This document shows positions 1 through 64,000 of a DNA stretch of 64,000 bases, piece by piece; position 1 is the first letter of the stretch, and each line of letters opens with the position of its first letter. The notes beneath the pieces are model-generated. The model made no database searches. It saw only the letters and a list, made by a program, of their open reading frames with translations, and was not told the origin of the DNA. Both the position numbers and the translations under genes were made by a program. Source of the DNA: Lysobacter helvus (GTDB taxonomy: Bacteria; Pseudomonadota; Gammaproteobacteria; Xanthomonadales; Xanthomonadaceae); assembly GCF_018406645.1 (NCBI RefSeq), contig NZ_AP024546.1, forward strand, positions 1,302,001-1,366,000. Reading direction: 5' to 3'.

Positions 1-240
1 TGGCACGCCTTCCACCTGCACCCAATAGGTCTTCGGCTGTTTGTGGCGCGGATCGCTGAGCCGGTGTGCGAGCGGACCGTCGTCGGTCAGCAGCAGCAAG
101 CCCTCCGAATCCGCATCGAGCCGGCCCGCGGCATAGACGCCCGCGGGCAGGCCGAACCCCGCGAGCGTCGGCCGTGGCGGGCGGCTGCGGTCGGTGAACT
201 GCGACAGCACCCCGTACGGCTTGTTGAACGCCACGAGCAT
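1..240 (-). CDS. rluE: RsuA/RluE-family 23S rRNA pseudouridine synthase (3' part missing)
   Basis: This is the N-terminal 80 residues of a pseudouridine synthase; the rest lies beyond the left edge. It opens with [12 protein letters not shown] and carries the family motif [15 protein letters not shown], with the presumed catalytic Asp at residue 42. Members isomerise a uridine in ribosomal RNA. The absence of an N-terminal S4 domain and the start at NKPYG fit RluE (23S U2457) better than RsuA or RluB. The ATG at 240 begins 20 bases after the stop of the upstream methyltransferase gene, so the two may be cotranscribed. Confidence 0.85.
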
Positions 241-259
241 CGACGCGGGGCGTCTCGCC

Positions 260-1174
260 TCAGGCGGCGGGCTTGCGGAAGCGCAGCGTCATGCGATCGC
301 TTTCGCCGATCGCCTTGTACTTCGCGTCGTCCGCCTTGTCGTGCTGGTTGGTCGGCGGCAAGGTCCACACCCCGTTCGGGTGATCCTTGGTGTCCTTCGC
401 GTTGGCGTTCACTTCGCTCTGGTCTTCGAGCACGAAGCCCGCGGCCTTGGCGTAACCGGTCACCAACTCCTCGGTGAGGTAGCCGGTCTTGATCTGCGTG
501 GCCAGGTCCGTGCCCGCCTTCGCGCGATGGTCGACGAAGCCCAGCGTGCCGCCCGGCTTGAGCACGGCGAAGAACGCATTGAAGTAATCCTGCGCGTTGC
601 CGTCCTCCACCCAGTTGTGCGCGTTGCGGAACGTCAGCACGACGTCGGCCGAGCCCGCCGGCCCGAAGTTCGGGTGCTTCGCATCGAACTTGCGCAGCTC
701 CGCCTTGCCGTACAACGCCCCGTTGCCCGCGACCTTCTCGCGCAACTGCTTGTTGAGGTTGTAGCGGTACTGCGGCTGCCCGGTGATCGCGTCGTCCCAC
801 ACCGCGGCAACGTAGTGGCCGTTGTCGCGGAGGTAGGGCGCGAGGATCTCCGTGTACCAGCCGCCGCCGGGCGTGATCTCGATGACGGTCTGGTTCGCGT
901 TGACCATGAAGAACGACAGCGTTTCCTTCGGATGGCGATACACGTCGCGCGCGGCCCACGCCGGCGTGCGCCAGCTGCCCGCGATCGATTCGTCGAGCGC
1001 TGCGCCCGTGGCGTTGGTGACCATCGAAGAGGACGCGCTCGACGATGCGGCGCCGCCGTCCGCCGATGCGCTCGCCGAAGCGGAAGCACCGTCGTGCGTG
1101 GACGCGCACGCGGCCAGCAGGGATGCGACGAAGCAGGACAGCAGGGGACGTGCGGACAACGTCGGGCGTGCCAT
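260..1174 (-). CDS. exported class I SAM-dependent methyltransferase (lipoprotein)
   Basis: The 304-residue product resembles the COG4798-type predicted methyltransferases. A hydrophobic leader ends in a lipobox (LAAC, Cys23), followed by a low-complexity Ser/Ala stretch (about 30-50) and then the Rossmann domain, with a glycine-rich SAM loop [12 protein letters not shown] at residues 99-110. A second motif ([11 protein letters not shown]) is typical of methyltransferase strand 5. Substrate is unknown. The ATG at 1174 was chosen because it places the signal peptide at the terminus; the frame stays open far upstream without sensible protein. A SAM-dependent enzyme with a lipoprotein signal is odd because SAM is cytoplasmic. 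A role in the periplasm is inferred from the signal only. Confidence 0.8.
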
Positions 1175-1212
1175 GGGGTCGGCTCCTCGGAAAGGAGCGA
1201 CAGGGTAGCGCG

Positions 1213-2100
1213 TCAGCTTTGGGCGTCCGTGTAGACCCGCGCCTGTTCCAGCAACCAGGCGCGGAACGCGGCCAGGCCGGCGTGCCCGCGCGAGCGGGGC
1301 GGGGCGACCAGGTAATGCGCGAAGTCGGCTTTGAGCTTCTCGTCGAACAGCAGGCACAGGCGGTTCGAATCGATCAGCGGCCAGGCCAGCGTGAGCCGGC
1401 CCAGCACGATGCCCATGCCTTCCACCGCCGCGCGGTGCAGCGTTTCGGAATCGTCGAAGTTGGCCACGTAGCGCTTGGGTGCCTTGCCGCCGAAGCGCGT
1501 GAACCAATCGCTCCAGCGCCCGCCGGGTGCGCCGAGCAGCGGGAAGTCGCCGAGCGTTTCCAGCGTGGGCCGGCCCAGGCGTTCGATCAGCGCGGGGCTC
1601 GCGATCGGCGTGAGCCAGTCGTCGAACAGGTGCACGGCTTCCAGTCCGGGCCAATGCCCGGGGCCGTAGCGCAGGCCCGCGTCCACGTCGGTGTCGCGTT
1701 CGAAGTCGACGACGTTGATCGTCGACTGCAGGTGGATCTCCAACTGCGGATGCGCGGCGAGGAAGGTCGGCAATCGCGGCACGAGCCAGCTCGTCGCGAA
1801 CGAGGGCATCAGCGTCACCGTCAGCACGTCGTCGCGACGCATGCCGAAGGGACGCAGCGCGTGTTCGATCGCATCGAGGTGATCGGCGACGCGGTCGAAC
1901 AGGCGCTGCCCGTCGGCGGTGAGTTCCACCCCGCGCGGCTGCCGCACGAACAGGCGTTGGCCGAGGCGTTCCTCGAGCCCTTTGATCTGGTGGCTGAGCG
2001 CGCTGATGGTCAGGTGCATCGACTCGGCCGCCCGCGACAGGTTGCCGAGGCGCGCGGTGGCGACGAACCCTTGCAGGGCATGCAGCGGCGGACGGTTCAT
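1213..2100 (-). CDS. LysR-family transcriptional regulator (GcvA-like)
   Basis: The 295-residue protein has an N-terminal winged helix-turn-helix (about residues 5-62, with ARLGNLSRAAESMHLTISA then ALSHQIKGLEERLG) followed by a LysR substrate-binding domain (about 90-290). The HTH sequence resembles the GcvA/TrpI branch. The start at 2100 is chosen because it begins at the conserved HTH; an in-frame upstream extension adds no recognisable sequence. It faces a small gene starting at 2216 across 115 bases, the usual arrangement for a LysR regulator and its target, so that gene is a plausible but unproven target. Confidence 0.88.
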   Translation of the reverse strand: MNRPPLHALQGFVATARLGNLSRAAESMHLTISALSHQIKGLEERLGQRLFVRQPRGVELTADGQRLFDRVADHLDAIEHALRPFGMRRDDVLTVTLMPSFATSWLVPRLPTFLAAHPQLEIHLQSTINVVDFERDTDVDAGLRYGPGHWPGLEAVHLFDDWLTPIASPALIERLGRPTLETLGDFPLLGAPGGRWSDWFTRFGGKAPKRYVANFDDSETLHRAAVEGMGIVLGRLTLAWPLIDSNRLCLLFDEKLKADFAHYLVAPPRSRGHAGLAAFRAWLLEQARVYTDAQS

Positions 2101-2215
2101 TGGAGGCGAGCCTTGAATGGAATCGAAAGGTCCCTTGCCGAACTTGCGATTTTCAGGGCGAAAGGATGCGCCTATCTTCGATCCCACTCAAGCAATGTCC
2201 CCCAGGGAGACCGCC

Positions 2216-2575
2216 ATGAACGTGCAGACGCAACGCCTCTTCAAGGACCTGTTGTTCCTCCATGGCCACGTCGCCGACCCCCGGCTCGGCGCCACGCTGG
2301 CGGACGACACGGAGCAAGCCGCCACGGACCAGGCCGCGACAACGCCGGGCATCCCCGAGGAGTCCCACATGAACCTGTTCAAGAGCTTCTGGCTGCTCGG
2401 CGGCCTGGCGTCCATCGATCCTCGCGTCGAGGACGAAGAGACCGGCTTCAACCCGAGCTACGGCAACCGCATCGCGTCCGAACGCACCTTCGGCAAGCCG
2501 CGCATCGAACCCAAGCGCGAAGCCGCCGTGCGCAAGCCGGTCGTGTCGAACGACCAGCGGGTCGCGCATTGCTGA
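2216..2575 (+). CDS. small hypothetical protein with an internal duplication
   Basis: A 119-residue protein I do not recognise. The ATG at 2216 follows a good ribosome-binding site (AGGGAGA, about 5 bases upstream); an in-frame start at 2117 is less likely. A second in-frame ATG at 2369, preceded by GAGGA at 2357-2361, could give a 68-residue product. Sequence after each start is similar: RLFKDLLFLHGHVADPRLG and NLFKSFWLLGGLASIDPRV, which suggests two repeats. No signal peptide is obvious. It lies divergent to the LysR gene and convergent with icd, separated from icd by a large inverted repeat. Confidence 0.6.
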   Translation: MNVQTQRLFKDLLFLHGHVADPRLGATLADDTEQAATDQAATTPGIPEESHMNLFKSFWLLGGLASIDPRVEDEETGFNPSYGNRIASERTFGKPRIEPKREAAVRKPVVSNDQRVAHC

Positions 2576-2579
2576 AAGC

Positions 2580-2657
2580 AGGGACCGGGGACCGGGGACC
2601 AGGGACCAGGGAAGAGCGCACTTGCTCTCTGGTCCCCGGTCCCTGGTCCCCGGTCCC
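2580..2657. repeat. GGGACC-rich imperfect inverted repeat between convergent genes
   Basis: The left arm is a run of GGGACC/GGGGACC units and the right arm is its near-complement (GGTCCCCGGTCCCTGGTCC). They flank a small inner hairpin, AGAGC-GCACTT-GCTCT. The whole could fold into a stem of about 30 imperfect pairs. It fills the gap between the stop codons of the small gene at 2575 and icd at 2664, so it could act as a bidirectional terminator. Similar GGGACC-type intergenic repeats occur in other Xanthomonadaceae to my knowledge; I saw only one copy here. Confidence 0.75.
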
Positions 2658-2663
2658 GAGTTG

Positions 2664-5898
<3,235 letters not shown>

Positions 5899-5986
5899 GG
5901 GATTGCTCCGGCCCGGCGGGGGCCGGGCGCAGCGCAGGGGACCACGCGCCCCGTTAAATCCGCATCGTCGCCGGCTGTGCCGTGCG

Positions 5987-6802
5987 TTATTGCCGCAGTG
6001 CGCGGACGGCCGGTGGCGGCGACAGGCCCGGCGTGCCGCGCCACGGGTTGATGTCCAGCCCGCCGCGCCGCGTGTAGCGCGCTTCCACCGACACGCGCTC
6101 GGCACGACAGCGCGCGAGCACGTCGATGAAGATGCGCTCCACGCACTGTTCGTGGAATTCGGCGTGGTCGCGGAAACTGACGAGGTAGCGCAGCAGCCCC
6201 GCCGGATCGATGCGCGGGCCCAGCGTGTCGATGCGCACTTCGGCCCAGTCGGGCTGGCCGGTCACGGGGCAGTTGGATTTCAGCAAGGCCGAGCGGAACG
6301 ATTGCGCGACCGTCGCGCCATCGGAGACCAGATGGATCGGATTCGGCGGGCCGTAGTCGTCGATCGAGATCGGTTGCAGGTCCAGGTCGATCACGTCGGC
6401 GTCGTCGGCCGCCATCGGCGGCAGGCCGAAGCGCACGTCGAACGGCGCGCCCGCGGCGTGCGACAGGTCGGCGGCGATGCGCGCGCGCACGTCTTCCGGC
6501 CGTTCGAAACGCGAGGCGTTGAAGGAGTTGAGATACAGCTTCAGCGACTTGGACTCGACCAGGTTCGGCGAGTCGGCGGACACGCTGAAGGTCGCCACCT
6601 CCGCCACCGGCTTGCCGCGCGCATCCAGCCACGACAACTCGTACGCATGCCAGCGATCGATGCCCGTGAACGGCAGCGGCGCATCCGGCGCGAGCGACAG
6701 CGCCGTGCGCCCGACGGTGCGCGCGAAGGGAAACAGCAGGCCCGGATCGTAGTAGCGCGGGTAATCGACGGCGCGGCCGAGGGGGAGTTCATGCGTGGTC
6801 AT
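5987..6802 (-). CDS. queF: NADPH-dependent 7-cyano-7-deazaguanine reductase QueF
   Basis: The 271-residue protein reduces preQ0 to preQ1 in queuosine biosynthesis. It is the long (bimodular, type II) form, as in E. coli. The family motif [13 protein letters not shown] is at residues 83-95, the thioimide-forming Cys is Cys178 in [14 protein letters not shown], and the proton-relay Asp is Asp185. The ATG at 6802 gives the conserved N-terminus. It faces the APC permease gene across 100 bases. I saw no convincing preQ1 riboswitch upstream. Confidence 0.96.
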
Positions 6803-6902
6803 GGCGCGGATTCTAAGGGGCGCGCGGGTGACGGGGCCGGAAGGGGACTCGCCTTCGCGTCGCGAGCATGCGACGCTCGGCCGATCCACGGGGAGCCATG
6901 CA

Positions 6903-8231
6903 ATGACCGATCGCACGCCTGCCGCCGCCGCGCTGCAAGGGGACGCCGCGCTGATCCGCGCCGTCGGGACCTTCGCGCTGACGGCCGCCGTCATCAACGT
7001 CATCGTGGGCGGCGGCATCTTCCGCATGCCCGCCGCCTTGTCCTCGCAGATGGGATCGGCTGCGCCGCTCGCGCTGATCGTGGGCGCGATCGCGATCATC
7101 CCGATCGCGTTGTGCTTCTCCGCGGTGGGCAGCCGCGTGCTCGCCACCGGCGGCCCCTACAGCTATCTCACCGCGACGTTCGGCCAGTTCGCCGGCTTCA
7201 TCGGCGGCGCGCTGATGTGGATCAGCAACATCACCTCGAGCGCGGGCGTGGCCGCGGCGCTGTCGGACCAGGTCGCGCGGCTGGTGCCGGCGTTCGCCGA
7301 TCCGGTGTTGCGCGCATTGCTGATCACGGGCGTGTACGCAGCGTTGTTCTCGCTCAATGCGTTCGGCGTGAAGCTGGGCGCGCGCGCGATCGTTGCGCTC
7401 GCCGCGTTGAAGCTCACGCCGTTGTTCCTGCTGGTCGCGCTGGGCGTGTGGTTCGTCGACTGGAGCCAGGTGAGCTTCGCGATCGGCGACGTGCCGTCGT
7501 TCGGTGCGCTCGGTGCGTCGATGGCACTGGTGATGTTCGCGTACTCCGGCATGGAAACCGCGCTCGTGCCGTCCGGCGAATTGCGCGATCCCTCGCGCAA
7601 CGTACCGCGCGCCACCGTCGTGGCGATCCTGCTCGTCGTGCTGCTGTACCTCGGCCTGCAGATCGTGGGGCAGGGCGTGCTGGGCGCGAACCTCGGCACG
7701 AGCAAGGTGCCGGTGGCGGATGTCGCCGGAGCGCTGTGGGCGCCGGGCCACGTGCTGCTGCTGATCACCGCGTGCATTTCGATGACCGGTTTCATGATGG
7801 GCAACCTGCTCGGCACGTCGCGGCTGGTGTTCGCGCTCGGGCGCGATGGCTATCTGCCGCGCGCATTCGGTCGCGTGACCAAGGTGCATCGCGTGCCGAT
7901 GCTCGCGCTCATCGCGCATGCCACGCCGGCGTGGTTGCTCGCGATCGCGGGCAGCTTCGACACGCTGGCGCTGATTTCCGGTGGCGCGATCTGCCTGGTG
8001 TACGGGCTGGTGAGCCTGGCGGCGTGGCGCGCGCAGCGCCTGGATTTGCGCGAACGCGGCGATGCGCCGTTCGTGCTGCCGGGCGGGCCGCTGATTCCGG
8101 CGTTCGGGTTCGCGATCATGGTCGCGATCGTGTTCACGCTGAAGCGCGACGAGTTCGCGGCGATCGTGATCGCGCTGGCGGTGCTGCTTGCGGTCTATGC
8201 GGGCCTGCACTGGATGCGGCGCCGCGCGTAA
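6903..8231 (+). CDS. APC-family amino acid permease
   Basis: The 442-residue integral membrane protein has about 12 hydrophobic segments and the APC signature at TM1, [12 protein letters not shown] (residues about 34-45). A consensus stretch follows at TM6 ([26 protein letters not shown]), typical of the AdiC/PotE-like APC superfamily, and implies a proton-coupled or exchange transporter of amino acids or amines. The substrate cannot be read from sequence. The ATG at 6903 is preceded by GGGGAG. It is a single-gene unit divergent from queF and convergent with zapE. Confidence 0.9.
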
Positions 8232-8240
8232 CGCATGTCT

Positions 8241-8286
8241 CCTCCCCTGCGGGGGAGGCCGGGAGGGGGCCGCGCCTCAGGCGCGG
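8241..8286. terminator. paired hairpins between convergent genes
   Basis: A perfect 7-bp stem (CCTCCCC/GGGGAGG, 8241-8247 and 8252-8258) is followed by a second GC-rich hairpin (CCGCGCC-TCA-GGCGCGG, 8270-8286) that contains the zapE stop codon. Neither has a T tract, so termination is suggested only by position between the convergent APC and zapE genes. Confidence 0.45.
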
Positions 8287-9377
8287 TGCTCGAGCGCCAG
8301 GTAATCGGCGGACTGCATTTCGATCAGGCGTGATGCGGTGCGCTCGAATGCGGCCGCGAGCCGATCGCTCTTGTACAGCGCAACCGGCGCGGCATCGGCG
8401 GTGCACACCAGGTTGACGTGGTGGTCGTACAGCTCGTCGACCAGGTGCACGAACCGGCGCGCCGCATCGTCGCGCGTGCCATCGAACACCGGGATCCCGC
8501 CCAGCAGCACCGTGTGGCATTCCGCGGCGAGTTCGATGTAATCCGCCGTCCCGCGCGGCCCTTCGCACAACGCGGCGAAATCGAACCACGCCATGCCTTC
8601 GGCGCGCGCGCGTGCCGGGATCTCGCGGCCTTCGACGATGAAGGGCCCGTCCTCGCGCGGACAGCCATGGCTCAACGCATCCCAGCGCGACTGTAGCCAG
8701 GCATCGGATTCACCATCGAGCGGTGCGCGATAGACCGGGGATTGCGTGAGCGCGCGCAGGCGGTAATCGAGCGGACTGTCGAGGTGCACGACGGCGCAGC
8801 GCTGCTCGATCAATGCGATCGCCGGCAGGAAGCGCGCGCGTTGCAGGCCGTCCTTGTAGAGCTCGCCGGGCGCGGCGTTCGAACTTGTCACCAGCACCAC
8901 GCCTTCGGCGAACAGGCGATCGAGCAGGCGCCCGAGCAGCATCGCGTCGCCGATGTCGCTGACGAAGAATTCGTCGAGCACCAGCACGCGCAGCGTTTCG
9001 CGCCATTCCTTCGCGATCGCCGCGAGCGGATCGCGCTGGCCGGCATGCGCGCGCAGGCGCTCGTGCACTTCGCGCATGAAGCGGTGGAAGTGCGTGCGGC
9101 GTTTTTCGGCGATGGGCAGGCCGTCGTAGAACAGGTCGATCAGGAACGTCTTGCCTCGGCCCACGCCGCCCCAGAGGTACAGGCCGCGCGGGGCCTCGGG
9201 CGCGTCGTTGCCGAAAAGGCGCGAGAACAAGCCATTGCGCGCGGGAGACGATTGCGACACCGCCGCATGCAGGCGATCCAGTTCGCGCAACGCGGCATGC
9301 TGCGCCACATCGTCCTGCCAGTCCCCGCGCGCGACACCGGCGGCGTAGGCCGCCGACGGCAGCACTCCGTCGCTCAT
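8277..9377 (-). CDS. zapE: cell division protein ZapE (AFG1-like ATPase)
   Basis: The 366-residue P-loop ATPase has Walker A GGVGRGKT at residues 70-77 and Walker B VLVLDEFFVSD with Asp135-Glu136. YLWGGVGRGKTFLIDLFYDGLP and the later SSNAAPGELYKDGLQR are hallmarks of the AFG1/ZapE family. In E. coli, ZapE associates with FtsZ and destabilises its polymers at the end of division. The start at 9377 overlaps the stop of the upstream hydrolase gene by ATGA, so the two are translationally coupled. Confidence 0.93.
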   Translation of the reverse strand: MSDGVLPSAAYAAGVARGDWQDDVAQHAALRELDRLHAAVSQSSPARNGLFSRLFGNDAPEAPRGLYLWGGVGRGKTFLIDLFYDGLPIAEKRRTHFHRFMREVHERLRAHAGQRDPLAAIAKEWRETLRVLVLDEFFVSDIGDAMLLGRLLDRLFAEGVVLVTSSNAAPGELYKDGLQRARFLPAIALIEQRCAVVHLDSPLDYRLRALTQSPVYRAPLDGESDAWLQSRWDALSHGCPREDGPFIVEGREIPARARAEGMAWFDFAALCEGPRGTADYIELAAECHTVLLGGIPVFDGTRDDAARRFVHLVDELYDHHVNLVCTADAAPVALYKSDRLAAAFERTASRLIEMQSADYLALEHRA

Positions 9378-10048
9378 GCCGCCGGCAACCAGGGCCGCAC
9401 GCCGCTCTTGATCGCGCCGCGCAGGTCCATGAGCTTGCGGTGGAAGAAGTGGCTGGTGTCGGGCATCAGCACGAGTTCGGGCGCCGGCGACAACGCTTCG
9501 GCCCACGCCTTCACCGCCTGCGCGTCGACGATTTCATCCGCTTCGCCCTGGATCACGAGCCAAGGGCAGTGGGGATGCGGGATGTCGCTGAAGTCCCAGC
9601 TGCGGCCCACGGGGGGCGCGATGGACAGCAACAGGCCAGGCTGGAGTTCGGCCGCGACCTTGTACGACACGTAGGCGCCGAAGCTGAAACCGGCGAGCCA
9701 AAGTTGCGCGCCGGGCTTGCGCGCGCGCGCCCAGGCCACGACTGCGCGCAGGTCGTCGGCTTCGCCCACGCCTTCGTCGAACGTGCCCGCCGAGTTGCCC
9801 ACGCCGCGGAAGTTGAAGCGCACCGTCGTCGCGCCGCACTCGCGCAGCGCGCGCGCGGCCATCGTGACGACCTTGTTGTGCATCGTCCCGCCCTCGGTGG
9901 GCAGGGGATGGCAGACCACCGCGATGATGTCGGCGGGCGTGGATTCGGGTTCCGGATCGTCGATCGCCAGTTCGAGCACGCCGGCCGGGCCGTCGATGCG
10001 TTCGGACTCGTCGGCGGGGGCGATACCGGGGGGCGTGGAGGCGTTCAT
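9374..10048 (-). CDS. alpha/beta hydrolase (COG2945-like)
   Basis: The 224-residue protein has the alpha/beta-hydrolase nucleophile elbow GFSFG (Ser122) and the oxyanion-side motif VVCHPLPTEGGTMHNKV, typical of the short CinD/YeeS-like COG2945 hydrolases. The likely acid lies in GEADEIVD and the likely His in DTSHFFH. There is no signal peptide. The substrate is unknown. It is the first gene of a two-gene unit with zapE, overlapping it by four bases. Confidence 0.88.
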   Translation of the reverse strand: MNASTPPGIAPADESERIDGPAGVLELAIDDPEPESTPADIIAVVCHPLPTEGGTMHNKVVTMAARALRECGATTVRFNFRGVGNSAGTFDEGVGEADDLRAVVAWARARKPGAQLWLAGFSFGAYVSYKVAAELQPGLLLSIAPPVGRSWDFSDIPHPHCPWLVIQGEADEIVDAQAVKAWAEALSPAPELVLMPDTSHFFHRKLMDLRGAIKSGVRPWLPAA

Positions 10049-10095
10049 GCGGGGAATGATGCACGAGCGGCCGTTGGCGGCGTGCAGTGGTGGCG

Positions 10096-10124
10096 GAAAC
10101 GAAAACGCCGCCCGGAGGCGGCGT
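10096..10124 (-). terminator. rho-independent terminator of the cytochrome gene
   Basis: On the minus strand an 8-bp perfect stem (10105-10112 with 10117-10124; loop TCCG) is followed by a T-rich stretch (TTTCGTTT). It lies 30 bases after the stop of the cytochrome c gene at 10154. Confidence 0.75.
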
Positions 10125-10153
10125 CGTCTGCGATCGGCCGGGGCCGACGGCGA

Positions 10154-10672
10154 TTACTTGATGTTGGCGAGCATCCAGTCGACGGTGGCCTTCACCTGGT
10201 CGTCGGTGAGGGCCGGGTTGCCGCCCTTCGCGGGCATCACGCCGCCGGCGTCCTGGAAGCCTTCGATCGCGTGCTTGTGCAGGGTGTCCTTGCCCTTGGC
10301 GGCCAGGCGCGCGCCCATGCCCGCGGCGGTGAGCATCGGGGCACCGCCCGCGCCGGAGGTGTGGCAGCCGGTGCAGAGGTTGTTGAAGATCACCGAGCCA
10401 TCCATCGTGCCGCCGTAGGCGACCTGCGAGGCGGCCTTGTCCGCGGCGGCCTTCAGCGCGGCGGTCTGCGCCGCGGCACCGGTGGCACCGGCGTAAACCG
10501 CACCAACCGGCTGGATGCGCGCCAGCTGGCGCTTGGCCACGGCCGGATCGGCCTCGGGCACCAGGGTGCCCTGCAGGTGGTGCGCGAACACCATCAGCAC
10601 CACGGTGAGGGCCATGAGGAAGCCGATCACCATCGAGAATTTCTTGAGGAAGTCGAGGTCGTAGTTGCGCAC
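10154..10672 (-). CDS. membrane-anchored cytochrome c5-type protein
   Basis: The 172-residue protein has an N-terminal transmembrane anchor (about residues 12-30) and an Ala-rich spacer, then a class I cytochrome c domain with the haem-attachment motif CTGCH (Cys100, Cys103, His104) and a likely axial Met146 in GGVMPAKGG. This is the c5/CycA-like layout seen in Xanthomonadaceae, presumed to carry electrons in the periplasm. The start is taken as GTG at 10672, giving the sensible N-terminus [13 protein letters not shown]; an upstream ATG would run through the tRNA gene. A good terminator follows. Confidence 0.85.
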
Positions 10673-10791
10673 GATCCGTCCAGAGTGCGCGGTTGCCCGC
10701 GCCAAGCAGAATAAAGAGCGCGGATTATTCCAGAAGCCCGGAATATGCGCGAGCCGAAGGCCGGTGGCCGCCGGGACGAATGCTCCAGCGA

Positions 10792-10868
10792 TGGCGCGCC
10801 TGGAGGGATTCGAACCCCCGACCAATGGCTTCGGAAGCCACTACTCTATCCGGCTGAGCTACAGGCGC
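10792..10868 (-). tRNA. tRNA-Arg (anticodon CCG)
   Basis: The minus strand folds as a complete cloverleaf of 77 bases with encoded CCA. The acceptor stem is GCGCCTG/CAGGCGC, the D arm contains AGCTCAGCCGGATAGAG, the anticodon loop is TTCCGAA giving CCG, and the T arm is GGGGTTCGAATCCC. It reads the CGG arginine codon. It sits alone between the cytochrome and ubiA genes, and I saw no integrase or duplicated 3' end beside it. Confidence 0.96.
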
Positions 10869-10979
10869 ACGGCGATGGAACGTCCCCGCGGAGGCCGCGG
10901 GGCGCGCATTCTCGCACGATCCACCAATGTCGCCACGCCCCGCATCGCCTGCCGCGGCGCCACTGCTAGGCTTCCACCC

Positions 10980-11903
10980 ATGAGCTACGAACGCGACTAC
11001 GCGCCCGTCCCGCCCCCGGTGCCCGCGTGGCGGCAACGCCTCGGCCTGTACTGGAAGCTGGTGCGCGGCGATCGCCCGATCGGGTGGTTGCTGCTGCTGT
11101 GGCCGACCTGGTGGGGCCTGTGGCTGGCGGCCGAGGGCGTGCCGCCCGCATGGACCCTGGTGGTCTTCACCCTCGGGGTGTGGCTGACGCGTTCGGCCGG
11201 CTGCGTGATCAACGACTACGCCGACCGCTGGCTGGATCCGCAGGTGGAACGCACCCGCGACCGCCCGCTGGCGACCGGCCAGGTGCGCGGCCGCGAAGCC
11301 TTGCTGGTGTTCGCAGTGCTGATGCTCGTCGCATTCGCGCTGGTGGCGACCATGAATCGCCTGACGCTGATGCTGAGCGTCGTGGGCGTGGTGCTGGCCG
11401 CGAGCTATCCGTACCTCAAGCGCTATACGTATTTGCCGCAGGTGTACCTGGGCCTTGCGTTCGGGTGGGGCATCCCGATGGCGTTCGCGGCGATCCGCGG
11501 CGAAATCCCGGCGATCGCGTGGGTGCTGTACGCCGCCAACATCCTGTGGGCCACCGCGTACGACACCTGGTACGCGATGGTCGACCGCGACGACGACTTG
11601 CGCGCGGGCGCCAAATCCACCGCGATCCTCTTCGGCGACATGGACCTGATCGCGCAGGCCGTGTTGTATGCGTCGTTCTTCCTCGCGTTGTGGCTGGTGG
11701 GGCGGCAGGCGACGCTGGGGCAGGCGTACTGGATCGGGCTCGGCGTGGCGGCGTTGCTGGTGGCGTACGAATTCGTGATCGCGCGGCATCGCGACCGCGA
11801 CGGGTGTTTCCGCGCCTTCCTGCACAACCACTGGGTGGGCGCGACGGTGTTCGCCGGGATCGCGATCGCGCTGTACCTGGCGAAGCATCCGATCACGCCC
11901 TGA
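10980..11903 (+). CDS. ubiA: 4-hydroxybenzoate octaprenyltransferase UbiA
   Basis: The 307-residue membrane enzyme joins a polyprenyl chain to 4-hydroxybenzoate, the first membrane step of ubiquinone synthesis. It has the two Asp-rich prenyl-diphosphate motifs, NDYADRWLD (78-86) and [13 protein letters not shown] (from about 194), plus about eight or nine hydrophobic segments. [16 protein letters not shown] near residue 32 is a family hallmark. The ATG at 10980 gives a normal-length product. No ubiC lies next to it. Confidence 0.96.
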
Positions 11904-11920
11904 GGTTGCGCGAAACGCCG

Positions 11921-12691
11921 TCATGGCGTGCGCGCGCAGACCCACGCATCCACGCGCTGCACGCCCGCGCGCAGCAACGCCTCTGCCGCGGCGTGCAACG
12001 TCGCCCCCGTCGTCATCACGTCATCGACGAGCACCACGTGGGCCGGCAATGCGCGCACATCCGGCACCGAAAACGCATTGCGCACGTTGCGGCGCCGCGC
12101 GATCGCGTGGTGTTCCGACTGCGGCGCCGTCGCCCGCGTGCGCACCAGCAGGCCGCGCTGCAGGGGGATGTCCAGCGCCCGAGCGACCGGCCGCGCCAGC
12201 TCCAGCGCCTGGTCGTAGCCCCGCGATCGCAACCGCCCGCGATGCAACGGCACCGGCACCAGCACGTCGGGCTTCGGCAAACCGGCGAATGCTTCGGTCA
12301 TCAACTGCGACAGCAACCGCCCGGCCGCCAGGTCGTCGTGGAACTTGAAGCGCGGCAGCAACCGATCCATCGGCGCGGCATACAGGCAGGCCGCCCGGAC
12401 CTCGCGCAGCGGCGGCGGATGGCGCAGGCACCGCCCGCACGTGCCCGCCACGGGAAGCGGCAGTGGCAAGGCGCACCGCACGCAGGCCGCCGTGCCCCGC
12501 GGCAGGCCGGCGGCGCACGCGCCGCACAGATCCATGCCTTCCAGCCCGGCTTCCGCGCACACCAGGCACCGGCTGGGCCACAACAACCGGCTGGCGTCGT
12601 TGCGCAACCAGAACCCCAACCGGGCCCGGAGGCCGCCGCCCGGCGGCCCGTCAACTGGAAGCATCCCGCGTTGGTTGACAGCGACTGACAT
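11921..12691 (-). CDS. comF: ComF family protein (phosphoribosyltransferase-like)
   Basis: The 256-residue protein has an N-terminal zinc-finger-like region with CxxC pairs (CLVC, CGAC, CVRC, CGRC) and a C-terminal phosphoribosyltransferase-type domain with the PRPP motif [13 protein letters not shown]. ComF/GntX proteins are linked to DNA uptake in competent bacteria; the biochemical activity is uncertain. The start is placed at 12691; a downstream Met at 12664 is also possible. It is convergent with ubiA (17-base gap) and divergent from bioB (49 bases). Confidence 0.88.
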
Positions 12692-12740
12692 GGTTTCCAG
12701 ACTGCCCGGCCTGCCTCGGCCACGCTGTCGGAAAATCCCC

Positions 12741-13766
12741 ATGCCCGCTGTCAGCCAAGTACGCACCGATTGGTCCCGCGCCGAAGTGCTCACGCTTTTC
12801 GCGCTGCCCTTCACCGAACTGCTGCATCGCGCCGGCACGGTCCACCGCGAACACTTCGATCCCACCGAAGTCCAGGTCTCCACGCTGTTGTCCGTGAAGA
12901 CCGGCGGCTGCCCGGAAGACTGCGGCTATTGCCCGCAGGCCGCGCGCTACCACACGGGCGTGGAAGCCACGAAGCTGATGAGCACCGAAGCGGTCGTCGA
13001 GAAGGCGCGCCAGGCGCGCGACGCCGGCGCCTCGCGTTTCTGCATGGGCGCCGCGTGGCGCTCGCCGAAGGACCGCGACATCCCGAAGGTCGCCGCGATG
13101 ATCCGCGAGGTGAAGGCGCTCGGCCTCGAGACCTGCGCCACGCTCGGCATGCTCACCGGCGACCAGGCGAACGCGCTGCGCGACGCCGGCCTGGACTACT
13201 ACAACCACAACCTGGACACCGCGCCGGAGTTCTACGACAAGATCATCCACACGCGCGAATTCCAGGATCGCCTCGACACGCTCGGCCACGTGCGCGACGC
13301 CGGCATGAAGACCTGCTGCGGCGGCATCGTCGGCATGGGCGAGTCGCGCGAACAACGCGCCGGCCTGCTGCACACGCTGGCCACGCTGCCCGCGCATCCG
13401 GATTCGGTGCCGATCAACCGCCTCGTGCAGGTCGAAGGCACGCCGCTGGCGGGCACGGTGGAACTGGATCCGTTCGAGTTCGTCCGCACCATCGCGGTGG
13501 CGCGCCTGTTGATGCCGAGGTCGATGGTGCGCCTGTCCGCCGGCCGCGAAACCATGAGCGACGAACTGCAGGCGCTGTGCTTCGCCGCGGGCGCCAACTC
13601 CATTTTCTACGGCGAAAAGCTGCTGACCACCGGCAACCCGGACACCGAAAAGGACCGCGCGCTGTTCGAACGCCTCGGCCTGCGCCCGATGCACGTGGCT
13701 TCGGCGGACGTGGCGTCCGACTGCAGCACCACGGTGCACGCGGCGATCACCGGCGAAGCGGCCTGA
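12741..13766 (+). CDS. bioB: biotin synthase BioB
   Basis: The 341-residue radical-SAM enzyme inserts sulfur into dethiobiotin, the last step of biotin synthesis. The radical-SAM cluster motif CPEDCGYC is at residues 57-64 (Cys57, Cys61, Cys64). Downstream motifs match Bio[24 protein letters not shown], and SAGRETM near the C-terminus. GGAAAA lies about 9 bases before the ATG. It starts a five-gene operon with bioF one base after its stop. Confidence 0.98.
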
Positions 13767-13767
13767 C

Positions 13768-14988
13768 ATGCGCCCGCGCCTGCCCGAACGCGTTGCCGCC
13801 CAACGCGCGCAGCGGGAAGCGCAGTCGCGGGTGCGCACGCGGCGCAACGTCACGCGCCGCGACGGCGTGCGCCTGGAAGTCGACGGCCACTGGCTGACCG
13901 GCTTCTGCAGCAACGACTACCTCGGCCTCGCGCAGCAGTTCGGCGTCGTCAACGCGTTGCAGGACGCAGCGGCGAAGGACGGCGCGGGCGGGGTGGCCTC
14001 GCACCTGGTGTGCGGCCACCACGCGGTGCACGAAGCGCTCGAACGCGAACTCGCCGACTGGCTCGGCGCGCCGCGCGCGTTGCTGTTCGGCAGCGGTTTC
14101 CTCGCCAACCTCGGTGTCGTGCAGGCGTTGCTGGAAGCCGACGACCTCTGCGTGCAGGACCGCCTCAACCACGCCAGCCTCATCGACGCCGCGCACCTGG
14201 CCGGCTGCAAGCTGCGCCGCTATCCGCACCTGGATGCCGAAGGTGCGTTGCGCCAGTTGCGCAGCGTGCCGGACACCGGCGCGATGCTCGCCACCGACGG
14301 CGTCTTCAGCATGGACGGTGACATCGCGCCGCTGCGCGAACTCGCGCTGATCGCGCGCGTGCAGCACGCCACGCTGTACGTCGACGATGCGCACGGCGTG
14401 GGCGTGCTCGGCCCCGATGGCCGCGGCAGCGTCGCCGCCGCGCGGCTCGACGTGAGCGCGGTGCCGCTGCAACTCGTCACGCTGGGCAAGGCGCTCGGCA
14501 GTTACGGCGCGGCCGTCGTCGGCGATGCGGATCTCATCCAGCATCTTTCCGAAACCGCGCGTCCGTACATCTACACCACTGCGTTGCCGCCGGCGCAGGC
14601 CGCCGCGTCGCTCGCGGCGGTGAAGCTCGCGCGCCGCGAACACTGGCGCCGCGAAAAGCTTGACGCCGCGATCGCGCGCTTCCGCGAAGGCGCGGGCAAG
14701 CGCGGCTTCGAACTCATGGCCTCGACCACGCCCATCCAGCCGCTGCTCATCGGCGACGACGCGCAGACGCTCGCGTACGCGCAGGCGCTCGAAGCGCAGG
14801 GCTTCTGGGTCTCCGCGATCCGCCCGCCGACGGTGCCGGAAGGCAAGGCGCGCCTGCGTTTCACGCTGTCCGCGTTGCACACGCCGGCGGACATCGATGC
14901 ATTGCTCGATGCGCTCGCCTGGGCGCGCGAGGCGATCGACCAGGGATTCGGCGCGGGCATGGCCGCGCACGCCGCCGCGCACGCATGA
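13768..14988 (+). CDS. bioF: 8-amino-7-oxononanoate synthase BioF
   Basis: The 406-residue PLP enzyme condenses pimeloyl-ACP with L-alanine to give 8-amino-7-oxononanoate. The Schiff-base lysine is Lys241 in [15 protein letters not shown]. Other family marks are [10 protein letters not shown], the [12 protein letters not shown] region and the cofactor motif [12 protein letters not shown]. It begins at 13768, one base after the bioB stop, and its end overlaps the following transporter start by ATGA, so translation is coupled. Confidence 0.97.
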
Positions 14989-15977
14989 CGCGCGACGTGC
15001 ACGACACGCGCCGCGCGCTCGCGGCCATCGGCGTCGCGTTGCTGTCGGCGCTGTTCTTCACCCTCACCTACGTGCTCAACCGCGCCAGCGCCAGCGAAGG
15101 CGGGCACTGGGCATGGACGGCGGCGTTGCGTTACCTGATCACCTTGCCGTTGCTGCTGCCGGTGATGCCGATGCTCGGCGGCATGGCGCCGGCCTGGCGT
15201 GCGATCCGCGCGCACCCGTGGGCGTGGTTGCGGTGCAGTGCGATCGGGTTCGTCGTGTTCTACATGCTGCTGGCGTACGCCGCGGCCAGCGGTCCGTCGT
15301 GGCTGGTGGCGGGCAGTTTCCAGTTCACCGTCGTCGCCGGCATGTTGTGCGCGCCGCTGCTGTATCGCGATGCGCGCCGCAAGGTGCCCAAGGCGGCGCT
15401 CGGTGTCGGCGTGCTCACCCTCGCGGGCGTGGCGCTGCTGCAACTCGGCAATGCGCAGGGACATCTCGATCGCGCGGCGTGGATCGCGCTGGCGTGCGTG
15501 CTGGGATCGGCCACGCTGTATCCGATCGGCAACCGCCTGCTGTTGCTGCACCTGGAACGCACGGGCGAACAGCTCACGGCGGGCCAGCGCGTGTTCGGCA
15601 TGACGCTGGCGAGCCAGCCGTTGTGGTGGCTCGTGTCCGCCTACGCGTGGCAACAATCCGGCGCGCCGCCGATGTCGCAGGTGTGGCTGGCGGCGGGTGT
15701 TGCGCTGAGCGCGGGCATCATCGCGACGATCCTGTTCTTCCAGGCCACCGGCATGGTGCGGGACCTGCCCGCCGCGCTCGGTGCGGCCGAAGCGATGCAG
15801 GCGGCGGAATTGTTGTTCGCGATGGTGCTGGGCGTGATGTTCCTCGGCGAAGCGTGGCCGCATGGGATCGCATGGTGGGGCGCGGGCCTCGTGATCGCGG
15901 GCATCGCTGCGTTCGCGTGGCTGGTGTCGCGACCGACGCGCGCGCCCATCGTGTTGCCGGCGGAGCCGCACGCATGA
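14985..15977 (+). CDS. DMT-superfamily transporter inside the biotin operon
   Basis: The 330-residue membrane protein has about ten hydrophobic segments in two halves, the layout of EamA/DMT exporters; it resembles the PF13536-type multidrug-resistance efflux family. Both ends overlap neighbours: ATGA with bioF at 14985 and ATGA with bioH at 15974. It is therefore embedded in the bioBFHC transcription unit. A role in moving biotin or a precursor is suggested by this position alone; nothing in the sequence shows the substrate. Confidence 0.85.
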
Positions 15978-16753
15978 AGGGCCCGTTGCACATCGATGTC
16001 ATCGGCCACGGCCCGCCGCTCGTGCTGCTGCATGGCTGGGCGATGCATGGCGGCGTGTTCGCGCCGCTGGTCGCGCGGTTGCAGGATCGCTTCACGTTGC
16101 ATGTCGTCGATCTGCCGGGGCATGGTTTGAGTCGCACGTGCGATGTGCCGCTTGCGCTCGAGCCGTGCGTGGACGCGATCACGCGCCACGTGCCGCGCGC
16201 GCCGTGGTGCGGCTGGTCGCTCGGTGGCCTCGTCGCATTGCACGCGGCCGCCACGCGTCCCGACGCCGTGCCCGCCTTGTCGATGCTCTGCGCCAGCCCG
16301 CGGTTCGTGCGCGGCGAGGACTGGCGTTACGGCGTTTCCGCCGAAATCTTCCGCGACTTCGCCGACGGCCTGCGCAGTGATTACCGCGCCACGCTCGATC
16401 GCTTCGTCGCGCTGGAGGCCTTCGGCTCCGATCACGCGAAGGACGAGATCCGCGCGCTGCGCGACGAATTGTTCTCCCGCGGCGAACCCTCCGCGCACGT
16501 CCTCGCCGATGGCTTGCACCTTCTCGAAACCACCGACCTGCGCGACACGTTGCCGACATTGCGCGTCCCGAGCCTGTGGCTCGCGGGCCGCCGCGACCGC
16601 CTCGTCGATCCGCGCGCGATGCGCGACGCCGCCGCGCTCGCACCGGCATCGACCGTCCACGTGATCGAACACGCCGGCCACGCGCCGTTCCTCACGCACG
16701 CCGACGTCGTGGCCGGGCACCTCGCCACCGCCTTCGCAGCGTTCGCCGCATGA
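15974..16753 (+). CDS. bioH: pimeloyl-ACP methyl ester carboxylesterase BioH
   Basis: The 259-residue alpha/beta hydrolase removes the methyl ester from pimeloyl-ACP methyl ester, freeing the chain for BioF. The triad can be read as Ser82 (GWSLG), Asp208 (RRDRLVD) and His236 (HAGHAPF), and the lid carries family residues (SPRFVRGEDWRYG). It overlaps the DMT gene by ATGA upstream and bioC by ATGA at 16750. Confidence 0.95.
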   Translation: MKGPLHIDVIGHGPPLVLLHGWAMHGGVFAPLVARLQDRFTLHVVDLPGHGLSRTCDVPLALEPCVDAITRHVPRAPWCGWSLGGLVALHAAATRPDAVPALSMLCASPRFVRGEDWRYGVSAEIFRDFADGLRSDYRATLDRFVALEAFGSDHAKDEIRALRDELFSRGEPSAHVLADGLHLLETTDLRDTLPTLRVPSLWLAGRRDRLVDPRAMRDAAALAPASTVHVIEHAGHAPFLTHADVVAGHLATAFAAFAA

Positions 16754-17646
16754 ATCCGCTCTTCGACCCGCGCCACATCCGCCGTGCGTTCTCGCGCTCG
16801 GCGCGCAGCTACGACGCCGCGGCCGCGCTGCAGCACGAAGTGGAAGCGCGCCTGCTCGAATCGCTGGATTACCTGGACGATCCGAAACTCGCGTTGCCGC
16901 CGCCGCAATGCATCCTCGACCTCGGCGCCGGTCCCGGCCGCGCGAGCGCCGCGATGCGCAAGCGCTGGCCGAAGGCGCGCGTGGTCGCCGTCGACATGGC
17001 ATTGCCGATGTTGCGCGAAGCCGGCAAGCGCAGCGGCTTCTGGCGCCCGTTCGATCGCGTGTGCGCCGACGTGCGCGCATTGCCGTTCGCCGAAGGCAGC
17101 GTCGACGTGTTGTTCTCCAGCCTGTGCCTGCAATGGGTGGAAGACTTGCCGGCGGCGTTCGCGGGTTTTCGCCGCGTGCTCAAGCCCAACGGGTTGCTGC
17201 TGGTGTCCACGTTTGGCCCGGACACGCTGTTCGAGTTGCGCGAATCCTTCGCGCAGGCCGACGCCGCACCGCACGTCAGCCCCTTCGCGACCATCGCGCA
17301 ATTCGGTGACGCGCTCGTGCACGCGGGGTTCCGCAATCCCGTGCTCGATCGCGATGAACACGAAACGCGTTACGCCGACCTGCCCGCCCTCATGCGCGAA
17401 CTGCGCGCGATCGGCGCGACGAATGCGCTGCAATCGCGTCGCCACACGCTGACGGGCCGCGCACGCTTCGCCGCCGCGGCGCGCGCGTACGACACGTTCC
17501 GCCACGCCGACGGCCGCTTGCCCGCGACGTGGGAAGTCATCACCGCGATGGCCTGGGCCCCGGGCCCCGGCGCGCCGATCCGTGAAGGCGGGTTTGACGT
17601 CACATCGGTTCCCATCGCGTCCATTCCCGTGCGGCGCCGCCCATGA
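16750..17646 (+). CDS. bioC: malonyl-ACP O-methyltransferase BioC
   Basis: The 298-residue SAM-dependent methyltransferase disguises malonyl-ACP as a methyl ester so that fatty-acid synthesis can build the pimeloyl chain. Motif I is LDLGAGPGRAS (from residue 56), with VVAVDMALPML as the acidic-strand motif and CLQWVEDLP as the BioC-type post-motif. The N-terminal RRAFSRSARSYDAAAALQ is diagnostic of BioC. It is the last enzyme gene of the operon; the next start at 17703 lies beyond its stop. Confidence 0.95.
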   Translation: MNPLFDPRHIRRAFSRSARSYDAAAALQHEVEARLLESLDYLDDPKLALPPPQCILDLGAGPGRASAAMRKRWPKARVVAVDMALPMLREAGKRSGFWRPFDRVCADVRALPFAEGSVDVLFSSLCLQWVEDLPAAFAGFRRVLKPNGLLLVSTFGPDTLFELRESFAQADAAPHVSPFATIAQFGDALVHAGFRNPVLDRDEHETRYADLPALMRELRAIGATNALQSRRHTLTGRARFAAAARAYDTFRHADGRLPATWEVITAMAWAPGPGAPIREGGFDVTSVPIASIPVRRRP

Positions 17647-17702
17647 GTGGCATGCGCCGCGCCGGGTCGCTAAGGTCGGGGTCCCCCGGAACAAGGCGAA
17701 CG

Positions 17703-18575
17703 ATGCGCGGGTGCGTGGCGATCTTCGGCGTGACAGTGGCGCTGGCGGGATGCGGCGGCGGGACACCTGCGCCCGTTCCCGCGCCCGCACCGGCGACGAC
17801 CACGCCCGCCGAATCCGCCGCGAACACCGCCAACGACGCCACGCGCGCCTGGCTTGCACGCGCGCTGACGTGCGGCGACCGCGCGTTCCTCACGATCAGC
17901 CAGGCGGAACAGCGCGAACGCCTGCGCCAGGCCGACGGCGTGACGTGCACGCCCGAGAGCGACAACACCGCATTGCGCTGCGCGGTCGTGCCGGCCTTGC
18001 GCATCGGCAACGCGGACATCGGCTGGTTCGTGCTCGGCGCCGCGCATTCGGGCGTGGCGCCCGTGATCCTGCCGGCGCCACCGGATGCGTTGCGCAACGC
18101 GATGCCCGCCGGCGCCGGCGAACTCGCCTCCGGCACCGACCTCGGCGACACGCGCGTGGAGTGCGCGTTGACCGAAGGCGCGCTCGCGCCCGGCGCGATC
18201 GCCGGCGTGGTGACGCACCCGGGCGACCCCGAAGCCTCGGTGCGCGTGTGCGCGTTCGAACTCAACGATGGCGTGGCGACCTGCACGCGCACCGCGCGCG
18301 GTGAACGCGCGTACCGCATCGAAGGCTTGTCGCGCGGCGATTACGTCGTGCTCGCGATCCCGGGCGAAGCGCCGGACGCACGCATCGGCTACACCGATTG
18401 CGTCGCGCACGACGGCGGCGACGACGACACCAAGGACCGCGGCGACCTCCCGTGCACCCACGAATTGCGGATCGTCGCCGTGCCCGCGGGCAAGACGGTG
18501 GACGCGATCGATCCCGCCGACCTGCGCACGCTGGAAGCGGCGGCCTCCTGGCCGCAGCCGCCGCCGACGGAATGA
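17703..18575 (+). CDS. putative lipoprotein of unknown function
   Basis: The 290-residue protein has a short lipoprotein signal (LAGC, Cys17) and an Ala/Pro/Thr linker (about 20-45). The rest has several Cys residues (in LTCGDRAF, GVTCTPE, LRCAVV, VECAL, VRVCAF, ATCTR) that could form disulfides in the periplasm. No family is recognised. The ATG at 17703 is preferred because AAGGCG lies just upstream and the signal peptide begins there; an in-frame ATG at 17643 overlaps bioC. It may be transcribed with the biotin operon (57-base gap). Confidence 0.75.
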   Translation: MRGCVAIFGVTVALAGCGGGTPAPVPAPAPATTTPAESAANTANDATRAWLARALTCGDRAFLTISQAEQRERLRQADGVTCTPESDNTALRCAVVPALRIGNADIGWFVLGAAHSGVAPVILPAPPDALRNAMPAGAGELASGTDLGDTRVECALTEGALAPGAIAGVVTHPGDPEASVRVCAFELNDGVATCTRTARGERAYRIEGLSRGDYVVLAIPGEAPDARIGYTDCVAHDGGDDDTKDRGDLPCTHELRIVAVPAGKTVDAIDPADLRTLEAAASWPQPPPTE

Positions 18576-18657
18576 CGCCGCGCCGTCCCTGCTGACAACA
18601 GGGTGGCAGCAGCCCGGGCGCACGCTGCGGCCTGCCTTCGGGAAAGCGAGCACCGCC

Positions 18658-19359
18658 ATGGTCGTCGAACTGCGCCAGTACACCCTGCACCCCGGCCGCC
18701 GCGACACGCTGGTCGGCCTGTTCGAACGCGAGTTCCTCGAACCGCAGGAAGCCGCCGGCATGCGCGTGCTCGGGCAGTTCCGCGACCTCGACGGGCCGGA
18801 TCGTTTCGTCTGGCTGCGCGAATTCCCCGACATGGCGCAGCGCCACGACGCGCTCGAACGCTTCTACGGCGGTCCCACCTGGCAGGCGCATCGCGACGCG
18901 GCCAACGCAACGATGATCGATTCGGACGACGTGCTGCTGCTCAAGCCGGTGTCGCCGGCGTCGGGCTTCGCGATCGACGGGCCGCTGCCGGACGCGCGCG
19001 ACTGCGAGGGCGTGTTCGCCGCGACGCTGTACTTCTTCGACGCGCCGGTCGACATGGATTTCCTGGAATTCTTCGCCGCCGAATTGCTGCCTGCCGTCAG
19101 TGCCGCGGGGGCGCGCGTGCTCGCCACGTATTCCACCGAATACGCCACCAACACCTGGCCGCGCCTGCCGGTGCGCACGGGCGAACACGTGTTCGCGTGG
19201 TTTGCGCGCTTCGACGATGCCGCGGCCTGGGCTGCGTACCGCGAAGCCCTCGTCGCGCAACCGCAATGGCGCGACATTGCCGTGCGCCTGGCGCATCGCC
19301 TGCAGGGCCCGCCGCAGGTGTTGCGCCTGTCGCCCACGCCGCGCTCGCGCCTGCGCTGA
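18658..19359 (+). CDS. NIPSNAP family protein
   Basis: The 233-residue protein begins VVELRQYTLHPGRRDTLVGLFEREF, the classic NIPSNAP ferredoxin-like (dimeric alpha/beta barrel) start, and has a second, degenerate copy in its C-terminal half (VFAATLYFFDAP..., about 120-225). Members are small soluble proteins of unclear function, some quinone- or toxin-related. No signal is seen. It is followed 20 bases later by a WYL-type regulator that probably controls this unit. Confidence 0.85.
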   Translation: MVVELRQYTLHPGRRDTLVGLFEREFLEPQEAAGMRVLGQFRDLDGPDRFVWLREFPDMAQRHDALERFYGGPTWQAHRDAANATMIDSDDVLLLKPVSPASGFAIDGPLPDARDCEGVFAATLYFFDAPVDMDFLEFFAAELLPAVSAAGARVLATYSTEYATNTWPRLPVRTGEHVFAWFARFDDAAAWAAYREALVAQPQWRDIAVRLAHRLQGPPQVLRLSPTPRSRLR

Positions 19360-19379
19360 AGGCAGGACATCATGGCGGC

Positions 19380-20060
19380 ATGCGCCGCGCCGACCGCCTC
19401 TTCCTCCTCATCCACGCCCTGCGCGGACGTCGCGCGGCGGTGCCCGCGCATCGCCTCGCCGAAACGCTGGGCGTGTCGTTGCGCACCGTGTATCGCGACA
19501 TCGCGGACCTGCAGGTCTCCGGCGTGCCGATCGAAGGCGAAGCGGGCGTCGGCTACATGTTGCGCAAGGACGCGGACATCCCGCCGCTGATGTTCAACGC
19601 CGACGAGCTCGAAGCACTGGTGGTGGGCACGCGTTTCGTGCGCGCGTTCGGCGGCACGCGGCTGGGCAACGGCGCGAAGACCGCGTTGCTGAAGATCGAA
19701 GCGGTGCTGCCGCCGGAGCTGCGTGCGCGCAGCGAACGCAGCCGCATCTTCGCGCCGGAAGTGGCGCGCATGGAATCGAGTGGGATGATCGACCGCCTGC
19801 ACGCCGCGATCGACGCGCGCCACGTGCTGCGCCTGGACTACCGCGACCAGGACGGCCAGTCGAGCGCGCGCGACATCGAACCGTTGTGCCTGGCGTTCTG
19901 GGGCGGCAGCTGGACGATCGGGGCGTGGTGCCGGTTGCGCGCGGATTTCCGCAGCTTCCGGCCGGACCGGATCGCGTCGTTCGACGAGACGGGCGAAGTG
20001 TTCGACGAAGTGCCGGCGCGGGGGCTCGAGGCTTACCTGCGGAAAGTCAGCGGCGCATGA
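19380..20060 (+). CDS. YafY-family (HTH-WYL) transcriptional regulator
   Basis: The 226-residue protein has an N-terminal HTH_11 winged helix (RADRLFLLIHALRGR, then LAETLGVSLRTVYRDIADLQ) and a C-terminal WYL-type ligand-sensing domain with LRLDYRDQDGQSSARDIEPL and the RPDRIASF ending. Such proteins regulate adjacent genes in response to unknown ligands. The ATG at 19380 starts at the HTH. It ends three bases before the stop of the convergent phhA. Confidence 0.9.
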   Translation: MRRADRLFLLIHALRGRRAAVPAHRLAETLGVSLRTVYRDIADLQVSGVPIEGEAGVGYMLRKDADIPPLMFNADELEALVVGTRFVRAFGGTRLGNGAKTALLKIEAVLPPELRARSERSRIFAPEVARMESSGMIDRLHAAIDARHVLRLDYRDQDGQSSARDIEPLCLAFWGGSWTIGAWCRLRADFRSFRPDRIASFDETGEVFDEVPARGLEAYLRKVSGA

Positions 20061-20063
20061 GCC

Positions 20064-20963
20064 TCACACGTCCCCGTCGTTCGCCCACCCTTCGCCCGTG
20101 CCCTTGTTGAACACCGCATCGGCGTCCAGCACGTTGCCCGCCGGGATCGAGTCCTGCTGCGCGAGCGATGCATAGATCGGCGTGAAGTCCGGCTGCGTGG
20201 CTTCCATCAACTGCTCGTAGCTGTCGATGACGAAGTACGTCTTCTGGAAGGTGTCGATGCGGTAGCGCGTGCGCATGATGCGTTCGAGGTCGAAGCCGAT
20301 GCGGTTGGGCGCGGGGCTTTCGAGGCAATGGATGGATTCGCCCTTCGAGCTGACGATGCCGCTGCCGTAGATGCGCAGGCCGTCGGGCTGGCGGATCAGG
20401 CCGAATTCCACCGTGTACCAGTACAGGCGCGTGAGGTTGACCAGCGCTTCGGGCCCGATGCCGTGCGCCTTGACGCCGCCGCGGCCGTACGCGGCCATGT
20501 AGTCGGCGAACACGGGGTTCATCAGCAGCGGCACGTGGCCGAACAGATCGTGGAAGAGATCCGGTTCGCTGAGGTAATCGAGTTGTTCGGGCTTGCGGAT
20601 CCACCACGTCACCGGGAAGCGCCGGTTGGCGAGGTGTTCGAAGAAGGTGAGTTCGGGCAGCAGGCCTTCGACGCCGATCAGTTCCCAGCCCGTGGCGGGG
20701 CGCAGGATGCGGTTGAGGTCGTCGAACTTCGGGATGCGGTCGGGCGTCATGCCCATCGCGCGCTGGTTGCGCAGGAACTCGTCGCTCGCGCGGCCCTGCA
20801 GCACCTGCTGCTGGCGCTCGAACAGCGTGGCCCACGTGCCGTGGTCGGTTTCCGTGTACGTCGACCAGGGCTGCTCGACCACCGCGGTGGTGTAGACGGG
20901 GACGTAGCCCTTGTCGGTGAGCTGGTGTTCGACGCGGGTGGGGGTGGCGGTCGGCGTGTTCAT
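20064..20963 (-). CDS. phhA: phenylalanine 4-monooxygenase PhhA
   Basis: The 299-residue non-haem iron enzyme hydroxylates phenylalanine to tyrosine using tetrahydropterin. Iron ligands read as His138 and His143 in FHDLFGHVP and Glu186 in TVEFGL. The length fits the bacterial single-domain form without an ACT regulatory domain. The ATG at 20963 gives the normal N-terminus. FolE at 46.4 kb could feed pterin synthesis, but the two are far apart. No pterin dehydratase (phhB) is adjacent. Confidence 0.96.
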   Translation of the reverse strand: MNTPTATPTRVEHQLTDKGYVPVYTTAVVEQPWSTYTETDHGTWATLFERQQQVLQGRASDEFLRNQRAMGMTPDRIPKFDDLNRILRPATGWELIGVEGLLPELTFFEHLANRRFPVTWWIRKPEQLDYLSEPDLFHDLFGHVPLLMNPVFADYMAAYGRGGVKAHGIGPEALVNLTRLYWYTVEFGLIRQPDGLRIYGSGIVSSKGESIHCLESPAPNRIGFDLERIMRTRYRIDTFQKTYFVIDSYEQLMEATQPDFTPIYASLAQQDSIPAGNVLDADAVFNKGTGEGWANDGDV

Positions 20964-21070
20964 GGCGGGGAATGCTAGCCCTTCCGGGACGCAAGTCGGT
21001 TGCGTTCTTGCGCCGATCCTCATGCCCGGCGGATGATCCGGGCGCGAAATTCGCGTGAAACCGGGGGTGG

Positions 21071-21739
21071 ATGACCATGGAAGCCCGCTATCCGGCGCTG
21101 TCGCAGGGGATCGCCCGCCCGCCGACCCGCGTCGAGGGCTGGGCCCTGGCCGGCCTGGTGGCGGTGGCGCTGCTGGTTTCCGCGATCGCGCCGAAGGACC
21201 GCATGACCTGGATCATGGAGGTCGTGTGGGTGGTGCTCGGCCTGCCTTTCATCGCGTGGCGGTGGCGTGCATTCCCGCTGACGCTGCTGTTGTCGACGCT
21301 GCTCGCGCTGCATGCGCTCGTGCTGATCCATGGCGGCGCGTACACGTACGCGGAGACGCCGCTCGGGTTCTGGTTGCGCGATGCGTTCCGTGAGATCGGG
21401 TTCGAGGTGACGCGCAATCCGTGGGATCGCGTGGGCCACTTCATGCAGGGGTTCGTGCCTGCGTTGCTTGCGCGCGAGTTGCTGCTGCGGTGCACGCCGC
21501 TGAAGCCGGGCGCGTGGCTGACCTACCTCTGCGTCGCCGCCGCGCTCAGCTTCAGTGCGTTCTTCGAGTTGCTGGAATGGTGGGCCGCGCTGGCCTTCGG
21601 CGCCGACGCCGATGCGTTCCTCGCCACCCAGGGCGACGTGTGGGACACGCAGTGGGACATGTTCCTGTGCCTGTGCGGCGCGCTGGTGTCGCTGGCGCTG
21701 TGGTCGCGCTTGCACGACCGGCAACTGGGGCTGCGCTGA
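21071..21739 (+). CDS. DUF2238 (YjdF-like) membrane protein
   Basis: The 222-residue protein has about six hydrophobic segments and the DUF2238/YjdF signature: HGGAYTYAETPLG, DRVGHFMQGFVPALL and GDVWDTQWDMFL near the C-terminus. Function is unknown. An alternative ATG at 21077 has the better spacing from GGGGGTGG (about 21062-21069), so the true product may be 220 residues. It is divergent from phhA. Confidence 0.85.
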   Translation: MTMEARYPALSQGIARPPTRVEGWALAGLVAVALLVSAIAPKDRMTWIMEVVWVVLGLPFIAWRWRAFPLTLLLSTLLALHALVLIHGGAYTYAETPLGFWLRDAFREIGFEVTRNPWDRVGHFMQGFVPALLARELLLRCTPLKPGAWLTYLCVAAALSFSAFFELLEWWAALAFGADADAFLATQGDVWDTQWDMFLCLCGALVSLALWSRLHDRQLGLR

Positions 21740-21813
21740 GCCCCGCGCATTCGGGTAACTGAACGCCGCTGCTTCACGAAACGCAATCGATGCGCCCGCG
21801 ATGATCCGCCGCA

Positions 21814-22989
21814 ATGGCGACGTCGCAGGCGAAACGACACGACGAACCGACCGCGGCGGGCTGCACCGCCGCGTCGCTGATGCACGCGTTCGCCGAGCGC
21901 ACCGGCGTGATCGGCGACCTGCCGCCGGTGCGCTACCTGTGGACGGATGCGTTCGCGGTCTGCAACTTCCTCGCGCTGGGGCAGGCCGACCTCGCCGAAC
22001 GCCTGATCGAACAGGTGCACGCGGTGCTCGGCCAGCATCGCGCCGACGACGCGCGCACCGGCTGGATCGGCGGCATGGATGCGCAGACCGGCACCGAACA
22101 TCCCACGCGCGGCGGATTGCGCATCGGCAAGCCCTTGCCGGAACGCGACGACGACACCGTCGTGGACTGGGACCTGGAGTGGGAACGCGACGGCCAGTAT
22201 TTCCATTACCTCGCGCGCTGGATGCATGCGCTCGACCAATTCTCGCGTCGCACCGGTCACGCCGATGCCGGACGATGGGCCCGCGAACTCGCGCAGACCG
22301 CGCATCGCGCGTTCACCTATGCGCCCACGCCCGGTGCACCGAAGCGCATGTACTGGAAGATGCGCATCGATCTTTCGCAACCGCTCGTCGAAGCGATGGG
22401 ACAACACGATCCACTCGACGCGCTGATCACGTATTGGCAACTGCGCGCGCACCAACCGCAGGGGCGCGTGGGCCACGGCCCCGAACTCGACGCCGAATTG
22501 CGCGACATGGCCGCGATCGTCGCAGGCACGAACCTGCTGACGGACGATCCGCTGGGCATCGGCGGTTTGCTGGCGGATGCCAATCGCCTCGCGCAATTGC
22601 TGCGCGTGCGGCCCGGCGACAATCCGTTGCTCGGGCTCGTGGTGGGCGCGGCGTCGCGCGGATTGGCGCGTTACCTGGCGACGCAGCCGTTCGCGCAACC
22701 GGTGGAAACGCGGTTGGCGTTCCGCGAACTCGGGCTCGCGATCGGCTTGCAGGCCGTGTCGCGGTTGTGGGTGTTGCTGGAGCGCGATGCCGCGTCGCTG
22801 GATGCGCAACCCGAATTGCGGCGGGCGCTCGATGTTTTGATCACGCAGGTACCGCTGGCGCGCACGATCACGGATGCATGGTGCGATCCCGCCGCGCAGG
22901 ACACCGCGGCATGGCGCGCGCATGAAGACATCAACGCGGTGATGCTGGCGACGGCGTTGGTGCCGGAGGGGTACCTGGACCTCGCGTAG
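21814..22989 (+). CDS. conserved hypothetical protein, alpha-helical
   Basis: The 391-residue protein is not recognised by me. There is no signal peptide or membrane segment. It appears helical throughout, with Trp/Tyr-rich stretches such as RYLWTDAFAVCNFLALGQ and DGQYFHYLARWMHALDQFS, which resemble the repeated hairpins of (alpha/alpha)6-toroid proteins such as some glycoside hydrolases. No catalytic motif can be named, so this is only a fold guess. The ATG at 21814 has a weak ribosome-binding site. It stands between the DUF2238 gene and the Rhs cluster. Confidence 0.6.
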   Translation: MATSQAKRHDEPTAAGCTAASLMHAFAERTGVIGDLPPVRYLWTDAFAVCNFLALGQADLAERLIEQVHAVLGQHRADDARTGWIGGMDAQTGTEHPTRGGLRIGKPLPERDDDTVVDWDLEWERDGQYFHYLARWMHALDQFSRRTGHADAGRWARELAQTAHRAFTYAPTPGAPKRMYWKMRIDLSQPLVEAMGQHDPLDALITYWQLRAHQPQGRVGHGPELDAELRDMAAIVAGTNLLTDDPLGIGGLLADANRLAQLLRVRPGDNPLLGLVVGAASRGLARYLATQPFAQPVETRLAFRELGLAIGLQAVSRLWVLLERDAASLDAQPELRRALDVLITQVPLARTITDAWCDPAAQDTAAWRAHEDINAVMLATALVPEGYLDLA

Positions 22990-23066
22990 CCGATCGGGCG
23001 GCGCACGACTTCGCAGATGTTTCTTCGCGTCTTCGCGCCGCGAGCGCCTAGCTTCGCGCGCTGTCC

Positions 23067-25781
23067 ATGAAGAACCCTGCGGGCATGCAACGTGCTCCGG
23101 GGAGCGGCATGGCGAAGGGATGGAAGTGGGTTCTGGTTGCGTTTGCGCTGACGACCGTCGAGGCCGTTGCAAAAAAACCTGCCGACGGGCGTGTCTTTTA
23201 CAAACCTGCGAATCATGTCGGTACGTTCGAGCGGGTAACCGTGGTGGGAACCGGGGGGTGGCGATCCGTGCCCGGTTTTTCCTGGAGCGGTAACGGAAAT
23301 GGTGGCGGTGGCGGCGGATTCTCCGAAGGTGCCGCAGGCGGGGCCGCGGGCGGCGATGACGAATCCGAAGACGAAAACCGCTGCGACAATCCGGTCGACA
23401 TCGTTACCGGCAAGAAATACGACGACGTCACCGACTTCGTCGTCGCAGGCAGCGAAGGCCTCGGCATCCATCGCACGTACCACCAGGGCTGGCGCGGCGT
23501 CGGCATGCTCGGCAACCAGTGGATCAGCAACCACGACTTGAAACTGTCGTTCGATGCATTGGTGCCTGGCCCGCCTTCGTCGACGCAGTGCTATCCATAT
23601 CCGGGCGGCCCTGCCTGCAATGTCCCGCTCGTCTACGTGATCTACGCGCACCGCGAAGCCGGCGACCTGGTGCGCTTCAACTGGAACGGCACATCCAATG
23701 CCTGGCTCGGCTCGGAGGAGCATCCCCTGGCCCGCATCACCACCGTCGCGGGCGGCTACTTCCTCGAATGGCCCGACGGCGGCAGTGAGCACTACGACAC
23801 CCGGGGCTTGCTGATGTGGCGGCTGCAACCCGACGGCACGGGCCTGTACTACACGTACGACGCCGCACGCCATCTTGTCGAGGTGCGGCATACCTCGGGC
23901 CGATCGATTCGCCTCTCGCACCAGAACAACCGCCTGGTCGAAGTCGTCGACAGTTCGGGCGTCGTGTACCGCTACGCGCACGCGGGCGGGCGACTTGCGT
24001 CGGTGACCTATCCCGACGGCAAAGGCAACCTGGGCTATCACTACGACAACGGAAAGTTGTCGGGCATCTCCGTCGCCGGCGTGCGCAAGACGTACTACAC
24101 GTACCAAGGCGATCGCGTCGTCGAATCGCGCAAGGCCGACGGCACCGACCTCAAGCGCTACGCTTACTTCGCCGATCGCACCGAGCGCACCAATGCCCTC
24201 GGGCGCAAGACCACCTACCGCATCGTCGATGGCCGAATCATCGAAATCACCGGGCATGCGACGGTGCATTGCCCATCCAGCTTCAGCAAGCGCACGTTCG
24301 ACGCCGAAGGTCGCCTCGACACGATCACCGACGAAGCAGGCGTCGTCACCGACTTCGACTACGACACGCACGGACGGCTGCTGAAGCGCACGGAAGCGCT
24401 TGGCACGGCGGTGGCGCGCACCACGCGGCTGGAATGGGATGCGAACGGACGCCTTGCGCGGCATCTCGTGGAAGGCGTGTCGGACACGCGTTACGCCTAC
24501 ACCGCGGAGGGCCGGCCCGCGACGACGACGCAGTGGGGCGTGGGTGCCAGTACCGGGCAGGCGACGGGCACCTCGTCCACGTACACCCATCATCCGAACA
24601 GGATGGTCGCGACCCTTGTCGTCGACGGGCCGCTCGCGGGCGCCGGCGATGCCGTCACTTACGCGTACAACAGCGCGGGCGACCTGCTTTCCGTCTCCAA
24701 CAGCCTCGGGCATGTCACGCGCTACGAGCAGTACGACGCGATGGGGCGCCCCGGCAGGGTGGTGGACCCAAACGGTGCCGTTCGCGAATTCGAGTACGAC
24801 GCGCGAGGGCGCGCGACGGCCGAGCGCCTGCGCGCGGATGGACAGGTCGCCGAAACGCGGCACGAATACAACGCCGCCGGTTTGCTCGCCGCCACCACCA
24901 CGCCGGAAGGCAACCGGCGCCAATTCCATTACGACGTCGCGGAACGCTTGCAAGCCGAATTCGAACAGGCCAGCGATGGCCGGTTCGACGTACGCCGCGT
25001 TTCGTACAACCCGGAATCCCAGGTCGCGGGCATCAAGGTCGAACGCGCCGACCTGCATCCCTTCCCCGTGCACGCCGCGCAATTCGTGGCGCAGAGCGTG
25101 CCGGGCGCGATGCTTGGCGGCACGGCGTACTGGATCACGGTGCAGGTCCGGAATACGAGCAACGTGCCGTGGCGCGTACAGGATGGCTATCGCCTGCGCT
25201 CCGCCAACAGCGAAGCATGGGGATTGCCGCACGGCGTCGCGCTGGATCGTGACGTTGCGCCCGGCGCGGTCGCCACCATCGCCTTCGCCGCGACCGCCCC
25301 CCGCGTCACCACGTCGCTCACGTTCCAGTGGCGCATGACGAAGAGCGACGGCACCGCGTTCGGTGAAGCCACGACCGCAGTCGCCCTTCCGCCGCCCGTC
25401 GTATATCGCGCGGAACTGGTCAGCCACGACGTGCCGGGCCACGTCTTCCACGGCCAGACAAGCTGGATCTCCGTACGCGTGCGCAACACCGGCTCGCACC
25501 CCTGGAATCTCGCACCCGACCCCACCGTGGTCCTTGCGCAGAACAACGCGCAACACCCCATGCCGCCCAGGACGTACGCCTCCGGTGTCATCCATCCGGG
25601 CCAGGTGGCCACGCTGACCTACGCCTTCAACCCGCCGCCCGGATCGCAATACCACCACTTCGGCGGCGTGGTCTGGATGGAAAACGTGCAAGCCCTCGTG
25701 GAGGTTCCGGTGAAATCCATGTACGTCGAAGACGTCACCCGGCGACCGTGCGGCGCCGGCCCCTGCGAGCAGCCGCGATGA
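23067..25781 (+). CDS. Sec-exported Rhs-repeat protein with C-terminal Ig-like domains
   Basis: The 904-residue protein has a signal-peptide-like hydrophobic segment after a basic start (about 19-36) and a Gly-rich linker (about 73-95), then a DUF6531-like Rhs entry (CDNPVDIVTGKKYDDVTDF, about 108) and many YD/Rhs repeats (e.g. YDTRGLLMWRLQPDG, FEYDARGRATAERL) to about residue 670. Instead of a toxin it ends in two tandem domains (about 672-775 and 781-890) with the patterns VQVRNTSNVPW and VRVRNTGSHPWN, reminiscent of NBR1-type Ig-like (FW) domains. No PAAR or VgrG region is seen. Its stop overlaps the next Rhs gene by ATGA. Confidence 0.85.
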   Translation: MKNPAGMQRAPGSGMAKGWKWVLVAFALTTVEAVAKKPADGRVFYKPANHVGTFERVTVVGTGGWRSVPGFSWSGNGNGGGGGGFSEGAAGGAAGGDDESEDENRCDNPVDIVTGKKYDDVTDFVVAGSEGLGIHRTYHQGWRGVGMLGNQWISNHDLKLSFDALVPGPPSSTQCYPYPGGPACNVPLVYVIYAHREAGDLVRFNWNGTSNAWLGSEEHPLARITTVAGGYFLEWPDGGSEHYDTRGLLMWRLQPDGTGLYYTYDAARHLVEVRHTSGRSIRLSHQNNRLVEVVDSSGVVYRYAHAGGRLASVTYPDGKGNLGYHYDNGKLSGISVAGVRKTYYTYQGDRVVESRKADGTDLKRYAYFADRTERTNALGRKTTYRIVDGRIIEITGHATVHCPSSFSKRTFDAEGRLDTITDEAGVVTDFDYDTHGRLLKRTEALGTAVARTTRLEWDANGRLARHLVEGVSDTRYAYTAEGRPATTTQWGVGASTGQATGTSSTYTHHPNRMVATLVVDGPLAGAGDAVTYAYNSAGDLLSVSNSLGHVTRYEQYDAMGRPGRVVDPNGAVREFEYDARGRATAERLRADGQVAETRHEYNAAGLLAATTTPEGNRRQFHYDVAERLQAEFEQASDGRFDVRRVSYNPESQVAGIKVERADLHPFPVHAAQFVAQSVPGAMLGGTAYWITVQVRNTSNVPWRVQDGYRLRSANSEAWGLPHGVALDRDVAPGAVATIAFAATAPRVTTSLTFQWRMTKSDGTAFGEATTAVALPPPVVYRAELVSHDVPGHVFHGQTSWISVRVRNTGSHPWNLAPDPTVVLAQNNAQHPMPPRTYASGVIHPGQVATLTYAFNPPPGSQYHHFGGVVWMENVQALVEVPVKSMYVEDVTRRPCGAGPCEQPR

Positions 25782-28057
25782 ACGCGCGCTCCTCTCTCGC
25801 ACTCGCGCTGGGTGCAGCGATCGCCAGCCTGTCGATCGCAAACGCCCAGGCAACTGTCACCTACCAGTCCGCCCTCGAATACGACGAGCTCGGCCGCGTG
25901 ATCCGCGTGCTGGCGGCGGATGGCAGCGTCAAGTTCCGATACGCGTACGACGCGGTGGGCAACCGCACGGCGTCCACCGACGCGTTGGGGAGGACGACCA
26001 CGTTCGCCTACGACGCGCTCGGCCGGATGGTGGCGTCCATCGACCCGCTGGGCGGGCGCGCAATGTTCACCTATGACGCCGCGGACCGCATCACACAGAT
26101 CGTCGACCCGCGCGGCATTCCAACGCGCTACCACTACGACGGCATGGGCCGCCTGGTCCGCGAGGAAAGCCAGGATCGCGGGCACACCACCTACACGTAC
26201 GACCAGGCCGGCCAGCTGCTGCACAAGACGTTGGCGGATGGAACCACGCTGACGCACGAATACGACACGCTGGGGCGGCTCACGCGACAAGGCAGCGGCG
26301 ATGAATGGCGGACGCACGTCTACGACGCGTGCGCCAACGGCAAGGGGCGTTGGTGCGAATCCCTGACCGCAGCCACGCAGACCCGCGTGGACTACACGCA
26401 GGCCGGACAGATCGAACTGAAGCGCGAACGTATCGGGGAGGACGAAAACCAGACCGCGTTCGCGTGGGATCACGCCGGGCGGCTTGCGGGAATCGCGTAC
26501 CCCAGCGGCACGTTCGTCGGGTACCGCTACGCGGCCGGCAAGCTGGAGAGCGTGTACGCGACGGTCGCCGGGGAAACGGTACCCGTGATCGGGAACATCA
26601 CGTCATCGCCCTTCGGCGGCGCAACGGGGTGGGACTACGGCAACGGACTGCAGCGCACGATCCACCTCGATCTCGACGGACGCGTAGCCGGCCTGGGTGT
26701 CGCCGATGCCTCCGGCGCGCGGCAGAGCCTGACCTACCAGCGCAATGCCGCGGATGAGATCACGCGAATCACGAATGGGGTGGATGGCGCGCTGACGTTG
26801 ACGAATGGGTTCGATGCGACTTCGCGACTCACGTCGTCGCATGCCCCGGCGCGGCAGTCCGATTTCACGTTGGACCTCAATGGCAATCGCACCGCGTATC
26901 GCGAAGGCGACGACGTGTTTGCGATCCAGGTGGATCCGAACAGCAACCGTGTGCTTGGGGCGAGTGGCGCGAAGCAGTCGTCGTTGGAGTACGACGCGAA
27001 CGGGAATCTCGTCCGCCTGAATCGAATTGGGGATGCAGATACACGGTTTGTTTACGACGGCTTTCAACGTCTTTTGCAAGTTTCGCGCATGGGCGCCGCC
27101 GGAAGCGTAGAAACTAACTATCTGACCAACGCGATCGACCAGCGTGTTCAAAAGGGCGAATTCAACGGCGCAACCCGCTTCACGTACATGGGGCAAAACC
27201 AGCTTCTCGCCGAGCGGACGCCTTCAGGATGGAAGGATTACATCCGTGTCGGCGAATCCTTGGTCGGCATGGTCAATGGGCAAACGGACTTGTACTTCGC
27301 GCACGACGACCAATTGGGTAGGCCAGAGGTATTAACCGACGCCGGGCGAAACGTGCGCTGGCGCGCAGCAAACCATGCGTTCAATCGCGAGGTTAAGGTG
27401 GACGCCGTTGGAGGAATGAGCCTCGGTTTTCCGGGCCAGTACTGGGACGAGGAATCCCGCACATGGTTCAACGGGTTTAGATACTACCTTTCGGAAGTTG
27501 AGCATGGTGGGCGTTACACCCAGCCTGACCCAATTGGCCTGGGTGGCGGCATGAATCCCTACACTTATGTCGGAAGCAATCCTACGGATCGTGTCGATGT
27601 ACTGGGCTTGCGCGCGACATGCCGGTGTTCGGATACCGGTGCAGAGATCAACATCAATTTTGATTTCGACGGACCCGGAGCCACACCCGAAGTAATCGCG
27701 TCATGGAGGTCGTCCATCGAGCAAGCATGGTCGGCACCGGGATTTAAGGTAACGACAAGCATCGGGGGATGGTGGTCTACCGATATCACCTTCATGTCTG
27801 GCCGAGGCCGCTCATTCATGCAAGGCAACCGAGGCACTTGGTTCGCAGAAGAAGACCCCTGGACCGCCGCGCATGAGTCAGGGCACATCATGAGACTGGA
27901 CGATCGATATGTTGAGGTCGAGCGCGGTATCACGGTCCCGCAGGAAGGCTGGCAGGGGACCATCATGGCGGAGCACTTAGGGACGGTGACCGCAACGGAT
28001 CGACAAGCAGTCATGGACGCTTTGGGCTGCAATTGCCCATGCGGGGATCAGCAATGA
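25778..28057 (+). CDS. Rhs polymorphic toxin with a C-terminal metzincin-like domain
   Basis: The 759-residue protein starts with a signal peptide (about 1-26) and continues directly into YD/Rhs repeats (YDELGRVIRV, YDAVGNRTASTDALGR). Next comes the Rhs core end (LGFPGQYWDEESRTWFNGFRYY-like, then TQPDPIGLGGGMNPYTYVGSNP, about 560-605). After VDVLGL the last ~147 residues are unrelated to Rhs. They contain HESGHIMRLDD with His699, Glu700, His703 and Asp709, and a downstream Met730 (TIMAE) that could be the Met-turn. This is the layout of a zinc metallopeptidase toxin. GC content falls visibly from about 27,000 on. The start overlaps the previous gene (ATGA) and the end overlaps the next (ATGA). 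Confidence 0.88.
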   Translation: MNARSSLALALGAAIASLSIANAQATVTYQSALEYDELGRVIRVLAADGSVKFRYAYDAVGNRTASTDALGRTTTFAYDALGRMVASIDPLGGRAMFTYDAADRITQIVDPRGIPTRYHYDGMGRLVREESQDRGHTTYTYDQAGQLLHKTLADGTTLTHEYDTLGRLTRQGSGDEWRTHVYDACANGKGRWCESLTAATQTRVDYTQAGQIELKRERIGEDENQTAFAWDHAGRLAGIAYPSGTFVGYRYAAGKLESVYATVAGETVPVIGNITSSPFGGATGWDYGNGLQRTIHLDLDGRVAGLGVADASGARQSLTYQRNAADEITRITNGVDGALTLTNGFDATSRLTSSHAPARQSDFTLDLNGNRTAYREGDDVFAIQVDPNSNRVLGASGAKQSSLEYDANGNLVRLNRIGDADTRFVYDGFQRLLQVSRMGAAGSVETNYLTNAIDQRVQKGEFNGATRFTYMGQNQLLAERTPSGWKDYIRVGESLVGMVNGQTDLYFAHDDQLGRPEVLTDAGRNVRWRAANHAFNREVKVDAVGGMSLGFPGQYWDEESRTWFNGFRYYLSEVEHGGRYTQPDPIGLGGGMNPYTYVGSNPTDRVDVLGLRATCRCSDTGAEININFDFDGPGATPEVIASWRSSIEQAWSAPGFKVTTSIGGWWSTDITFMSGRGRSFMQGNRGTWFAEEDPWTAAHESGHIMRLDDRYVEVERGITVPQEGWQGTIMAEHLGTVTATDRQAVMDALGCNCPCGDQQ

Positions 28058-28509
28058 ATTGGAGCGCCAAACTTCTCGCAGTGCTGTGCATTCCTTTAGT
28101 CGGGGCATGCGCAACTTCCAGGCTCGGAGATGAGAAAACAGCTGAACTGGTCGATCGACTCGTCACAGACATGACCAGCTCTCCAAAAAAACAACGTCTC
28201 GCGCTGCAAGAACTGGAGAGAGCCGGCAGAGTTGCAATCCCATATTTGGTCGCTCACCTAGACGACACCAAGAGGCTCGCCGAAGAGTCGATCACCTTGT
28301 CAAACCAATCTCCTGAAGCGTTTGAAGGGCTTCGTCACTACAGCCCAAGGACAGTCCACGATGCTCTTAGCGCTCTCTTGAACCAAATGACCGGGCAGAG
28401 CTTTGTTTTTGTCTACAACGGAGCGACGGACGCGGACCGCGAAAGAAACCTGGTTGCTTGGCGGACGTGGTGTCTTCAGGAATTCGCGGTAAAGGCTTGC
28501 GGACAATGA
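28054..28509 (+). CDS. small lipoprotein, candidate immunity protein 1
   Basis: The 151-residue product has a lipoprotein signal (VGAC, Cys19) followed by a helical body (KKQRLALQELERAGRVAIPYLVAHL) that suggests a HEAT-like repeat. It begins within the stop of the Rhs-metallopeptidase gene (ATGA), preceded by GGGGAT. It has lower GC than the flanking genes. Position directly after a toxin tip and a predicted periplasmic lipid anchor fit an immunity protein guarding against a toxin that acts outside the cytoplasm; this is inference. The start at 28054 is preferred over 28033. Confidence 0.7.
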   Translation: MNWSAKLLAVLCIPLVGACATSRLGDEKTAELVDRLVTDMTSSPKKQRLALQELERAGRVAIPYLVAHLDDTKRLAEESITLSNQSPEAFEGLRHYSPRTVHDALSALLNQMTGQSFVFVYNGATDADRERNLVAWRTWCLQEFAVKACGQ

Positions 28510-28823
28510 AATCACTATCAAGGACGGGCGTGATCTCTGCGTGCATTGGAATGGCAGCGTGCACAAGCGGGCCAAGTGATCACCAGATCATGGGCGATTT
28601 CTTGTCCTCTCCCGGATGGGAAGGCCAAGCTCCGGAAATCACAGGGGTCACGAGAGGCGATGGGTGGGACGACGGCGCGGAAGTGCGGGTCTATTTCAAG
28701 CCGAGAACCTGCGCGACGAAATGCGAAGCCGCCTTTGCTTCCATGTCCTATCAGCAGCACGATGCAGGTAAATGGCGCTTGCTCTATAGGTCGCCACAGG
28801 GCAAAGCGTTTTCAACCGATTGA
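28506..28823 (+). CDS. small lipoprotein, candidate immunity protein 2
   Basis: The 105-residue protein has a lipoprotein signal (MAAC, Cys19) and a short domain containing two Cys (RTCATKCEAAF) and YFKPRTC...YRSPQGKAF-like strands. I cannot place it in a family. It overlaps the preceding lipoprotein stop by ATGA (28506-28509), so all four cluster genes are translationally coupled. It may be a second immunity factor or a cofactor of the first. Confidence 0.6.
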   Translation: MKSLSRTGVISACIGMAACTSGPSDHQIMGDFLSSPGWEGQAPEITGVTRGDGWDDGAEVRVYFKPRTCATKCEAAFASMSYQQHDAGKWRLLYRSPQGKAFSTD

Positions 28824-28843
28824 CGGTCGCGCGCCCGCGCCGC

Positions 28844-29500
28844 TCATTGCTCCGGCGGTTCTTCTTCAAATTCCCAGCTATACCGCTGCCGCGGCGCCGG
28901 CGGATCCACGTGCCGGAACAACACCGCCGAAACCACACCGCCGATCGCGCCTCCGAGATGCGACTGCCACGACACGCCGGGATCATGCGGCAACACCGCC
29001 ACCAGCATCCCACCTGAAAACGTCAGCGCGATCATCGCCGCCGCCATCGATGCACGATCCCGTCGCAACAAGCCCAGCGCCACGACGAGGTACGCCAAGC
29101 CCTGCACCACACCGCTCGCACCGAGGTGATGCGTGCCGACGTCACCCAGCCACCACGCGCCCAACCCGCTCGTGATCCACGCGATCGGGATCGCGCGCAC
29201 CGTCGCCTTCGGATACACGCTGCCGGCCAGCGTGCCGAGCAGCAGCAGCGCGAACGCATTCGACACCAGGTGATCCCACGAGCCGTGCAGCAGCGGCGCG
29301 CCCAGCACGCCGCGCAGTCCGGCCAGCGAATGCGGTGCCACGGCCCACGCACTCGCATCGAACGCGCCCTGCAGCAGGTACACCACCGTCAGCAATGCCA
29401 CCGCCGCCGCGCTGCCGAAAAACGCCCGCCTGACCCGCCGCCGATCGCGCACGCGCTGGGCCAGGGGATCGTCGGGGAGGGCTTGGGTCGGCAGGTGCAT
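28844..29500 (-). CDS. rhomboid-family intramembrane serine protease
   Basis: The 218-residue protein has about six hydrophobic segments and the rhomboid catalytic pair: Ser129 in HHLGASGVVQG and His181 in WQSHLGGAIGG. HGSWDHLVSNAFAL supplies the usual HxxxN loop (His77, Asn81). Rhomboids cleave transmembrane segments in the bilayer. The C-terminus is acidic (WEFEEEPPEQ). The start at 29500 is chosen from length and the onset of family similarity. It is divergent from rlmI and convergent with the Rhs cluster. Confidence 0.9.
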   Translation of the reverse strand: MHLPTQALPDDPLAQRVRDRRRVRRAFFGSAAAVALLTVVYLLQGAFDASAWAVAPHSLAGLRGVLGAPLLHGSWDHLVSNAFALLLLGTLAGSVYPKATVRAIPIAWITSGLGAWWLGDVGTHHLGASGVVQGLAYLVVALGLLRRDRASMAAAMIALTFSGGMLVAVLPHDPGVSWQSHLGGAIGGVVSAVLFRHVDPPAPRQRYSWEFEEEPPEQ

Positions 29501-29561
29501 GGCAGGGGGATGGCGGCGATTTCGCGCGGGACAAGTGGCCGCCGCGTAAACTTGCGCCCCT

Positions 29562-30734
29562 ATGGACGCCCCCGCCCCCACCGTCGTCCGCCTGCGCAAT
29601 GCATGGCGGTCCTCCCACCCGTGGATCTTCCAGAAGCTGGTCGAGAAGCCCGCCGTGCGGCCCAAGCCCGGCAGCATCGTCGACGTGGTCGGCGTGGACG
29701 ACGAATGGATCGGCCGCGGTTTCTACAACGGCCACTCGCGCATCGCGGTGCGCATCCTGGAAACCGACCGATCGGTCGCCGTCGACCAGGCCTGGTTTTC
29801 GCGCAAGATCGCCGCGGCCGTGGGCCTGCGCCGCGAACTGCTGAAGCTCGACGCCGTCAGCGACGCCTGGCGCGTCGTGCACTCGGAGGGCGACGGCCTC
29901 AGCGGCCTCGTCGTGGACCGTTACGCAGACCTGCTGGTCGTCCAGTTCTTCAGCGCCGGCATGTTCCGCCACCGCGAATGGATCTACGAGGCGCTGCGCG
30001 AACAGTTCCCGGGCTGCCGCTTCCATTCCTTCGCCGACGAACACGTGCAGAAGCAGGAAAGCTTCGACTACCGCGGCAGCGAGCCCGCCGCGCCCGCGAT
30101 CATCACCGAACACGGCATCCGCTTCCGCGCCGACCCCGCGGGCGCGCACAAGACCGGGTTCTTCGCCGACCAGCGCGAGAACCGCGAGTGGCTGTCGCAC
30201 CTGTGCGCCGGCCAGCGCGTGCTGGACTTGTGCTGCAACACCGGCGGTTTCGCGGTGTACGCGGCCGCGCGCGGTGCGTCGGAAGTGATCGGCATCGACA
30301 TCGACAACGACGTCCTCGACATCGCCAAGGGCAACGCGAAGCTCAACGACGTGCGCCCGCGCTTCGTGCAGGCCGACATCTTTCCGTGGCTGCGCGATGC
30401 CTCGAACAACGGCGAACGCTTCGACGTGGTGATCCTGGACCCGGCCAAGATGACGCGCGACCCCGACCAGGTGATCCCCGCGCTCAAGAAGTACCTCGAC
30501 ATGAACAAGCTGGCCATGAGCGTGGTGAAGCCGGGCGGCCTGTTCGCCACGTTCTCGTGCACGGGCCTGGTGAGCGAAGAGCAATTCCTCGACATGCTCC
30601 GGCGCGCGGCGTTCTACGCCAACCGCACGGTGCAGGTGCTGAAGGTCTCCGGCGCGGGCGCCGACCATCCGTTCCTGGCGCAGGCCCAGGAATCGCGTTA
30701 CCTCAAGGCGGTGTTCTGTCGCGTCCTCGATTGA
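29562..30734 (+). CDS. rlmI: 23S rRNA (cytosine-5)-methyltransferase RlmI-type
   Basis: The 390-residue protein has an N-terminal PUA domain (about 1-75; VVRLRNAWRSSHPWIFQ), an EEHAD-like central fold and a Rossmann methyltransferase (motif I VLDLCCNTGGFAVYAA, acidic DIDNDVLD, motif IV LDPAKMTRD, and TFSCTGLV with the likely catalytic Cys). RlmI methylates C1962 of 23S rRNA in E. coli. DPAK replaces the more usual DPPK at motif IV, a mild divergence. It is followed 63 bases later by rmuC. Confidence 0.9.
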   Translation: MDAPAPTVVRLRNAWRSSHPWIFQKLVEKPAVRPKPGSIVDVVGVDDEWIGRGFYNGHSRIAVRILETDRSVAVDQAWFSRKIAAAVGLRRELLKLDAVSDAWRVVHSEGDGLSGLVVDRYADLLVVQFFSAGMFRHREWIYEALREQFPGCRFHSFADEHVQKQESFDYRGSEPAAPAIITEHGIRFRADPAGAHKTGFFADQRENREWLSHLCAGQRVLDLCCNTGGFAVYAAARGASEVIGIDIDNDVLDIAKGNAKLNDVRPRFVQADIFPWLRDASNNGERFDVVILDPAKMTRDPDQVIPALKKYLDMNKLAMSVVKPGGLFATFSCTGLVSEEQFLDMLRRAAFYANRTVQVLKVSGAGADHPFLAQAQESRYLKAVFCRVLD

Positions 30735-30797
30735 GTCGCAGCCGGTGCGACGCGTGGAGCGCATACACTGCCCACGCCGAACCGGAGGACTTCGCCC

Positions 30798-32144
30798 ATG
30801 ACCGCAACCCTGATCCTGGCCTGCGTCCTGGCGCTGGTGGCCGGCATCGCCGCGGGTGTGTGGCTGCGCCGGCCGAAGGGCGACGCGATGGACGTCGCGG
30901 TCCGCGCCGCCACGCTGGAAGGCGAACTGCAGGCGCGCATCGGCGAACGCGATGCGCTGCAGAAGGAACTCGCGCTCCTGCGCGAACGCGCGCACGACGA
31001 CGCCACCGCCCTGGCCCGCGCCCGCGCCGAGGCTGAACAGGCCAACCGCGCGCGCGCCGAAACCGAAGCCTTCGTGCGCAACGCGCAGGAACACCTCTCC
31101 GCCAAGTTCACCGAACTGGCCACCAAGGCCTTCGACGAACGCGGCAAGAAGTTCGAACACGACGTGCGCCTGGCCACCGGCCAGTCGAAGTCCGACATCG
31201 AATTGATGCTCAAGCCCTTCGCCGACCAGCTCGGCACCTTCCGCCAGCGCATCGACACGGTGTACGGCGAGGAAGCGAAGGAGCGTTCGGCGCTGCTGGG
31301 CGCGGTGCAGGAACTCAAGACGCTCAACCAGGACATGGCCTCGCAGGCCTCGGCGCTCACGCGCGCGCTGAAGGGCAACGCGAAGGTCCGCGGCGACTGG
31401 GGCGAGCTGATGCTCGAGAACGTGCTGCGCAGCTCGGGCCTGGAAGACGGCGTGCATTTCGATCGCCAGCAGACCAGCACCGACGAGGAAGGCCGCCGCC
31501 TGCGCCCCGACGTGATCGTGCGCCTGCCGGACGACCGCCGCATCGTGGTCGACAGCAAGGTCAACCTGGTGGCGTGGGAGGAGGCGATGAACGCCGAGAC
31601 CCCGGAAGCGCAGCAGGAGGCGATGCGTCGCCACGCCGTGGCGCTGCGCATGCACGTCCGCGACCTGGCCGAGCGCAACTATCCCAAGTCCGTCGGCGAA
31701 TCCGCGCTCGACGTCACCATCGCGTTCGTGCCGATCGAAGGCGCGCTTGCCGGCGCGCTCGGGTTCGACACCACGCTGCAGGCCGATGCCTTCGCCAAGG
31801 GCGTGGCCTTCGCGTCACCCAATACGTTGATGGCCGTGCTGCGCGTGGTCGATCGCGTGTGGACGCGCGACAAGCTGCAGAAGCAGGCGCTGGAGATCAG
31901 CAAGACCGGCGGCCTGCTGCTGGATTCGGTGATCAACTTCCTGACCGATTTCGCGTCCGTCGGCGCGAGCCTCGACGGCGCGGCGAAGGCCTACAAGTCC
32001 GCGCGCGATCGCCTGGAGGATTCGGCGCAGGCGGTCATCCCGCGTGCGCGGCGCCTGGTGGAGCTCGGAGTGAAGAGCCGCAAGAAGCTGCCCGAGGCCC
32101 TGGTGCCGGACGAATTGGAATTCGACGAATCGCCGGACGCCTGA
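30798..32144 (+). CDS. rmuC: DNA recombination protein RmuC
   Basis: The 448-residue protein has an N-terminal transmembrane segment (about 3-24), a long coiled coil (about 28-150, rich in Glu/Ala/Arg) and the RmuC domain (about 165-410) with GDWGELMLENVLRSSGL, RRLRPDVIVRLPDDRRIVVDSKVNL and SPNTLMAVLRVVDRVW. RmuC limits inversions at short repeats in E. coli and carries a nuclease-like fold. GGAGGA lies just before the ATG at 30798. Confidence 0.95.
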   Translation: MTATLILACVLALVAGIAAGVWLRRPKGDAMDVAVRAATLEGELQARIGERDALQKELALLRERAHDDATALARARAEAEQANRARAETEAFVRNAQEHLSAKFTELATKAFDERGKKFEHDVRLATGQSKSDIELMLKPFADQLGTFRQRIDTVYGEEAKERSALLGAVQELKTLNQDMASQASALTRALKGNAKVRGDWGELMLENVLRSSGLEDGVHFDRQQTSTDEEGRRLRPDVIVRLPDDRRIVVDSKVNLVAWEEAMNAETPEAQQEAMRRHAVALRMHVRDLAERNYPKSVGESALDVTIAFVPIEGALAGALGFDTTLQADAFAKGVAFASPNTLMAVLRVVDRVWTRDKLQKQALEISKTGGLLLDSVINFLTDFASVGASLDGAAKAYKSARDRLEDSAQAVIPRARRLVELGVKSRKKLPEALVPDELEFDESPDA

Positions 32145-32147
32145 GCG

Positions 32148-33122
32148 TCAGCCGCCGTCCATCGGCGTGACCGGGATGGCATCGATCGGCACGATCGGGT
32201 TGTCCTGGTCGTCCTGCAGGTAATCCGGCAACTCGCCCGAGTCCTGCTGGCGATCGCCGAAGATCTGGTAGTTGCGGCGCTGCAGCCATGCGTCGCGCAG
32301 CAGCGAGTAATCGTCCGTCGCGCCCTCGCGCATGCTGTCGAGCGACAACAACTGCGTGCGCACGTCGACCAGTTGCAGGCCCTGCAGGAAGATGCGGCTG
32401 CGGTCCAGTTCGATGGAGCGCAACGGCGACAGCGGCGAATCGCCGACCATGCCGAACACATCGCGCACCGTGCGCGGCCCGAACAGCGGCAGTTCGAGGT
32501 AACGCGAACGCTCCCAGCCCCACACGCCGAGCGTCTGGCCGAAGTCTTCGCTGCGATACGGGATCTTGGCCGCGGTGGCCGGATCGAAGATGCCGCCGAG
32601 GCCCAGCGTGGAATTGAGCACGAAGCGGCCGAGCGCCTGGCCGGCCTGCTTCGGCTTGCCCTGCAGCAGCGCATTGATCGCGCTCAGCGGCTGGGCGAGG
32701 TTGGCGAAGAAATTGCTGACGCCCAGGCGCACGGGGCGCGGCACGGCCGCGACGTACGTTTTCGCGAGCGGCTTGGCGATGCGCTTGTCCACGACTTCGT
32801 TGAAGCCGTGCATCTTGCGGTTGAAGGATTCCCACGGATCGTAGGATTCCGGCAGCTGCGCGGGCGTGGGCAACGTCGGGTCGTTGTACTGACCCTCGGA
32901 GCCGTAGATCGCTTCGTAATCCTGCTCGGCCTGCGTCTGTTCGGCGGCGGCCGGCGGCGCGACCTGCGGCGACGCTTCGACGGAAACGGCCGGTGCGGGC
33001 ATCACCGTCGTGGCCGCTGCCGGTTGCGCGTCGGTGGATTGGGCGAACACCTGTCCCGCGCAGAGCGCAAGCGACAGCGTTACGGCCAGGCGCGTGAAAG
33101 AGGGGGGAGCCGTGCGTTCCAT
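32148..33122 (-). CDS. mlaA: MlaA (VacJ) outer-membrane lipid-asymmetry protein
   Basis: The 324-residue protein has a signal peptide (to about VFA-QS), a Pro/Ala/Val-rich linker of about 65 residues and then the MlaA domain, beginning YDPWESFNRKMHGFNEVVD. DFGQTLGVWGWERSRYLELPLFGP and DDYSLLRDAWLQRR are diagnostic. MlaA removes phospholipid from the outer leaflet for return via MlaC. No acceptable lipobox is seen: Cys follows Leu in LALC, unlike the lipoprotein form in E. coli. It is the last gene of the mla operon, 17 bases after mlaB, although in E. coli it is unlinked. Confidence 0.93.
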   Translation of the reverse strand: MERTAPPSFTRLAVTLSLALCAGQVFAQSTDAQPAAATTVMPAPAVSVEASPQVAPPAAAEQTQAEQDYEAIYGSEGQYNDPTLPTPAQLPESYDPWESFNRKMHGFNEVVDKRIAKPLAKTYVAAVPRPVRLGVSNFFANLAQPLSAINALLQGKPKQAGQALGRFVLNSTLGLGGIFDPATAAKIPYRSEDFGQTLGVWGWERSRYLELPLFGPRTVRDVFGMVGDSPLSPLRSIELDRSRIFLQGLQLVDVRTQLLSLDSMREGATDDYSLLRDAWLQRRNYQIFGDRQQDSGELPDYLQDDQDNPIVPIDAIPVTPMDGG

Positions 33123-33139
33123 GCGAGGCAGTTTACCGG

Positions 33140-33442
33140 TCAGGCGGAGGCGAATCCGAGGCCCGCATCGAGCCGATAGGCGTCCCGGAGGGCAGAAAGC
33201 CCCGGCGGATCGCCGGTCACCACGACGCCGTTGCCGGCGCGGGCCGCGAGGGCGGCCAGGAGCGCGAGCCCCGCGCTGTCCACCGAGGTGGTGCCGCCAA
33301 GGTCGAAGCGGCGCACGCCGGACAGCTGGGCCAGCGCGCGCGCCCACAACGCAGCGACCGCCACGCGCGACAACGCACCGGTGAACACCAGTGCGTCGCC
33401 ATCGCGCGCCACGCCGGCGCCGTTGTCGGCGGGGGTGCGCAT
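33140..33442 (-). CDS. mlaB: STAS-domain protein MlaB
   Basis: The 100-residue protein is a single STAS domain with the conserved turn DLGGTTSVDSAGLALLAAL. MlaB binds MlaF and is needed for assembly and activity of the MlaFEDB transporter. It overlaps the stop of mlaC by one base (TAATG), consistent with translational coupling. Confidence 0.88.
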   Translation of the reverse strand: MRTPADNGAGVARDGDALVFTGALSRVAVAALWARALAQLSGVRRFDLGGTTSVDSAGLALLAALAARAGNGVVVTGDPPGLSALRDAYRLDAGLGFASA

Positions 33443-34137
33443 TACTGCTTGGCGTCGGGCTGCACGCGGCCGGCGCGGAGGTCGGCTGCGACCTGCTTGA
33501 TCGACTTGGTGCTCAGCGGCGCATCGAACTGGCTGCGGAAGGTCTGCACGAACGACACGCCTTCCACCATCACGTCAAACACCTGCCACTTCGTGCCGGT
33601 CTTGCGCATCAGGTAATCGACCGGCGTGGTCTGGCCGCCCGCGCGCAGGAACTCGCTGGACACCTTGACGATCGCGCCGTTGCGCAGCGGCGTCTCGGAC
33701 TTCACGCGGACCTTCAGGCCCGTGTCGAAGTTGATCAGCGCCGAGCCGTAACGCGCCATCAGGCTGTCGGCGAGCGCGTCGGCGAAATCCTTGACGTCGG
33801 CATCCGACGCACCGCGGCCGTGGCGGCCGAGCACCAGGCGCGCCGCGTAGTCGCGGTCGAACATCTGGTTGAACTCGCTCGAGATGAACTTGTCGAGCGC
33901 GGCCGGGTTCTTCTTGAATTCGTCGCGGCGCTTTTCGAGCGTGGCGACGATGCGCGTGCTGTTGTCGAGCACCTGCGCGCTGGGCGTGTTGCGCAGCGTC
34001 GCACCGGCGACCGCGGCCTGGGCATGCGACAGCGACGGCACGGCGAGCACGAGCGTGGTCGCGATGGCGGCGGCGACGAGGGTCTGGTTGATCAAGCGGC
34101 GCGGGGACACGCGCGCGGCGGACTGGGATCGTTTCAT
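33442..34137 (-). CDS. mlaC: periplasmic phospholipid carrier MlaC
   Basis: The 231-residue protein has a signal peptide (ending near SHAQA, about residue 40) and a Tol-Tol-Ttg2D/MlaC domain: FISSEFNQMFDRDYAARLVLG, LRAGGQTTPVDYLMRKTGTKWQVFDVMVEGVSFVQTFRSQF-type sequence, with VDYLM and WQVFDV characteristic. It shuttles lipids between MlaA and the inner-membrane transporter. Its start overlaps the mlaD stop (ATGA, 34134-34137). Confidence 0.95.
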   Translation of the reverse strand: MKRSQSAARVSPRRLINQTLVAAAIATTLVLAVPSLSHAQAAVAGATLRNTPSAQVLDNSTRIVATLEKRRDEFKKNPAALDKFISSEFNQMFDRDYAARLVLGRHGRGASDADVKDFADALADSLMARYGSALINFDTGLKVRVKSETPLRNGAIVKVSSEFLRAGGQTTPVDYLMRKTGTKWQVFDVMVEGVSFVQTFRSQFDAPLSTKSIKQVAADLRAGRVQPDAKQ

Positions 34138-34679
34138 CGCGTGGGTTCCGTGGTGGCTTCGGGGGAGGGAACGTCGGTGGTGGCGGGTGCGGCGGCGGCA
34201 TCGGCCGGGGCGGCCGGCTTGTCGGCGCCGGAGAACATGTACTTGCCGACCAGCTGCATGAGGTCGACCGCGCTCTGCGTCAAGGTGATCTCGTCGCCGG
34301 GCTTCAGGGTTTCGACATCCCCGCCGGGGCTGAGGCCGACGTAGCTTTCGCCCAGCAGGCCCGCCGTGAAGATGCCCGCCGACGTATCGGCCGGCAGATC
34401 CTTGTACTTGCCGTCGATCGACAGCGTGACGATCGAATCGAACTTCTGCGGATCGAGCGACACATCGGACACCTGCCCGACGATCACGCCGCCGATCTTC
34501 ACCGGCGCCGAGACGCGCAGCTGGCCGATGGTGGAGAAGCGCGCCTTCAGCGGATAGCTATCGCCGCCGAAGCCGAACTTGCCGTTGGTGGAAGCGAGGG
34601 CCAGGACCAGCACGCTGGCGAGCGCCAGCAGCAGGAATGCGCCGACCGCGAATTCGAGACGGGGACCACGCATGGCCAT
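34134..34679 (-). CDS. mlaD: MCE-domain lipid transporter subunit MlaD
   Basis: The 181-residue protein has one N-terminal membrane anchor (about 9-30) and an MCE domain (about 40-125; FSTIGQLRVSAPVKIGGVIVG, GLLGESYVGLSPGG). A short Ala/Pro/Thr tail (about 155-181) follows. MlaD hexamers form the periplasmic ring of MlaFEDB. The start at 34679 overlaps the mlaE stop by one base (TGATG); Met at 34673 is an alternative. Confidence 0.94.
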   Translation of the reverse strand: MAMRGPRLEFAVGAFLLLALASVLVLALASTNGKFGFGGDSYPLKARFSTIGQLRVSAPVKIGGVIVGQVSDVSLDPQKFDSIVTLSIDGKYKDLPADTSAGIFTAGLLGESYVGLSPGGDVETLKPGDEITLTQSAVDLMQLVGKYMFSGADKPAAPADAAAAPATTDVPSPEATTEPTR

Positions 34680-35431
34680 CAACTCCTGAACAACAGGGCG
34701 GAAAGGACGAAATTGAACATCAGCACCAGCAGCGACGCATTGACGACCGCGCGGGTGGTGGCAATCGAGGTGCCCTCGATCGTCGGTTCGGCATGGAAGC
34801 CGACGTACGCGGCCACGAGGGCGGACACGCCGCCGAACACGGCGGCCTTGAAGAACGCGACGAGGAAGTCGTCGTGGAAATCCACGCTGTCCTTCATCGT
34901 CTGCCAGAACGTGCCGCCGTCGATGCCGATCACGTGCACCGCTTCGAAATAGCCGGCGGTGATCGCAAGGCTCACGAAGAACGCGGTGAGCAGCGGCACG
35001 CACAGCACCGCGGCCCAGAAGCGCGGCGCGACGGTCTTGGCCACCGGGTCGATCGCCATCAGGCCGAGCGCGGTGATCTGGTCGGTCGCGCGCATCAGGC
35101 CCAGTTCGGCCGCGATCGACGAACCGGCGCGGCCGATGAACAGCAATGCCGTGAGCACCGGCCCGAGTTCGCGATACAGGCCCAGGCCGAGCAGCGCGCT
35201 CACCTGGCCCGTGGCGCCGTAGGTTTCCAGCGCGCGATAGCCGAGCAGCGTGACCGACAGGCCCACGAACGCCCCGCCCGCCGCCACGATGGGCAACGAG
35301 CGCGCACCGATCTTGTAGATCTCCTTCACCAGCTCGGCGAAGAAATCCCGCGTCGGCGTGGAGGCGCGGAACACCGAAAGCGCGAACAGGCCGGCGGCGC
35401 CGAGCCCGCGGGTGGCGGCGACGAAGGGCAT
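34679..35431 (-). CDS. mlaE: lipid ABC transporter permease MlaE
   Basis: The 250-residue membrane protein belongs to the MlaE permease family (motif LGLYRELGPVLTALLFIGRAGSSIAAELG near residues 88-116; about six hydrophobic segments). It forms the membrane channel of MlaFEDB. It overlaps mlaF upstream and mlaD downstream by one base each. Confidence 0.96.
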   Translation of the reverse strand: MPFVAATRGLGAAGLFALSVFRASTPTRDFFAELVKEIYKIGARSLPIVAAGGAFVGLSVTLLGYRALETYGATGQVSALLGLGLYRELGPVLTALLFIGRAGSSIAAELGLMRATDQITALGLMAIDPVAKTVAPRFWAAVLCVPLLTAFFVSLAITAGYFEAVHVIGIDGGTFWQTMKDSVDFHDDFLVAFFKAAVFGGVSALVAAYVGFHAEPTIEGTSIATTRAVVNASLLVLMFNFVLSALLFRS

Positions 35432-36222
35432 CAGGCGGCCTCCGGCGCGCGCGCCGTCGTGTCGAAGGGAATCGGACCGTCGGGCTGGCCGTCCAGGAAC
35501 TGGCGCACCAGCGGATCCTGCGAGGCCGCCAATTCCGCCGGCGTGCCGGTGAAGACGATGCGGCCGTTCGCGATCACGATCGCGTGGTCGGCCACCGGCA
35601 TGGTTTCGTGCACGTGGTGCGTGACCACGATGCTGGTCAGGCCGAGCGTGTCGTTGAGGCGGCGCACCAGGCTCATGACCACGCCGCTGGCGATCGGGTC
35701 CAGGCCCGTCAGCGGTTCGTCGTAGATCATCAGCGGCGGATCCAGCGCCAGCGCGCGGGCGAGTGCGACGCGGCGGGCCATGCCGCCGGACAGCTCGCGC
35801 GGATACAGGTCGGCCGCGGCGCGCAGGCCGACGGCGTGCAGCTTCATTTCGACGAGGCTGCGGATCACCGCATCGGGCAGGTCGGTGTGCGTGCGCAGCG
35901 GCAGCGCGACGTTTTCCGCCGCGGTCATGTCCGTGAGCAGGCCGTTGCCCTGCAGCAGCACGCCCAGCCGCTTGCGCATCGACAGCAACGCTTTCTGCTG
36001 GCGCGGGACGGGCTCGCCGAAGATTTCCACGCTGCCGGCCGCCGGGACCAGTTCGCCGGTCAGCGCCGCGAGCAGCGTGGACTTGCCGCTGCCCGACGGG
36101 CCGAGCACCGCGGTCACGCCGCCGCGCGGCACCACCAGCGTGACGTCGTGCAGCACGGTGCGACCGCCGCGTTCGAGGCGGACATCGGTGACGCGGACGG
36201 CGGGCGTGTCTGGATCGGTCAC
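35431..36222 (-). CDS. mlaF: lipid ABC transporter ATPase MlaF
   Basis: The 263-residue ATPase has Walker A GPSGSGKS (41-48), the ABC signature ELSGGMARRVALARAL, Walker B LMIYDEPLTGLDP and the His-switch THHVHE. It powers retrograde or anterograde phospholipid movement with MlaEDB. No good ATG is near, so the start is taken as GTG at 36222, which puts VTDPDTPAVRVTDVRL at the terminus. It is the first gene of mlaFEDCB-mlaA and divergent from recC. Confidence 0.93.
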   Translation of the reverse strand: MTDPDTPAVRVTDVRLERGGRTVLHDVTLVVPRGGVTAVLGPSGSGKSTLLAALTGELVPAAGSVEIFGEPVPRQQKALLSMRKRLGVLLQGNGLLTDMTAAENVALPLRTHTDLPDAVIRSLVEMKLHAVGLRAAADLYPRELSGGMARRVALARALALDPPLMIYDEPLTGLDPIASGVVMSLVRRLNDTLGLTSIVVTHHVHETMPVADHAIVIANGRIVFTGTPAELAASQDPLVRQFLDGQPDGPIPFDTTARAPEAA

Positions 36223-36402
36223 GGGCGGGTCTTCGGGGGCGGATCGGGGGATCGCGAAAAAGCGCGGCAGCTTGGCGCCCGGGCGCTGAATGGCGGTTAG
36301 CGCTTGCGGCGGCGCGAGCGGGCGGATTGTCGCAGGTCTGCTTTCGGCCGGCCGCTTCGGCATGTCTCGGCGAGTGCGACACGCGTCCGGCATCATGCCC
36401 CG
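36223..36402. promoter_or_regulatory. divergent mlaF/recC intergenic region
   Basis: These 180 bases separate the divergent mlaF and recC starts and must hold both promoters. I see no convincing -35/-10 pair, hairpin or palindrome. Confidence 0.4.
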
Positions 36403-39400
36403 ATGCAGGGACGCCCCGACTTCCGCCTCTACCACGGCAATGCGCTGGACGTGCTCGCCGGGCTGCTGGCGGCCGAAGTCGCGAAGCCGCCGGCCGACGG
36501 CGACTGGCTGCGCCCCGACATCGTCCTGGTCCCGCAGTTCTCCATGCGCCGCTGGCTGCAGCAGGCGCTGGCCGAAGCGAGCGGCATCTGCGCCAACCTG
36601 GTGTTCCTGACGCCGGGCGAATTCGTGGACCTGGCGCTCGATCGCAACCTCGGCCCCGCGCCGCCGCAGGACCGCCTGGCCCCGGAGACCCTCCGCTGGC
36701 ACGTCCTGCGCGAACTCCAGCGCCACCCCCCGGCGGCGTTGCAGCGCTTCCTCGACGACGCGCAGCCGCGCAAGGCCTGGTCGCTCGCCACCGCGCTGGC
36801 CGATACGTTCGAGAAATACCAGGCCTGGCGCCGCGACTGGCTGCTCGGCTGGGAGAAGCGCGCACCCCGCGACGATTGGGAAGCGGCGTTGTGGCGCGCG
36901 ATCGGCCGCGGCAAGGCGCATCGCGCGCGGCGCATCGACGATTACCTCGCGCGCTTCGGCGCCGGTGCGGGCGAAGCGCCGACCGGCCTGCCGCCGCGCC
37001 TGTTCGTGTTCGCGTGCCAGAACGTCTCGCCCGACGTGCTGCAGGTGATCGCCAGCCAGTCGCACGCGGGCACGCAGCATTTCTACCTGCACTCGCCGGC
37101 GCGCGGCTTCTGGGGCGACCTCGCGCGCTGGTCCGATTACGCGCCGGGCGCGGACGATGCGTACCTCGCGCTCGGCGACGCGCAACCCAATCCGTTGCTC
37201 GCCGCGTGGGGCCAGGCCGGCCGCGATTTCGTCGCGATGCTCGTCGGCGGCGAGGCGGTGCAGCCCGCGTTCGACCTCGCACCGTTCGTCGAACCCACGC
37301 GCACCACGCTGCTCGGGCGCATGCAGGCCGACCTGCTCGACAACCGCGCGCCCTTGCAGGACGCCAACGACGCCGCATGGCCGCGCGCGACCGTGGACGC
37401 ACGCGATCCGAGCCTGCAATTCCACGCCTGCCACACGCGGCTGCGCGAAGTGCAGGTGCTGCACGACCAGCTGCGCGCGCTGCTGGACGCTTGGCCCGCC
37501 GATGGCAATCCGCCGCTGCAGCCGCGCGACATCGCCGTCCTGGCGCCCGACATCGACGCGTATGCGCCGCATATCGAAGCCGTGTTCGGCGGCGCGCTCG
37601 GCACCGCGCGCGAACTGCCGTACACGATCGCCGACACCAGCCCGCTCGCGAGTGCACCGATCGCCGAGGCGTTCCTGCGCTTGCTCGAACTCCCGTTGCG
37701 CGCCCCATCGACCGCCGACGTGCTCGACCTGCTCGCCGTTCCCGCGATCGCCGCGCGCTTCGACCTCGAAGATGCCGACCGCGCACGCGTGCAGGACTGG
37801 CTCGAATCCGCCGGCGCGCGCTGGGGCCTGGACGGCGACGACCGCCAGCGCCACGGCGCGGACGGCAATGCGTACACGCTGGAATTCGCGATCGAGCGCC
37901 TGCTGCTCGGTTACGCGAGCGGCGCCGACGACGACATCGCCGGCATCGCGCCGTGGCCCGAGCTCGAAGGCCAGGCCGCGGAAACCCTCGACGCGCTGTT
38001 GCGCTGCGTCGACATGCTGCGCAGCGCGCGCACGCGCCTGGCCGGTCCGCATCCGCCGGCCACGTGGGCCACCGTGCTGCAGCGCCTGCTGGACGACGCG
38101 TTCGCACCGCCGCGCGACAGCGCCGATGCGCAACTGTTGCGCCGCCTGCGCGATGCGATCGCGCGATTCACCGAAGGCGCCGCCACCGCGGGCTACGACG
38201 CGCCGGTCGAACACGCCGTCGTGCTCGACCACCTGCGCACCGAACTCGGCACCAGCGATGCGCGCGCGCCGTTCCTGTCGGGCGGCATCTGCTTCGGCCG
38301 CATGGTGCCGATGCGCCTGATCCCGTTCCGCGCGATCTGGCTGCTGGGCATGGACGCCGACGCCTTCCCCGCGCGCGAAGGCCGCGATCCCGTCAATCGC
38401 CTCGCCAACGCGTTGTCGACGCCGGAGCGGCGCACGGGCGATCCCTCGCGGCGCGATGCGGATCGTTACCTGTTCCTGCAATTGTTCGCCTCGTCCGGCC
38501 GCGTCTTCGCGATGAGTTGGTGCGGCATGGATCCGCGCGACAACAGCCGGCGCGAGCCGTCGACGCTGGTGACCGAATTGCTCGACGCGGCCGCCGCATA
38601 CCACGCGGTCGAAACGGCAAAGGTGCGCGAGGCCCTCGTCGTGCGGCATGCGTTGCAGCCGTTCTCGCCGGGCGCATTCGGTGCGGCGCATGTCGGGGAA
38701 GCGTTGCCGCAGGGCGAGCCCATCGAACCGCGCCGCTTCAGTTACGACGCGCGCTGGCGGGCGGCGTCCACGGAAGCCTCGGGCGTGGACGACGAACCCG
38801 TGTTCGCGCCGCCCACGTTGGTGCTGCCCGAACGCGAAGGCGAGCGCGGTGCGTTGTCGCTCGATCGCCTGCGTCGCTCGCTGATGCGCCCGCACGCCGT
38901 GTACCTGCAGGAAGGTCTCGGCCTGCGCCTGCCGGAAGACGAACCACCCTTGGCCGAACACGAACCGCTCGGCGCGCCCGACGCGCTCGGTGCCTATGCG
39001 TTGCGCCACGCGGTGTTCGATGCGTGGATGCGCGCGAACGGGCGGCCCGATGCGCATGCGCTGCATGCACGCTTGCTCGCACGCGCCGTCGTCGCGCCCG
39101 GCGCGGATGGCCGCGCGCAGGTCGCGGAGATGCTGGAGGAAATCGCGCCGTTCGCGGAACGCGCACTCGCGAAGGGCTTCGGTGACGCCGCCGCGCGCGC
39201 CGCGTTTTCGCATGCGTCGGAGGCCGGCGCATTGCGCGGCACGCTCGACGGCCTGCATCGCCCGGGTTTGCTGCGCGTGGTGCTGCGTCCCGACGGCCAG
39301 CACGGCGGGCACGTGATCCGCCATGGGCTCGATGCGCTGTGCGCGTCGTTGCTGGGCAAGTCGATGCATCTGCTGGCCCGCCCGGAGAAAGGCGCCGATC

Positions 39401-39774
39401 CCGAATGGATCGTACGCAAGCCGGTGTCCGAGAAGCGCGCCGCTGCCGCACTCGACGCCTTCTTCGCCTGGCACGACCACGCAGTGCGCGCGCCGCAGGT
39501 GTTCCTGCCGAAGAGTGGCCACGACTTCGTCGCATGCCTGGCGAAGAAGGACCCGGCGTCCGCATTGCGCGCCGCGCGCGATACCTGGATGGGCAGTGCG
39601 TTCGAAGGCATCGGCCGTGCCGAAGCCTCGCCCGCCACGCGCGTTGCGTTGCGCGGCCGCGATCCGTTCTACGACGACGACGCGAGCGCGCAGATGCGTT
39701 TCGCCGAACTCTCGGTCGCGATCTTCAGCGCGCTGGAACACGCCACGCCGCTGGACGCGGGGATGTTCGCGTGA
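36403..39774 (+). CDS. recC: exodeoxyribonuclease V gamma subunit RecC
   Basis: The 1123-residue protein is the scaffold of RecBCD and recognises Chi. Its length matches E. coli RecC (1122). Family segments include FRLYHGNALDVLAGLLA at the N-terminus, VFLTPGEFVD, IAVLAPDIDAYAPHI and the degenerate helicase region LSGGICFGRMVPMRLIPFR with WLLGMDADAFP. The ATG at 36403 is chosen because it starts at the conserved YHGN block. It overlaps recB by GTGA at 39771-39774. Confidence 0.95.
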   Translation: MQGRPDFRLYHGNALDVLAGLLAAEVAKPPADGDWLRPDIVLVPQFSMRRWLQQALAEASGICANLVFLTPGEFVDLALDRNLGPAPPQDRLAPETLRWHVLRELQRHPPAALQRFLDDAQPRKAWSLATALADTFEKYQAWRRDWLLGWEKRAPRDDWEAALWRAIGRGKAHRARRIDDYLARFGAGAGEAPTGLPPRLFVFACQNVSPDVLQVIASQSHAGTQHFYLHSPARGFWGDLARWSDYAPGADDAYLALGDAQPNPLLAAWGQAGRDFVAMLVGGEAVQPAFDLAPFVEPTRTTLLGRMQADLLDNRAPLQDANDAAWPRATVDARDPSLQFHACHTRLREVQVLHDQLRALLDAWPADGNPPLQPRDIAVLAPDIDAYAPHIEAVFGGALGTARELPYTIADTSPLASAPIAEAFLRLLELPLRAPSTADVLDLLAVPAIAARFDLEDADRARVQDWLESAGARWGLDGDDRQRHGADGNAYTLEFAIERLLLGYASGADDDIAGIAPWPELEGQAAETLDALLRCVDMLRSARTRLAGPHPPATWATVLQRLLDDAFAPPRDSADAQLLRRLRDAIARFTEGAATAGYDAPVEHAVVLDHLRTELGTSDARAPFLSGGICFGRMVPMRLIPFRAIWLLGMDADAFPAREGRDPVNRLANALSTPERRTGDPSRRDADRYLFLQLFASSGRVFAMSWCGMDPRDNSRREPSTLVTELLDAAAAYHAVETAKVREALVVRHALQPFSPGAFGAAHVGEALPQGEPIEPRRFSYDARWRAASTEASGVDDEPVFAPPTLVLPEREGERGALSLDRLRRSLMRPHAVYLQEGLGLRLPEDEPPLAEHEPLGAPDALGAYALRHAVFDAWMRANGRPDAHALHARLLARAVVAPGADGRAQVAEMLEEIAPFAERALAKGFGDAAARAAFSHASEAGALRGTLDGLHRPGLLRVVLRPDGQHGGHVIRHGLDALCASLLGKSMHLLARPEKGADPEWIVRKPVSEKRAAAALDAFFAWHDHAVRAPQVFLPKSGHDFVACLAKKDPASALRAARDTWMGSAFEGIGRAEASPATRVALRGRDPFYDDDASAQMRFAELSVAIFSALEHATPLDAGMFA

Positions 39775-42700
39775 GCGCCACCATCCTCGACACCCCGCTG
39801 GATGCGCGCAGCTTCATCGAAGCCAGCGCCGGCACGGGCAAGACGTATGCGCTGGCGGGCTTGTTCGCGCGCGCCGTGATCGTGCAGCGCCTCGAGGTCC
39901 CGCAGATCCTCGCCGTCACCTACACCGTGGCCGCGACGCAGGAGCTGCACGAACGCGTCCGCCTGCGCCTGCAACGCGCCGCGCAACTCGCCGACGCCTG
40001 GCAGTCGGACGACGCGCCGCACCGCGAAGGCGACGACGCCGAAAGTGCCCTCCTCCGCGGCTTGCTGCATGCCGCGCTGCACGACGGCACCCGCGAATCC
40101 CTGTCGACATTGCGCCTGCGCCTGCGTCGCGCCGTGCGCGACCTCGACCTGGCCTCGATCACCACCATCCACGGCTTCTGCCAGCGCCTGTTGTCGGAAC
40201 ACGCCTTGCTCGCCGGCCAGCCGCTGCTGCCCACCGCCATCGAGCCCGACAACGCCGCGCAGCGCAGCCGCCTGGCGGTCGTGCTGTGGCGCGCGCACGC
40301 GCGCACCGCGGAAGGCGCGGCGTTCCTGCAACGCATGTTCACCGACGTCGACAGCCTGGCGAACGACCTGCGTGACCTGTTGTCTTCGGAACCCTTGCTG
40401 CCGCCGCCGCCCGCCGGCGATCCGCAGACCGCGCGCACGCAGGCGTGGCTCGCGTTGCGTCGTGCGTTCACGCACCACGGGGAGGCGGATCGCGCGTTGC
40501 TCGATGCGGCCGCCACGCAGGGGCTGTTGAGCAAGGCGAAGGACAAGCGCCTGCCGATCGAGACGCTGTGGCACTGGTTCTCGGTGCAGTCCGATGCGCC
40601 GCCGCAATCGCACGAAGACTTGCCGAAGCTCACGCGCGAAGGCCTGGGAAAGGCCTGCGTTCCGAGCAAGGCGCACCTCGCACCGACCCTCGCCCTGTCG
40701 GCGCACGTCGAACGCTTCCTCGAAACCGAACAAGGCTTCGACCTCATGCACCTGCACGCGTTGCGCGCCGACGCGCGCCGCGAAGACCAGGCGATGAAGC
40801 GCGAAGCCAACGTGCGCGGCTTCGACGACCTCGTCGACGCCGTGTTCGAAGCGACGGAAGACGACGTGGTCTTCCACGCGCTCGCCGAAGCCCTGCGCGC
40901 GCAATATCCCTTGGTGCTCGTCGACGAATTCCAGGACACCGATGCGCGGCAGTGGGCGATCTTCTCGCGCTTGTTCGGCGAAGGCGGCCTGTTGCTGGTC
41001 GGCGATCCCAAGCAGGCGATCTACCGTTTCCGCGGCGGCGACGTGCAGACGTACCTCGACGCGCGCGGCACCGCGCAACTTGCCGCGCCGCTCGACCGCA
41101 ACTTCCGTTCGCGCCCGTGCGTGCTCGCCGCGGTGAACCGCGTGTTCGCGCACGCCAGCGTCGACGCCGAACCGCTCGGCGAAGGCATCGCGTTCGCGCC
41201 CACGCAACCGGGCGACCGCGCGTGCGATCCGGATTTCTGCATCGATGGCACGCCGGCGCCGGCCCTGATCGTGCAGACGCACGTGGCCACCACCGGCGCG
41301 AAGTGGTCCGCGGGCGAATCGATCGAGCGCGCCGCGCGCAGCTGCGCCCTTGCCATCCGCGACCTGCTGCTGCTTGCGCGCGAAGGCCGCGCGACCCGCC
41401 GCGACGCGAACGTGCAGCGCCCCGTCGAGCCGCGCGACTGTGCCGTGCTGGTGCGCAGCCACAAGGAAGGCATCGCGATCCGCGACGCGCTCACGCACCT
41501 CGGCGTGCCCGCGGTCAGCGCCGGCCGCGGCAGCCTGTACGAAACCGACGAAGCGCAGCAGTTGCTTGCCTTGCTGCTCGCGCTGGCCGCGCCGGGCGAC
41601 GATCGCCGCCTGCGGGCCGTGCTCGCGATGCCGTTGTTCGGATACGACGCGGGCATGTTGCAGGCGCTCGAGGACGACGGCGAAGCGCAGCGCCGCTGGC
41701 AACAGGACCTCGCCGACTGGCGCCTGCGCTGGGAATCGCACGGCCCGCAACCGATGCTCGCCGATGTCGTCGCACGCGAAGCCGCGCGCCTGCTCGCGTT
41801 CGCCGACGGCGAGCGCCGCATCACGCACCTGCTGCAACTCGGCGAGCAATTGCAGGAAGCGCGCGCGCAACGCCTTGGTCCGCAAGGCCAGGTGGACTGG
41901 TTGCGTGCCGCCATCGCGCACGCCGACCGCGAAGACGAAACGCAGTGGCCCAACCTGGAATCCGATGCGAGCCGCGTGCAGATCCTCACGCTGCACAAGA
42001 GCAAGGGCCTGGAATTCCCGCTCGTGTTCCTGCCGTTCGCGGCGATCGGGCGCTCCCGCAACGACCGCGCGCGCGTCATGCAGTATCACGACGCCACCGG
42101 CCGCCGCGTGCGCCAATGGAAGACGCAGCAGCCGCAACCGGGTGCGCCGGCGTGGGACAAGGCGAAGGACGCGGCCCGGCGCGAGGATGCCGCCGAAGAC
42201 ATGCGCCTGCTGTACGTCGGCCTCACGCGCGCGCGCGATGCGCTGTGGCTGTGCACGGGGCCGTTCGCGTCGAACGCGCAATCCTCGTTGCATCGCCTGT
42301 TCGGCGGCGTGTTGCCGCACGCGGACGTGCAGCGCGACCTCGGCGGCAGCCTCGACCTGCGTGCGCCGCGCGACGAGGCGGACGACGACGCCCGCCTCCC
42401 GCCCGCGACACCCGGCGACATCCCGCCGCCGCGCGTGCCCGAACGCCGCCTGCGCCGCGACTGGTGGATCCACAGCTTCAGCCAGCTGCATCGCCAGCAT
42501 GCGCACGGTGCGCAGGCGTTGGCCGAAGAGTCGCCCGCCGACGACGAGCGCCCGCTCGTGGTGGTCGACGCGATCGATCCGGCGTTGCTGCGTTTTTCCG
42601 GCACGCGCTTCGGCAACGCGCTGCACCATGCGCTCGAACACGTCGACTTCGCCGCGTGGCGCGACGCGCAGGACGCACCCGCCGACCAGGTCGACATCCT

Positions 42701-43313
42701 GCGCGACGCGTTGCGCTCGCAGGACTATCCCGACACCGACCTCGACGCGGGCGTACGCGAACTCGCGCCCCTCGTCGCGCGCACCCTGAACGCCCCGCTC
42801 CCCGAAGGCGTGCGCCTGTGCGACGTCCCCGACGCCGACCGCATCGCCGAACTGGAATTCCACTTCACCCTCGCCGACGCCGATGCGCATGCCTTCCTGG
42901 CGTTGCTGCAGGCGCACGGGATTGCGCGCGGTCGCCGCGACTTCGGCGCGTGGCCGCGCTTGTCCGGCCTGATGACGGGCAAGATCGATCTCACGTATCG
43001 CGTCGACGGGCGCCTGTACGTCGTCGACTACAAGTCCAATCGCTTGCCTGCGTACGACACGCAGGCGCTGGCCGACGCCATGGGCGCCAGCGAGTACGAC
43101 CTGCAGGCCTTGCTGTACGTGGTCGCCGTGCATCGCTGGATGCGCTTGCGACGGGGCGCCGGGTATTCGATGGCGACGCATTTCGGCGGCGTGCGCTATC
43201 TGTTCTGCCGCGGGCTGGATGCGACGGACGCCGTCCCCGGCCTCGCCGTCCCGGAATTCCCCGCCGCGCTCGTCGAAGCCGTCGACGCGTTGCTGATCGG
43301 AGGCCACGCATGA
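39771..43313 (+). CDS. recB: exodeoxyribonuclease V beta subunit RecB
   Basis: The 1180-residue UvrD-type 3'-5' helicase and nuclease has Walker A in EASAGTGKT (about 17-25), FCQRLLSEHALL, the DEFQDTD motif, GDPKQAIYRFRGGD, LTLHKSKGLEFP and LLYVGLTRARD. The nuclease motif is seen as KIDL (about 1072) and VVDYKSN (about 1085-1091). It repairs double-strand breaks with RecC and RecD. The start is GTG at 39771, overlapping recC's TGA; its own end overlaps recD by ATGA. Confidence 0.97.
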   Translation: MSATILDTPLDARSFIEASAGTGKTYALAGLFARAVIVQRLEVPQILAVTYTVAATQELHERVRLRLQRAAQLADAWQSDDAPHREGDDAESALLRGLLHAALHDGTRESLSTLRLRLRRAVRDLDLASITTIHGFCQRLLSEHALLAGQPLLPTAIEPDNAAQRSRLAVVLWRAHARTAEGAAFLQRMFTDVDSLANDLRDLLSSEPLLPPPPAGDPQTARTQAWLALRRAFTHHGEADRALLDAAATQGLLSKAKDKRLPIETLWHWFSVQSDAPPQSHEDLPKLTREGLGKACVPSKAHLAPTLALSAHVERFLETEQGFDLMHLHALRADARREDQAMKREANVRGFDDLVDAVFEATEDDVVFHALAEALRAQYPLVLVDEFQDTDARQWAIFSRLFGEGGLLLVGDPKQAIYRFRGGDVQTYLDARGTAQLAAPLDRNFRSRPCVLAAVNRVFAHASVDAEPLGEGIAFAPTQPGDRACDPDFCIDGTPAPALIVQTHVATTGAKWSAGESIERAARSCALAIRDLLLLAREGRATRRDANVQRPVEPRDCAVLVRSHKEGIAIRDALTHLGVPAVSAGRGSLYETDEAQQLLALLLALAAPGDDRRLRAVLAMPLFGYDAGMLQALEDDGEAQRRWQQDLADWRLRWESHGPQPMLADVVAREAARLLAFADGERRITHLLQLGEQLQEARAQRLGPQGQVDWLRAAIAHADREDETQWPNLESDASRVQILTLHKSKGLEFPLVFLPFAAIGRSRNDRARVMQYHDATGRRVRQWKTQQPQPGAPAWDKAKDAARREDAAEDMRLLYVGLTRARDALWLCTGPFASNAQSSLHRLFGGVLPHADVQRDLGGSLDLRAPRDEADDDARLPPATPGDIPPPRVPERRLRRDWWIHSFSQLHRQHAHGAQALAEESPADDERPLVVVDAIDPALLRFSGTRFGNALHHALEHVDFAAWRDAQDAPADQVDILRDALRSQDYPDTDLDAGVRELAPLVARTLNAPLPEGVRLCDVPDADRIAELEFHFTLADADAHAFLALLQAHGIARGRRDFGAWPRLSGLMTGKIDLTYRVDGRLYVVDYKSNRLPAYDTQALADAMGASEYDLQALLYVVAVHRWMRLRRGAGYSMATHFGGVRYLFCRGLDATDAVPGLAVPEFPAALVEAVDALLIGGHA

Positions 43314-45100
43314 AGCGCACCGCCGACGACGCACCGCGCGCCTTCGATCGCGCCTTCGCCGATCTGCTGCGCCGTCGCGCGCCGGACACGCATCCGCGCG
43401 TGTTGCGCGCCGCCGAACAGGCCGCATTCGCGATCGCGGAAGGCCACGCCGGATTCGCGCTCGCGGATTCGGATGACGACGCCAGCACCCTGCGCGATGC
43501 ATTGCGCGCCTCGCCCTGGGTCGCGACGCCCGACGCGGATGCAGCCGCCGATCCCGCGATGCCGCTCGTCCTCGAAGGCGACCTGCTCTACCTGCGCCGC
43601 TATCGCGAATACGAACGCCGCCTCGCGCTGGGCCTGCGCCGCATCGCCGCGGCCGACATGCCCGACGACAGCGTCGACGCACTCGACCCCGTCTTCGCCC
43701 AACTGTTCCCGCCCGCCACGCGCGATCCGCAACAAGCCCGCGCCGCCGCGCTCGCATTGCGCCATCCGTTGCTGCTCGTCACCGGCGGGCCCGGCACGGG
43801 CAAGACCACCACCATCGCGCGCCTGCTGATCCTCGCGGTGGCGCAAGCGCGCGCCGCCGGACGTCCGGCACGCATCGCACTCGCTGCACCGACGGGGCGC
43901 GCCGCCGAACGCATGGCGCAAAGCCTACGCAGCGCCGTCGCCGCATTGCGCGAGGCAGGCGTCGACCCCGCGCTGTGCGATGCATTGCCGCTCGAAGCCG
44001 GCACGCTGCATCGCCTGCTCGGCACGATCCCGGAACGCCCGCGCTTCCGCCACGGCGCCGACCTCCCGCTCGCGTTCGACCTGGTCGTCGTCGACGAAGC
44101 CTCGATGGTCGATCTCCCGCTGATGTGCAAGCTCGTCGAAGCCGTGCCCGAAGGCGCGCGCCTGATCCTGCTCGGCGACCGCGACCAGTTGCCGTCGGTG
44201 GAAGCGGGCGACGTGTTGTCCGCGATCGCCGACGCCGCGACGCCGGTCGATGACATCGGTGGTGATGCGCTGGCGACGCTCGCCACGCGAATCCCCGCCG
44301 CCGCAGGCTTCGGCGGCATCCGCGTCGAACTCCGCCGTGCATGGCGCCAGTCCGATGCGCTCGAACTCGCGCCGCTCGCCACCGCCGTCCGCGACGGCGA
44401 CGCCGACACCGCGCTCGACCTGCTGCGCGGCAACGCGTTGCAAGGCGTGCACTTCCACGAAGACATCGACGATCCGTTGTCGCCCGCGTTGCGAGACAGC
44501 TTGCTGGCCCCCTGGCGCATGCTCGGCGCCGTCGATGCCACGTCGTCCGACGACATCGATGCCGCCCTCGCCCTCGCGCAGCACGCGCGCGTGCTCACCG
44601 CATTGCGCAACGGGCCGCAAGGCGCGGGCCCGCTCGGCGCGCGCATCGAAGAAGCGCTCGCGGGCGCGCAGCGCGCACCGTATTTCCACGGCCGCCTCAT
44701 CGCGATCACCGAAAACAGTTATCGCCACGGCCTGTTCAACGGCGACCTCGGCCTGTGCCTGCGCAGCGAAGACGGCACGGCGGTGTGGTTCCGCACCGCT
44801 GCGGGATTGCGTCCGTTCCATCCCGGTGCGTTGCCCGCGCATGCCGGCGCGTTCGCGATGACCGTGCACAAGGCGCAGGGTTCGGAGTTCGACACGGTGT
44901 GGCTGCAGTTGCCGAAGCAACCTGCGCGCACGCTCTCGCGCGAGTTGATCTACACCGCGATGACGCGCGCACGCACCACGCTGCACGTGTGCGCATCGGA
45001 AGCCGCATTGCGCGCTGCGCTGGCAGTGCGCGCACAACGCGTTTCGGGGCTTGCTGCGCGTTTGCGTCGCGTGAGTGACGATTTCGTTGCGATTCGCTGA
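43310..45100 (+). CDS. recD: exodeoxyribonuclease V alpha subunit RecD
   Basis: The 596-residue 5'-3' helicase has Walker A TGGPGTGKTTT (about 157-167), LAAPTGRAAERM, the DEASMVD motif, GDRDQLPSVEAGDVL, and the C-terminal AMTVHKAQGSEF and YTAMTRAR. Length is close to E. coli RecD (608). It begins in the recB stop (ATGA). The operon is recC-recB-recD with no ptrA between recC and recB. Confidence 0.97.
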   Translation: MKRTADDAPRAFDRAFADLLRRRAPDTHPRVLRAAEQAAFAIAEGHAGFALADSDDDASTLRDALRASPWVATPDADAAADPAMPLVLEGDLLYLRRYREYERRLALGLRRIAAADMPDDSVDALDPVFAQLFPPATRDPQQARAAALALRHPLLLVTGGPGTGKTTTIARLLILAVAQARAAGRPARIALAAPTGRAAERMAQSLRSAVAALREAGVDPALCDALPLEAGTLHRLLGTIPERPRFRHGADLPLAFDLVVVDEASMVDLPLMCKLVEAVPEGARLILLGDRDQLPSVEAGDVLSAIADAATPVDDIGGDALATLATRIPAAAGFGGIRVELRRAWRQSDALELAPLATAVRDGDADTALDLLRGNALQGVHFHEDIDDPLSPALRDSLLAPWRMLGAVDATSSDDIDAALALAQHARVLTALRNGPQGAGPLGARIEEALAGAQRAPYFHGRLIAITENSYRHGLFNGDLGLCLRSEDGTAVWFRTAAGLRPFHPGALPAHAGAFAMTVHKAQGSEFDTVWLQLPKQPARTLSRELIYTAMTRARTTLHVCASEAALRAALAVRAQRVSGLAARLRRVSDDFVAIR

Positions 45101-45250
45101 ACAGGCAAGCGCCCGCTTCGCGCAGTGATGTTGCCGATGATTCATGCAATCGCGTGCGCTCTTCACTGTCGCTCTACCAGCGCGTGCGCAACATCCGCCT
45201 TCGCCGCGTCGCTTGACGCGTCGTCCCCCAAAGAATCCAGGAGCTACACC

Positions 45251-45712
45251 ATGAGCGACATCAAGAAGGACCACAGCGTCGGTGAAGGTACGGGCGCAGT
45301 GACCGGTGCAGTGACCGGTGCCGCCGTTGGTTCGGCCGCGGGCCCGATCGGTACCGTGGTCGGTGCGATCGCCGGTGGCGTGCTCGGCGCGAAGGCTGGC
45401 GGCGCGGTGGCCGAAGCCGTCAACCCGACCGAATACAACGATCACTTCAAGAACACGTATCGCGAAACCCCGTACTACAACAGCAGCCGCGAGTGGAACG
45501 ACTACGAGCCGGCGTACAAGTACGGCTACGACACCTATGGCCAGTACAAGGGCCAGCGCTTCGAAGACGTCGAAAGCAACCTCGAAGCCGGTTGGGACAC
45601 CACGAAGGCCAACTCGCGCCTGGCGTGGAGCGAAGCCCGCGGCGCCGTGCGCGATGGTTGGCATCACATCGAACGCGCGATGCCGGGCGACGCCGACCGC
45701 GACGGTCGCTAA
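45251..45712 (+). CDS. glycine-zipper protein, paralogue A
   Basis: The 153-residue protein has an N-terminal glycine-zipper hydrophobic region (about 11-57; GAVTGAVTGAAVGSAAGPIG) and then a conserved hydrophilic half with YETPYYNS-type and YEPAYKYGYDTYGQY motifs, ending in an acidic tail. This resembles proteins found in many proteobacteria near stress genes, but I cannot name the function. The ATG at 45251 has AGGAG 8 bases upstream. A strong terminator follows at 45798. It is paralogous to the next gene. Confidence 0.8.
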   Translation: MSDIKKDHSVGEGTGAVTGAVTGAAVGSAAGPIGTVVGAIAGGVLGAKAGGAVAEAVNPTEYNDHFKNTYRETPYYNSSREWNDYEPAYKYGYDTYGQYKGQRFEDVESNLEAGWDTTKANSRLAWSEARGAVRDGWHHIERAMPGDADRDGR

Positions 45713-45797
45713 GCCCAGCAAGTGACAAGACTCGCGGTGGCCCCTTGCCCTCACCGGCACGGGGCGCCGCAAGACGAGCCGGCAGGGATCGCCGGAC

Positions 45798-45829
45798 GCA
45801 AAGGCCGCCTCGCGCGGCCTTTGCTTTTT
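45798..45829 (+). terminator. rho-independent terminator after paralogue A
   Basis: A perfect 11-bp stem (45798-45808 with 45814-45824, loop CTCGC) is followed by five T. It lies 86 bases after the stop of the 45251-45712 gene and 64 bases before the next start, separating the two paralogues into different transcription units. Confidence 0.88.
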
Positions 45830-45892
45830 CACGGCTTCACTCTGGTTGAACAGCCGCCGCCCTAGCGTGCGATCTCGACAGGAGGCCTGCCC

Positions 45893-46363
45893 ATGAGCAT
45901 CTTGAAGAAGGACCACATCGTCGGCACCGGCGGTGGTGCGCTGGCCGGCGGTGCAGCCGGAGCCGCGATCGGCACGGTGGTGGGCGGTCCGCCCGGCATG
46001 GCCATCGGCGGCGTGGTGGGCGTGGCGCTCGGCGCGATGGCGGGCGACCGCCTCTCCGAGGCACGCGATCGCCGCGAGAACCTCGGCCATTTCCAGCAGA
46101 TCTTCCAGTCGATGCCCTACTACCGGCACGGCCTGGACTGGACCGACTACGAGCCGGCCTATCGCTTCGGTCTCGAAAACTACGAACGCGCCGACGGCCA
46201 GTCCTTCGCCGACATGGAGTCGACGCTGCAAGGGGCCTGGGAAGCGAACGCGCGGTTCGGTTCGCGGTTGGGCTGGCTGGAAGCACGGCCCGCGGTCGAA
46301 CATGCATGGCGCTCGCTCGACGAAGCGCTGGGGCGTTCCGAACACCAGCCGCCACCGCGCTGA
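45893..46363 (+). CDS. glycine-zipper protein, paralogue B
   Basis: The 156-residue protein shares the architecture of the gene 180 bases upstream: [15 protein letters not shown] at the start, a glycine zipper (about 11-52; [19 protein letters not shown]), then [20 protein letters not shown] matching YYNSSREWNDYEPAYKYG of paralogue A. The C-terminal half is helical. Function is not known. The ATG at 45893 is preceded by AGGAGG at 45880-45885. It is followed 61 bases later by folE. Confidence 0.8.
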
Positions 46364-46424
46364 ACATCGTCCTGGACACGCCTGCCCGTTACCATGGCGG
46401 CCCCCACGCAGGGCCGCCTTCCCG

Positions 46425-47021
46425 ATGAGCGACGACACCCGCAACGACGTCTCCCGCAAGCAAGCCGAGGAAGCCGTGCGCACGCTGCTGCGCTGGTCCG
46501 GCGAAGATCCCGCGCGCGAAGGCCTGCTCGACACGCCCAAGCGCGTGGTGAAGGCCTACGAAGACTGGTTCAGCGGCTACGCGCTCGATCCCGACGACTA
46601 CCTGCAGCGCACCTTCGAGGAAGTCGAGGGCTACGACGAACTCATCGTGCTGCGCGACATCCAGTTCGAAAGCCACTGCGAACACCACATGGCGCCGATC
46701 ATCGGCCGCGCGCACGTGGGCTACCTGCCCGACGGCAAGGTGGTGGGCATCAGCAAGCTCGCGCGCGTGGTCGAGGCGTATGCACGCCGCTTCCAGGTGC
46801 AGGAGAAGATGACGGCGCAGATCGCCGGCTGCATCCAGCGCGCGCTGCATCCGCTGGGCGTGGGCGTGGTGATCGAAGCGGCGCACGAATGCATGACCAC
46901 GCGCGGCGTGCACAAGCGCGGCGTGAGCATGGTGACGTCCACGATGCTCGGCACGTTCCGCGAAGACGCGCGCACGCGTTCGGAATTCCTCAAGTTCATC
47001 TCGGTCGGCCAGAACCGCTGA
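46425..47021 (+). CDS. folE: GTP cyclohydrolase I FolE
   Basis: The 198-residue enzyme converts GTP to 7,8-dihydroneopterin triphosphate, opening folate and pterin synthesis. The zinc ligands are Cys85 and His88 in SHCEHHMAP and Cys156 in HECMTTRGV. Length and sequence fit FolE type I-A. The start at 46425 is used because it begins the conserved [20 protein letters not shown]. Its TGA shares its last base with the next start. Confidence 0.97.
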
Positions 47022-47983
47022 TGGCCGAAGCCGCCGCGCCGCTCGATTGCCTGGTGATCGGCGCGGGCCCCGCGGGCCTCACGGCAGCGACCTACCTCAC
47101 GCGTTTCCATCGCCGCAGCCTCGTGGTCGACGCCGGGCGCAGCCGCGCGCGCTGGATCCCGAAGAGCCACAACTGCCCGGGCTTCCCGTTCGGCGTGGCC
47201 GGCACGGAACTGCTCGACAAGTTGCGTTCGCAGGCGCAGGGCTACGGCGCGGAGATCGTGTCCGGCTGCATCGCGAAGCTGGAACGCGACGCGGTAACGG
47301 GCGTGTTCACCGCCATCGCCGAAGACGGCACGCGCTGGGAAGCCACCTGCGTGATCCTCGCCACCGGCATCGTGGACAAGATGCCGGCGATGCCGGGCCT
47401 GGAAGAGGCCATCGCCAACAACGTCGTGCGCATGTGCGCGGTGTGCGATGCGTACGAAGCCAGCGACGACCACATCGCGGTGTACGCGCCGGTGGACGAA
47501 GCGATCCGGCACGCCGTGTTCCTGCGCACGTTCTCGCGCAGCGTGGCGGCGGTGCGCTCGGAACCCGGCGAACCCGATCCCGAACTCGCCGCACTCGCGC
47601 GCGAGGCCAAGGTCGCGGTGCTGCCCGTCGCGAAGAGCCTCGAACACGACGGCCGCTGCTGCGTCTTCAAGCTGGAAGACGACAGCGCGCATCGATTCGA
47701 CACCGTGTATCCGGTGCTGGGCGGCGACGGTCAATCGAAACTCGGCGCCGCGCTGGGGGCGACGGTCGACGGGAACGGCGAAATCGAAACGGACGATCGC
47801 CAGCAGACGAGCGTCGACGGGTTGTACGCGATCGGCGACGTGGTGACGGGGCTCAACCAGATCAGCGTCGCGGTGGGCCACGCCGCGGTCGCGGCGACGG
47901 CGATCCACAATCGCCTGCCGCGCAACTTCCGCGAGGATCCGGAAGCGCAACCGGAGACGGCGGCGGAGCTGCCGTCTCCGTAA
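47021..47983 (+). CDS. thioredoxin-reductase-like FAD protein lacking the NADPH site
   Basis: The 320-residue protein matches thioredoxin reductases in its FAD half (GAGPAGL from residue 14, ILATGIVDKMP, GLYAIGDVVTGLNQISVAVGHAA) and has a redox CxxC (Cys139-Cys142, MCAVCDAYE). In the NAD(P) domain the usual GGGxSAxEEA loop is IAVYAPVDEAIRHAVFL, with no glycines, and the usual HRRxxxR is RSEPGEP, so NADPH binding is unlikely by sequence. The electron donor is therefore unclear. It overlaps folE by one base. Confidence 0.8.
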   Translation: MAEAAAPLDCLVIGAGPAGLTAATYLTRFHRRSLVVDAGRSRARWIPKSHNCPGFPFGVAGTELLDKLRSQAQGYGAEIVSGCIAKLERDAVTGVFTAIAEDGTRWEATCVILATGIVDKMPAMPGLEEAIANNVVRMCAVCDAYEASDDHIAVYAPVDEAIRHAVFLRTFSRSVAAVRSEPGEPDPELAALAREAKVAVLPVAKSLEHDGRCCVFKLEDDSAHRFDTVYPVLGGDGQSKLGAALGATVDGNGEIETDDRQQTSVDGLYAIGDVVTGLNQISVAVGHAAVAATAIHNRLPRNFREDPEAQPETAAELPSP

Positions 47984-47989
47984 CGGCAC

Positions 47990-48418
47990 TCAGTGCTGCG
48001 TGATCCGCCCCCGCGGCTTCGGGCCGCGCGGTTCGTTCTGGATCATCGGGTCGCACGGGATCGTGGCGCCCCCGGCCTGCGCATCGGCCACGACGATCGC
48101 GTAGTCCGCGTCTTCCGCCTGCGTGTTGGCATCCATGATCACGCCGGACGCGTCGTCCCCCTGCGCCCAGCTCAGCTGGTGGTAGGGATCGTCGGTGAAG
48201 TGCACGTGGTCGATGGTGTAGCGCTGGTCCTTGTCGACGTGCACGTCGATCAGCGCCGGCCCATCGCCCACCTTGGTCTTCAACCCGCCCTTGTCCTGGT
48301 AACCGCCCGAGTACTTGAAGCTGTACATCAGGCCGTTGGACGCGATGACCTGCTGCCAGCCATTGCCGCTCGAGGCGCCGGGCTTGACCTTCAGGGTGAC
48401 GTGCTCGTGCTTGGACAT
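47990..48418 (-). CDS. DP-EP-type small beta-rich protein, copy 1
   Basis: The 142-residue protein has VTLKVKPGASSGNGW, VYSFKYSGGYQDKGGLKTKVGDG-like strands and ends with IPCDPMIQNEPRGPKP. No signal peptide or membrane segment is seen. It resembles the next two genes closely, and I recall 'DP-EP family' as the name for proteins with this DPxIxNEP tail; that label is from memory. Function is unknown. The start at 48418 has GAGGAG about 12 bases upstream. It is the last gene of the TIR operon. Confidence 0.7.
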   Translation of the reverse strand: MSKHEHVTLKVKPGASSGNGWQQVIASNGLMYSFKYSGGYQDKGGLKTKVGDGPALIDVHVDKDQRYTIDHVHFTDDPYHQLSWAQGDDASGVIMDANTQAEDADYAIVVADAQAGGATIPCDPMIQNEPRGPKPRGRITQH

Positions 48419-48429
48419 GGTCGTGCTCC

Positions 48430-48858
48430 TCATTGGTGCACGATGCGGGGCATCGGGCCGCGGGGCTCGTTCTGGATCATGGGGTCGCAGTAGATCGTCG
48501 CGCCGTTGGCTTGCCCGTCGACGACCACGGTGACGTAGTCGCAGTTCTCCGCGACCGAATTCGCGTCGGTGATCGTGCCCGCGGACTGGCTGCCCGACGT
48601 GGGCGACCAGGACAACTGGTGCTGGGTGTCGTTGACGAAGTTCACGCCGAAGAGGGAATAGCGGTTGTCGGTGTCCACGCTGAGGGCAATCGTTGCCTGG
48701 CCGTCGCCCACCTTCGTCTTCAGGCCGCCGTTGTCGTTCTGGCCGCCGGAATACTTGAAGCTGTAGGGCTGCCCGTTGGAACCGGTGGTGTTGGTCCACC
48801 CGTTGCCGTTGCTGTTGCCCGGCTTGACCTTCAGGGTGACGGTTTCGTTCTTCGACAT
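48430..48858 (-). CDS. DP-EP-type small beta-rich protein, copy 2
   Basis: The 142-residue protein is the closest paralogue of copy 1: it shares VTLKVKPGNSNGNGW, YSFKYSGGQNDNGGLKTKVGDG (in part), LSWSP and ends YCDPMIQNEPRGPMP. It is likely a beta-sandwich by its alternating pattern. The 11-base gap to copy 1 and 32-base gap to copy 3 suggest one transcript. Function is unknown. The start at 48858 is preceded by a GGAGCG-like site. Confidence 0.7.
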   Translation of the reverse strand: MSKNETVTLKVKPGNSNGNGWTNTTGSNGQPYSFKYSGGQNDNGGLKTKVGDGQATIALSVDTDNRYSLFGVNFVNDTQHQLSWSPTSGSQSAGTITDANSVAENCDYVTVVVDGQANGATIYCDPMIQNEPRGPMPRIVHQ

Positions 48859-48890
48859 GGCGACGCTCCTGCTGAGGGGGAACCGCTTCG

Positions 48891-49244
48891 TTATCCACGC
48901 GGTTCGTTGTGGATCATGGGATCGCAACGCACGATCTGCCCCCTCGGATCGCGCACGACCACGCTGTACTTCACATCCATCCCGCTGGTGTTGGCGTTGT
49001 GGATGATCACGGCCGAATCCCCGTCCGGTTTCCAGCTCAGCTGGCCGTCCGGGTTGTCGTCGAACTCGACGTTCTCGACTTTCCATCGGTTGCCGACGAC
49101 ATCGATGCGGAACTCGACATGGCCGTCGTCCTTGCCGGCGTGCAGGTTGCCCTGGTCGTCGTGGCCGCCGAAATACTTGTAGCTGCCGTTGTCGTCGACG
49201 CGCAGCTTGGTCGTGCGCAGCTTGGCGTGGTCATCGGTTTGCAT
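48891..49244 (-). CDS. DP-EP-type small protein, copy 3 (divergent)
   Basis: The 117-residue protein is shorter and more divergent than copies 1 and 2 but keeps the central KYFGGHDDQGN, LSWKPDGDSAVI and the ending RCDPMIHNEPRG. It is the first small gene after the TIR-TPR gene, with an 11-base gap. Function is unknown; the ending suggests it shares a partner or fold with the other two. Confidence 0.68.
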   Translation of the reverse strand: MQTDDHAKLRTTKLRVDDNGSYKYFGGHDDQGNLHAGKDDGHVEFRIDVVGNRWKVENVEFDDNPDGQLSWKPDGDSAVIIHNANTSGMDVKYSVVVRDPRGQIVRCDPMIHNEPRG

Positions 49245-49255
49245 GGCTCTGTTCC

Positions 49256-51307
49256 TCAGCGTGCCGCGATCGCAGGCAGCGGCGGCAACGGTTGCAGGGG
49301 CGAGTAGGACGCGGCGACGAGCCTGCGGCGATATTCGCTTTCGGCGTCCGCGTCTCCGAGGTGGTGCAGCGTCCGGACCAGCGGATCCAGGCGGGCGAAC
49401 GGGATGTCCTGCTCCGGCGTGTCGGCCAGCAGCAGCGTGCGTGCGTCGTGCCACGCGGTGTCGGCGGCCGCCGTGTTGCCGGCGTCCTGCGCCAGTTCGC
49501 CGTCGACCAGCGCCAGCCGCGCCAGCGGGACGCGCAGGTTGTCGTCCTTCGCCTGCTTCCACGTCGCGTCCATCGTGGCGTGCGCATCGGCGGCGTAACG
49601 GCGCGCCGCAGCGGCATCGTGCATCGCCAGCGCCACCTGCGCCTGCAGCACCGCCGCGCGCCCGCGCCATTCGCGCATGCGTGCGTCCTTCGGTTCTTCG
49701 GCGTGCGCGCGTTCGAGCACGGCGGTGGCGGCCGCGGCTTCGGGTGCGGCGCGTTCCGGCGTGCCCACGTCCAGTTGCGCGCGCCAGAACCGCGCGATGC
49801 CCTGCGCGGAAGCCCACTTGTGGTTCTTCGGATCCTGCGCCACCAACGCATCGGCTTGCGTGTTCGCCGCCTCGATCGCCGACCGCGCTTCGGCAAGCTT
49901 GCCGCGATGCGCGCGCACGTCGCCGAGCAGCAATTGCGCGTCCACCCAGTCCATGCGCAGGTTGGCGTCCTTCGGATCCGCGCGGCGCAGCGTGTCGAGG
50001 TTCGCCAGGTGCTCGTTGAAGAAGGCTTCGGCTTCCGACAACTTGCCCTGGCGCGACGCATTGCTGCCGAGCCACGACAGCACGGTGCCCATCTCGCCGC
50101 GCGTGCCCATGTCGGTCGGGCGCGTGCGCACCCATTCGCGGAACAGCGCGAGCTCCTTGCGCATCGCGCGTTCGGCCTCCGCGTGGCGCCCGCGCGATTC
50201 GTCCAACACCGCGAGGTTGTGGTGGCCGTACGCCACTTCCTTCTGCCAGTCGAAGTTGGTGCGATCCATCGCCGCCAGCTTCAGCGCGCTGTCGCGGTAC
50301 CGGGTCAACCATTTTTCCGCGTCGTCCAGGCGATCCTGTTGCCAGGCGACGTAACCGATCCAGTACTCGGCCTGCGCGCGATCGAACAGGCGTTTGCCAT
50401 CCGACGGCTTGCGCGCCTGCAAGGCGGCGCTGCGTGCGTAGGCTTCCTGGAACGCGCGCATCGCGGCCGCATGGTTGCCTTCGCCCAGGCGCACCTGGCC
50501 GATGCCGGTGAGCGAACGCGCCTGGGCTTCCAGCGCGGTGTCGTTGAGGTCGCGCGGCTGCAGGGTCGCGAAATACGTGGTGGCCTTGTCGTCGACCGAA
50601 TGCATCAGGTCGAGGCGGCCCACCTTCGTGAGCTTCTCGCGCAGGTCGCCGAGCATGAAACCGAGCAGGTCTTCGGCCTGCACCTGTCGCCGCTGTGCAT
50701 CGTTGCGCGCGACATACGCGCTCACCGCCAGCGTCGACGTCAGCGCCATGCCCGCGAGCGACGCCGCCGCGATGATGCCCATGCGCCGGTTGCGGCGTTG
50801 CGTTTCGCGCTGCACCAGCGCGTCGTAACCCACGCCGAGCAGGCCGGCGATGGTTTTCAGGAAGGCGCGTTCGCGGCCATCCCCTTGCGGGCGCGCATCC
50901 GCCGCGAGCGGGATGCGGCCATGGTCGATCGTGGCGGGCGGGAAGCATTCGTCGACGGTGGGGTCGCCATCGACGATGAAACAGAGCACGCGATCGGCGC
51001 GGCCCTGCTCGATGAAGGCGCGCACCTCCGCATCCACCCACTGCGAACGCGCGGCGGCGGGCGAGCAGATCACGACCAGGCTCGCCGACTCGGCCAGCGC
51101 TTCGCGGATCGTGCCGGTGAGGTCGCCGGCGCTGGGGAGTTCGTCGCGGTCGCGGAACATCGCGCCGAGCCGTGCAGGAATCGGGCCATCACGCCCCGGC
51201 GTGCCGACCAGGCGCGCGGGCACCCGGTAGCCTTCCAGCTTGCGCAGCAGCCAACGCGCCCATGCGGCGTCGTTGTGGCTGTAACTGAGGAAAGCGCGGT
51301 AGCGCAC
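49256..51307 (-). CDS. membrane-anchored TIR domain-TPR protein
   Basis: The 683-residue protein has an N-terminal TIR_2-type domain (about 1-150; RYRAFLSYSHND, MFRDRDELPSAGDLTG, VICSPAAARSQWVDAEV with Glu94 at the position of the TIR NADase glutamate) and one membrane segment (about 177-200), then a long helical region with TPR-like repeats (about 205-650). Start: GTG at 51307 places YRAFLSYS at the terminus; an ATG at 51373 gives 705 residues. Bacterial TIR domains can cleave NAD+ or signal in defence; neither is shown here. It heads the operon with the three DP-EP genes. Confidence 0.85.
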   Translation of the reverse strand: MRYRAFLSYSHNDAAWARWLLRKLEGYRVPARLVGTPGRDGPIPARLGAMFRDRDELPSAGDLTGTIREALAESASLVVICSPAAARSQWVDAEVRAFIEQGRADRVLCFIVDGDPTVDECFPPATIDHGRIPLAADARPQGDGRERAFLKTIAGLLGVGYDALVQRETQRRNRRMGIIAAASLAGMALTSTLAVSAYVARNDAQRRQVQAEDLLGFMLGDLREKLTKVGRLDLMHSVDDKATTYFATLQPRDLNDTALEAQARSLTGIGQVRLGEGNHAAAMRAFQEAYARSAALQARKPSDGKRLFDRAQAEYWIGYVAWQQDRLDDAEKWLTRYRDSALKLAAMDRTNFDWQKEVAYGHHNLAVLDESRGRHAEAERAMRKELALFREWVRTRPTDMGTRGEMGTVLSWLGSNASRQGKLSEAEAFFNEHLANLDTLRRADPKDANLRMDWVDAQLLLGDVRAHRGKLAEARSAIEAANTQADALVAQDPKNHKWASAQGIARFWRAQLDVGTPERAAPEAAAATAVLERAHAEEPKDARMREWRGRAAVLQAQVALAMHDAAAARRYAADAHATMDATWKQAKDDNLRVPLARLALVDGELAQDAGNTAAADTAWHDARTLLLADTPEQDIPFARLDPLVRTLHHLGDADAESEYRRRLVAASYSPLQPLPPLPAIAAR

Positions 51308-51503
51308 GGTCCGACCCCCCGGGGGAATGGGTGGAACGTTGGTCCAACGCCGCGCATCGCAGGCAGCGGACACCGTGCCGACAGACGGTGCGATATGCCC
51401 GATCGCCCGGTACCATCGGCGCCGGGGAGCGCCGTTTGCGGCGCGCAGTCATCCACAGCACAGACGCGCCGGCCACGGGCCGCGTGCGGGGAACCACGCG
51501 CCA
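51308..51503. promoter_or_regulatory. divergent TIR/hscC intergenic region
   Basis: These 196 bases separate the divergent TIR-TPR and hscC starts; if the TIR gene starts at 51373, 130 bases remain. I see no strong promoter match or operator-like palindrome. A shared promoter region would allow co-regulation of the two arms. Confidence 0.4.
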
Positions 51504-53192
51504 ATGATCGTCGGCATCGACCTCGGCACCACGCATTCACTCATCGGCACCTACTCGGAACACGGCCCACGGCTGTTCCCCAACGCACTCGGCGACGTCC
51601 TCACGCCGTCGGTGGTGAGCGTGGACGGCGACACGATCCTGGTCGGCCAGGCCGCGCGCGATCGCCTCGTCAGCCATCCGCAGCACACGGTGGCGGCGTT
51701 CAAGCGCTGGATGGGCACCAATCGCGAAACCTTCCTCGGCAAGCGTGCGTTCCGGCCCGAAGAGTTGTCGGCGCTCGTGCTGCGCTCGCTCGTCGCCGAT
51801 GCCGAAGCCGCGCTCGGCGAACGCGTGACCGATGCGGTGATCAGCGTGCCGGCGTACTTCTCCGATGCGCAACGCAAGGCCACGCGCGCCGCGGGCGAAC
51901 TCGCCGGCCTGCGCGTGGAGCGCCTGGTCAACGAACCCACCGCCGCGGCGCTCGCCTACGGCCTGCAGCAGCGCGACCGCGAGTCCCGTTTCCTCGTGTT
52001 CGACCTGGGCGGCGGCACCTTCGACGTGTCGATCCTCGAGATGTTCGAAGGCGTCGTCGAAGTGCATGCCAGCGCGGGCGACAACTATCTCGGCGGCGAG
52101 GATTTCCTCGGCGTGCTGCTGCAGGCCTTCTTCGACGACCAGGGCGTGAAGGTGTCCGCGCTCGAAGCGATGGAACTGGCCCGCGTGTCGCGCGCGCTGG
52201 AGCTCGCCAAGCGCACGCTGAGCGGCGCTTCGGAAGCGAGCGTCGACGTGCAGCTGGGCGGCAAGCCGGTGCAGTGGACGATCGACGAAGCGCGCTTCCT
52301 GCGCCTGTGCGAACCGCTGGTGCAGCGCATGCGCGCGCCGCTGGAACGCGCGATGCGCGATGCGAAGCTGTCGCCGTCGCAGCTCGACGAAATCCTGCTG
52401 GTCGGCGGCGCGAGCCGCATGCCGATGGTCGCGAAGATGGTGTCGCGCATGTTCGGCCGCCTGCCGCTGCGCCACATCGATCCCGACCAGGCCATCGCGC
52501 TCGGCGCCACCGTCGCCGCGGGCCTGAAGGCGCGCGACGCACGACTGGAAGAAGTCATCCTCACCGACGTGTGCCCATACACGCTCGGCACCGAAGTGGC
52601 GCGCCAGAGCGAGGACGGCACGTACCAGGCCGGCTTCTTCCAGCCGATCATCGAACGCAACAGCACCGTGCCGGTGAGCCGCGAAGACCAGTTCTTCCCG
52701 ATCCAGGACCACCAGAAGGTGCTCGCGTTGCCGGTGTTCCAGGGCGAGAACCCGATGGTCGCCAACAACGTGCGCCTGGGCGAGATCCAGGTGAAGCTGG
52801 ATCCGCGCCGCCCGAAACACGAGAACGGCGTGACCGTGCGCTTCACGTACGACGTCGACGGCCTGCTGCAGGTGGAAGTCACCGAGCACGCCACCGGCAA
52901 GCGCCACGAACTCGTGCTCGAACAGAATCCGGGGTTGCTGAGCGCCGCGGAGATCCGCGAGCGCCTGGCGAAACTCGAAGGGCTGAAGATCCACCCGCGC
53001 GAACACCAGGAAAACCTGGCGGTGCTGGCGCGCGCCGAGCGCTTGTACGAGGAATACCTCGGCGCACGCGCGACGCTGGCGCAATGGATCGCCGCGTTCC
53101 GCGCGGCGCTGGATTCGCAGGACACCGCGCGCATCGACCACGACCGCAAGGCGTTCTCCGCGGGCCTGGACGAGATCGAGGCCAACGCATGA
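51504..53192 (+). CDS. hscC: HscC-type Hsp70 chaperone
   Basis: The 562-residue chaperone has the Hsp70 phosphate loop GIDLGTTHSLIG at its start, VISVPAYFSDAQRKAT, VFDLGGGTFDVSIL and NEPTAAALAYG. Its length is shorter than DnaK (about 638) and close to E. coli HscC (556), and the C-terminal lid is brief. HscC is a specialised Hsp70 with membrane J-like partners in E. coli. Here the next two genes encode membrane proteins with J-like N-termini, which strengthens the assignment. It overlaps the first of them by ATGA at 53189. Confidence 0.9.
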   Translation: MIVGIDLGTTHSLIGTYSEHGPRLFPNALGDVLTPSVVSVDGDTILVGQAARDRLVSHPQHTVAAFKRWMGTNRETFLGKRAFRPEELSALVLRSLVADAEAALGERVTDAVISVPAYFSDAQRKATRAAGELAGLRVERLVNEPTAAALAYGLQQRDRESRFLVFDLGGGTFDVSILEMFEGVVEVHASAGDNYLGGEDFLGVLLQAFFDDQGVKVSALEAMELARVSRALELAKRTLSGASEASVDVQLGGKPVQWTIDEARFLRLCEPLVQRMRAPLERAMRDAKLSPSQLDEILLVGGASRMPMVAKMVSRMFGRLPLRHIDPDQAIALGATVAAGLKARDARLEEVILTDVCPYTLGTEVARQSEDGTYQAGFFQPIIERNSTVPVSREDQFFPIQDHQKVLALPVFQGENPMVANNVRLGEIQVKLDPRRPKHENGVTVRFTYDVDGLLQVEVTEHATGKRHELVLEQNPGLLSAAEIRERLAKLEGLKIHPREHQENLAVLARAERLYEEYLGARATLAQWIAAFRAALDSQDTARIDHDRKAFSAGLDEIEANA

Positions 53193-54598
53193 ATCCGCTG
53201 CAGCGCCTCGGCCTGCCGGCCGGGGCGGACGTGCGCGCCGTGAAGCGGGAATATGCGACGCGCCTGAAGGGCATGCGGCCGGACGTGGATCCGGACGGAT
53301 TCCAGCAGCTGCATGCGTGGTACCAGGACGCAATGCAGTTCGTGCAGTGGCGCGATGCGCAGGCCGTCGCCGGTGTCGATGCGGACGAAGCAGACACCGA
53401 AGCCGAAGCCGAATTCGAAAGCGCCGGCGATGACGACGCAGCCCCGGTGACGATCGCCCGCATCCGCATGACGCAGCCTGCGTGGCAGCCGTCCACGCGC
53501 GTGCCTGCCGTGGTGGATGCGCCGGTCGAAGCACCGTTCGACGCGCAGGCGTTCTACGAAGACTTCATCGCGCGCGCGACGCTCGACGACGAACGTCGCC
53601 TGCGCGACTGGCTCGAGGCGCATCCGGCGTTGTGGTCGCTGGACGGCAAGCAATCGGCGGGCCGGTTGCTGGTCCAGCGTTTGTTCGACGACGCGCCCGC
53701 GCTGCGGAACGCGTTGTTCGACGACACGCTGCAGTTCTTCGGCCTCGCCCAGGTGCAGCGCAACGTGGACGCCGCGGCGCTGCTGCGATTGCGGCGGCGC
53801 ATGCACGTGCGTTACCTGCTCGCCAACAAGCGCCAGCTGTTCCGCATCGTGCGCGGACCCGACGGCAGGCCGGGCGAGAAGGAGGCCGAGGCGATCCTGC
53901 GCCAGGTGACCCGTCCGTTGAAGTTCGCGCAGGCCTGGTGGTTCGGCGTGCGCAACGGGCCCAGGCGGGTGTGCGATTTCCTGCTGCGCGTGGACGGCGG
54001 ACGCCTCGACTTGCCGCCCCCGGTGGAACCGGCGCAGGTGAAGTTCTTCATGGAGGCCTGCACCACGTCGGCGTTGCGCCTGCCGCGCCTTGCGATCGGC
54101 GGCACGTGGGCGCTGGCCTTCGCGTGGTTCGTCACGCTGGTGACGTCGATCCGCTACGACACGCACTGGTTGCGCGAAACGCTCATCGATTTCGCATGGT
54201 CGCCCCTGTGGGCGGCGGCGATGTACCTGCCGTGGTTGTGCTTCACCGTCCCGCTGCGCTGGCTGTTCAACTGGCAGGCCGCCCCGGACCAGGCGCCCAC
54301 GCGGTGGCCATGGTTGCGAACGCTTGCGGTGCCGCTGCTCGTGGTGTCGATGTTCGTGGCGTGGGCGGCCACCGACAACCTCGCGTGGATGTTCGCGTTG
54401 GCGCCCGCGATTTCCGCGCTCGCGTTCTACCGTTTCATGCGACGCGGCGGCCACCGGATTCCGACGCTGAACATCGCGTACGCACTCCTGTACGTGTTCC
54501 TGGCCGCCTTGTGGCCGGTGACGCTGACGGCGGCGCTGGTGTTGTGGATGGTCGATACGTTCCGGCATCGCAGCCTGCCGCGGTATCGCAATGCTTGA
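53189..54598 (+). CDS. J-like domain membrane protein (DjlB/DjlC-like) 1
   Basis: The 469-residue protein starts with a J-like fold (about 1-50; LQRLGLPAGADVRAVKREYATRLKGMRPDVDPDGF) in which the HPD tripeptide reads RPD. An acidic linker (about 65-95) and a soluble region follow, then four to six membrane segments in the C-terminal third (about 305-465). In E. coli, DjlB and DjlC are membrane J proteins encoded next to hscC and act with it. The start overlaps the hscC stop and the end overlaps the next gene by eight bases. Confidence 0.78.
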   Translation: MNPLQRLGLPAGADVRAVKREYATRLKGMRPDVDPDGFQQLHAWYQDAMQFVQWRDAQAVAGVDADEADTEAEAEFESAGDDDAAPVTIARIRMTQPAWQPSTRVPAVVDAPVEAPFDAQAFYEDFIARATLDDERRLRDWLEAHPALWSLDGKQSAGRLLVQRLFDDAPALRNALFDDTLQFFGLAQVQRNVDAAALLRLRRRMHVRYLLANKRQLFRIVRGPDGRPGEKEAEAILRQVTRPLKFAQAWWFGVRNGPRRVCDFLLRVDGGRLDLPPPVEPAQVKFFMEACTTSALRLPRLAIGGTWALAFAWFVTLVTSIRYDTHWLRETLIDFAWSPLWAAAMYLPWLCFTVPLRWLFNWQAAPDQAPTRWPWLRTLAVPLLVVSMFVAWAATDNLAWMFALAPAISALAFYRFMRRGGHRIPTLNIAYALLYVFLAALWPVTLTAALVLWMVDTFRHRSLPRYRNA

Positions 54599-55655
54599 TG
54601 CCCTCGCGTGGTTCGGCCTGGGCTCCGGCGCAAGCGTCCGCGACCTGAAACGCGCGTACGCACAGCGGTTGAAGGCTGCGCGGCCCGACGAGGACCCGGC
54701 AGGGTTCCAGCAGTTGCGCGCAATGTACGAAGCCGCGTGCTGGATGATCGACGACGACGCGGACGTTGCGGTGATGCCGGCGAACCAGGCCATCCACGCG
54801 CCGATCGGGGCCGTCGTATCGCCGGAACCGGACGCATCCGCGCAGTCGATCGACACGCTCCATCCCGCGCTGCTGGCGTTCGGCCGCGCGGACGATGCGG
54901 CGGGATTGCGAACGTGGCTGCTCGCGCAGGACGTGCTGTGGTCGCTCAAGCACAAGGGCGAGGCGGCAAGCGACATCGCCACGATGCTGTGGGAGGAACT
55001 GCCGCCATTCGGCGAGCACGCGTTCGATGTGCTCGCCGGCTTCTTCGACGAGTGGCAGATCGATCGCGGTCGCGATCCGGTCCAGGTGGCACTGCTGCGC
55101 GAAACGCTGATCGTGCGCTGGTACCTGCTGCCGGAGCATGCGAGCGACCTGGCGCGCGCGATGATCGACAGGCACCTCGCCGCGACGCCACGCGCCGCGA
55201 ACGCATGGGTCCGCCAGCTGAAGCGGCCGTTCGCGCGTTGGCAGGTACTGCTGTTCTCGCTGATCCCCGGTGTTCCCACGCGCCTGCACGCGCTGCTCCA
55301 ATGGCTCGGTGTTTCGCGGATCGCGCTGCCGCCGGAGATCGACCCGCGCCAGGTCACTTTCTGGAACGCCGCCGGGAATCGCACCGTACTGTCGGAACCT
55401 CGCACGCTGGTCGGGTTGTCGCGCGCGGCGGCCTACGCCTTTGCCACCACCCTGCCGTTCGCGCACACGATGGCCAACGCCATCGCGTTCGCCATGAATA
55501 CGGCGGGCATCGCCTTTGCCTATGCACTCGGATGGTTCGCAGTGGCGATGACTTCGGAGTCGCGCAGGGGCCCGGCCGCGCCGCTCGTCCTGCCAGGCCT
55601 GATGTTCGGCCTGCTCTGCGCTGCCTCGATGATGAAGGGCTGTCTCGCCGGCTGA
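54591..55655 (+). CDS. J-like domain membrane protein (DjlB/DjlC-like) 2
   Basis: The 354-residue protein is a paralogue of the previous one: a J-like start (ALAWFGLGSGASVRDLKRAYAQRLK, ARPDEDPAGFQQLRAMYEAA) again with RPD instead of HPD, a middle soluble region with WLLAQDVLWSL matching WLEAHPALWSL of the first protein, and two or three membrane segments near the C-terminus. Both are likely partners of the HscC-type Hsp70. The two genes overlap by eight bases, so translation is coupled. Confidence 0.75.
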   Translation: MLDALAWFGLGSGASVRDLKRAYAQRLKAARPDEDPAGFQQLRAMYEAACWMIDDDADVAVMPANQAIHAPIGAVVSPEPDASAQSIDTLHPALLAFGRADDAAGLRTWLLAQDVLWSLKHKGEAASDIATMLWEELPPFGEHAFDVLAGFFDEWQIDRGRDPVQVALLRETLIVRWYLLPEHASDLARAMIDRHLAATPRAANAWVRQLKRPFARWQVLLFSLIPGVPTRLHALLQWLGVSRIALPPEIDPRQVTFWNAAGNRTVLSEPRTLVGLSRAAAYAFATTLPFAHTMANAIAFAMNTAGIAFAYALGWFAVAMTSESRRGPAAPLVLPGLMFGLLCAASMMKGCLAG

Positions 55656-55703
55656 CGGGCCACGCTAGACTGCGCGCCTGTCGTCCATCCGCGGGAATCC
55701 CCA

Positions 55704-56996
55704 GTGACTTCCGACGCCCCCACCGGCGCCCATCCCGGCGCGCGCAAGGCCGCGACCGTCTTCATCTTCGTCACCGTCCTGATCGACATCATGGCGTTCG
55801 GCCTGATCATTCCCGTGCTGCCGCACCTGGTGCAGGAGATGGCCGGCGGCGACATGGTGACGGCGGCGAAATGGGTCGGCATCTTCGGCGTGCTGTTCGC
55901 CGCCATCCAGTTCGTCAGCTCGCCGGTGCAGGGCGCGATGTCCGATCGCTTCGGGCGCCGGCCGGTGATCCTGTTGTCGTGCCTGGGCCTGGGCGTGGAC
56001 TTCATCTTCATGGCCCTGGCGCAAACGCTGCCCTGGCTGCTGGTGGGGCGCGTGATTTCCGCGATCTTCGCGGCCAGCTTCACCACGGCCAACGCCTACA
56101 TCGCGGACGTCACCGAGCCGTCGAAGCGCGCGCAGGCGTTCGGCATGCTCGGCGCCGCATTCGGCCTGGGCTTCATCGTCGGCCCGATCATCGGCGGCAC
56201 GCTCAGTGGCATCGACATCCGCCTGCCGTTCTGGGCCGCGGCGGGACTGGCGCTGGTCAACTTCTGCTATGGCCTGTTCGTGCTGCCCGAGTCGCTGCCC
56301 AAGGCGCGACGTTCCGCGCGCATCGACTGGGCGCACGCCCATCCGTTCGGTTCGATGAAGCTGCTGGCGCGCTATCCGGCGATCTGGGGCATGGTCGCGG
56401 TGGTGTTCCTGCTCAACCTCGCGCACTACGTGTATCCGAGCGTCTTCGTGCTGTTCGCCGATGCCGCGTACGGCTGGGGCCCCCGCACGGTGGGTTACGT
56501 GCTCGGCGTCGTCGGCGTCCTCAGCGTGATCGTCAACGCCGTGCTGGTGAAGCGCGTCGTCGCGAAGTTCGGCGAACGCCGCGCGTTGCTGATCGGGCTG
56601 TCGTGCGGCGTGGTCGGCTTCGCGATCTACGGACTGGCGCCCACGGGCGCGGTGTTCCTGATGGGCATGCCGATCATGGCGTTGTGGGCGCTGGCGATGC
56701 CGGCGACGCAATCGATGGTGACGCGCCTGGTGGGGCCCGAAGTCCAGGGGCGCGTGCAGGGTGCGTTGACGAGCCTGGCGAGCCTGGCGGGCATCATCGC
56801 GCCGGCGATCTACACCTCGGTGTTCGCGCTCTTCATCGGCCCGCATGCGCCGGCGAAGTTGCCGGGTGCGCCGTTCCTGCTGGCCTGCGCGTTGCTGGCC
56901 AGCGCGGGCCTGGTGGCGTGGCGCTTCATCCGCACGCACGCCGAACTGCAAGTGGACGGTCCGCTGCCCGCGCCCGCGAATCCAGGCGAAGGCTGA
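55704..56996 (+). CDS. MFS efflux transporter (TetA-like)
   Basis: The 430-residue protein has 12 predicted membrane segments and the MFS loop motif MSDRFGRRPVI between TM2 and TM3, in the class of TetA-like drug:H+ antiporters (TCR/Tet). FGLIIPVLPHL and GRVISAIFAASFTTANAYIADVT are typical of the family. The substrate is unknown. The start is GTG at 55704, where the frame opens with TSDAPTG. It lies 48 bases after the J-like gene but shows no clear operon link. Confidence 0.85.
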   Translation: MTSDAPTGAHPGARKAATVFIFVTVLIDIMAFGLIIPVLPHLVQEMAGGDMVTAAKWVGIFGVLFAAIQFVSSPVQGAMSDRFGRRPVILLSCLGLGVDFIFMALAQTLPWLLVGRVISAIFAASFTTANAYIADVTEPSKRAQAFGMLGAAFGLGFIVGPIIGGTLSGIDIRLPFWAAAGLALVNFCYGLFVLPESLPKARRSARIDWAHAHPFGSMKLLARYPAIWGMVAVVFLLNLAHYVYPSVFVLFADAAYGWGPRTVGYVLGVVGVLSVIVNAVLVKRVVAKFGERRALLIGLSCGVVGFAIYGLAPTGAVFLMGMPIMALWALAMPATQSMVTRLVGPEVQGRVQGALTSLASLAGIIAPAIYTSVFALFIGPHAPAKLPGAPFLLACALLASAGLVAWRFIRTHAELQVDGPLPAPANPGEG

Positions 56997-57003
56997 TCGC
57001 GCG

Positions 57004-58281
57004 TCAGCGTTCGAGGATGGCGACGACGCCCATGCCGCCGGCGGTGCAGATGGAGATCAGGCACCGTCCGCCGCCGCGCTGTTTCAGTTCCTTCGCGGCG
57101 GTGGCGACGATGCGCGCACCGGTGGCCGCGAACGGATGACCCGCCGCAAGCGATGAGCCGTTGGGATTGATCTTCGCCGGATCGATGCGCCCCATCGGCG
57201 CGTCGAGGCCGAGGCGCGAGCGGCAGTATTCCTCGCTCTCCCATGCGCGCAGCGTGCACAGCACTTGCGCTGCGAAGGCTTCGTGGATCTCGTAGATGTC
57301 GAAGTCCTGCAGCGTCAGGTTATTGCGGCGGAGCATGTCCGCCACCGCGATCGTCGGCGCCATCAGCAGGCCTTCGCCATGCACGAAGTCCACCGCGGCG
57401 ACCTGTGCATCGCGCAGGTGGCACAGCACTTCGAGGTCGTGCGCCAACGCCCATTCGTCCGTCGCGACGAGGCACGCGGCCGCGCCATCGGTGAGCGGCG
57501 TGGAATTGCCCGCGGTGAGCGTGCCGCGCCCGCTGGTGCGATCGAACGCGGGCTTGAGCGTGGCGAGCTTCTCGATCGAGGTATCGGGCCGCAGGATGTT
57601 GTCGCGCGACACGCCGCGGAAGCTCACGACCAGGTCGTCGAAGAACCCGCGGTCGTACGCGGCAGCCAGCTTGTGGTGCGAGGCGGCGGCGAGTTCGTCC
57701 TGCGAATCGCGCGAGATGTTCCACTGCTTGGCCATGTCCTCGCAGTGGTCGCCCATCGACTTGCCGGTGCGCGGCTCGGCCACGCCCGGGAAGTCCGGCT
57801 TGAGTTCGCGCGGATGGAAGCCCTTGAACGCGGCGAGCTTGTCCTTGGTGGTCTTGGCCATGGCCGCGGCGAGCAGGCGGCGGCGGAATTCCTGGCCGTA
57901 GACGATCGGCACGTCGGACGTGGTGTCCGCACCGCCGCCGACGCCGACTTCGATCTGGCCCGTCGCGATCTTGCCCGCGATGTGCACGATCGCGTCGAGC
58001 GAGGTGCCGCACGCGCGCTGCAGGGTGATGCCGGGCGTGAGCGGCGACAGGCCGGACGACAGCGTGGCTTCACGCCCGAGGTTCCAGTCGCTGGAGTGCT
58101 TGATGACGGCGCCGAGCGCCACTTCGCCGAGCTGCTGGCCGTGCAGGCCGAACTTTTCGACCAGCGCACCGAGCGTCCGCACCGACATGCCCAGGTTGCC
58201 CACGTCCGCATAAGCGGTGTTCTGCTTGCAGAAGGGAATGCGGACGCCGCCGAGAATGGCGACGGGACGGCCGTGCAGCAT
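57004..58281 (-). CDS. acetyl-CoA C-acyltransferase (thiolase, FadI/FadA-type)
   Basis: The 425-residue thiolase has the nucleophilic Cys91 in QRACGTSLDA, HEAFAAQVL near the C-terminal third, AGHPFAATGAR and the second Cys412 in SICTAGGMG. Length (about 425) and the VPIVYG and SSDWNLGR regions fit FadI-like acyltransferases of beta-oxidation. The natural partner hydratase/dehydrogenase is not in the window. The ATG at 58281 begins MLHGRPVAILGGVRIPF, the family start. It is divergent from the next gene (103 bases). Confidence 0.92.
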   Translation of the reverse strand: MLHGRPVAILGGVRIPFCKQNTAYADVGNLGMSVRTLGALVEKFGLHGQQLGEVALGAVIKHSSDWNLGREATLSSGLSPLTPGITLQRACGTSLDAIVHIAGKIATGQIEVGVGGGADTTSDVPIVYGQEFRRRLLAAAMAKTTKDKLAAFKGFHPRELKPDFPGVAEPRTGKSMGDHCEDMAKQWNISRDSQDELAAASHHKLAAAYDRGFFDDLVVSFRGVSRDNILRPDTSIEKLATLKPAFDRTSGRGTLTAGNSTPLTDGAAACLVATDEWALAHDLEVLCHLRDAQVAAVDFVHGEGLLMAPTIAVADMLRRNNLTLQDFDIYEIHEAFAAQVLCTLRAWESEEYCRSRLGLDAPMGRIDPAKINPNGSSLAAGHPFAATGARIVATAAKELKQRGGGRCLISICTAGGMGVVAILER

Positions 58282-58384
58282 CGAGGCACCTCGTGGATCA
58301 CGGCCCGCGCGTCGCGCGCGGGCATAATGCGCCGCAGTGTAAACCCGCCCCTGTGCGGGGCCAATCCACGAGCCCGGACGACAG

Positions 58385-59275
58385 ATGAACGACACGACGC
58401 CGGACCTGCAATTGCTCGGCGCCCTCGCCCTCGAGCTCAAACCGGGCTCGCAAGCCGCGCTGCATGCGCTCGACCAGGGCGCCGCGGGCACGCTGGCGCA
58501 GCACATTGCACGGGATTTGTCGGGGTTTTCCCCCGAAGCCAGCGAATTGCAACTGGTCACCGTGGGTGCGCATTACGACGTGGTCGAACTGCTGCGGCCG
58601 GGTTGGCCGCTGCATCGCGAACTCGACCAGCTCGCCGCGCGGGCCCCGGGCGACGCGCGCGGGCGCGTGATCGCCTTCGGCGCGCATGCGGCGCAGTTGC
58701 CGGGCGCATTGTCGCCGCAACCCGAACACGCGGGCGGGCCGCTGCGCCTGGTGCCCTTCGTGCTCGGCGGTGACGCCGACATCGCCGCGCGCATCGGCGA
58801 TCGCTTCGAACGCGAGTTGATGGAGCGCGGGATGGCGGGCGCTGCGACGGCGTTGTTCGCGCAGGAAACCTTCGGCCTGCAGGTGGAGCACGCGCGCTAT
58901 CTCACGCTGCACGACCTCGCCGCGATGATGGCGCTGCAGTACGAACACGCCGGCCTCGCGCCGTTGTGGCCCGTGCTGGAAGCCGCGCTGCTCGCCCCCG
59001 ATGCGGAAGAATGGCTCGAGGCCGGGTCGGAACCCGTCGTGCATTACGCCGATCGCGAAGCGCGCATCGCGTTGTTCACGCCCGAAGCGTGGCGCACGCG
59101 CTACATGCCGGACGCCGCGCACGCATCGGAAGGCGACTGCGATCGGCTCGAACGCGCGTTCGAACATTTCCAGGCACGCCAGCGCCAGTTCGCCGCGGTG
59201 TTGCAGGCGCACGGCATCCCGGTGAACTTCGTGCATTGCGATGCCGGCGTGGATTCGCACGCCGAGCTCGCCTAA
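58385..59275 (+). CDS. conserved hypothetical protein
   Basis: The 296-residue soluble protein has no signal peptide or membrane segment. I see alternating helices and several His/Asp-rich stretches (e.g. VGAHYDVVELLRPGWPLH, VHYADREARIALFTPEAWR, NFVHCDAGVDSHAELA), but no known motif or family. Its TAA overlaps the convergent GNAT stop by three bases. The ATG at 58385 has a weak ACGACAG-like site. Confidence 0.6.
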   Translation: MNDTTPDLQLLGALALELKPGSQAALHALDQGAAGTLAQHIARDLSGFSPEASELQLVTVGAHYDVVELLRPGWPLHRELDQLAARAPGDARGRVIAFGAHAAQLPGALSPQPEHAGGPLRLVPFVLGGDADIAARIGDRFERELMERGMAGAATALFAQETFGLQVEHARYLTLHDLAAMMALQYEHAGLAPLWPVLEAALLAPDAEEWLEAGSEPVVHYADREARIALFTPEAWRTRYMPDAAHASEGDCDRLERAFEHFQARQRQFAAVLQAHGIPVNFVHCDAGVDSHAELA

Positions 59276-59760
59276 GTCTTCGCGAAGAAGATCCGGTACC
59301 CCTCGTCCTGCATGCCCAGCGCTTCGTAGGTGCGCTGCGCGTTGGCGTTCTCGCGTTCGACGTACAGGCGCAAGCCGACCACGCCCGGCGTGTCCTTCGC
59401 CAACGTCTCCACGTGTTTGTACAGCGCGGCGAACACGCCCTTGCGCCGGTGTTCGCGTGGCACGTACACGCTCTGGATCCACCACCAGTCGCCGTTGCGC
59501 CAGTCGCTCCATTCGGTGGTGAGCATCAGCGTGCCGACCGGGATGCTGAGCACTTCCGAGCCTGCGACCGACGCGTTCTGCATCGCGATGAAGTAACGCG
59601 CCTTCGCCGGTTCGGCGATGCCCGTCGCGACGCCCGCGCGCACCGTGTCGTGGTCGAGTTGCTTGTGTTCGGTTTCCAGCGCCATCGCGGCCGCCCATTC
59701 GGCGAGCAACGGGGCGTCGGCCGCGTGCGCGGTCCGCACGCGGTAGACCGCGGCGGTCAT
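59272..59760 (-). CDS. GNAT family N-acetyltransferase
   Basis: The 162-residue protein has a GNAT core: IQSVYVPREHRRKGVFAALY (acetyl-CoA pyrophosphate loop RRKGVF) and LRLYVERENANAQRTYEALGM, the usual strand-helix end. The substrate is unknown. The start at 59760 overlaps the sodC stop by ATGA, so it is coupled to sodC upstream. It ends tail to tail with the 58385 gene, with overlapping stops. Confidence 0.9.
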   Translation of the reverse strand: MTAAVYRVRTAHAADAPLLAEWAAAMALETEHKQLDHDTVRAGVATGIAEPAKARYFIAMQNASVAGSEVLSIPVGTLMLTTEWSDWRNGDWWWIQSVYVPREHRRKGVFAALYKHVETLAKDTPGVVGLRLYVERENANAQRTYEALGMQDEGYRIFFAKT

Positions 59761-60311
59761 CCCTTCACCTGGATCACGCCGCACGCCACGCGCGCACCGC
59801 TGTTGCCGGAGGGCTGCGTCATGTAGTCATCCGCGGCTGCGTGCACGACGAGCGCGCGGTTGGCGATGTCGTTCGCCGCACCGCCGCCCAGCGTCACGTT
59901 GGACAGGTGGATGTCGAGCTGCACCTGGCCATTGCCGTCGGCGGTGACGTTGTCCATGTCGCCCGCGTGGTGCGTGGCCGTGCCGGCGCGGCCGTGCGCA
60001 CTGGCCGTCGGATTGAAATGCCCGCCCGCGCTGCTCGCATCGGCGGCGCTGCAATCGCCTTTGTCGTGCACGTGCAGGCCATGCACGCTGCCGGGCTGGA
60101 AGCCGCCGATCGTGCCGGTGAGATGCACGCCGTCGCGCATCGGCGCCAGCATCACGCGGCCACTGACGAGGCTGCCCGAGGCGGGCGCAAGGTTGACCAG
60201 CGCGGATTTCGCCGTGCTCTGCGGTGCGGGCGCCGCGGGCGGTGCCGGCGGTTTGGTCGCGCACGCGGTGACGCCGAGGGCGACGAACAGGGTGAGCGAT
60301 GCATGGCGCAT
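59757..60311 (-). CDS. sodC: Cu/Zn superoxide dismutase (lipoprotein)
   Basis: The 184-residue periplasmic enzyme dismutates superoxide. The signal peptide ends in a lipobox (TAC, Cys17), then a Pro/Ala linker, then the SODC fold: HGLHVHDKGDC (His80, His82, Cys87), GGHFNP (His98), AHGRAG (His106), HHAGDM (Asp118) and RVACGVIQV (second disulfide Cys). Its stop overlaps the GNAT gene start. It precedes ntrC's stop by 22 bases on the same strand, as a separate unit. Confidence 0.94.
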   Translation of the reverse strand: MRHASLTLFVALGVTACATKPPAPPAAPAPQSTAKSALVNLAPASGSLVSGRVMLAPMRDGVHLTGTIGGFQPGSVHGLHVHDKGDCSAADASSAGGHFNPTASAHGRAGTATHHAGDMDNVTADGNGQVQLDIHLSNVTLGGGAANDIANRALVVHAAADDYMTQPSGNSGARVACGVIQVKG

Positions 60312-60333
60312 GGCAATTCCTCCGTGAAAGGGA

Positions 60334-61732
<1,399 letters not shown>

Positions 61733-61743
<11 letters not shown>

Positions 61744-62779
61744 CGGTACCCTCCTCCGCTGCCGTCCACGACGGCAGCAACAACGTGAACACCGTGTGGC
61801 CCGGGCGCGAGCGATAGGCGAGCGAGCCGCGATGCTCGCGCGCGACCTGTTGCGCGAGCGCCAGCCCAAGGCCGCTGCCCGCGGCATGGCCGCTCACCAA
61901 GGGCAGGAAGATGCGTTCGGCCAGTTCTTCCGGCACGCCGCGTCCGTCGTCGACGATCTCGACGCGGATGGCGAGCGGATGCAGCGTGTCGCCGATGCGC
62001 ACCTGGTGTTCGGCGCGCGTGCGCAGCGTGATGTTGGCGGCGCCGGCTTCGATCGCGTTGCGCACGAGGTTCCAGGTGCTTTGCGTGAGGCGATCGGGAT
62101 CGCCGAGCACGTCGGGCAACGATGGGTCGTAATCGCGCACGAGGCGCACCGCCCAGCCTGCGTCGGTTTCCGCAAGGCGCAATACGCGTTCGAGTACGAC
62201 GTGGATGTTGAGCGGTTCGAACGGGCGTGGCGGCGCGGGCGACAGCAAACGATCGAGCAGCGCGGTGAGGCGATCGACTTCGGATTCGACGAGCGCGGTG
62301 AGTTCGCGGCCGGTGGCATCGTCGGCGACGCGGCGCGCGAGCAATTGCGCGGCGCCTTTCAGGCCCGCGAGCGGATTGCGCAGTTCATGCGCGAGGCCTT
62401 TCAGCGCCGCGGACAACGCACTCGGCAACAACTGCGCGGGATCCTCGCCGGGAAATTCGTCGACCGGATGCGCTTCCACCCACCAGCCGCCCGCATCGCG
62501 CGCGGACAACGCGACGTCGGCGAAGCGCGGCGCATCGCTGCCGGGGAAGGCGAGGGGAATGCGGCGCAGGCGCGCGCCTTCGAGCGCGGGATCGGACAGG
62601 GCGCGCGCGAACGCATCGCCTTCGAACTCGAGCGCCGCCAGCGGCACGCCCATCAACCGCTTCGCGCTGACACCCAGCCATCGCGCACACGCCGCGTTCG
62701 CCCCTTCCACGCGGCCATCGGCGCCCGTCCAGGCGATGGGCGTGGTGAGCAGGTCGAAGGCGAGGGCGCGGTCGGACAT
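61733..62779 (-). CDS. ntrB: nitrogen regulation sensor kinase NtrB
   Basis: The 348-residue soluble histidine kinase has an N-terminal PAS region (about 5-110), the phospho-acceptor His131 in GLAHELRNPLAGLKGA and an HATPase domain (NAIEAG, DDGRGVPEE, GSGLGLAL). No membrane segment is seen, as expected for NtrB. It signals nitrogen state to NtrC, usually under PII control; no glnB is in the window. It is divergent from the next GNAT gene. Confidence 0.93.
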
Positions 62780-62827
62780 TGCACCAATGTAGTGCGAGCG
62801 GGGCCGGAGCGCACGTAAGATCGGGCG

Positions 62828-63286
62828 ATGAACACCATCGTGATCCGCGACCTCGCCCCCGCCGACCGCCTGCAATGGGAGGGCCTGTGGGCCGGCTACA
62901 ACGCCTTCTATGGCCGGCAGGGCGACACCGCCGTCCCGGCGGAGGTCATCGAAACGACCTGGACCCGGTTCTTCGATCCGGCCGAACCCATGCACGCCCT
63001 GGTCGCCGACCGGGCGGGCACCTTGCTGGGGCTCACGCACTACCTCTTCCACCGCAGCACCATCCAGCTGCAGCCCACCTGCTACCTGCAGGACCTCTTC
63101 ACCGCAGAGGCGGCGCGCGGCACCGGCATCGGGCGCGCCCTGATCGAAGCGGTCTACGCCCGCGCCCGTGCAGCGGGTTCCCCCCGCGTCTACTGGCAAA
63201 CGCACGAAACCAACACGACGGCGATGCGACTCTACGACCAGGTGGCCGAGCGTTCGTGCTTCCTCGTCTATCGCAAGATCTTCTGA
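62828..63286 (+). CDS. GNAT family N-acetyltransferase
   Basis: The 152-residue protein has the GNAT pattern: YLQDLFTAEAARGTGIGRALI (pyrophosphate loop RGTGIGRALI) and YWQTHETNTTAMRLYDQVAER. The substrate is unknown. The start at 62828 gives NTIVIRDLAPADRLQW. It is followed 17 bases later by the TerB-like gene. Confidence 0.9.
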   Translation: MNTIVIRDLAPADRLQWEGLWAGYNAFYGRQGDTAVPAEVIETTWTRFFDPAEPMHALVADRAGTLLGLTHYLFHRSTIQLQPTCYLQDLFTAEAARGTGIGRALIEAVYARARAAGSPRVYWQTHETNTTAMRLYDQVAERSCFLVYRKIF

Positions 63287-63303
63287 GCCGCAGGGAGCGA
63301 GAC

Positions 63304-63564
63304 ATGGCCGAAAGCCGCGATTACCTCGAGATGGCCTTCCACTCGATCACCTGTTTCAGCGACGACGGCAAGCTGGACCTGGGCGAACTCAATCGCATCG
63401 TCGCGATCGCCGAAGCCGACGGCGTGGTGGACGACAACGAGAAGCGCGTGCTGAAGGGCATCCTCGGCCGCGTGCGCCCGCAGGAAGTGGACGGGGCGCT
63501 GCAGGCGCGGATCACGGAGTTGTCGAAGACGCTCGGCGTGGACCTGGCGTTGAAGCAGGACTGA
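63304..63564 (+). CDS. TerB-like small protein
   Basis: The 86-residue helical protein has CFSDDGKLDLGELNRIVAIAEADGVVDDNEKRVLKGIL, whose DGxxDxxE spacing matches TerB-like domains. The label is tentative; such domains occur in stress and defence contexts, but nothing here indicates a specific role. No signal peptide or membrane segment is seen. Confidence 0.6.
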   Translation: MAESRDYLEMAFHSITCFSDDGKLDLGELNRIVAIAEADGVVDDNEKRVLKGILGRVRPQEVDGALQARITELSKTLGVDLALKQD

Positions 63565-63584
63565 CGCGCGTCAGCGCGTGTTGG

Positions 63585-64000
63585 TCAAGGCAGGCGCCAG
63601 TCGATCGGCGCTTGCCCGTGCCGCACCAGGTATTCGTTCGTCTTCGAGAAGTGCCCGCATCCGATGAACCCGCGGTGCGCACTCAGCGGCGAAGGATGCG
63701 GCGCCTTCAGCACGCGATGGCGGCCGGTGTCGATCACCTTGCCCTTCGCCTGCGCATAGGCGCCCCACAGCAGGAACACGAGATGCTCGCGTTCGTTGGC
63801 GAGCACTTCCACGATGCGGTCGGTGAAGCATTCCCAGCCTTTCCCCGCGTGCGCGCCGGCCTTGCCTTCTTCGACGGTAAGCACGGCGTTGAGCAGCAGC
63901 ACGCCTTGTTCGGCCCAGTGCGTGAGGCAGCCGTGCGCAGGCCGCGGGATGCCGAGGTCGCGCTGCAATTCCTTGAACACGTTGTCGAGCGACGGCGGGA
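63585..64000 (-). CDS. ung: uracil-DNA glycosylase Ung (5' part missing)
   Basis: This is the C-terminal 137 residues of family-1 uracil-DNA glycosylase; the start lies beyond the right edge. It reads [51 protein letters not shown] and the active-site [13 protein letters not shown] (His of HPSP). The catalytic Asp motif (GQDPYH) would be in the missing part. It removes uracil from DNA. Confidence 0.94.

Follow-up and report, generated by a model that had tools for sequence, protein, structure and literature searches.

The locus raises the question of how two Rhs genes, a protease-like tip and two small lipoproteins belong together, which lipoprotein would confer immunity, and where in a target cell the tip would act. 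We analysed it within a window of 64,000 nucleotides from Lysobacter helvus (contig NZ_AP024546.1, positions 1,302,001 to 1,366,000); coordinates below are those of the window, and all features lie on its forward (+) strand. Comparison by blastn with the orthologous site in four sampled congeners delimits an island (22985..28850) that comprises both Rhs chains and both lipoproteins. The upstream flank stops matching at 22974-22984, the downstream flank restarts at 28851-28871, the two flanks lie 14-32 nt apart in the congeners, and the island is missing from all four. The inserted segment, including the lipoprotein 2 gene, is low in GC (0.55-0.60, against about 0.63-0.71 outside). A repeat scan found no clear border repeats at the island edges, and a promoter scan gave no sites, with terminator-like sites at chance level only. 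The Rhs2 ATG overlaps the Rhs1 TGA in an ATGA, and both lipoprotein genes start likewise on the gene before them. The lipoprotein junctions, together with the coordinates, the HESGHIMRLDD motif with His699, Glu700, His703 and Asp709, and Met730, had been reported in a preliminary description, and all were confirmed from the sequence.

Residues 612-759 of Rhs2 form the tip (27611..28054), which appears metzincin-like by conservation, profile and predicted fold. Its putative zinc site, HESGHIMRLDD (27872..27904), has H699, E700, H703 and D709 in columns that are invariant in 10/10 alignment rows, as is the column of the Met-turn candidate Met730 (27965..27967). In tip numbering, where these five residues are 88, 89, 92, 98 and 119, the invariant positions are G21, V47, G75, H88, E89, G91, H92, D98, I118 and M119. 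HExxH and the Met are retained in every one of the nine aligned relatives (27-65% identity); loss of HExxH in close homologues, named earlier as a ground for doubt, does not occur among them. Shuffling the tip 200,000 times produced HExxH in 0.28% of cases and HExxHx5D in 0.02%, and conservation is the stronger evidence against chance. The HExxH-x(5)-D spacing of snapalysin, which the preliminary description had recognized, holds in the window tip but is not general: the third-ligand Asp is aligned in every row, at the canonical spacing in five of the ten and 4-5 residues further along in the rest. We count the tip as carrying the metzincin zinc motif HExxHxxGxxH/D, with the reservation that the motif Gly (HExxHxxGxxD) is not kept in its clade; Arg706 replaces it in the window tip and other residues do so in close relatives, while L038, L039, L068 and L070 possess it. 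Two cysteine columns are invariant in 11/11 aligned Lysobacteraceae tips, and the pair is missing from the three most distant tips.

In Pfam, NCBIfam and PHROGs scans neither the tip nor either lipoprotein has an accepted family, and to that extent the HMM search of residues 612-759 proposed earlier drew a blank; a profile of the tip relatives, however, places snapalysin at ranks 1 and 2 among PDB sequences (E 0.0038 and 0.0039). The snapalysin M7 model PF02031 is reached by one of the ten tip members (E 0.039) and not by the window tip. Matches at E up to 1 include no Tox-MPTase1-5 model, the presence of all five in the library being unchecked, and PDB sequence searches returned no VgrG2b or PA0261 entries. 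Searches with the single tip sequence yielded noise only (phmmer against PDB; Pfam AcrIIA4 at E 0.13). An AlphaFold2 model of the tip, made from 10 sequences (pLDDT 92.2, pTM 0.86), best matches snapalysin and then other metzincins. The top Foldseek match is snapalysin 4hx3_E (E 4.1e-5, prob 1.00), and the best 50 of 1022 matches (E up to 10) all bear metzincin names; VIA aligns the model with astacin (Z 10.0, rmsd 3.3, 127 aligned) and snapalysin (Z 9.2, rmsd 3.4, 115 aligned). The tip would thus join an invariant candidate Met-turn to a predicted metzincin fold. Because HExxH, Asp and Met are conserved, the profile ranks snapalysin first and the AlphaFold2 model is matched to metzincins by Foldseek, we conclude that the tip is a metzincin-type (snapalysin-like) protease whose catalysis is predicted, the three lines of evidence sharing one alignment and so not being independent. 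The metzincin-like C-terminal domain proposed in the preliminary description is upheld on these grounds.

Tip matches at E up to 0.01 occur in 21 genomes of the family, of which 15, including that of L. helvus itself, carry an HExGH tip; six (L022-L027) were dropped as chance matches, the HExGH motif being present in no frame. A sample of 398 genomes from the phylum added one further match (G610), a 434-codon frame with HEAGHMFGNVDE at a locus lacking the Rhs core pattern. Plasmids provided a single tip fragment (35%, E 0.05), phages no tip relative and viral contigs no confirmed one. BFVD matches, which included metalloproteases of similar fold, were set aside as evidence of tip origin. The tips were separated into groups A, B and C by sequence and insertion.

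Lipoprotein 1 (28054..28509; 151 aa, lipobox LVGA|C) is the probable cognate immunity protein. Its family adjoins the tip at 3/3 close tips. Strong relatives were found in three of the 394 other genomes; two directly follow close tips, and the third starts 111 nt from a contig end. The position directly downstream of close tips is thus held by the lipoprotein 1 family, which is evidence of tracking, and the proposed co-occurrence check bore out this lipoprotein. Two more distant tip groups each adjoin a lipoprotein family of their own, unrelated to lipoprotein 1. The model of lipoprotein 1, from 3 sequences and of moderate confidence (pLDDT 76.9), is mostly helical and has no PDB structure match; with a weak Pfam hint (E 0.22) as the only other sign, a HEAT-repeat assignment is not claimed. 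Plasmids contain no lipoprotein 1 match.

The pairing was surveyed at 18 tip loci (17 plus L019), with L037 excluded as its tip fragment runs in frame into its lipoprotein and L062-L066, whose contigs equal those of L028, L029, L031, L032 and L036 in length, not counted a second time. At each locus a single candidate neighbour was found among ORFs of at least 80 codons whose start falls between -40 and +120 nt relative to the tip stop. The first possible start lies at -38 to +17 nt, a closeness that is partly built in because of the search window; the gap recorded for L040 is off by 3 nt, its end having been placed one codon too early. A lipoprotein signal is present in 15/18 neighbours, 13 by pattern and two (L030 and L032) by eye; the pattern match of L070 (Cys34) was counted as a membrane protein. 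By pattern or eye, all 18 neighbours are exported or membrane proteins. Three families that follow the tip groups and are mutually unrelated at E 1e-3 account for 14/18 neighbours, and the other four match none of them. After other Rhs tips a lipoprotein was found at 2/20 control loci (Fisher p 9e-6 relaxed, 2e-5 strict), these controls being chosen as the strongest matches to the core, with no genome represented more than once, and not a random draw. Counting the near-copies L034, L035 and L069 (86-98% in the lipoprotein) once gives 13/16 against 2/20 (p 2e-5). The control set began with 30 loci, from which nine unparsed loci and L092 (a 16-aa tip with no neighbour) were removed; manual review set aside two pattern matches (L073 and the first L091 candidate), and L090 was admitted by eye. 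Sorting by eye also places a membrane or exported protein next to 15/20 control tips, and envelope immunity is therefore common in this family.

The carrier has the hallmarks of an Rhs polymorphic toxin, namely RHS/YD repeats (PF05593, E 9.7e-44 in the Pfam scan), an Rhs-associated core and a variable tip after the core. Rhs1 (23067..25781; 904 aa) has a signal-peptide-like start, a DUF6531 N-plug region (NPVDIVTG), RHS repeats and an Ig-like domain (residues 691-767). Rhs2 (25778..28057; 759 aa) has, in order, a signal-peptide-like start, RHS repeats, the core (TIGR03696, residues 546-611, 27413..27610; NCBIfam E 2.6e-16) and the tip. The core ends in the motif of putative aspartyl self-cleavage, which reads DVLGL here, the usual form being DPxGL. 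Signal peptides and lipoboxes were assigned by eye or simple pattern rather than by a trained predictor. The two chains jointly align to one single-chain Rhs protein cut in two, Rhs1 corresponding to its N-terminal and Rhs2 to its C-terminal part, and they look like one Rhs protein spread over two exported chains. The preliminary description had treated Rhs2 as a second Rhs protein and missed this correspondence. T6SS-delivered (PAAR-)Rhs proteins are marked by a PAAR domain and a T6SS encoded elsewhere in the genome, and neither mark was found: at E up to 1 the Pfam scan matched PAAR in neither chain, and the 99.99%-complete genome has no VipA (sheath) or Hcp match, with a positive E. coli control. 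PADLOC assigned no family to Rhs2 or to either lipoprotein.

We therefore favour, with a probability of roughly 0.7, a reading in which the island encodes an exported bipartite Rhs that would set a metzincin free in the envelope, and in which lipoprotein 1 would be the immunity protein. Both chains would leave the cytoplasm via Sec and join outside it into one cage, chain 1 supplying the N-plug and chain 2 both the C-plug and the tip. Cleavage by the core at DVLGL|R would free the tip, a protease that would then degrade proteins in a competitor's envelope. Lipoprotein 1, anchored by its lipid and exposed to the periplasm, would bind and block the protease in producer and sister cells. Because the protease tip travels with a membrane-anchored partner, its site of action is likely the envelope and not the cell interior. 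The suggestion of a target outside the cytoplasm is to this extent sustained, as an envelope site consistent with the signal-peptide-like Rhs starts, the lack of VipA and Hcp matches and the conserved cysteine pair. That the island is a T6SS-independent antibacterial weapon, in which two Rhs half-cages leave through separate signal peptides, join outside the cytoplasm and release the metzincin while a membrane-tethered lipoprotein inhibitor protects kin, we offer only tentatively.

Whether both lipoproteins are needed, together forming the immunity module for the tip, turns on lipoprotein 2 (28506..28823; 105 aa, lipobox GMAA|C). The two genes are joined by ATGA and share the island and its low-GC segment, but lipoprotein 2 matches elsewhere (15 loci in one search, 18 in another) have no HExGH tip within about 1.5 kb of flank, and one of them (G130) adjoins a different Rhs tip. 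The genomes of the two closest tips, where a lipoprotein 1 relative follows the tip, have no lipoprotein 2 relative. A joint module is accordingly improbable, and of the two coupled immunity lipoproteins proposed at the outset only the first tracks with the tip; lipoprotein 2 may be a passenger or a second-line (orphan) immunity gene. It is similarly unlikely that Rhs1 and Rhs2 are a decayed single gene that yields no working two-chain toxin. Unsplit versions do exist in the genus (L123, L124 and L127, one of them in the L. helvus genome itself), and among the split loci L120 has a disrupted-looking chain 1. Against decay, the split recurs at four congener loci from two genomes, the window ORFs are joined by ATGA, and chain 2 has a hydrophobic start of its own (weak in L120) where single-chain proteins have ordinary sequence.

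The tip might also be no toxin but a protease with a processing or adhesion-related role, which the lipoprotein, as a regulator, would hold in check within the envelope of the producer itself. Inhibitor lipoproteins encoded beside metzincins are known from other bacteria, in the KLIKK proteases and potempins of Tannerella; a karilysin-PotA entry (8b2q) is among the VIA structure matches of the tip model, and the missing T6SS markers would fit as well. We give this little credence, since the tip occupies the variable position after the Rhs core, congener Rhs loci bear other tips there, and the neighbours switch with the tip group like toxin-immunity pairs. Action in the target cytoplasm, with some other role for the lipoprotein, has a precedent in Rhs tips of nuclease- or deaminase-like sequence, which act there; it is very unlikely given the exported or membrane neighbours at every tip locus and the invariant cysteines of the Lysobacteraceae tips. 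An exported two-chain Rhs with an envelope-acting metzincin thus remains our preferred reading.

Literature searches found nothing joining snapalysin with Rhs, and a search on metzincin, effector, immunity protein and Rhs gave no metzincin among the matches listed; a paper that pairs metzincin with polymorphic toxins has the former word in its references only. None of this proves absence from print. The tips seem to constitute a protease family with no accepted model in the libraries searched and with tip-matched lipoprotein partners, and the three partner families, being unrelated, therefore allow a direct test of toxin-immunity pairing. Given the exported two-chain build and the absence of T6SS markers, the route by which Rhs proteins outside T6SS arrive at a target can be tested in a small genome. 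If the tentative weapon reading is true, two-chain Rhs logic like that of TcB/TcC would operate between bacteria, and toxin and immunity protein would be a protease and its inhibitor.

Among known proteins, the tip model resembles snapalysin (MEROPS M7; e.g. 1kuh, 4hx3) in having the HExxHxxxxxD zinc site and a metzincin fold of small size. Snapalysin, however, is secreted as a free protease, and the motif Gly is missing from the tip; identity is 17-19%, and the first 11 residues of the tip fall outside the alignment. The TcB/TcC pair of Tc (ABC) toxins forms a two-chain shell, and the island appears, from its genes, to share the Rhs-type cage in which the second chain ends in the tip; in contrast to TcB/TcC, both island chains have signal-peptide-like starts. 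Encagement and TcC self-cleavage are described in a report on Tc toxins (PMC8636562). Bacterial teneurin-like proteins are likewise YD-shell toxins, many with signal sequences, with variable tips, a downstream immunity gene and an unknown delivery route; unlike the island Rhs they have teneurin-type domains, and the word metalloprotease is absent from the main text that describes them (PMC13018210). Tox-MPTase1-5, distantly related to Wss1-like peptidases, are also zincin-like HExxH tips behind RHS repeats, for which the table consulted lists no immunity partner, unlike the island tip with its lipoprotein (PMC3482391). Similar in described arrangement is the VgrG2b C-terminal metallopeptidase of Pseudomonas aeruginosa, an HExxH toxin of periplasmic action with an exported immunity protein, PA0261; Tpe-Tpi homologues in Enterobacteriaceae have predicted lipoprotein immunity proteins, one of them enriched in the outer membrane (PMC6899460). 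VgrG2b is a T6SS spike fusion, whereas the island, from a genome in which no T6SS sheath protein or Hcp was found, has an Rhs carrier with signal-peptide-like starts and a tip whose model matches metzincins.

The locus comprises four consecutive genes on the forward strand: Rhs1 (23067–25781), Rhs2 (25778–28057), lipoprotein 1 (28054–28509) and lipoprotein 2 (28506–28823), the start of each of the latter three lying in an ATGA overlap with the preceding gene. Rhs2 contains RHS repeats (PF05593, E = 9.7e-44) and an Rhs-associated core that ends at residue 611, after which residues 612–759 form the tip. Judged by its repeats and core, Rhs2 is an Rhs polymorphic toxin; the assignment of immunity rests on how the neighboring genes track with the tip.

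The metzincin-like character of the tip, proposed in the preliminary description, is supported by conservation, sequence profile and predicted fold. In an alignment of the tip with nine relatives (from five Lysobacteraceae contigs, Stenotrophomonas maltophilia, Alkanindiges illinoisensis, an Opitutae MAG and a Bacteroidales MAG; 65% to 27% identity), the invariant columns were G21, V47, G75, H88, E89, G91, H92, D98, I118 and M119 (tip numbering), which cover the HExxH motif, the third-ligand Asp and the Met of the Met-turn in all 10 rows. The Asp column has canonical spacing in five of the ten rows; it comes five residues later in four clade-B type rows and four later in tip locus L068, so that its role as a ligand in these tips rests on the alignment. 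When the tip profile was searched against all PDB sequences, two snapalysin sequences ranked first (E = 0.0038 and 0.0039), with the zinc motif within the alignment. A metzincin-type fold was predicted by AlphaFold2 (pLDDT 92.2, pTM 0.86), for which Foldseek ranked snapalysin 4hx3_E (E = 4.1e-5) ahead of myroilysin, matrix metalloproteases and other proteins. VIA-align superposed 127 residues on astacin (Z 10.0, rmsd 3.3) and 115 on snapalysin (Z 9.2, rmsd 3.4); rows within 1 Z unit count as ties, so these scores do not separate the metzincin subfamilies. The karilysin–PotA entry 8b2q was also among the VIA-align matches. Metallopeptidase families were reached only weakly by Pfam search, with Reprolysin_4 (0.0036) and Peptidase_M7 (0.039) each scoring in one of the ten tip members. 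By motif and predicted fold the tip thus looks like a metzincin, the conservation, profile and fold evidence all sharing one alignment; it is not assigned to M7, Tox-MPTase1-5 (PMC3482391) or the Tpe family. In the more distant genome G610, a 434-codon Cys- and Trp-rich frame (locus L072, about 1500–2800, minus strand) has a metzincin-like stretch, HEAGHMFGNVDEY, at its end; no Rhs core pattern was found in this locus.

Both lipoproteins had been put forward as immunity candidates coupled to the tip. A search with lipoprotein 1 matched 5 of 395 genomes of the family (E up to 0.01, window included). Its relatives in G131, a member of the same family, and G088, a Lysobacteraceae MAG (46% and 44% identical), are the immediate downstream neighbors of the two tips closest to the window's own (66% and 60% identity). 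The relative in G043 begins 111 nt from the contig end and has an internal stop, and the G153 match appears to have arisen by chance (E = 0.003). With lipoprotein 2 as the query, 16 of the 395 genomes gave matches (E up to 0.01). Seven of these had E below 1e-6, namely those of the window, of G130 and of five genomes that share a genus. The G130 relative (L047, 806–1126) lies immediately 3' of another kind of Rhs tip, one that had no tip family listed by Pfam. A four-row lipoprotein 2 profile matched 19 of 277 genomes. Six-frame scans of the 15 non-window loci of the former search (L047–L061) and all 19 loci of the profile search (L136–L154), with flanks of about 1.5 kb or less, showed HExGH at no locus other than the window's, and the Rhs core pattern at none other than that of G130. 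Since lipoprotein 1 follows the closest tips and the lipoprotein 2 loci outside the window show no HExGH in these flanks, lipoprotein 1 tracks with the tip but lipoprotein 2 does not, and of the proposed immunity pair only lipoprotein 1 is retained, as the probable partner.

The pattern of a predicted lipoprotein next to the tip holds past the close clade. Each of 18 tip loci has one candidate neighbor, whose first possible start lies −38 to +17 nt from the tip's stop. A lipoprotein signal is present in 15 of these neighbors (by pattern in 13, by eye in L030 and L032); those of L040 and L067 have a plain signal-peptide-like start, and that of L070 was counted as a membrane protein. By BLAST, 14 neighbors fall into three families that match tip groups A (window, L028, L029), B (L030–L036, L069) and C (L019, L038, L039); no between-family matches were seen among the 17 loci compared (E up to 1e-3), and the neighbors in L040, L067, L068 and L070 matched none of the three. 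As a control, the neighbors of 20 Rhs tips of other kinds from this family were classed by eye: two were lipoproteins (L090, L099), five apparently cytoplasmic and 13 other exported or membrane proteins. Fisher p values for HExGH tips versus control were 9e-6 (relaxed), 2e-5 (strict) and 2e-5 (near-copies counted once), all optimistic through relatedness. The G131 locus (L028, 9667–14714) carries an array of three Rhs tips, of metzincin, eCIS_core (E = 2.9e-8) and M15 type (Peptidase_M15_4, E = 1.4e-7), and behind every tip lies a gene resembling a lipoprotein (by eye for the two further tips, with a poor lipobox after the eCIS_core tip); a cell-wall target would fit the M15-type tip. L037 (6914–7621) appears to be a degenerate copy, in which a tip fragment continues in frame into its lipoprotein.

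Rhs1 has the N-plug domain (DUF6531, NPVDIVTG) and no core match, and Rhs2 has the core and no DUF6531 match. In the single-chain Rhs protein of L127, residues 95–671 are matched by Rhs1 and 672–1251 by Rhs2; in those of L123 and L124, the Rhs1 match, Ig-like part included, runs up to 912 and 928, and the Rhs2 match starts from 928 and 936, respectively. L126 is matched by Rhs2 only. The same two-ORF split, with differing tips, is found at L118–L121 in two of four congener genomes; chain 1 of L120 looks disrupted, and L122 showed chain 2 alone. These matches suggest that Rhs1 and Rhs2 could be two chains of one cage. Chain 2 of the split proteins has a hydrophobic, signal-peptide-like start (MNARSSLALALGAAIASLSIANA in the window, similar in L118, L119, L121 and L122, weak in L120), and the corresponding position in single-chain proteins is ordinary sequence. 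A small gene (137–138 codons) whose start is signal-peptide-like lies between the two chains in L119 (4113–4526) and L120 (4620–5036; both in reverse-complement coordinates). No match to T6SS sheath (PF05591) or Hcp (PF05638) was detected in the source genome, a single contig of 3.27 Mb, with a positive E. coli control, and neither Rhs1 nor Rhs2 has a PAAR match. We infer that both chains would be exported by Sec and assembled outside the cytoplasm, so that the tip would have access to the periplasm of the producing cell; this would account for immunity by a lipid-anchored protein. The +2 residues of the two lipoproteins are Ala and Thr, which, by the +2 rule, fit outer-membrane sorting. Two Cys columns near both ends of the tip, are invariant in all 11 aligned Lysobacteraceae tips but missing from the three most distant ones. 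A disulfide between them is possible and would fit an envelope location.

Four sampled genomes of the same genus have the two flanks next to each other at the orthologous site, just 14–32 nt apart in the alignment, and the segment at about 22,985–28,850, which includes both lipoproteins, is absent from all four; it was therefore either inserted here or lost in the congeners. GC content is 0.55–0.60 across about 26,900–28,900 (the end of the repeats, the core, the tip and both lipoproteins), the drop beginning before the core, as compared with 0.63–0.69 in the preceding Rhs sequence (0.61 in one boundary window) and 0.66–0.71 downstream. This drop suggests that core, tip and partners may have moved as one cassette onto an existing Rhs body.

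The finding of the preliminary description is sound and its central reading holds, with enzyme activity, target and delivery as predictions; our results suggest a correction, to the second lipoprotein, and an addition, a bipartite and probably exported Rhs. Tannerella potempins, lipoprotein inhibitors of metzincins, offer a parallel to lipoprotein 1 and the tip. Self-cleavage of Rhs by the core aspartyl protease is known for T6SS Rhs (PMC8636562). Bacterial teneurin-like proteins, as described in PMC13018210, are signal-peptide-bearing YD-shell toxins that the Rhs carrier here resembles, and their delivery is likewise unexplained. In its predicted function, the pair of Rhs2 tip and lipoprotein 1 would have its nearest functional counterpart in VgrG2b C-ter/PA0261, where the toxin is a metallopeptidase acting in the periplasm and the immunity protein is exported and is a predicted lipoprotein in some species; membrane-bound lipoproteins were lowered when VgrG2b C-ter was added to lysates (PMC6899460).
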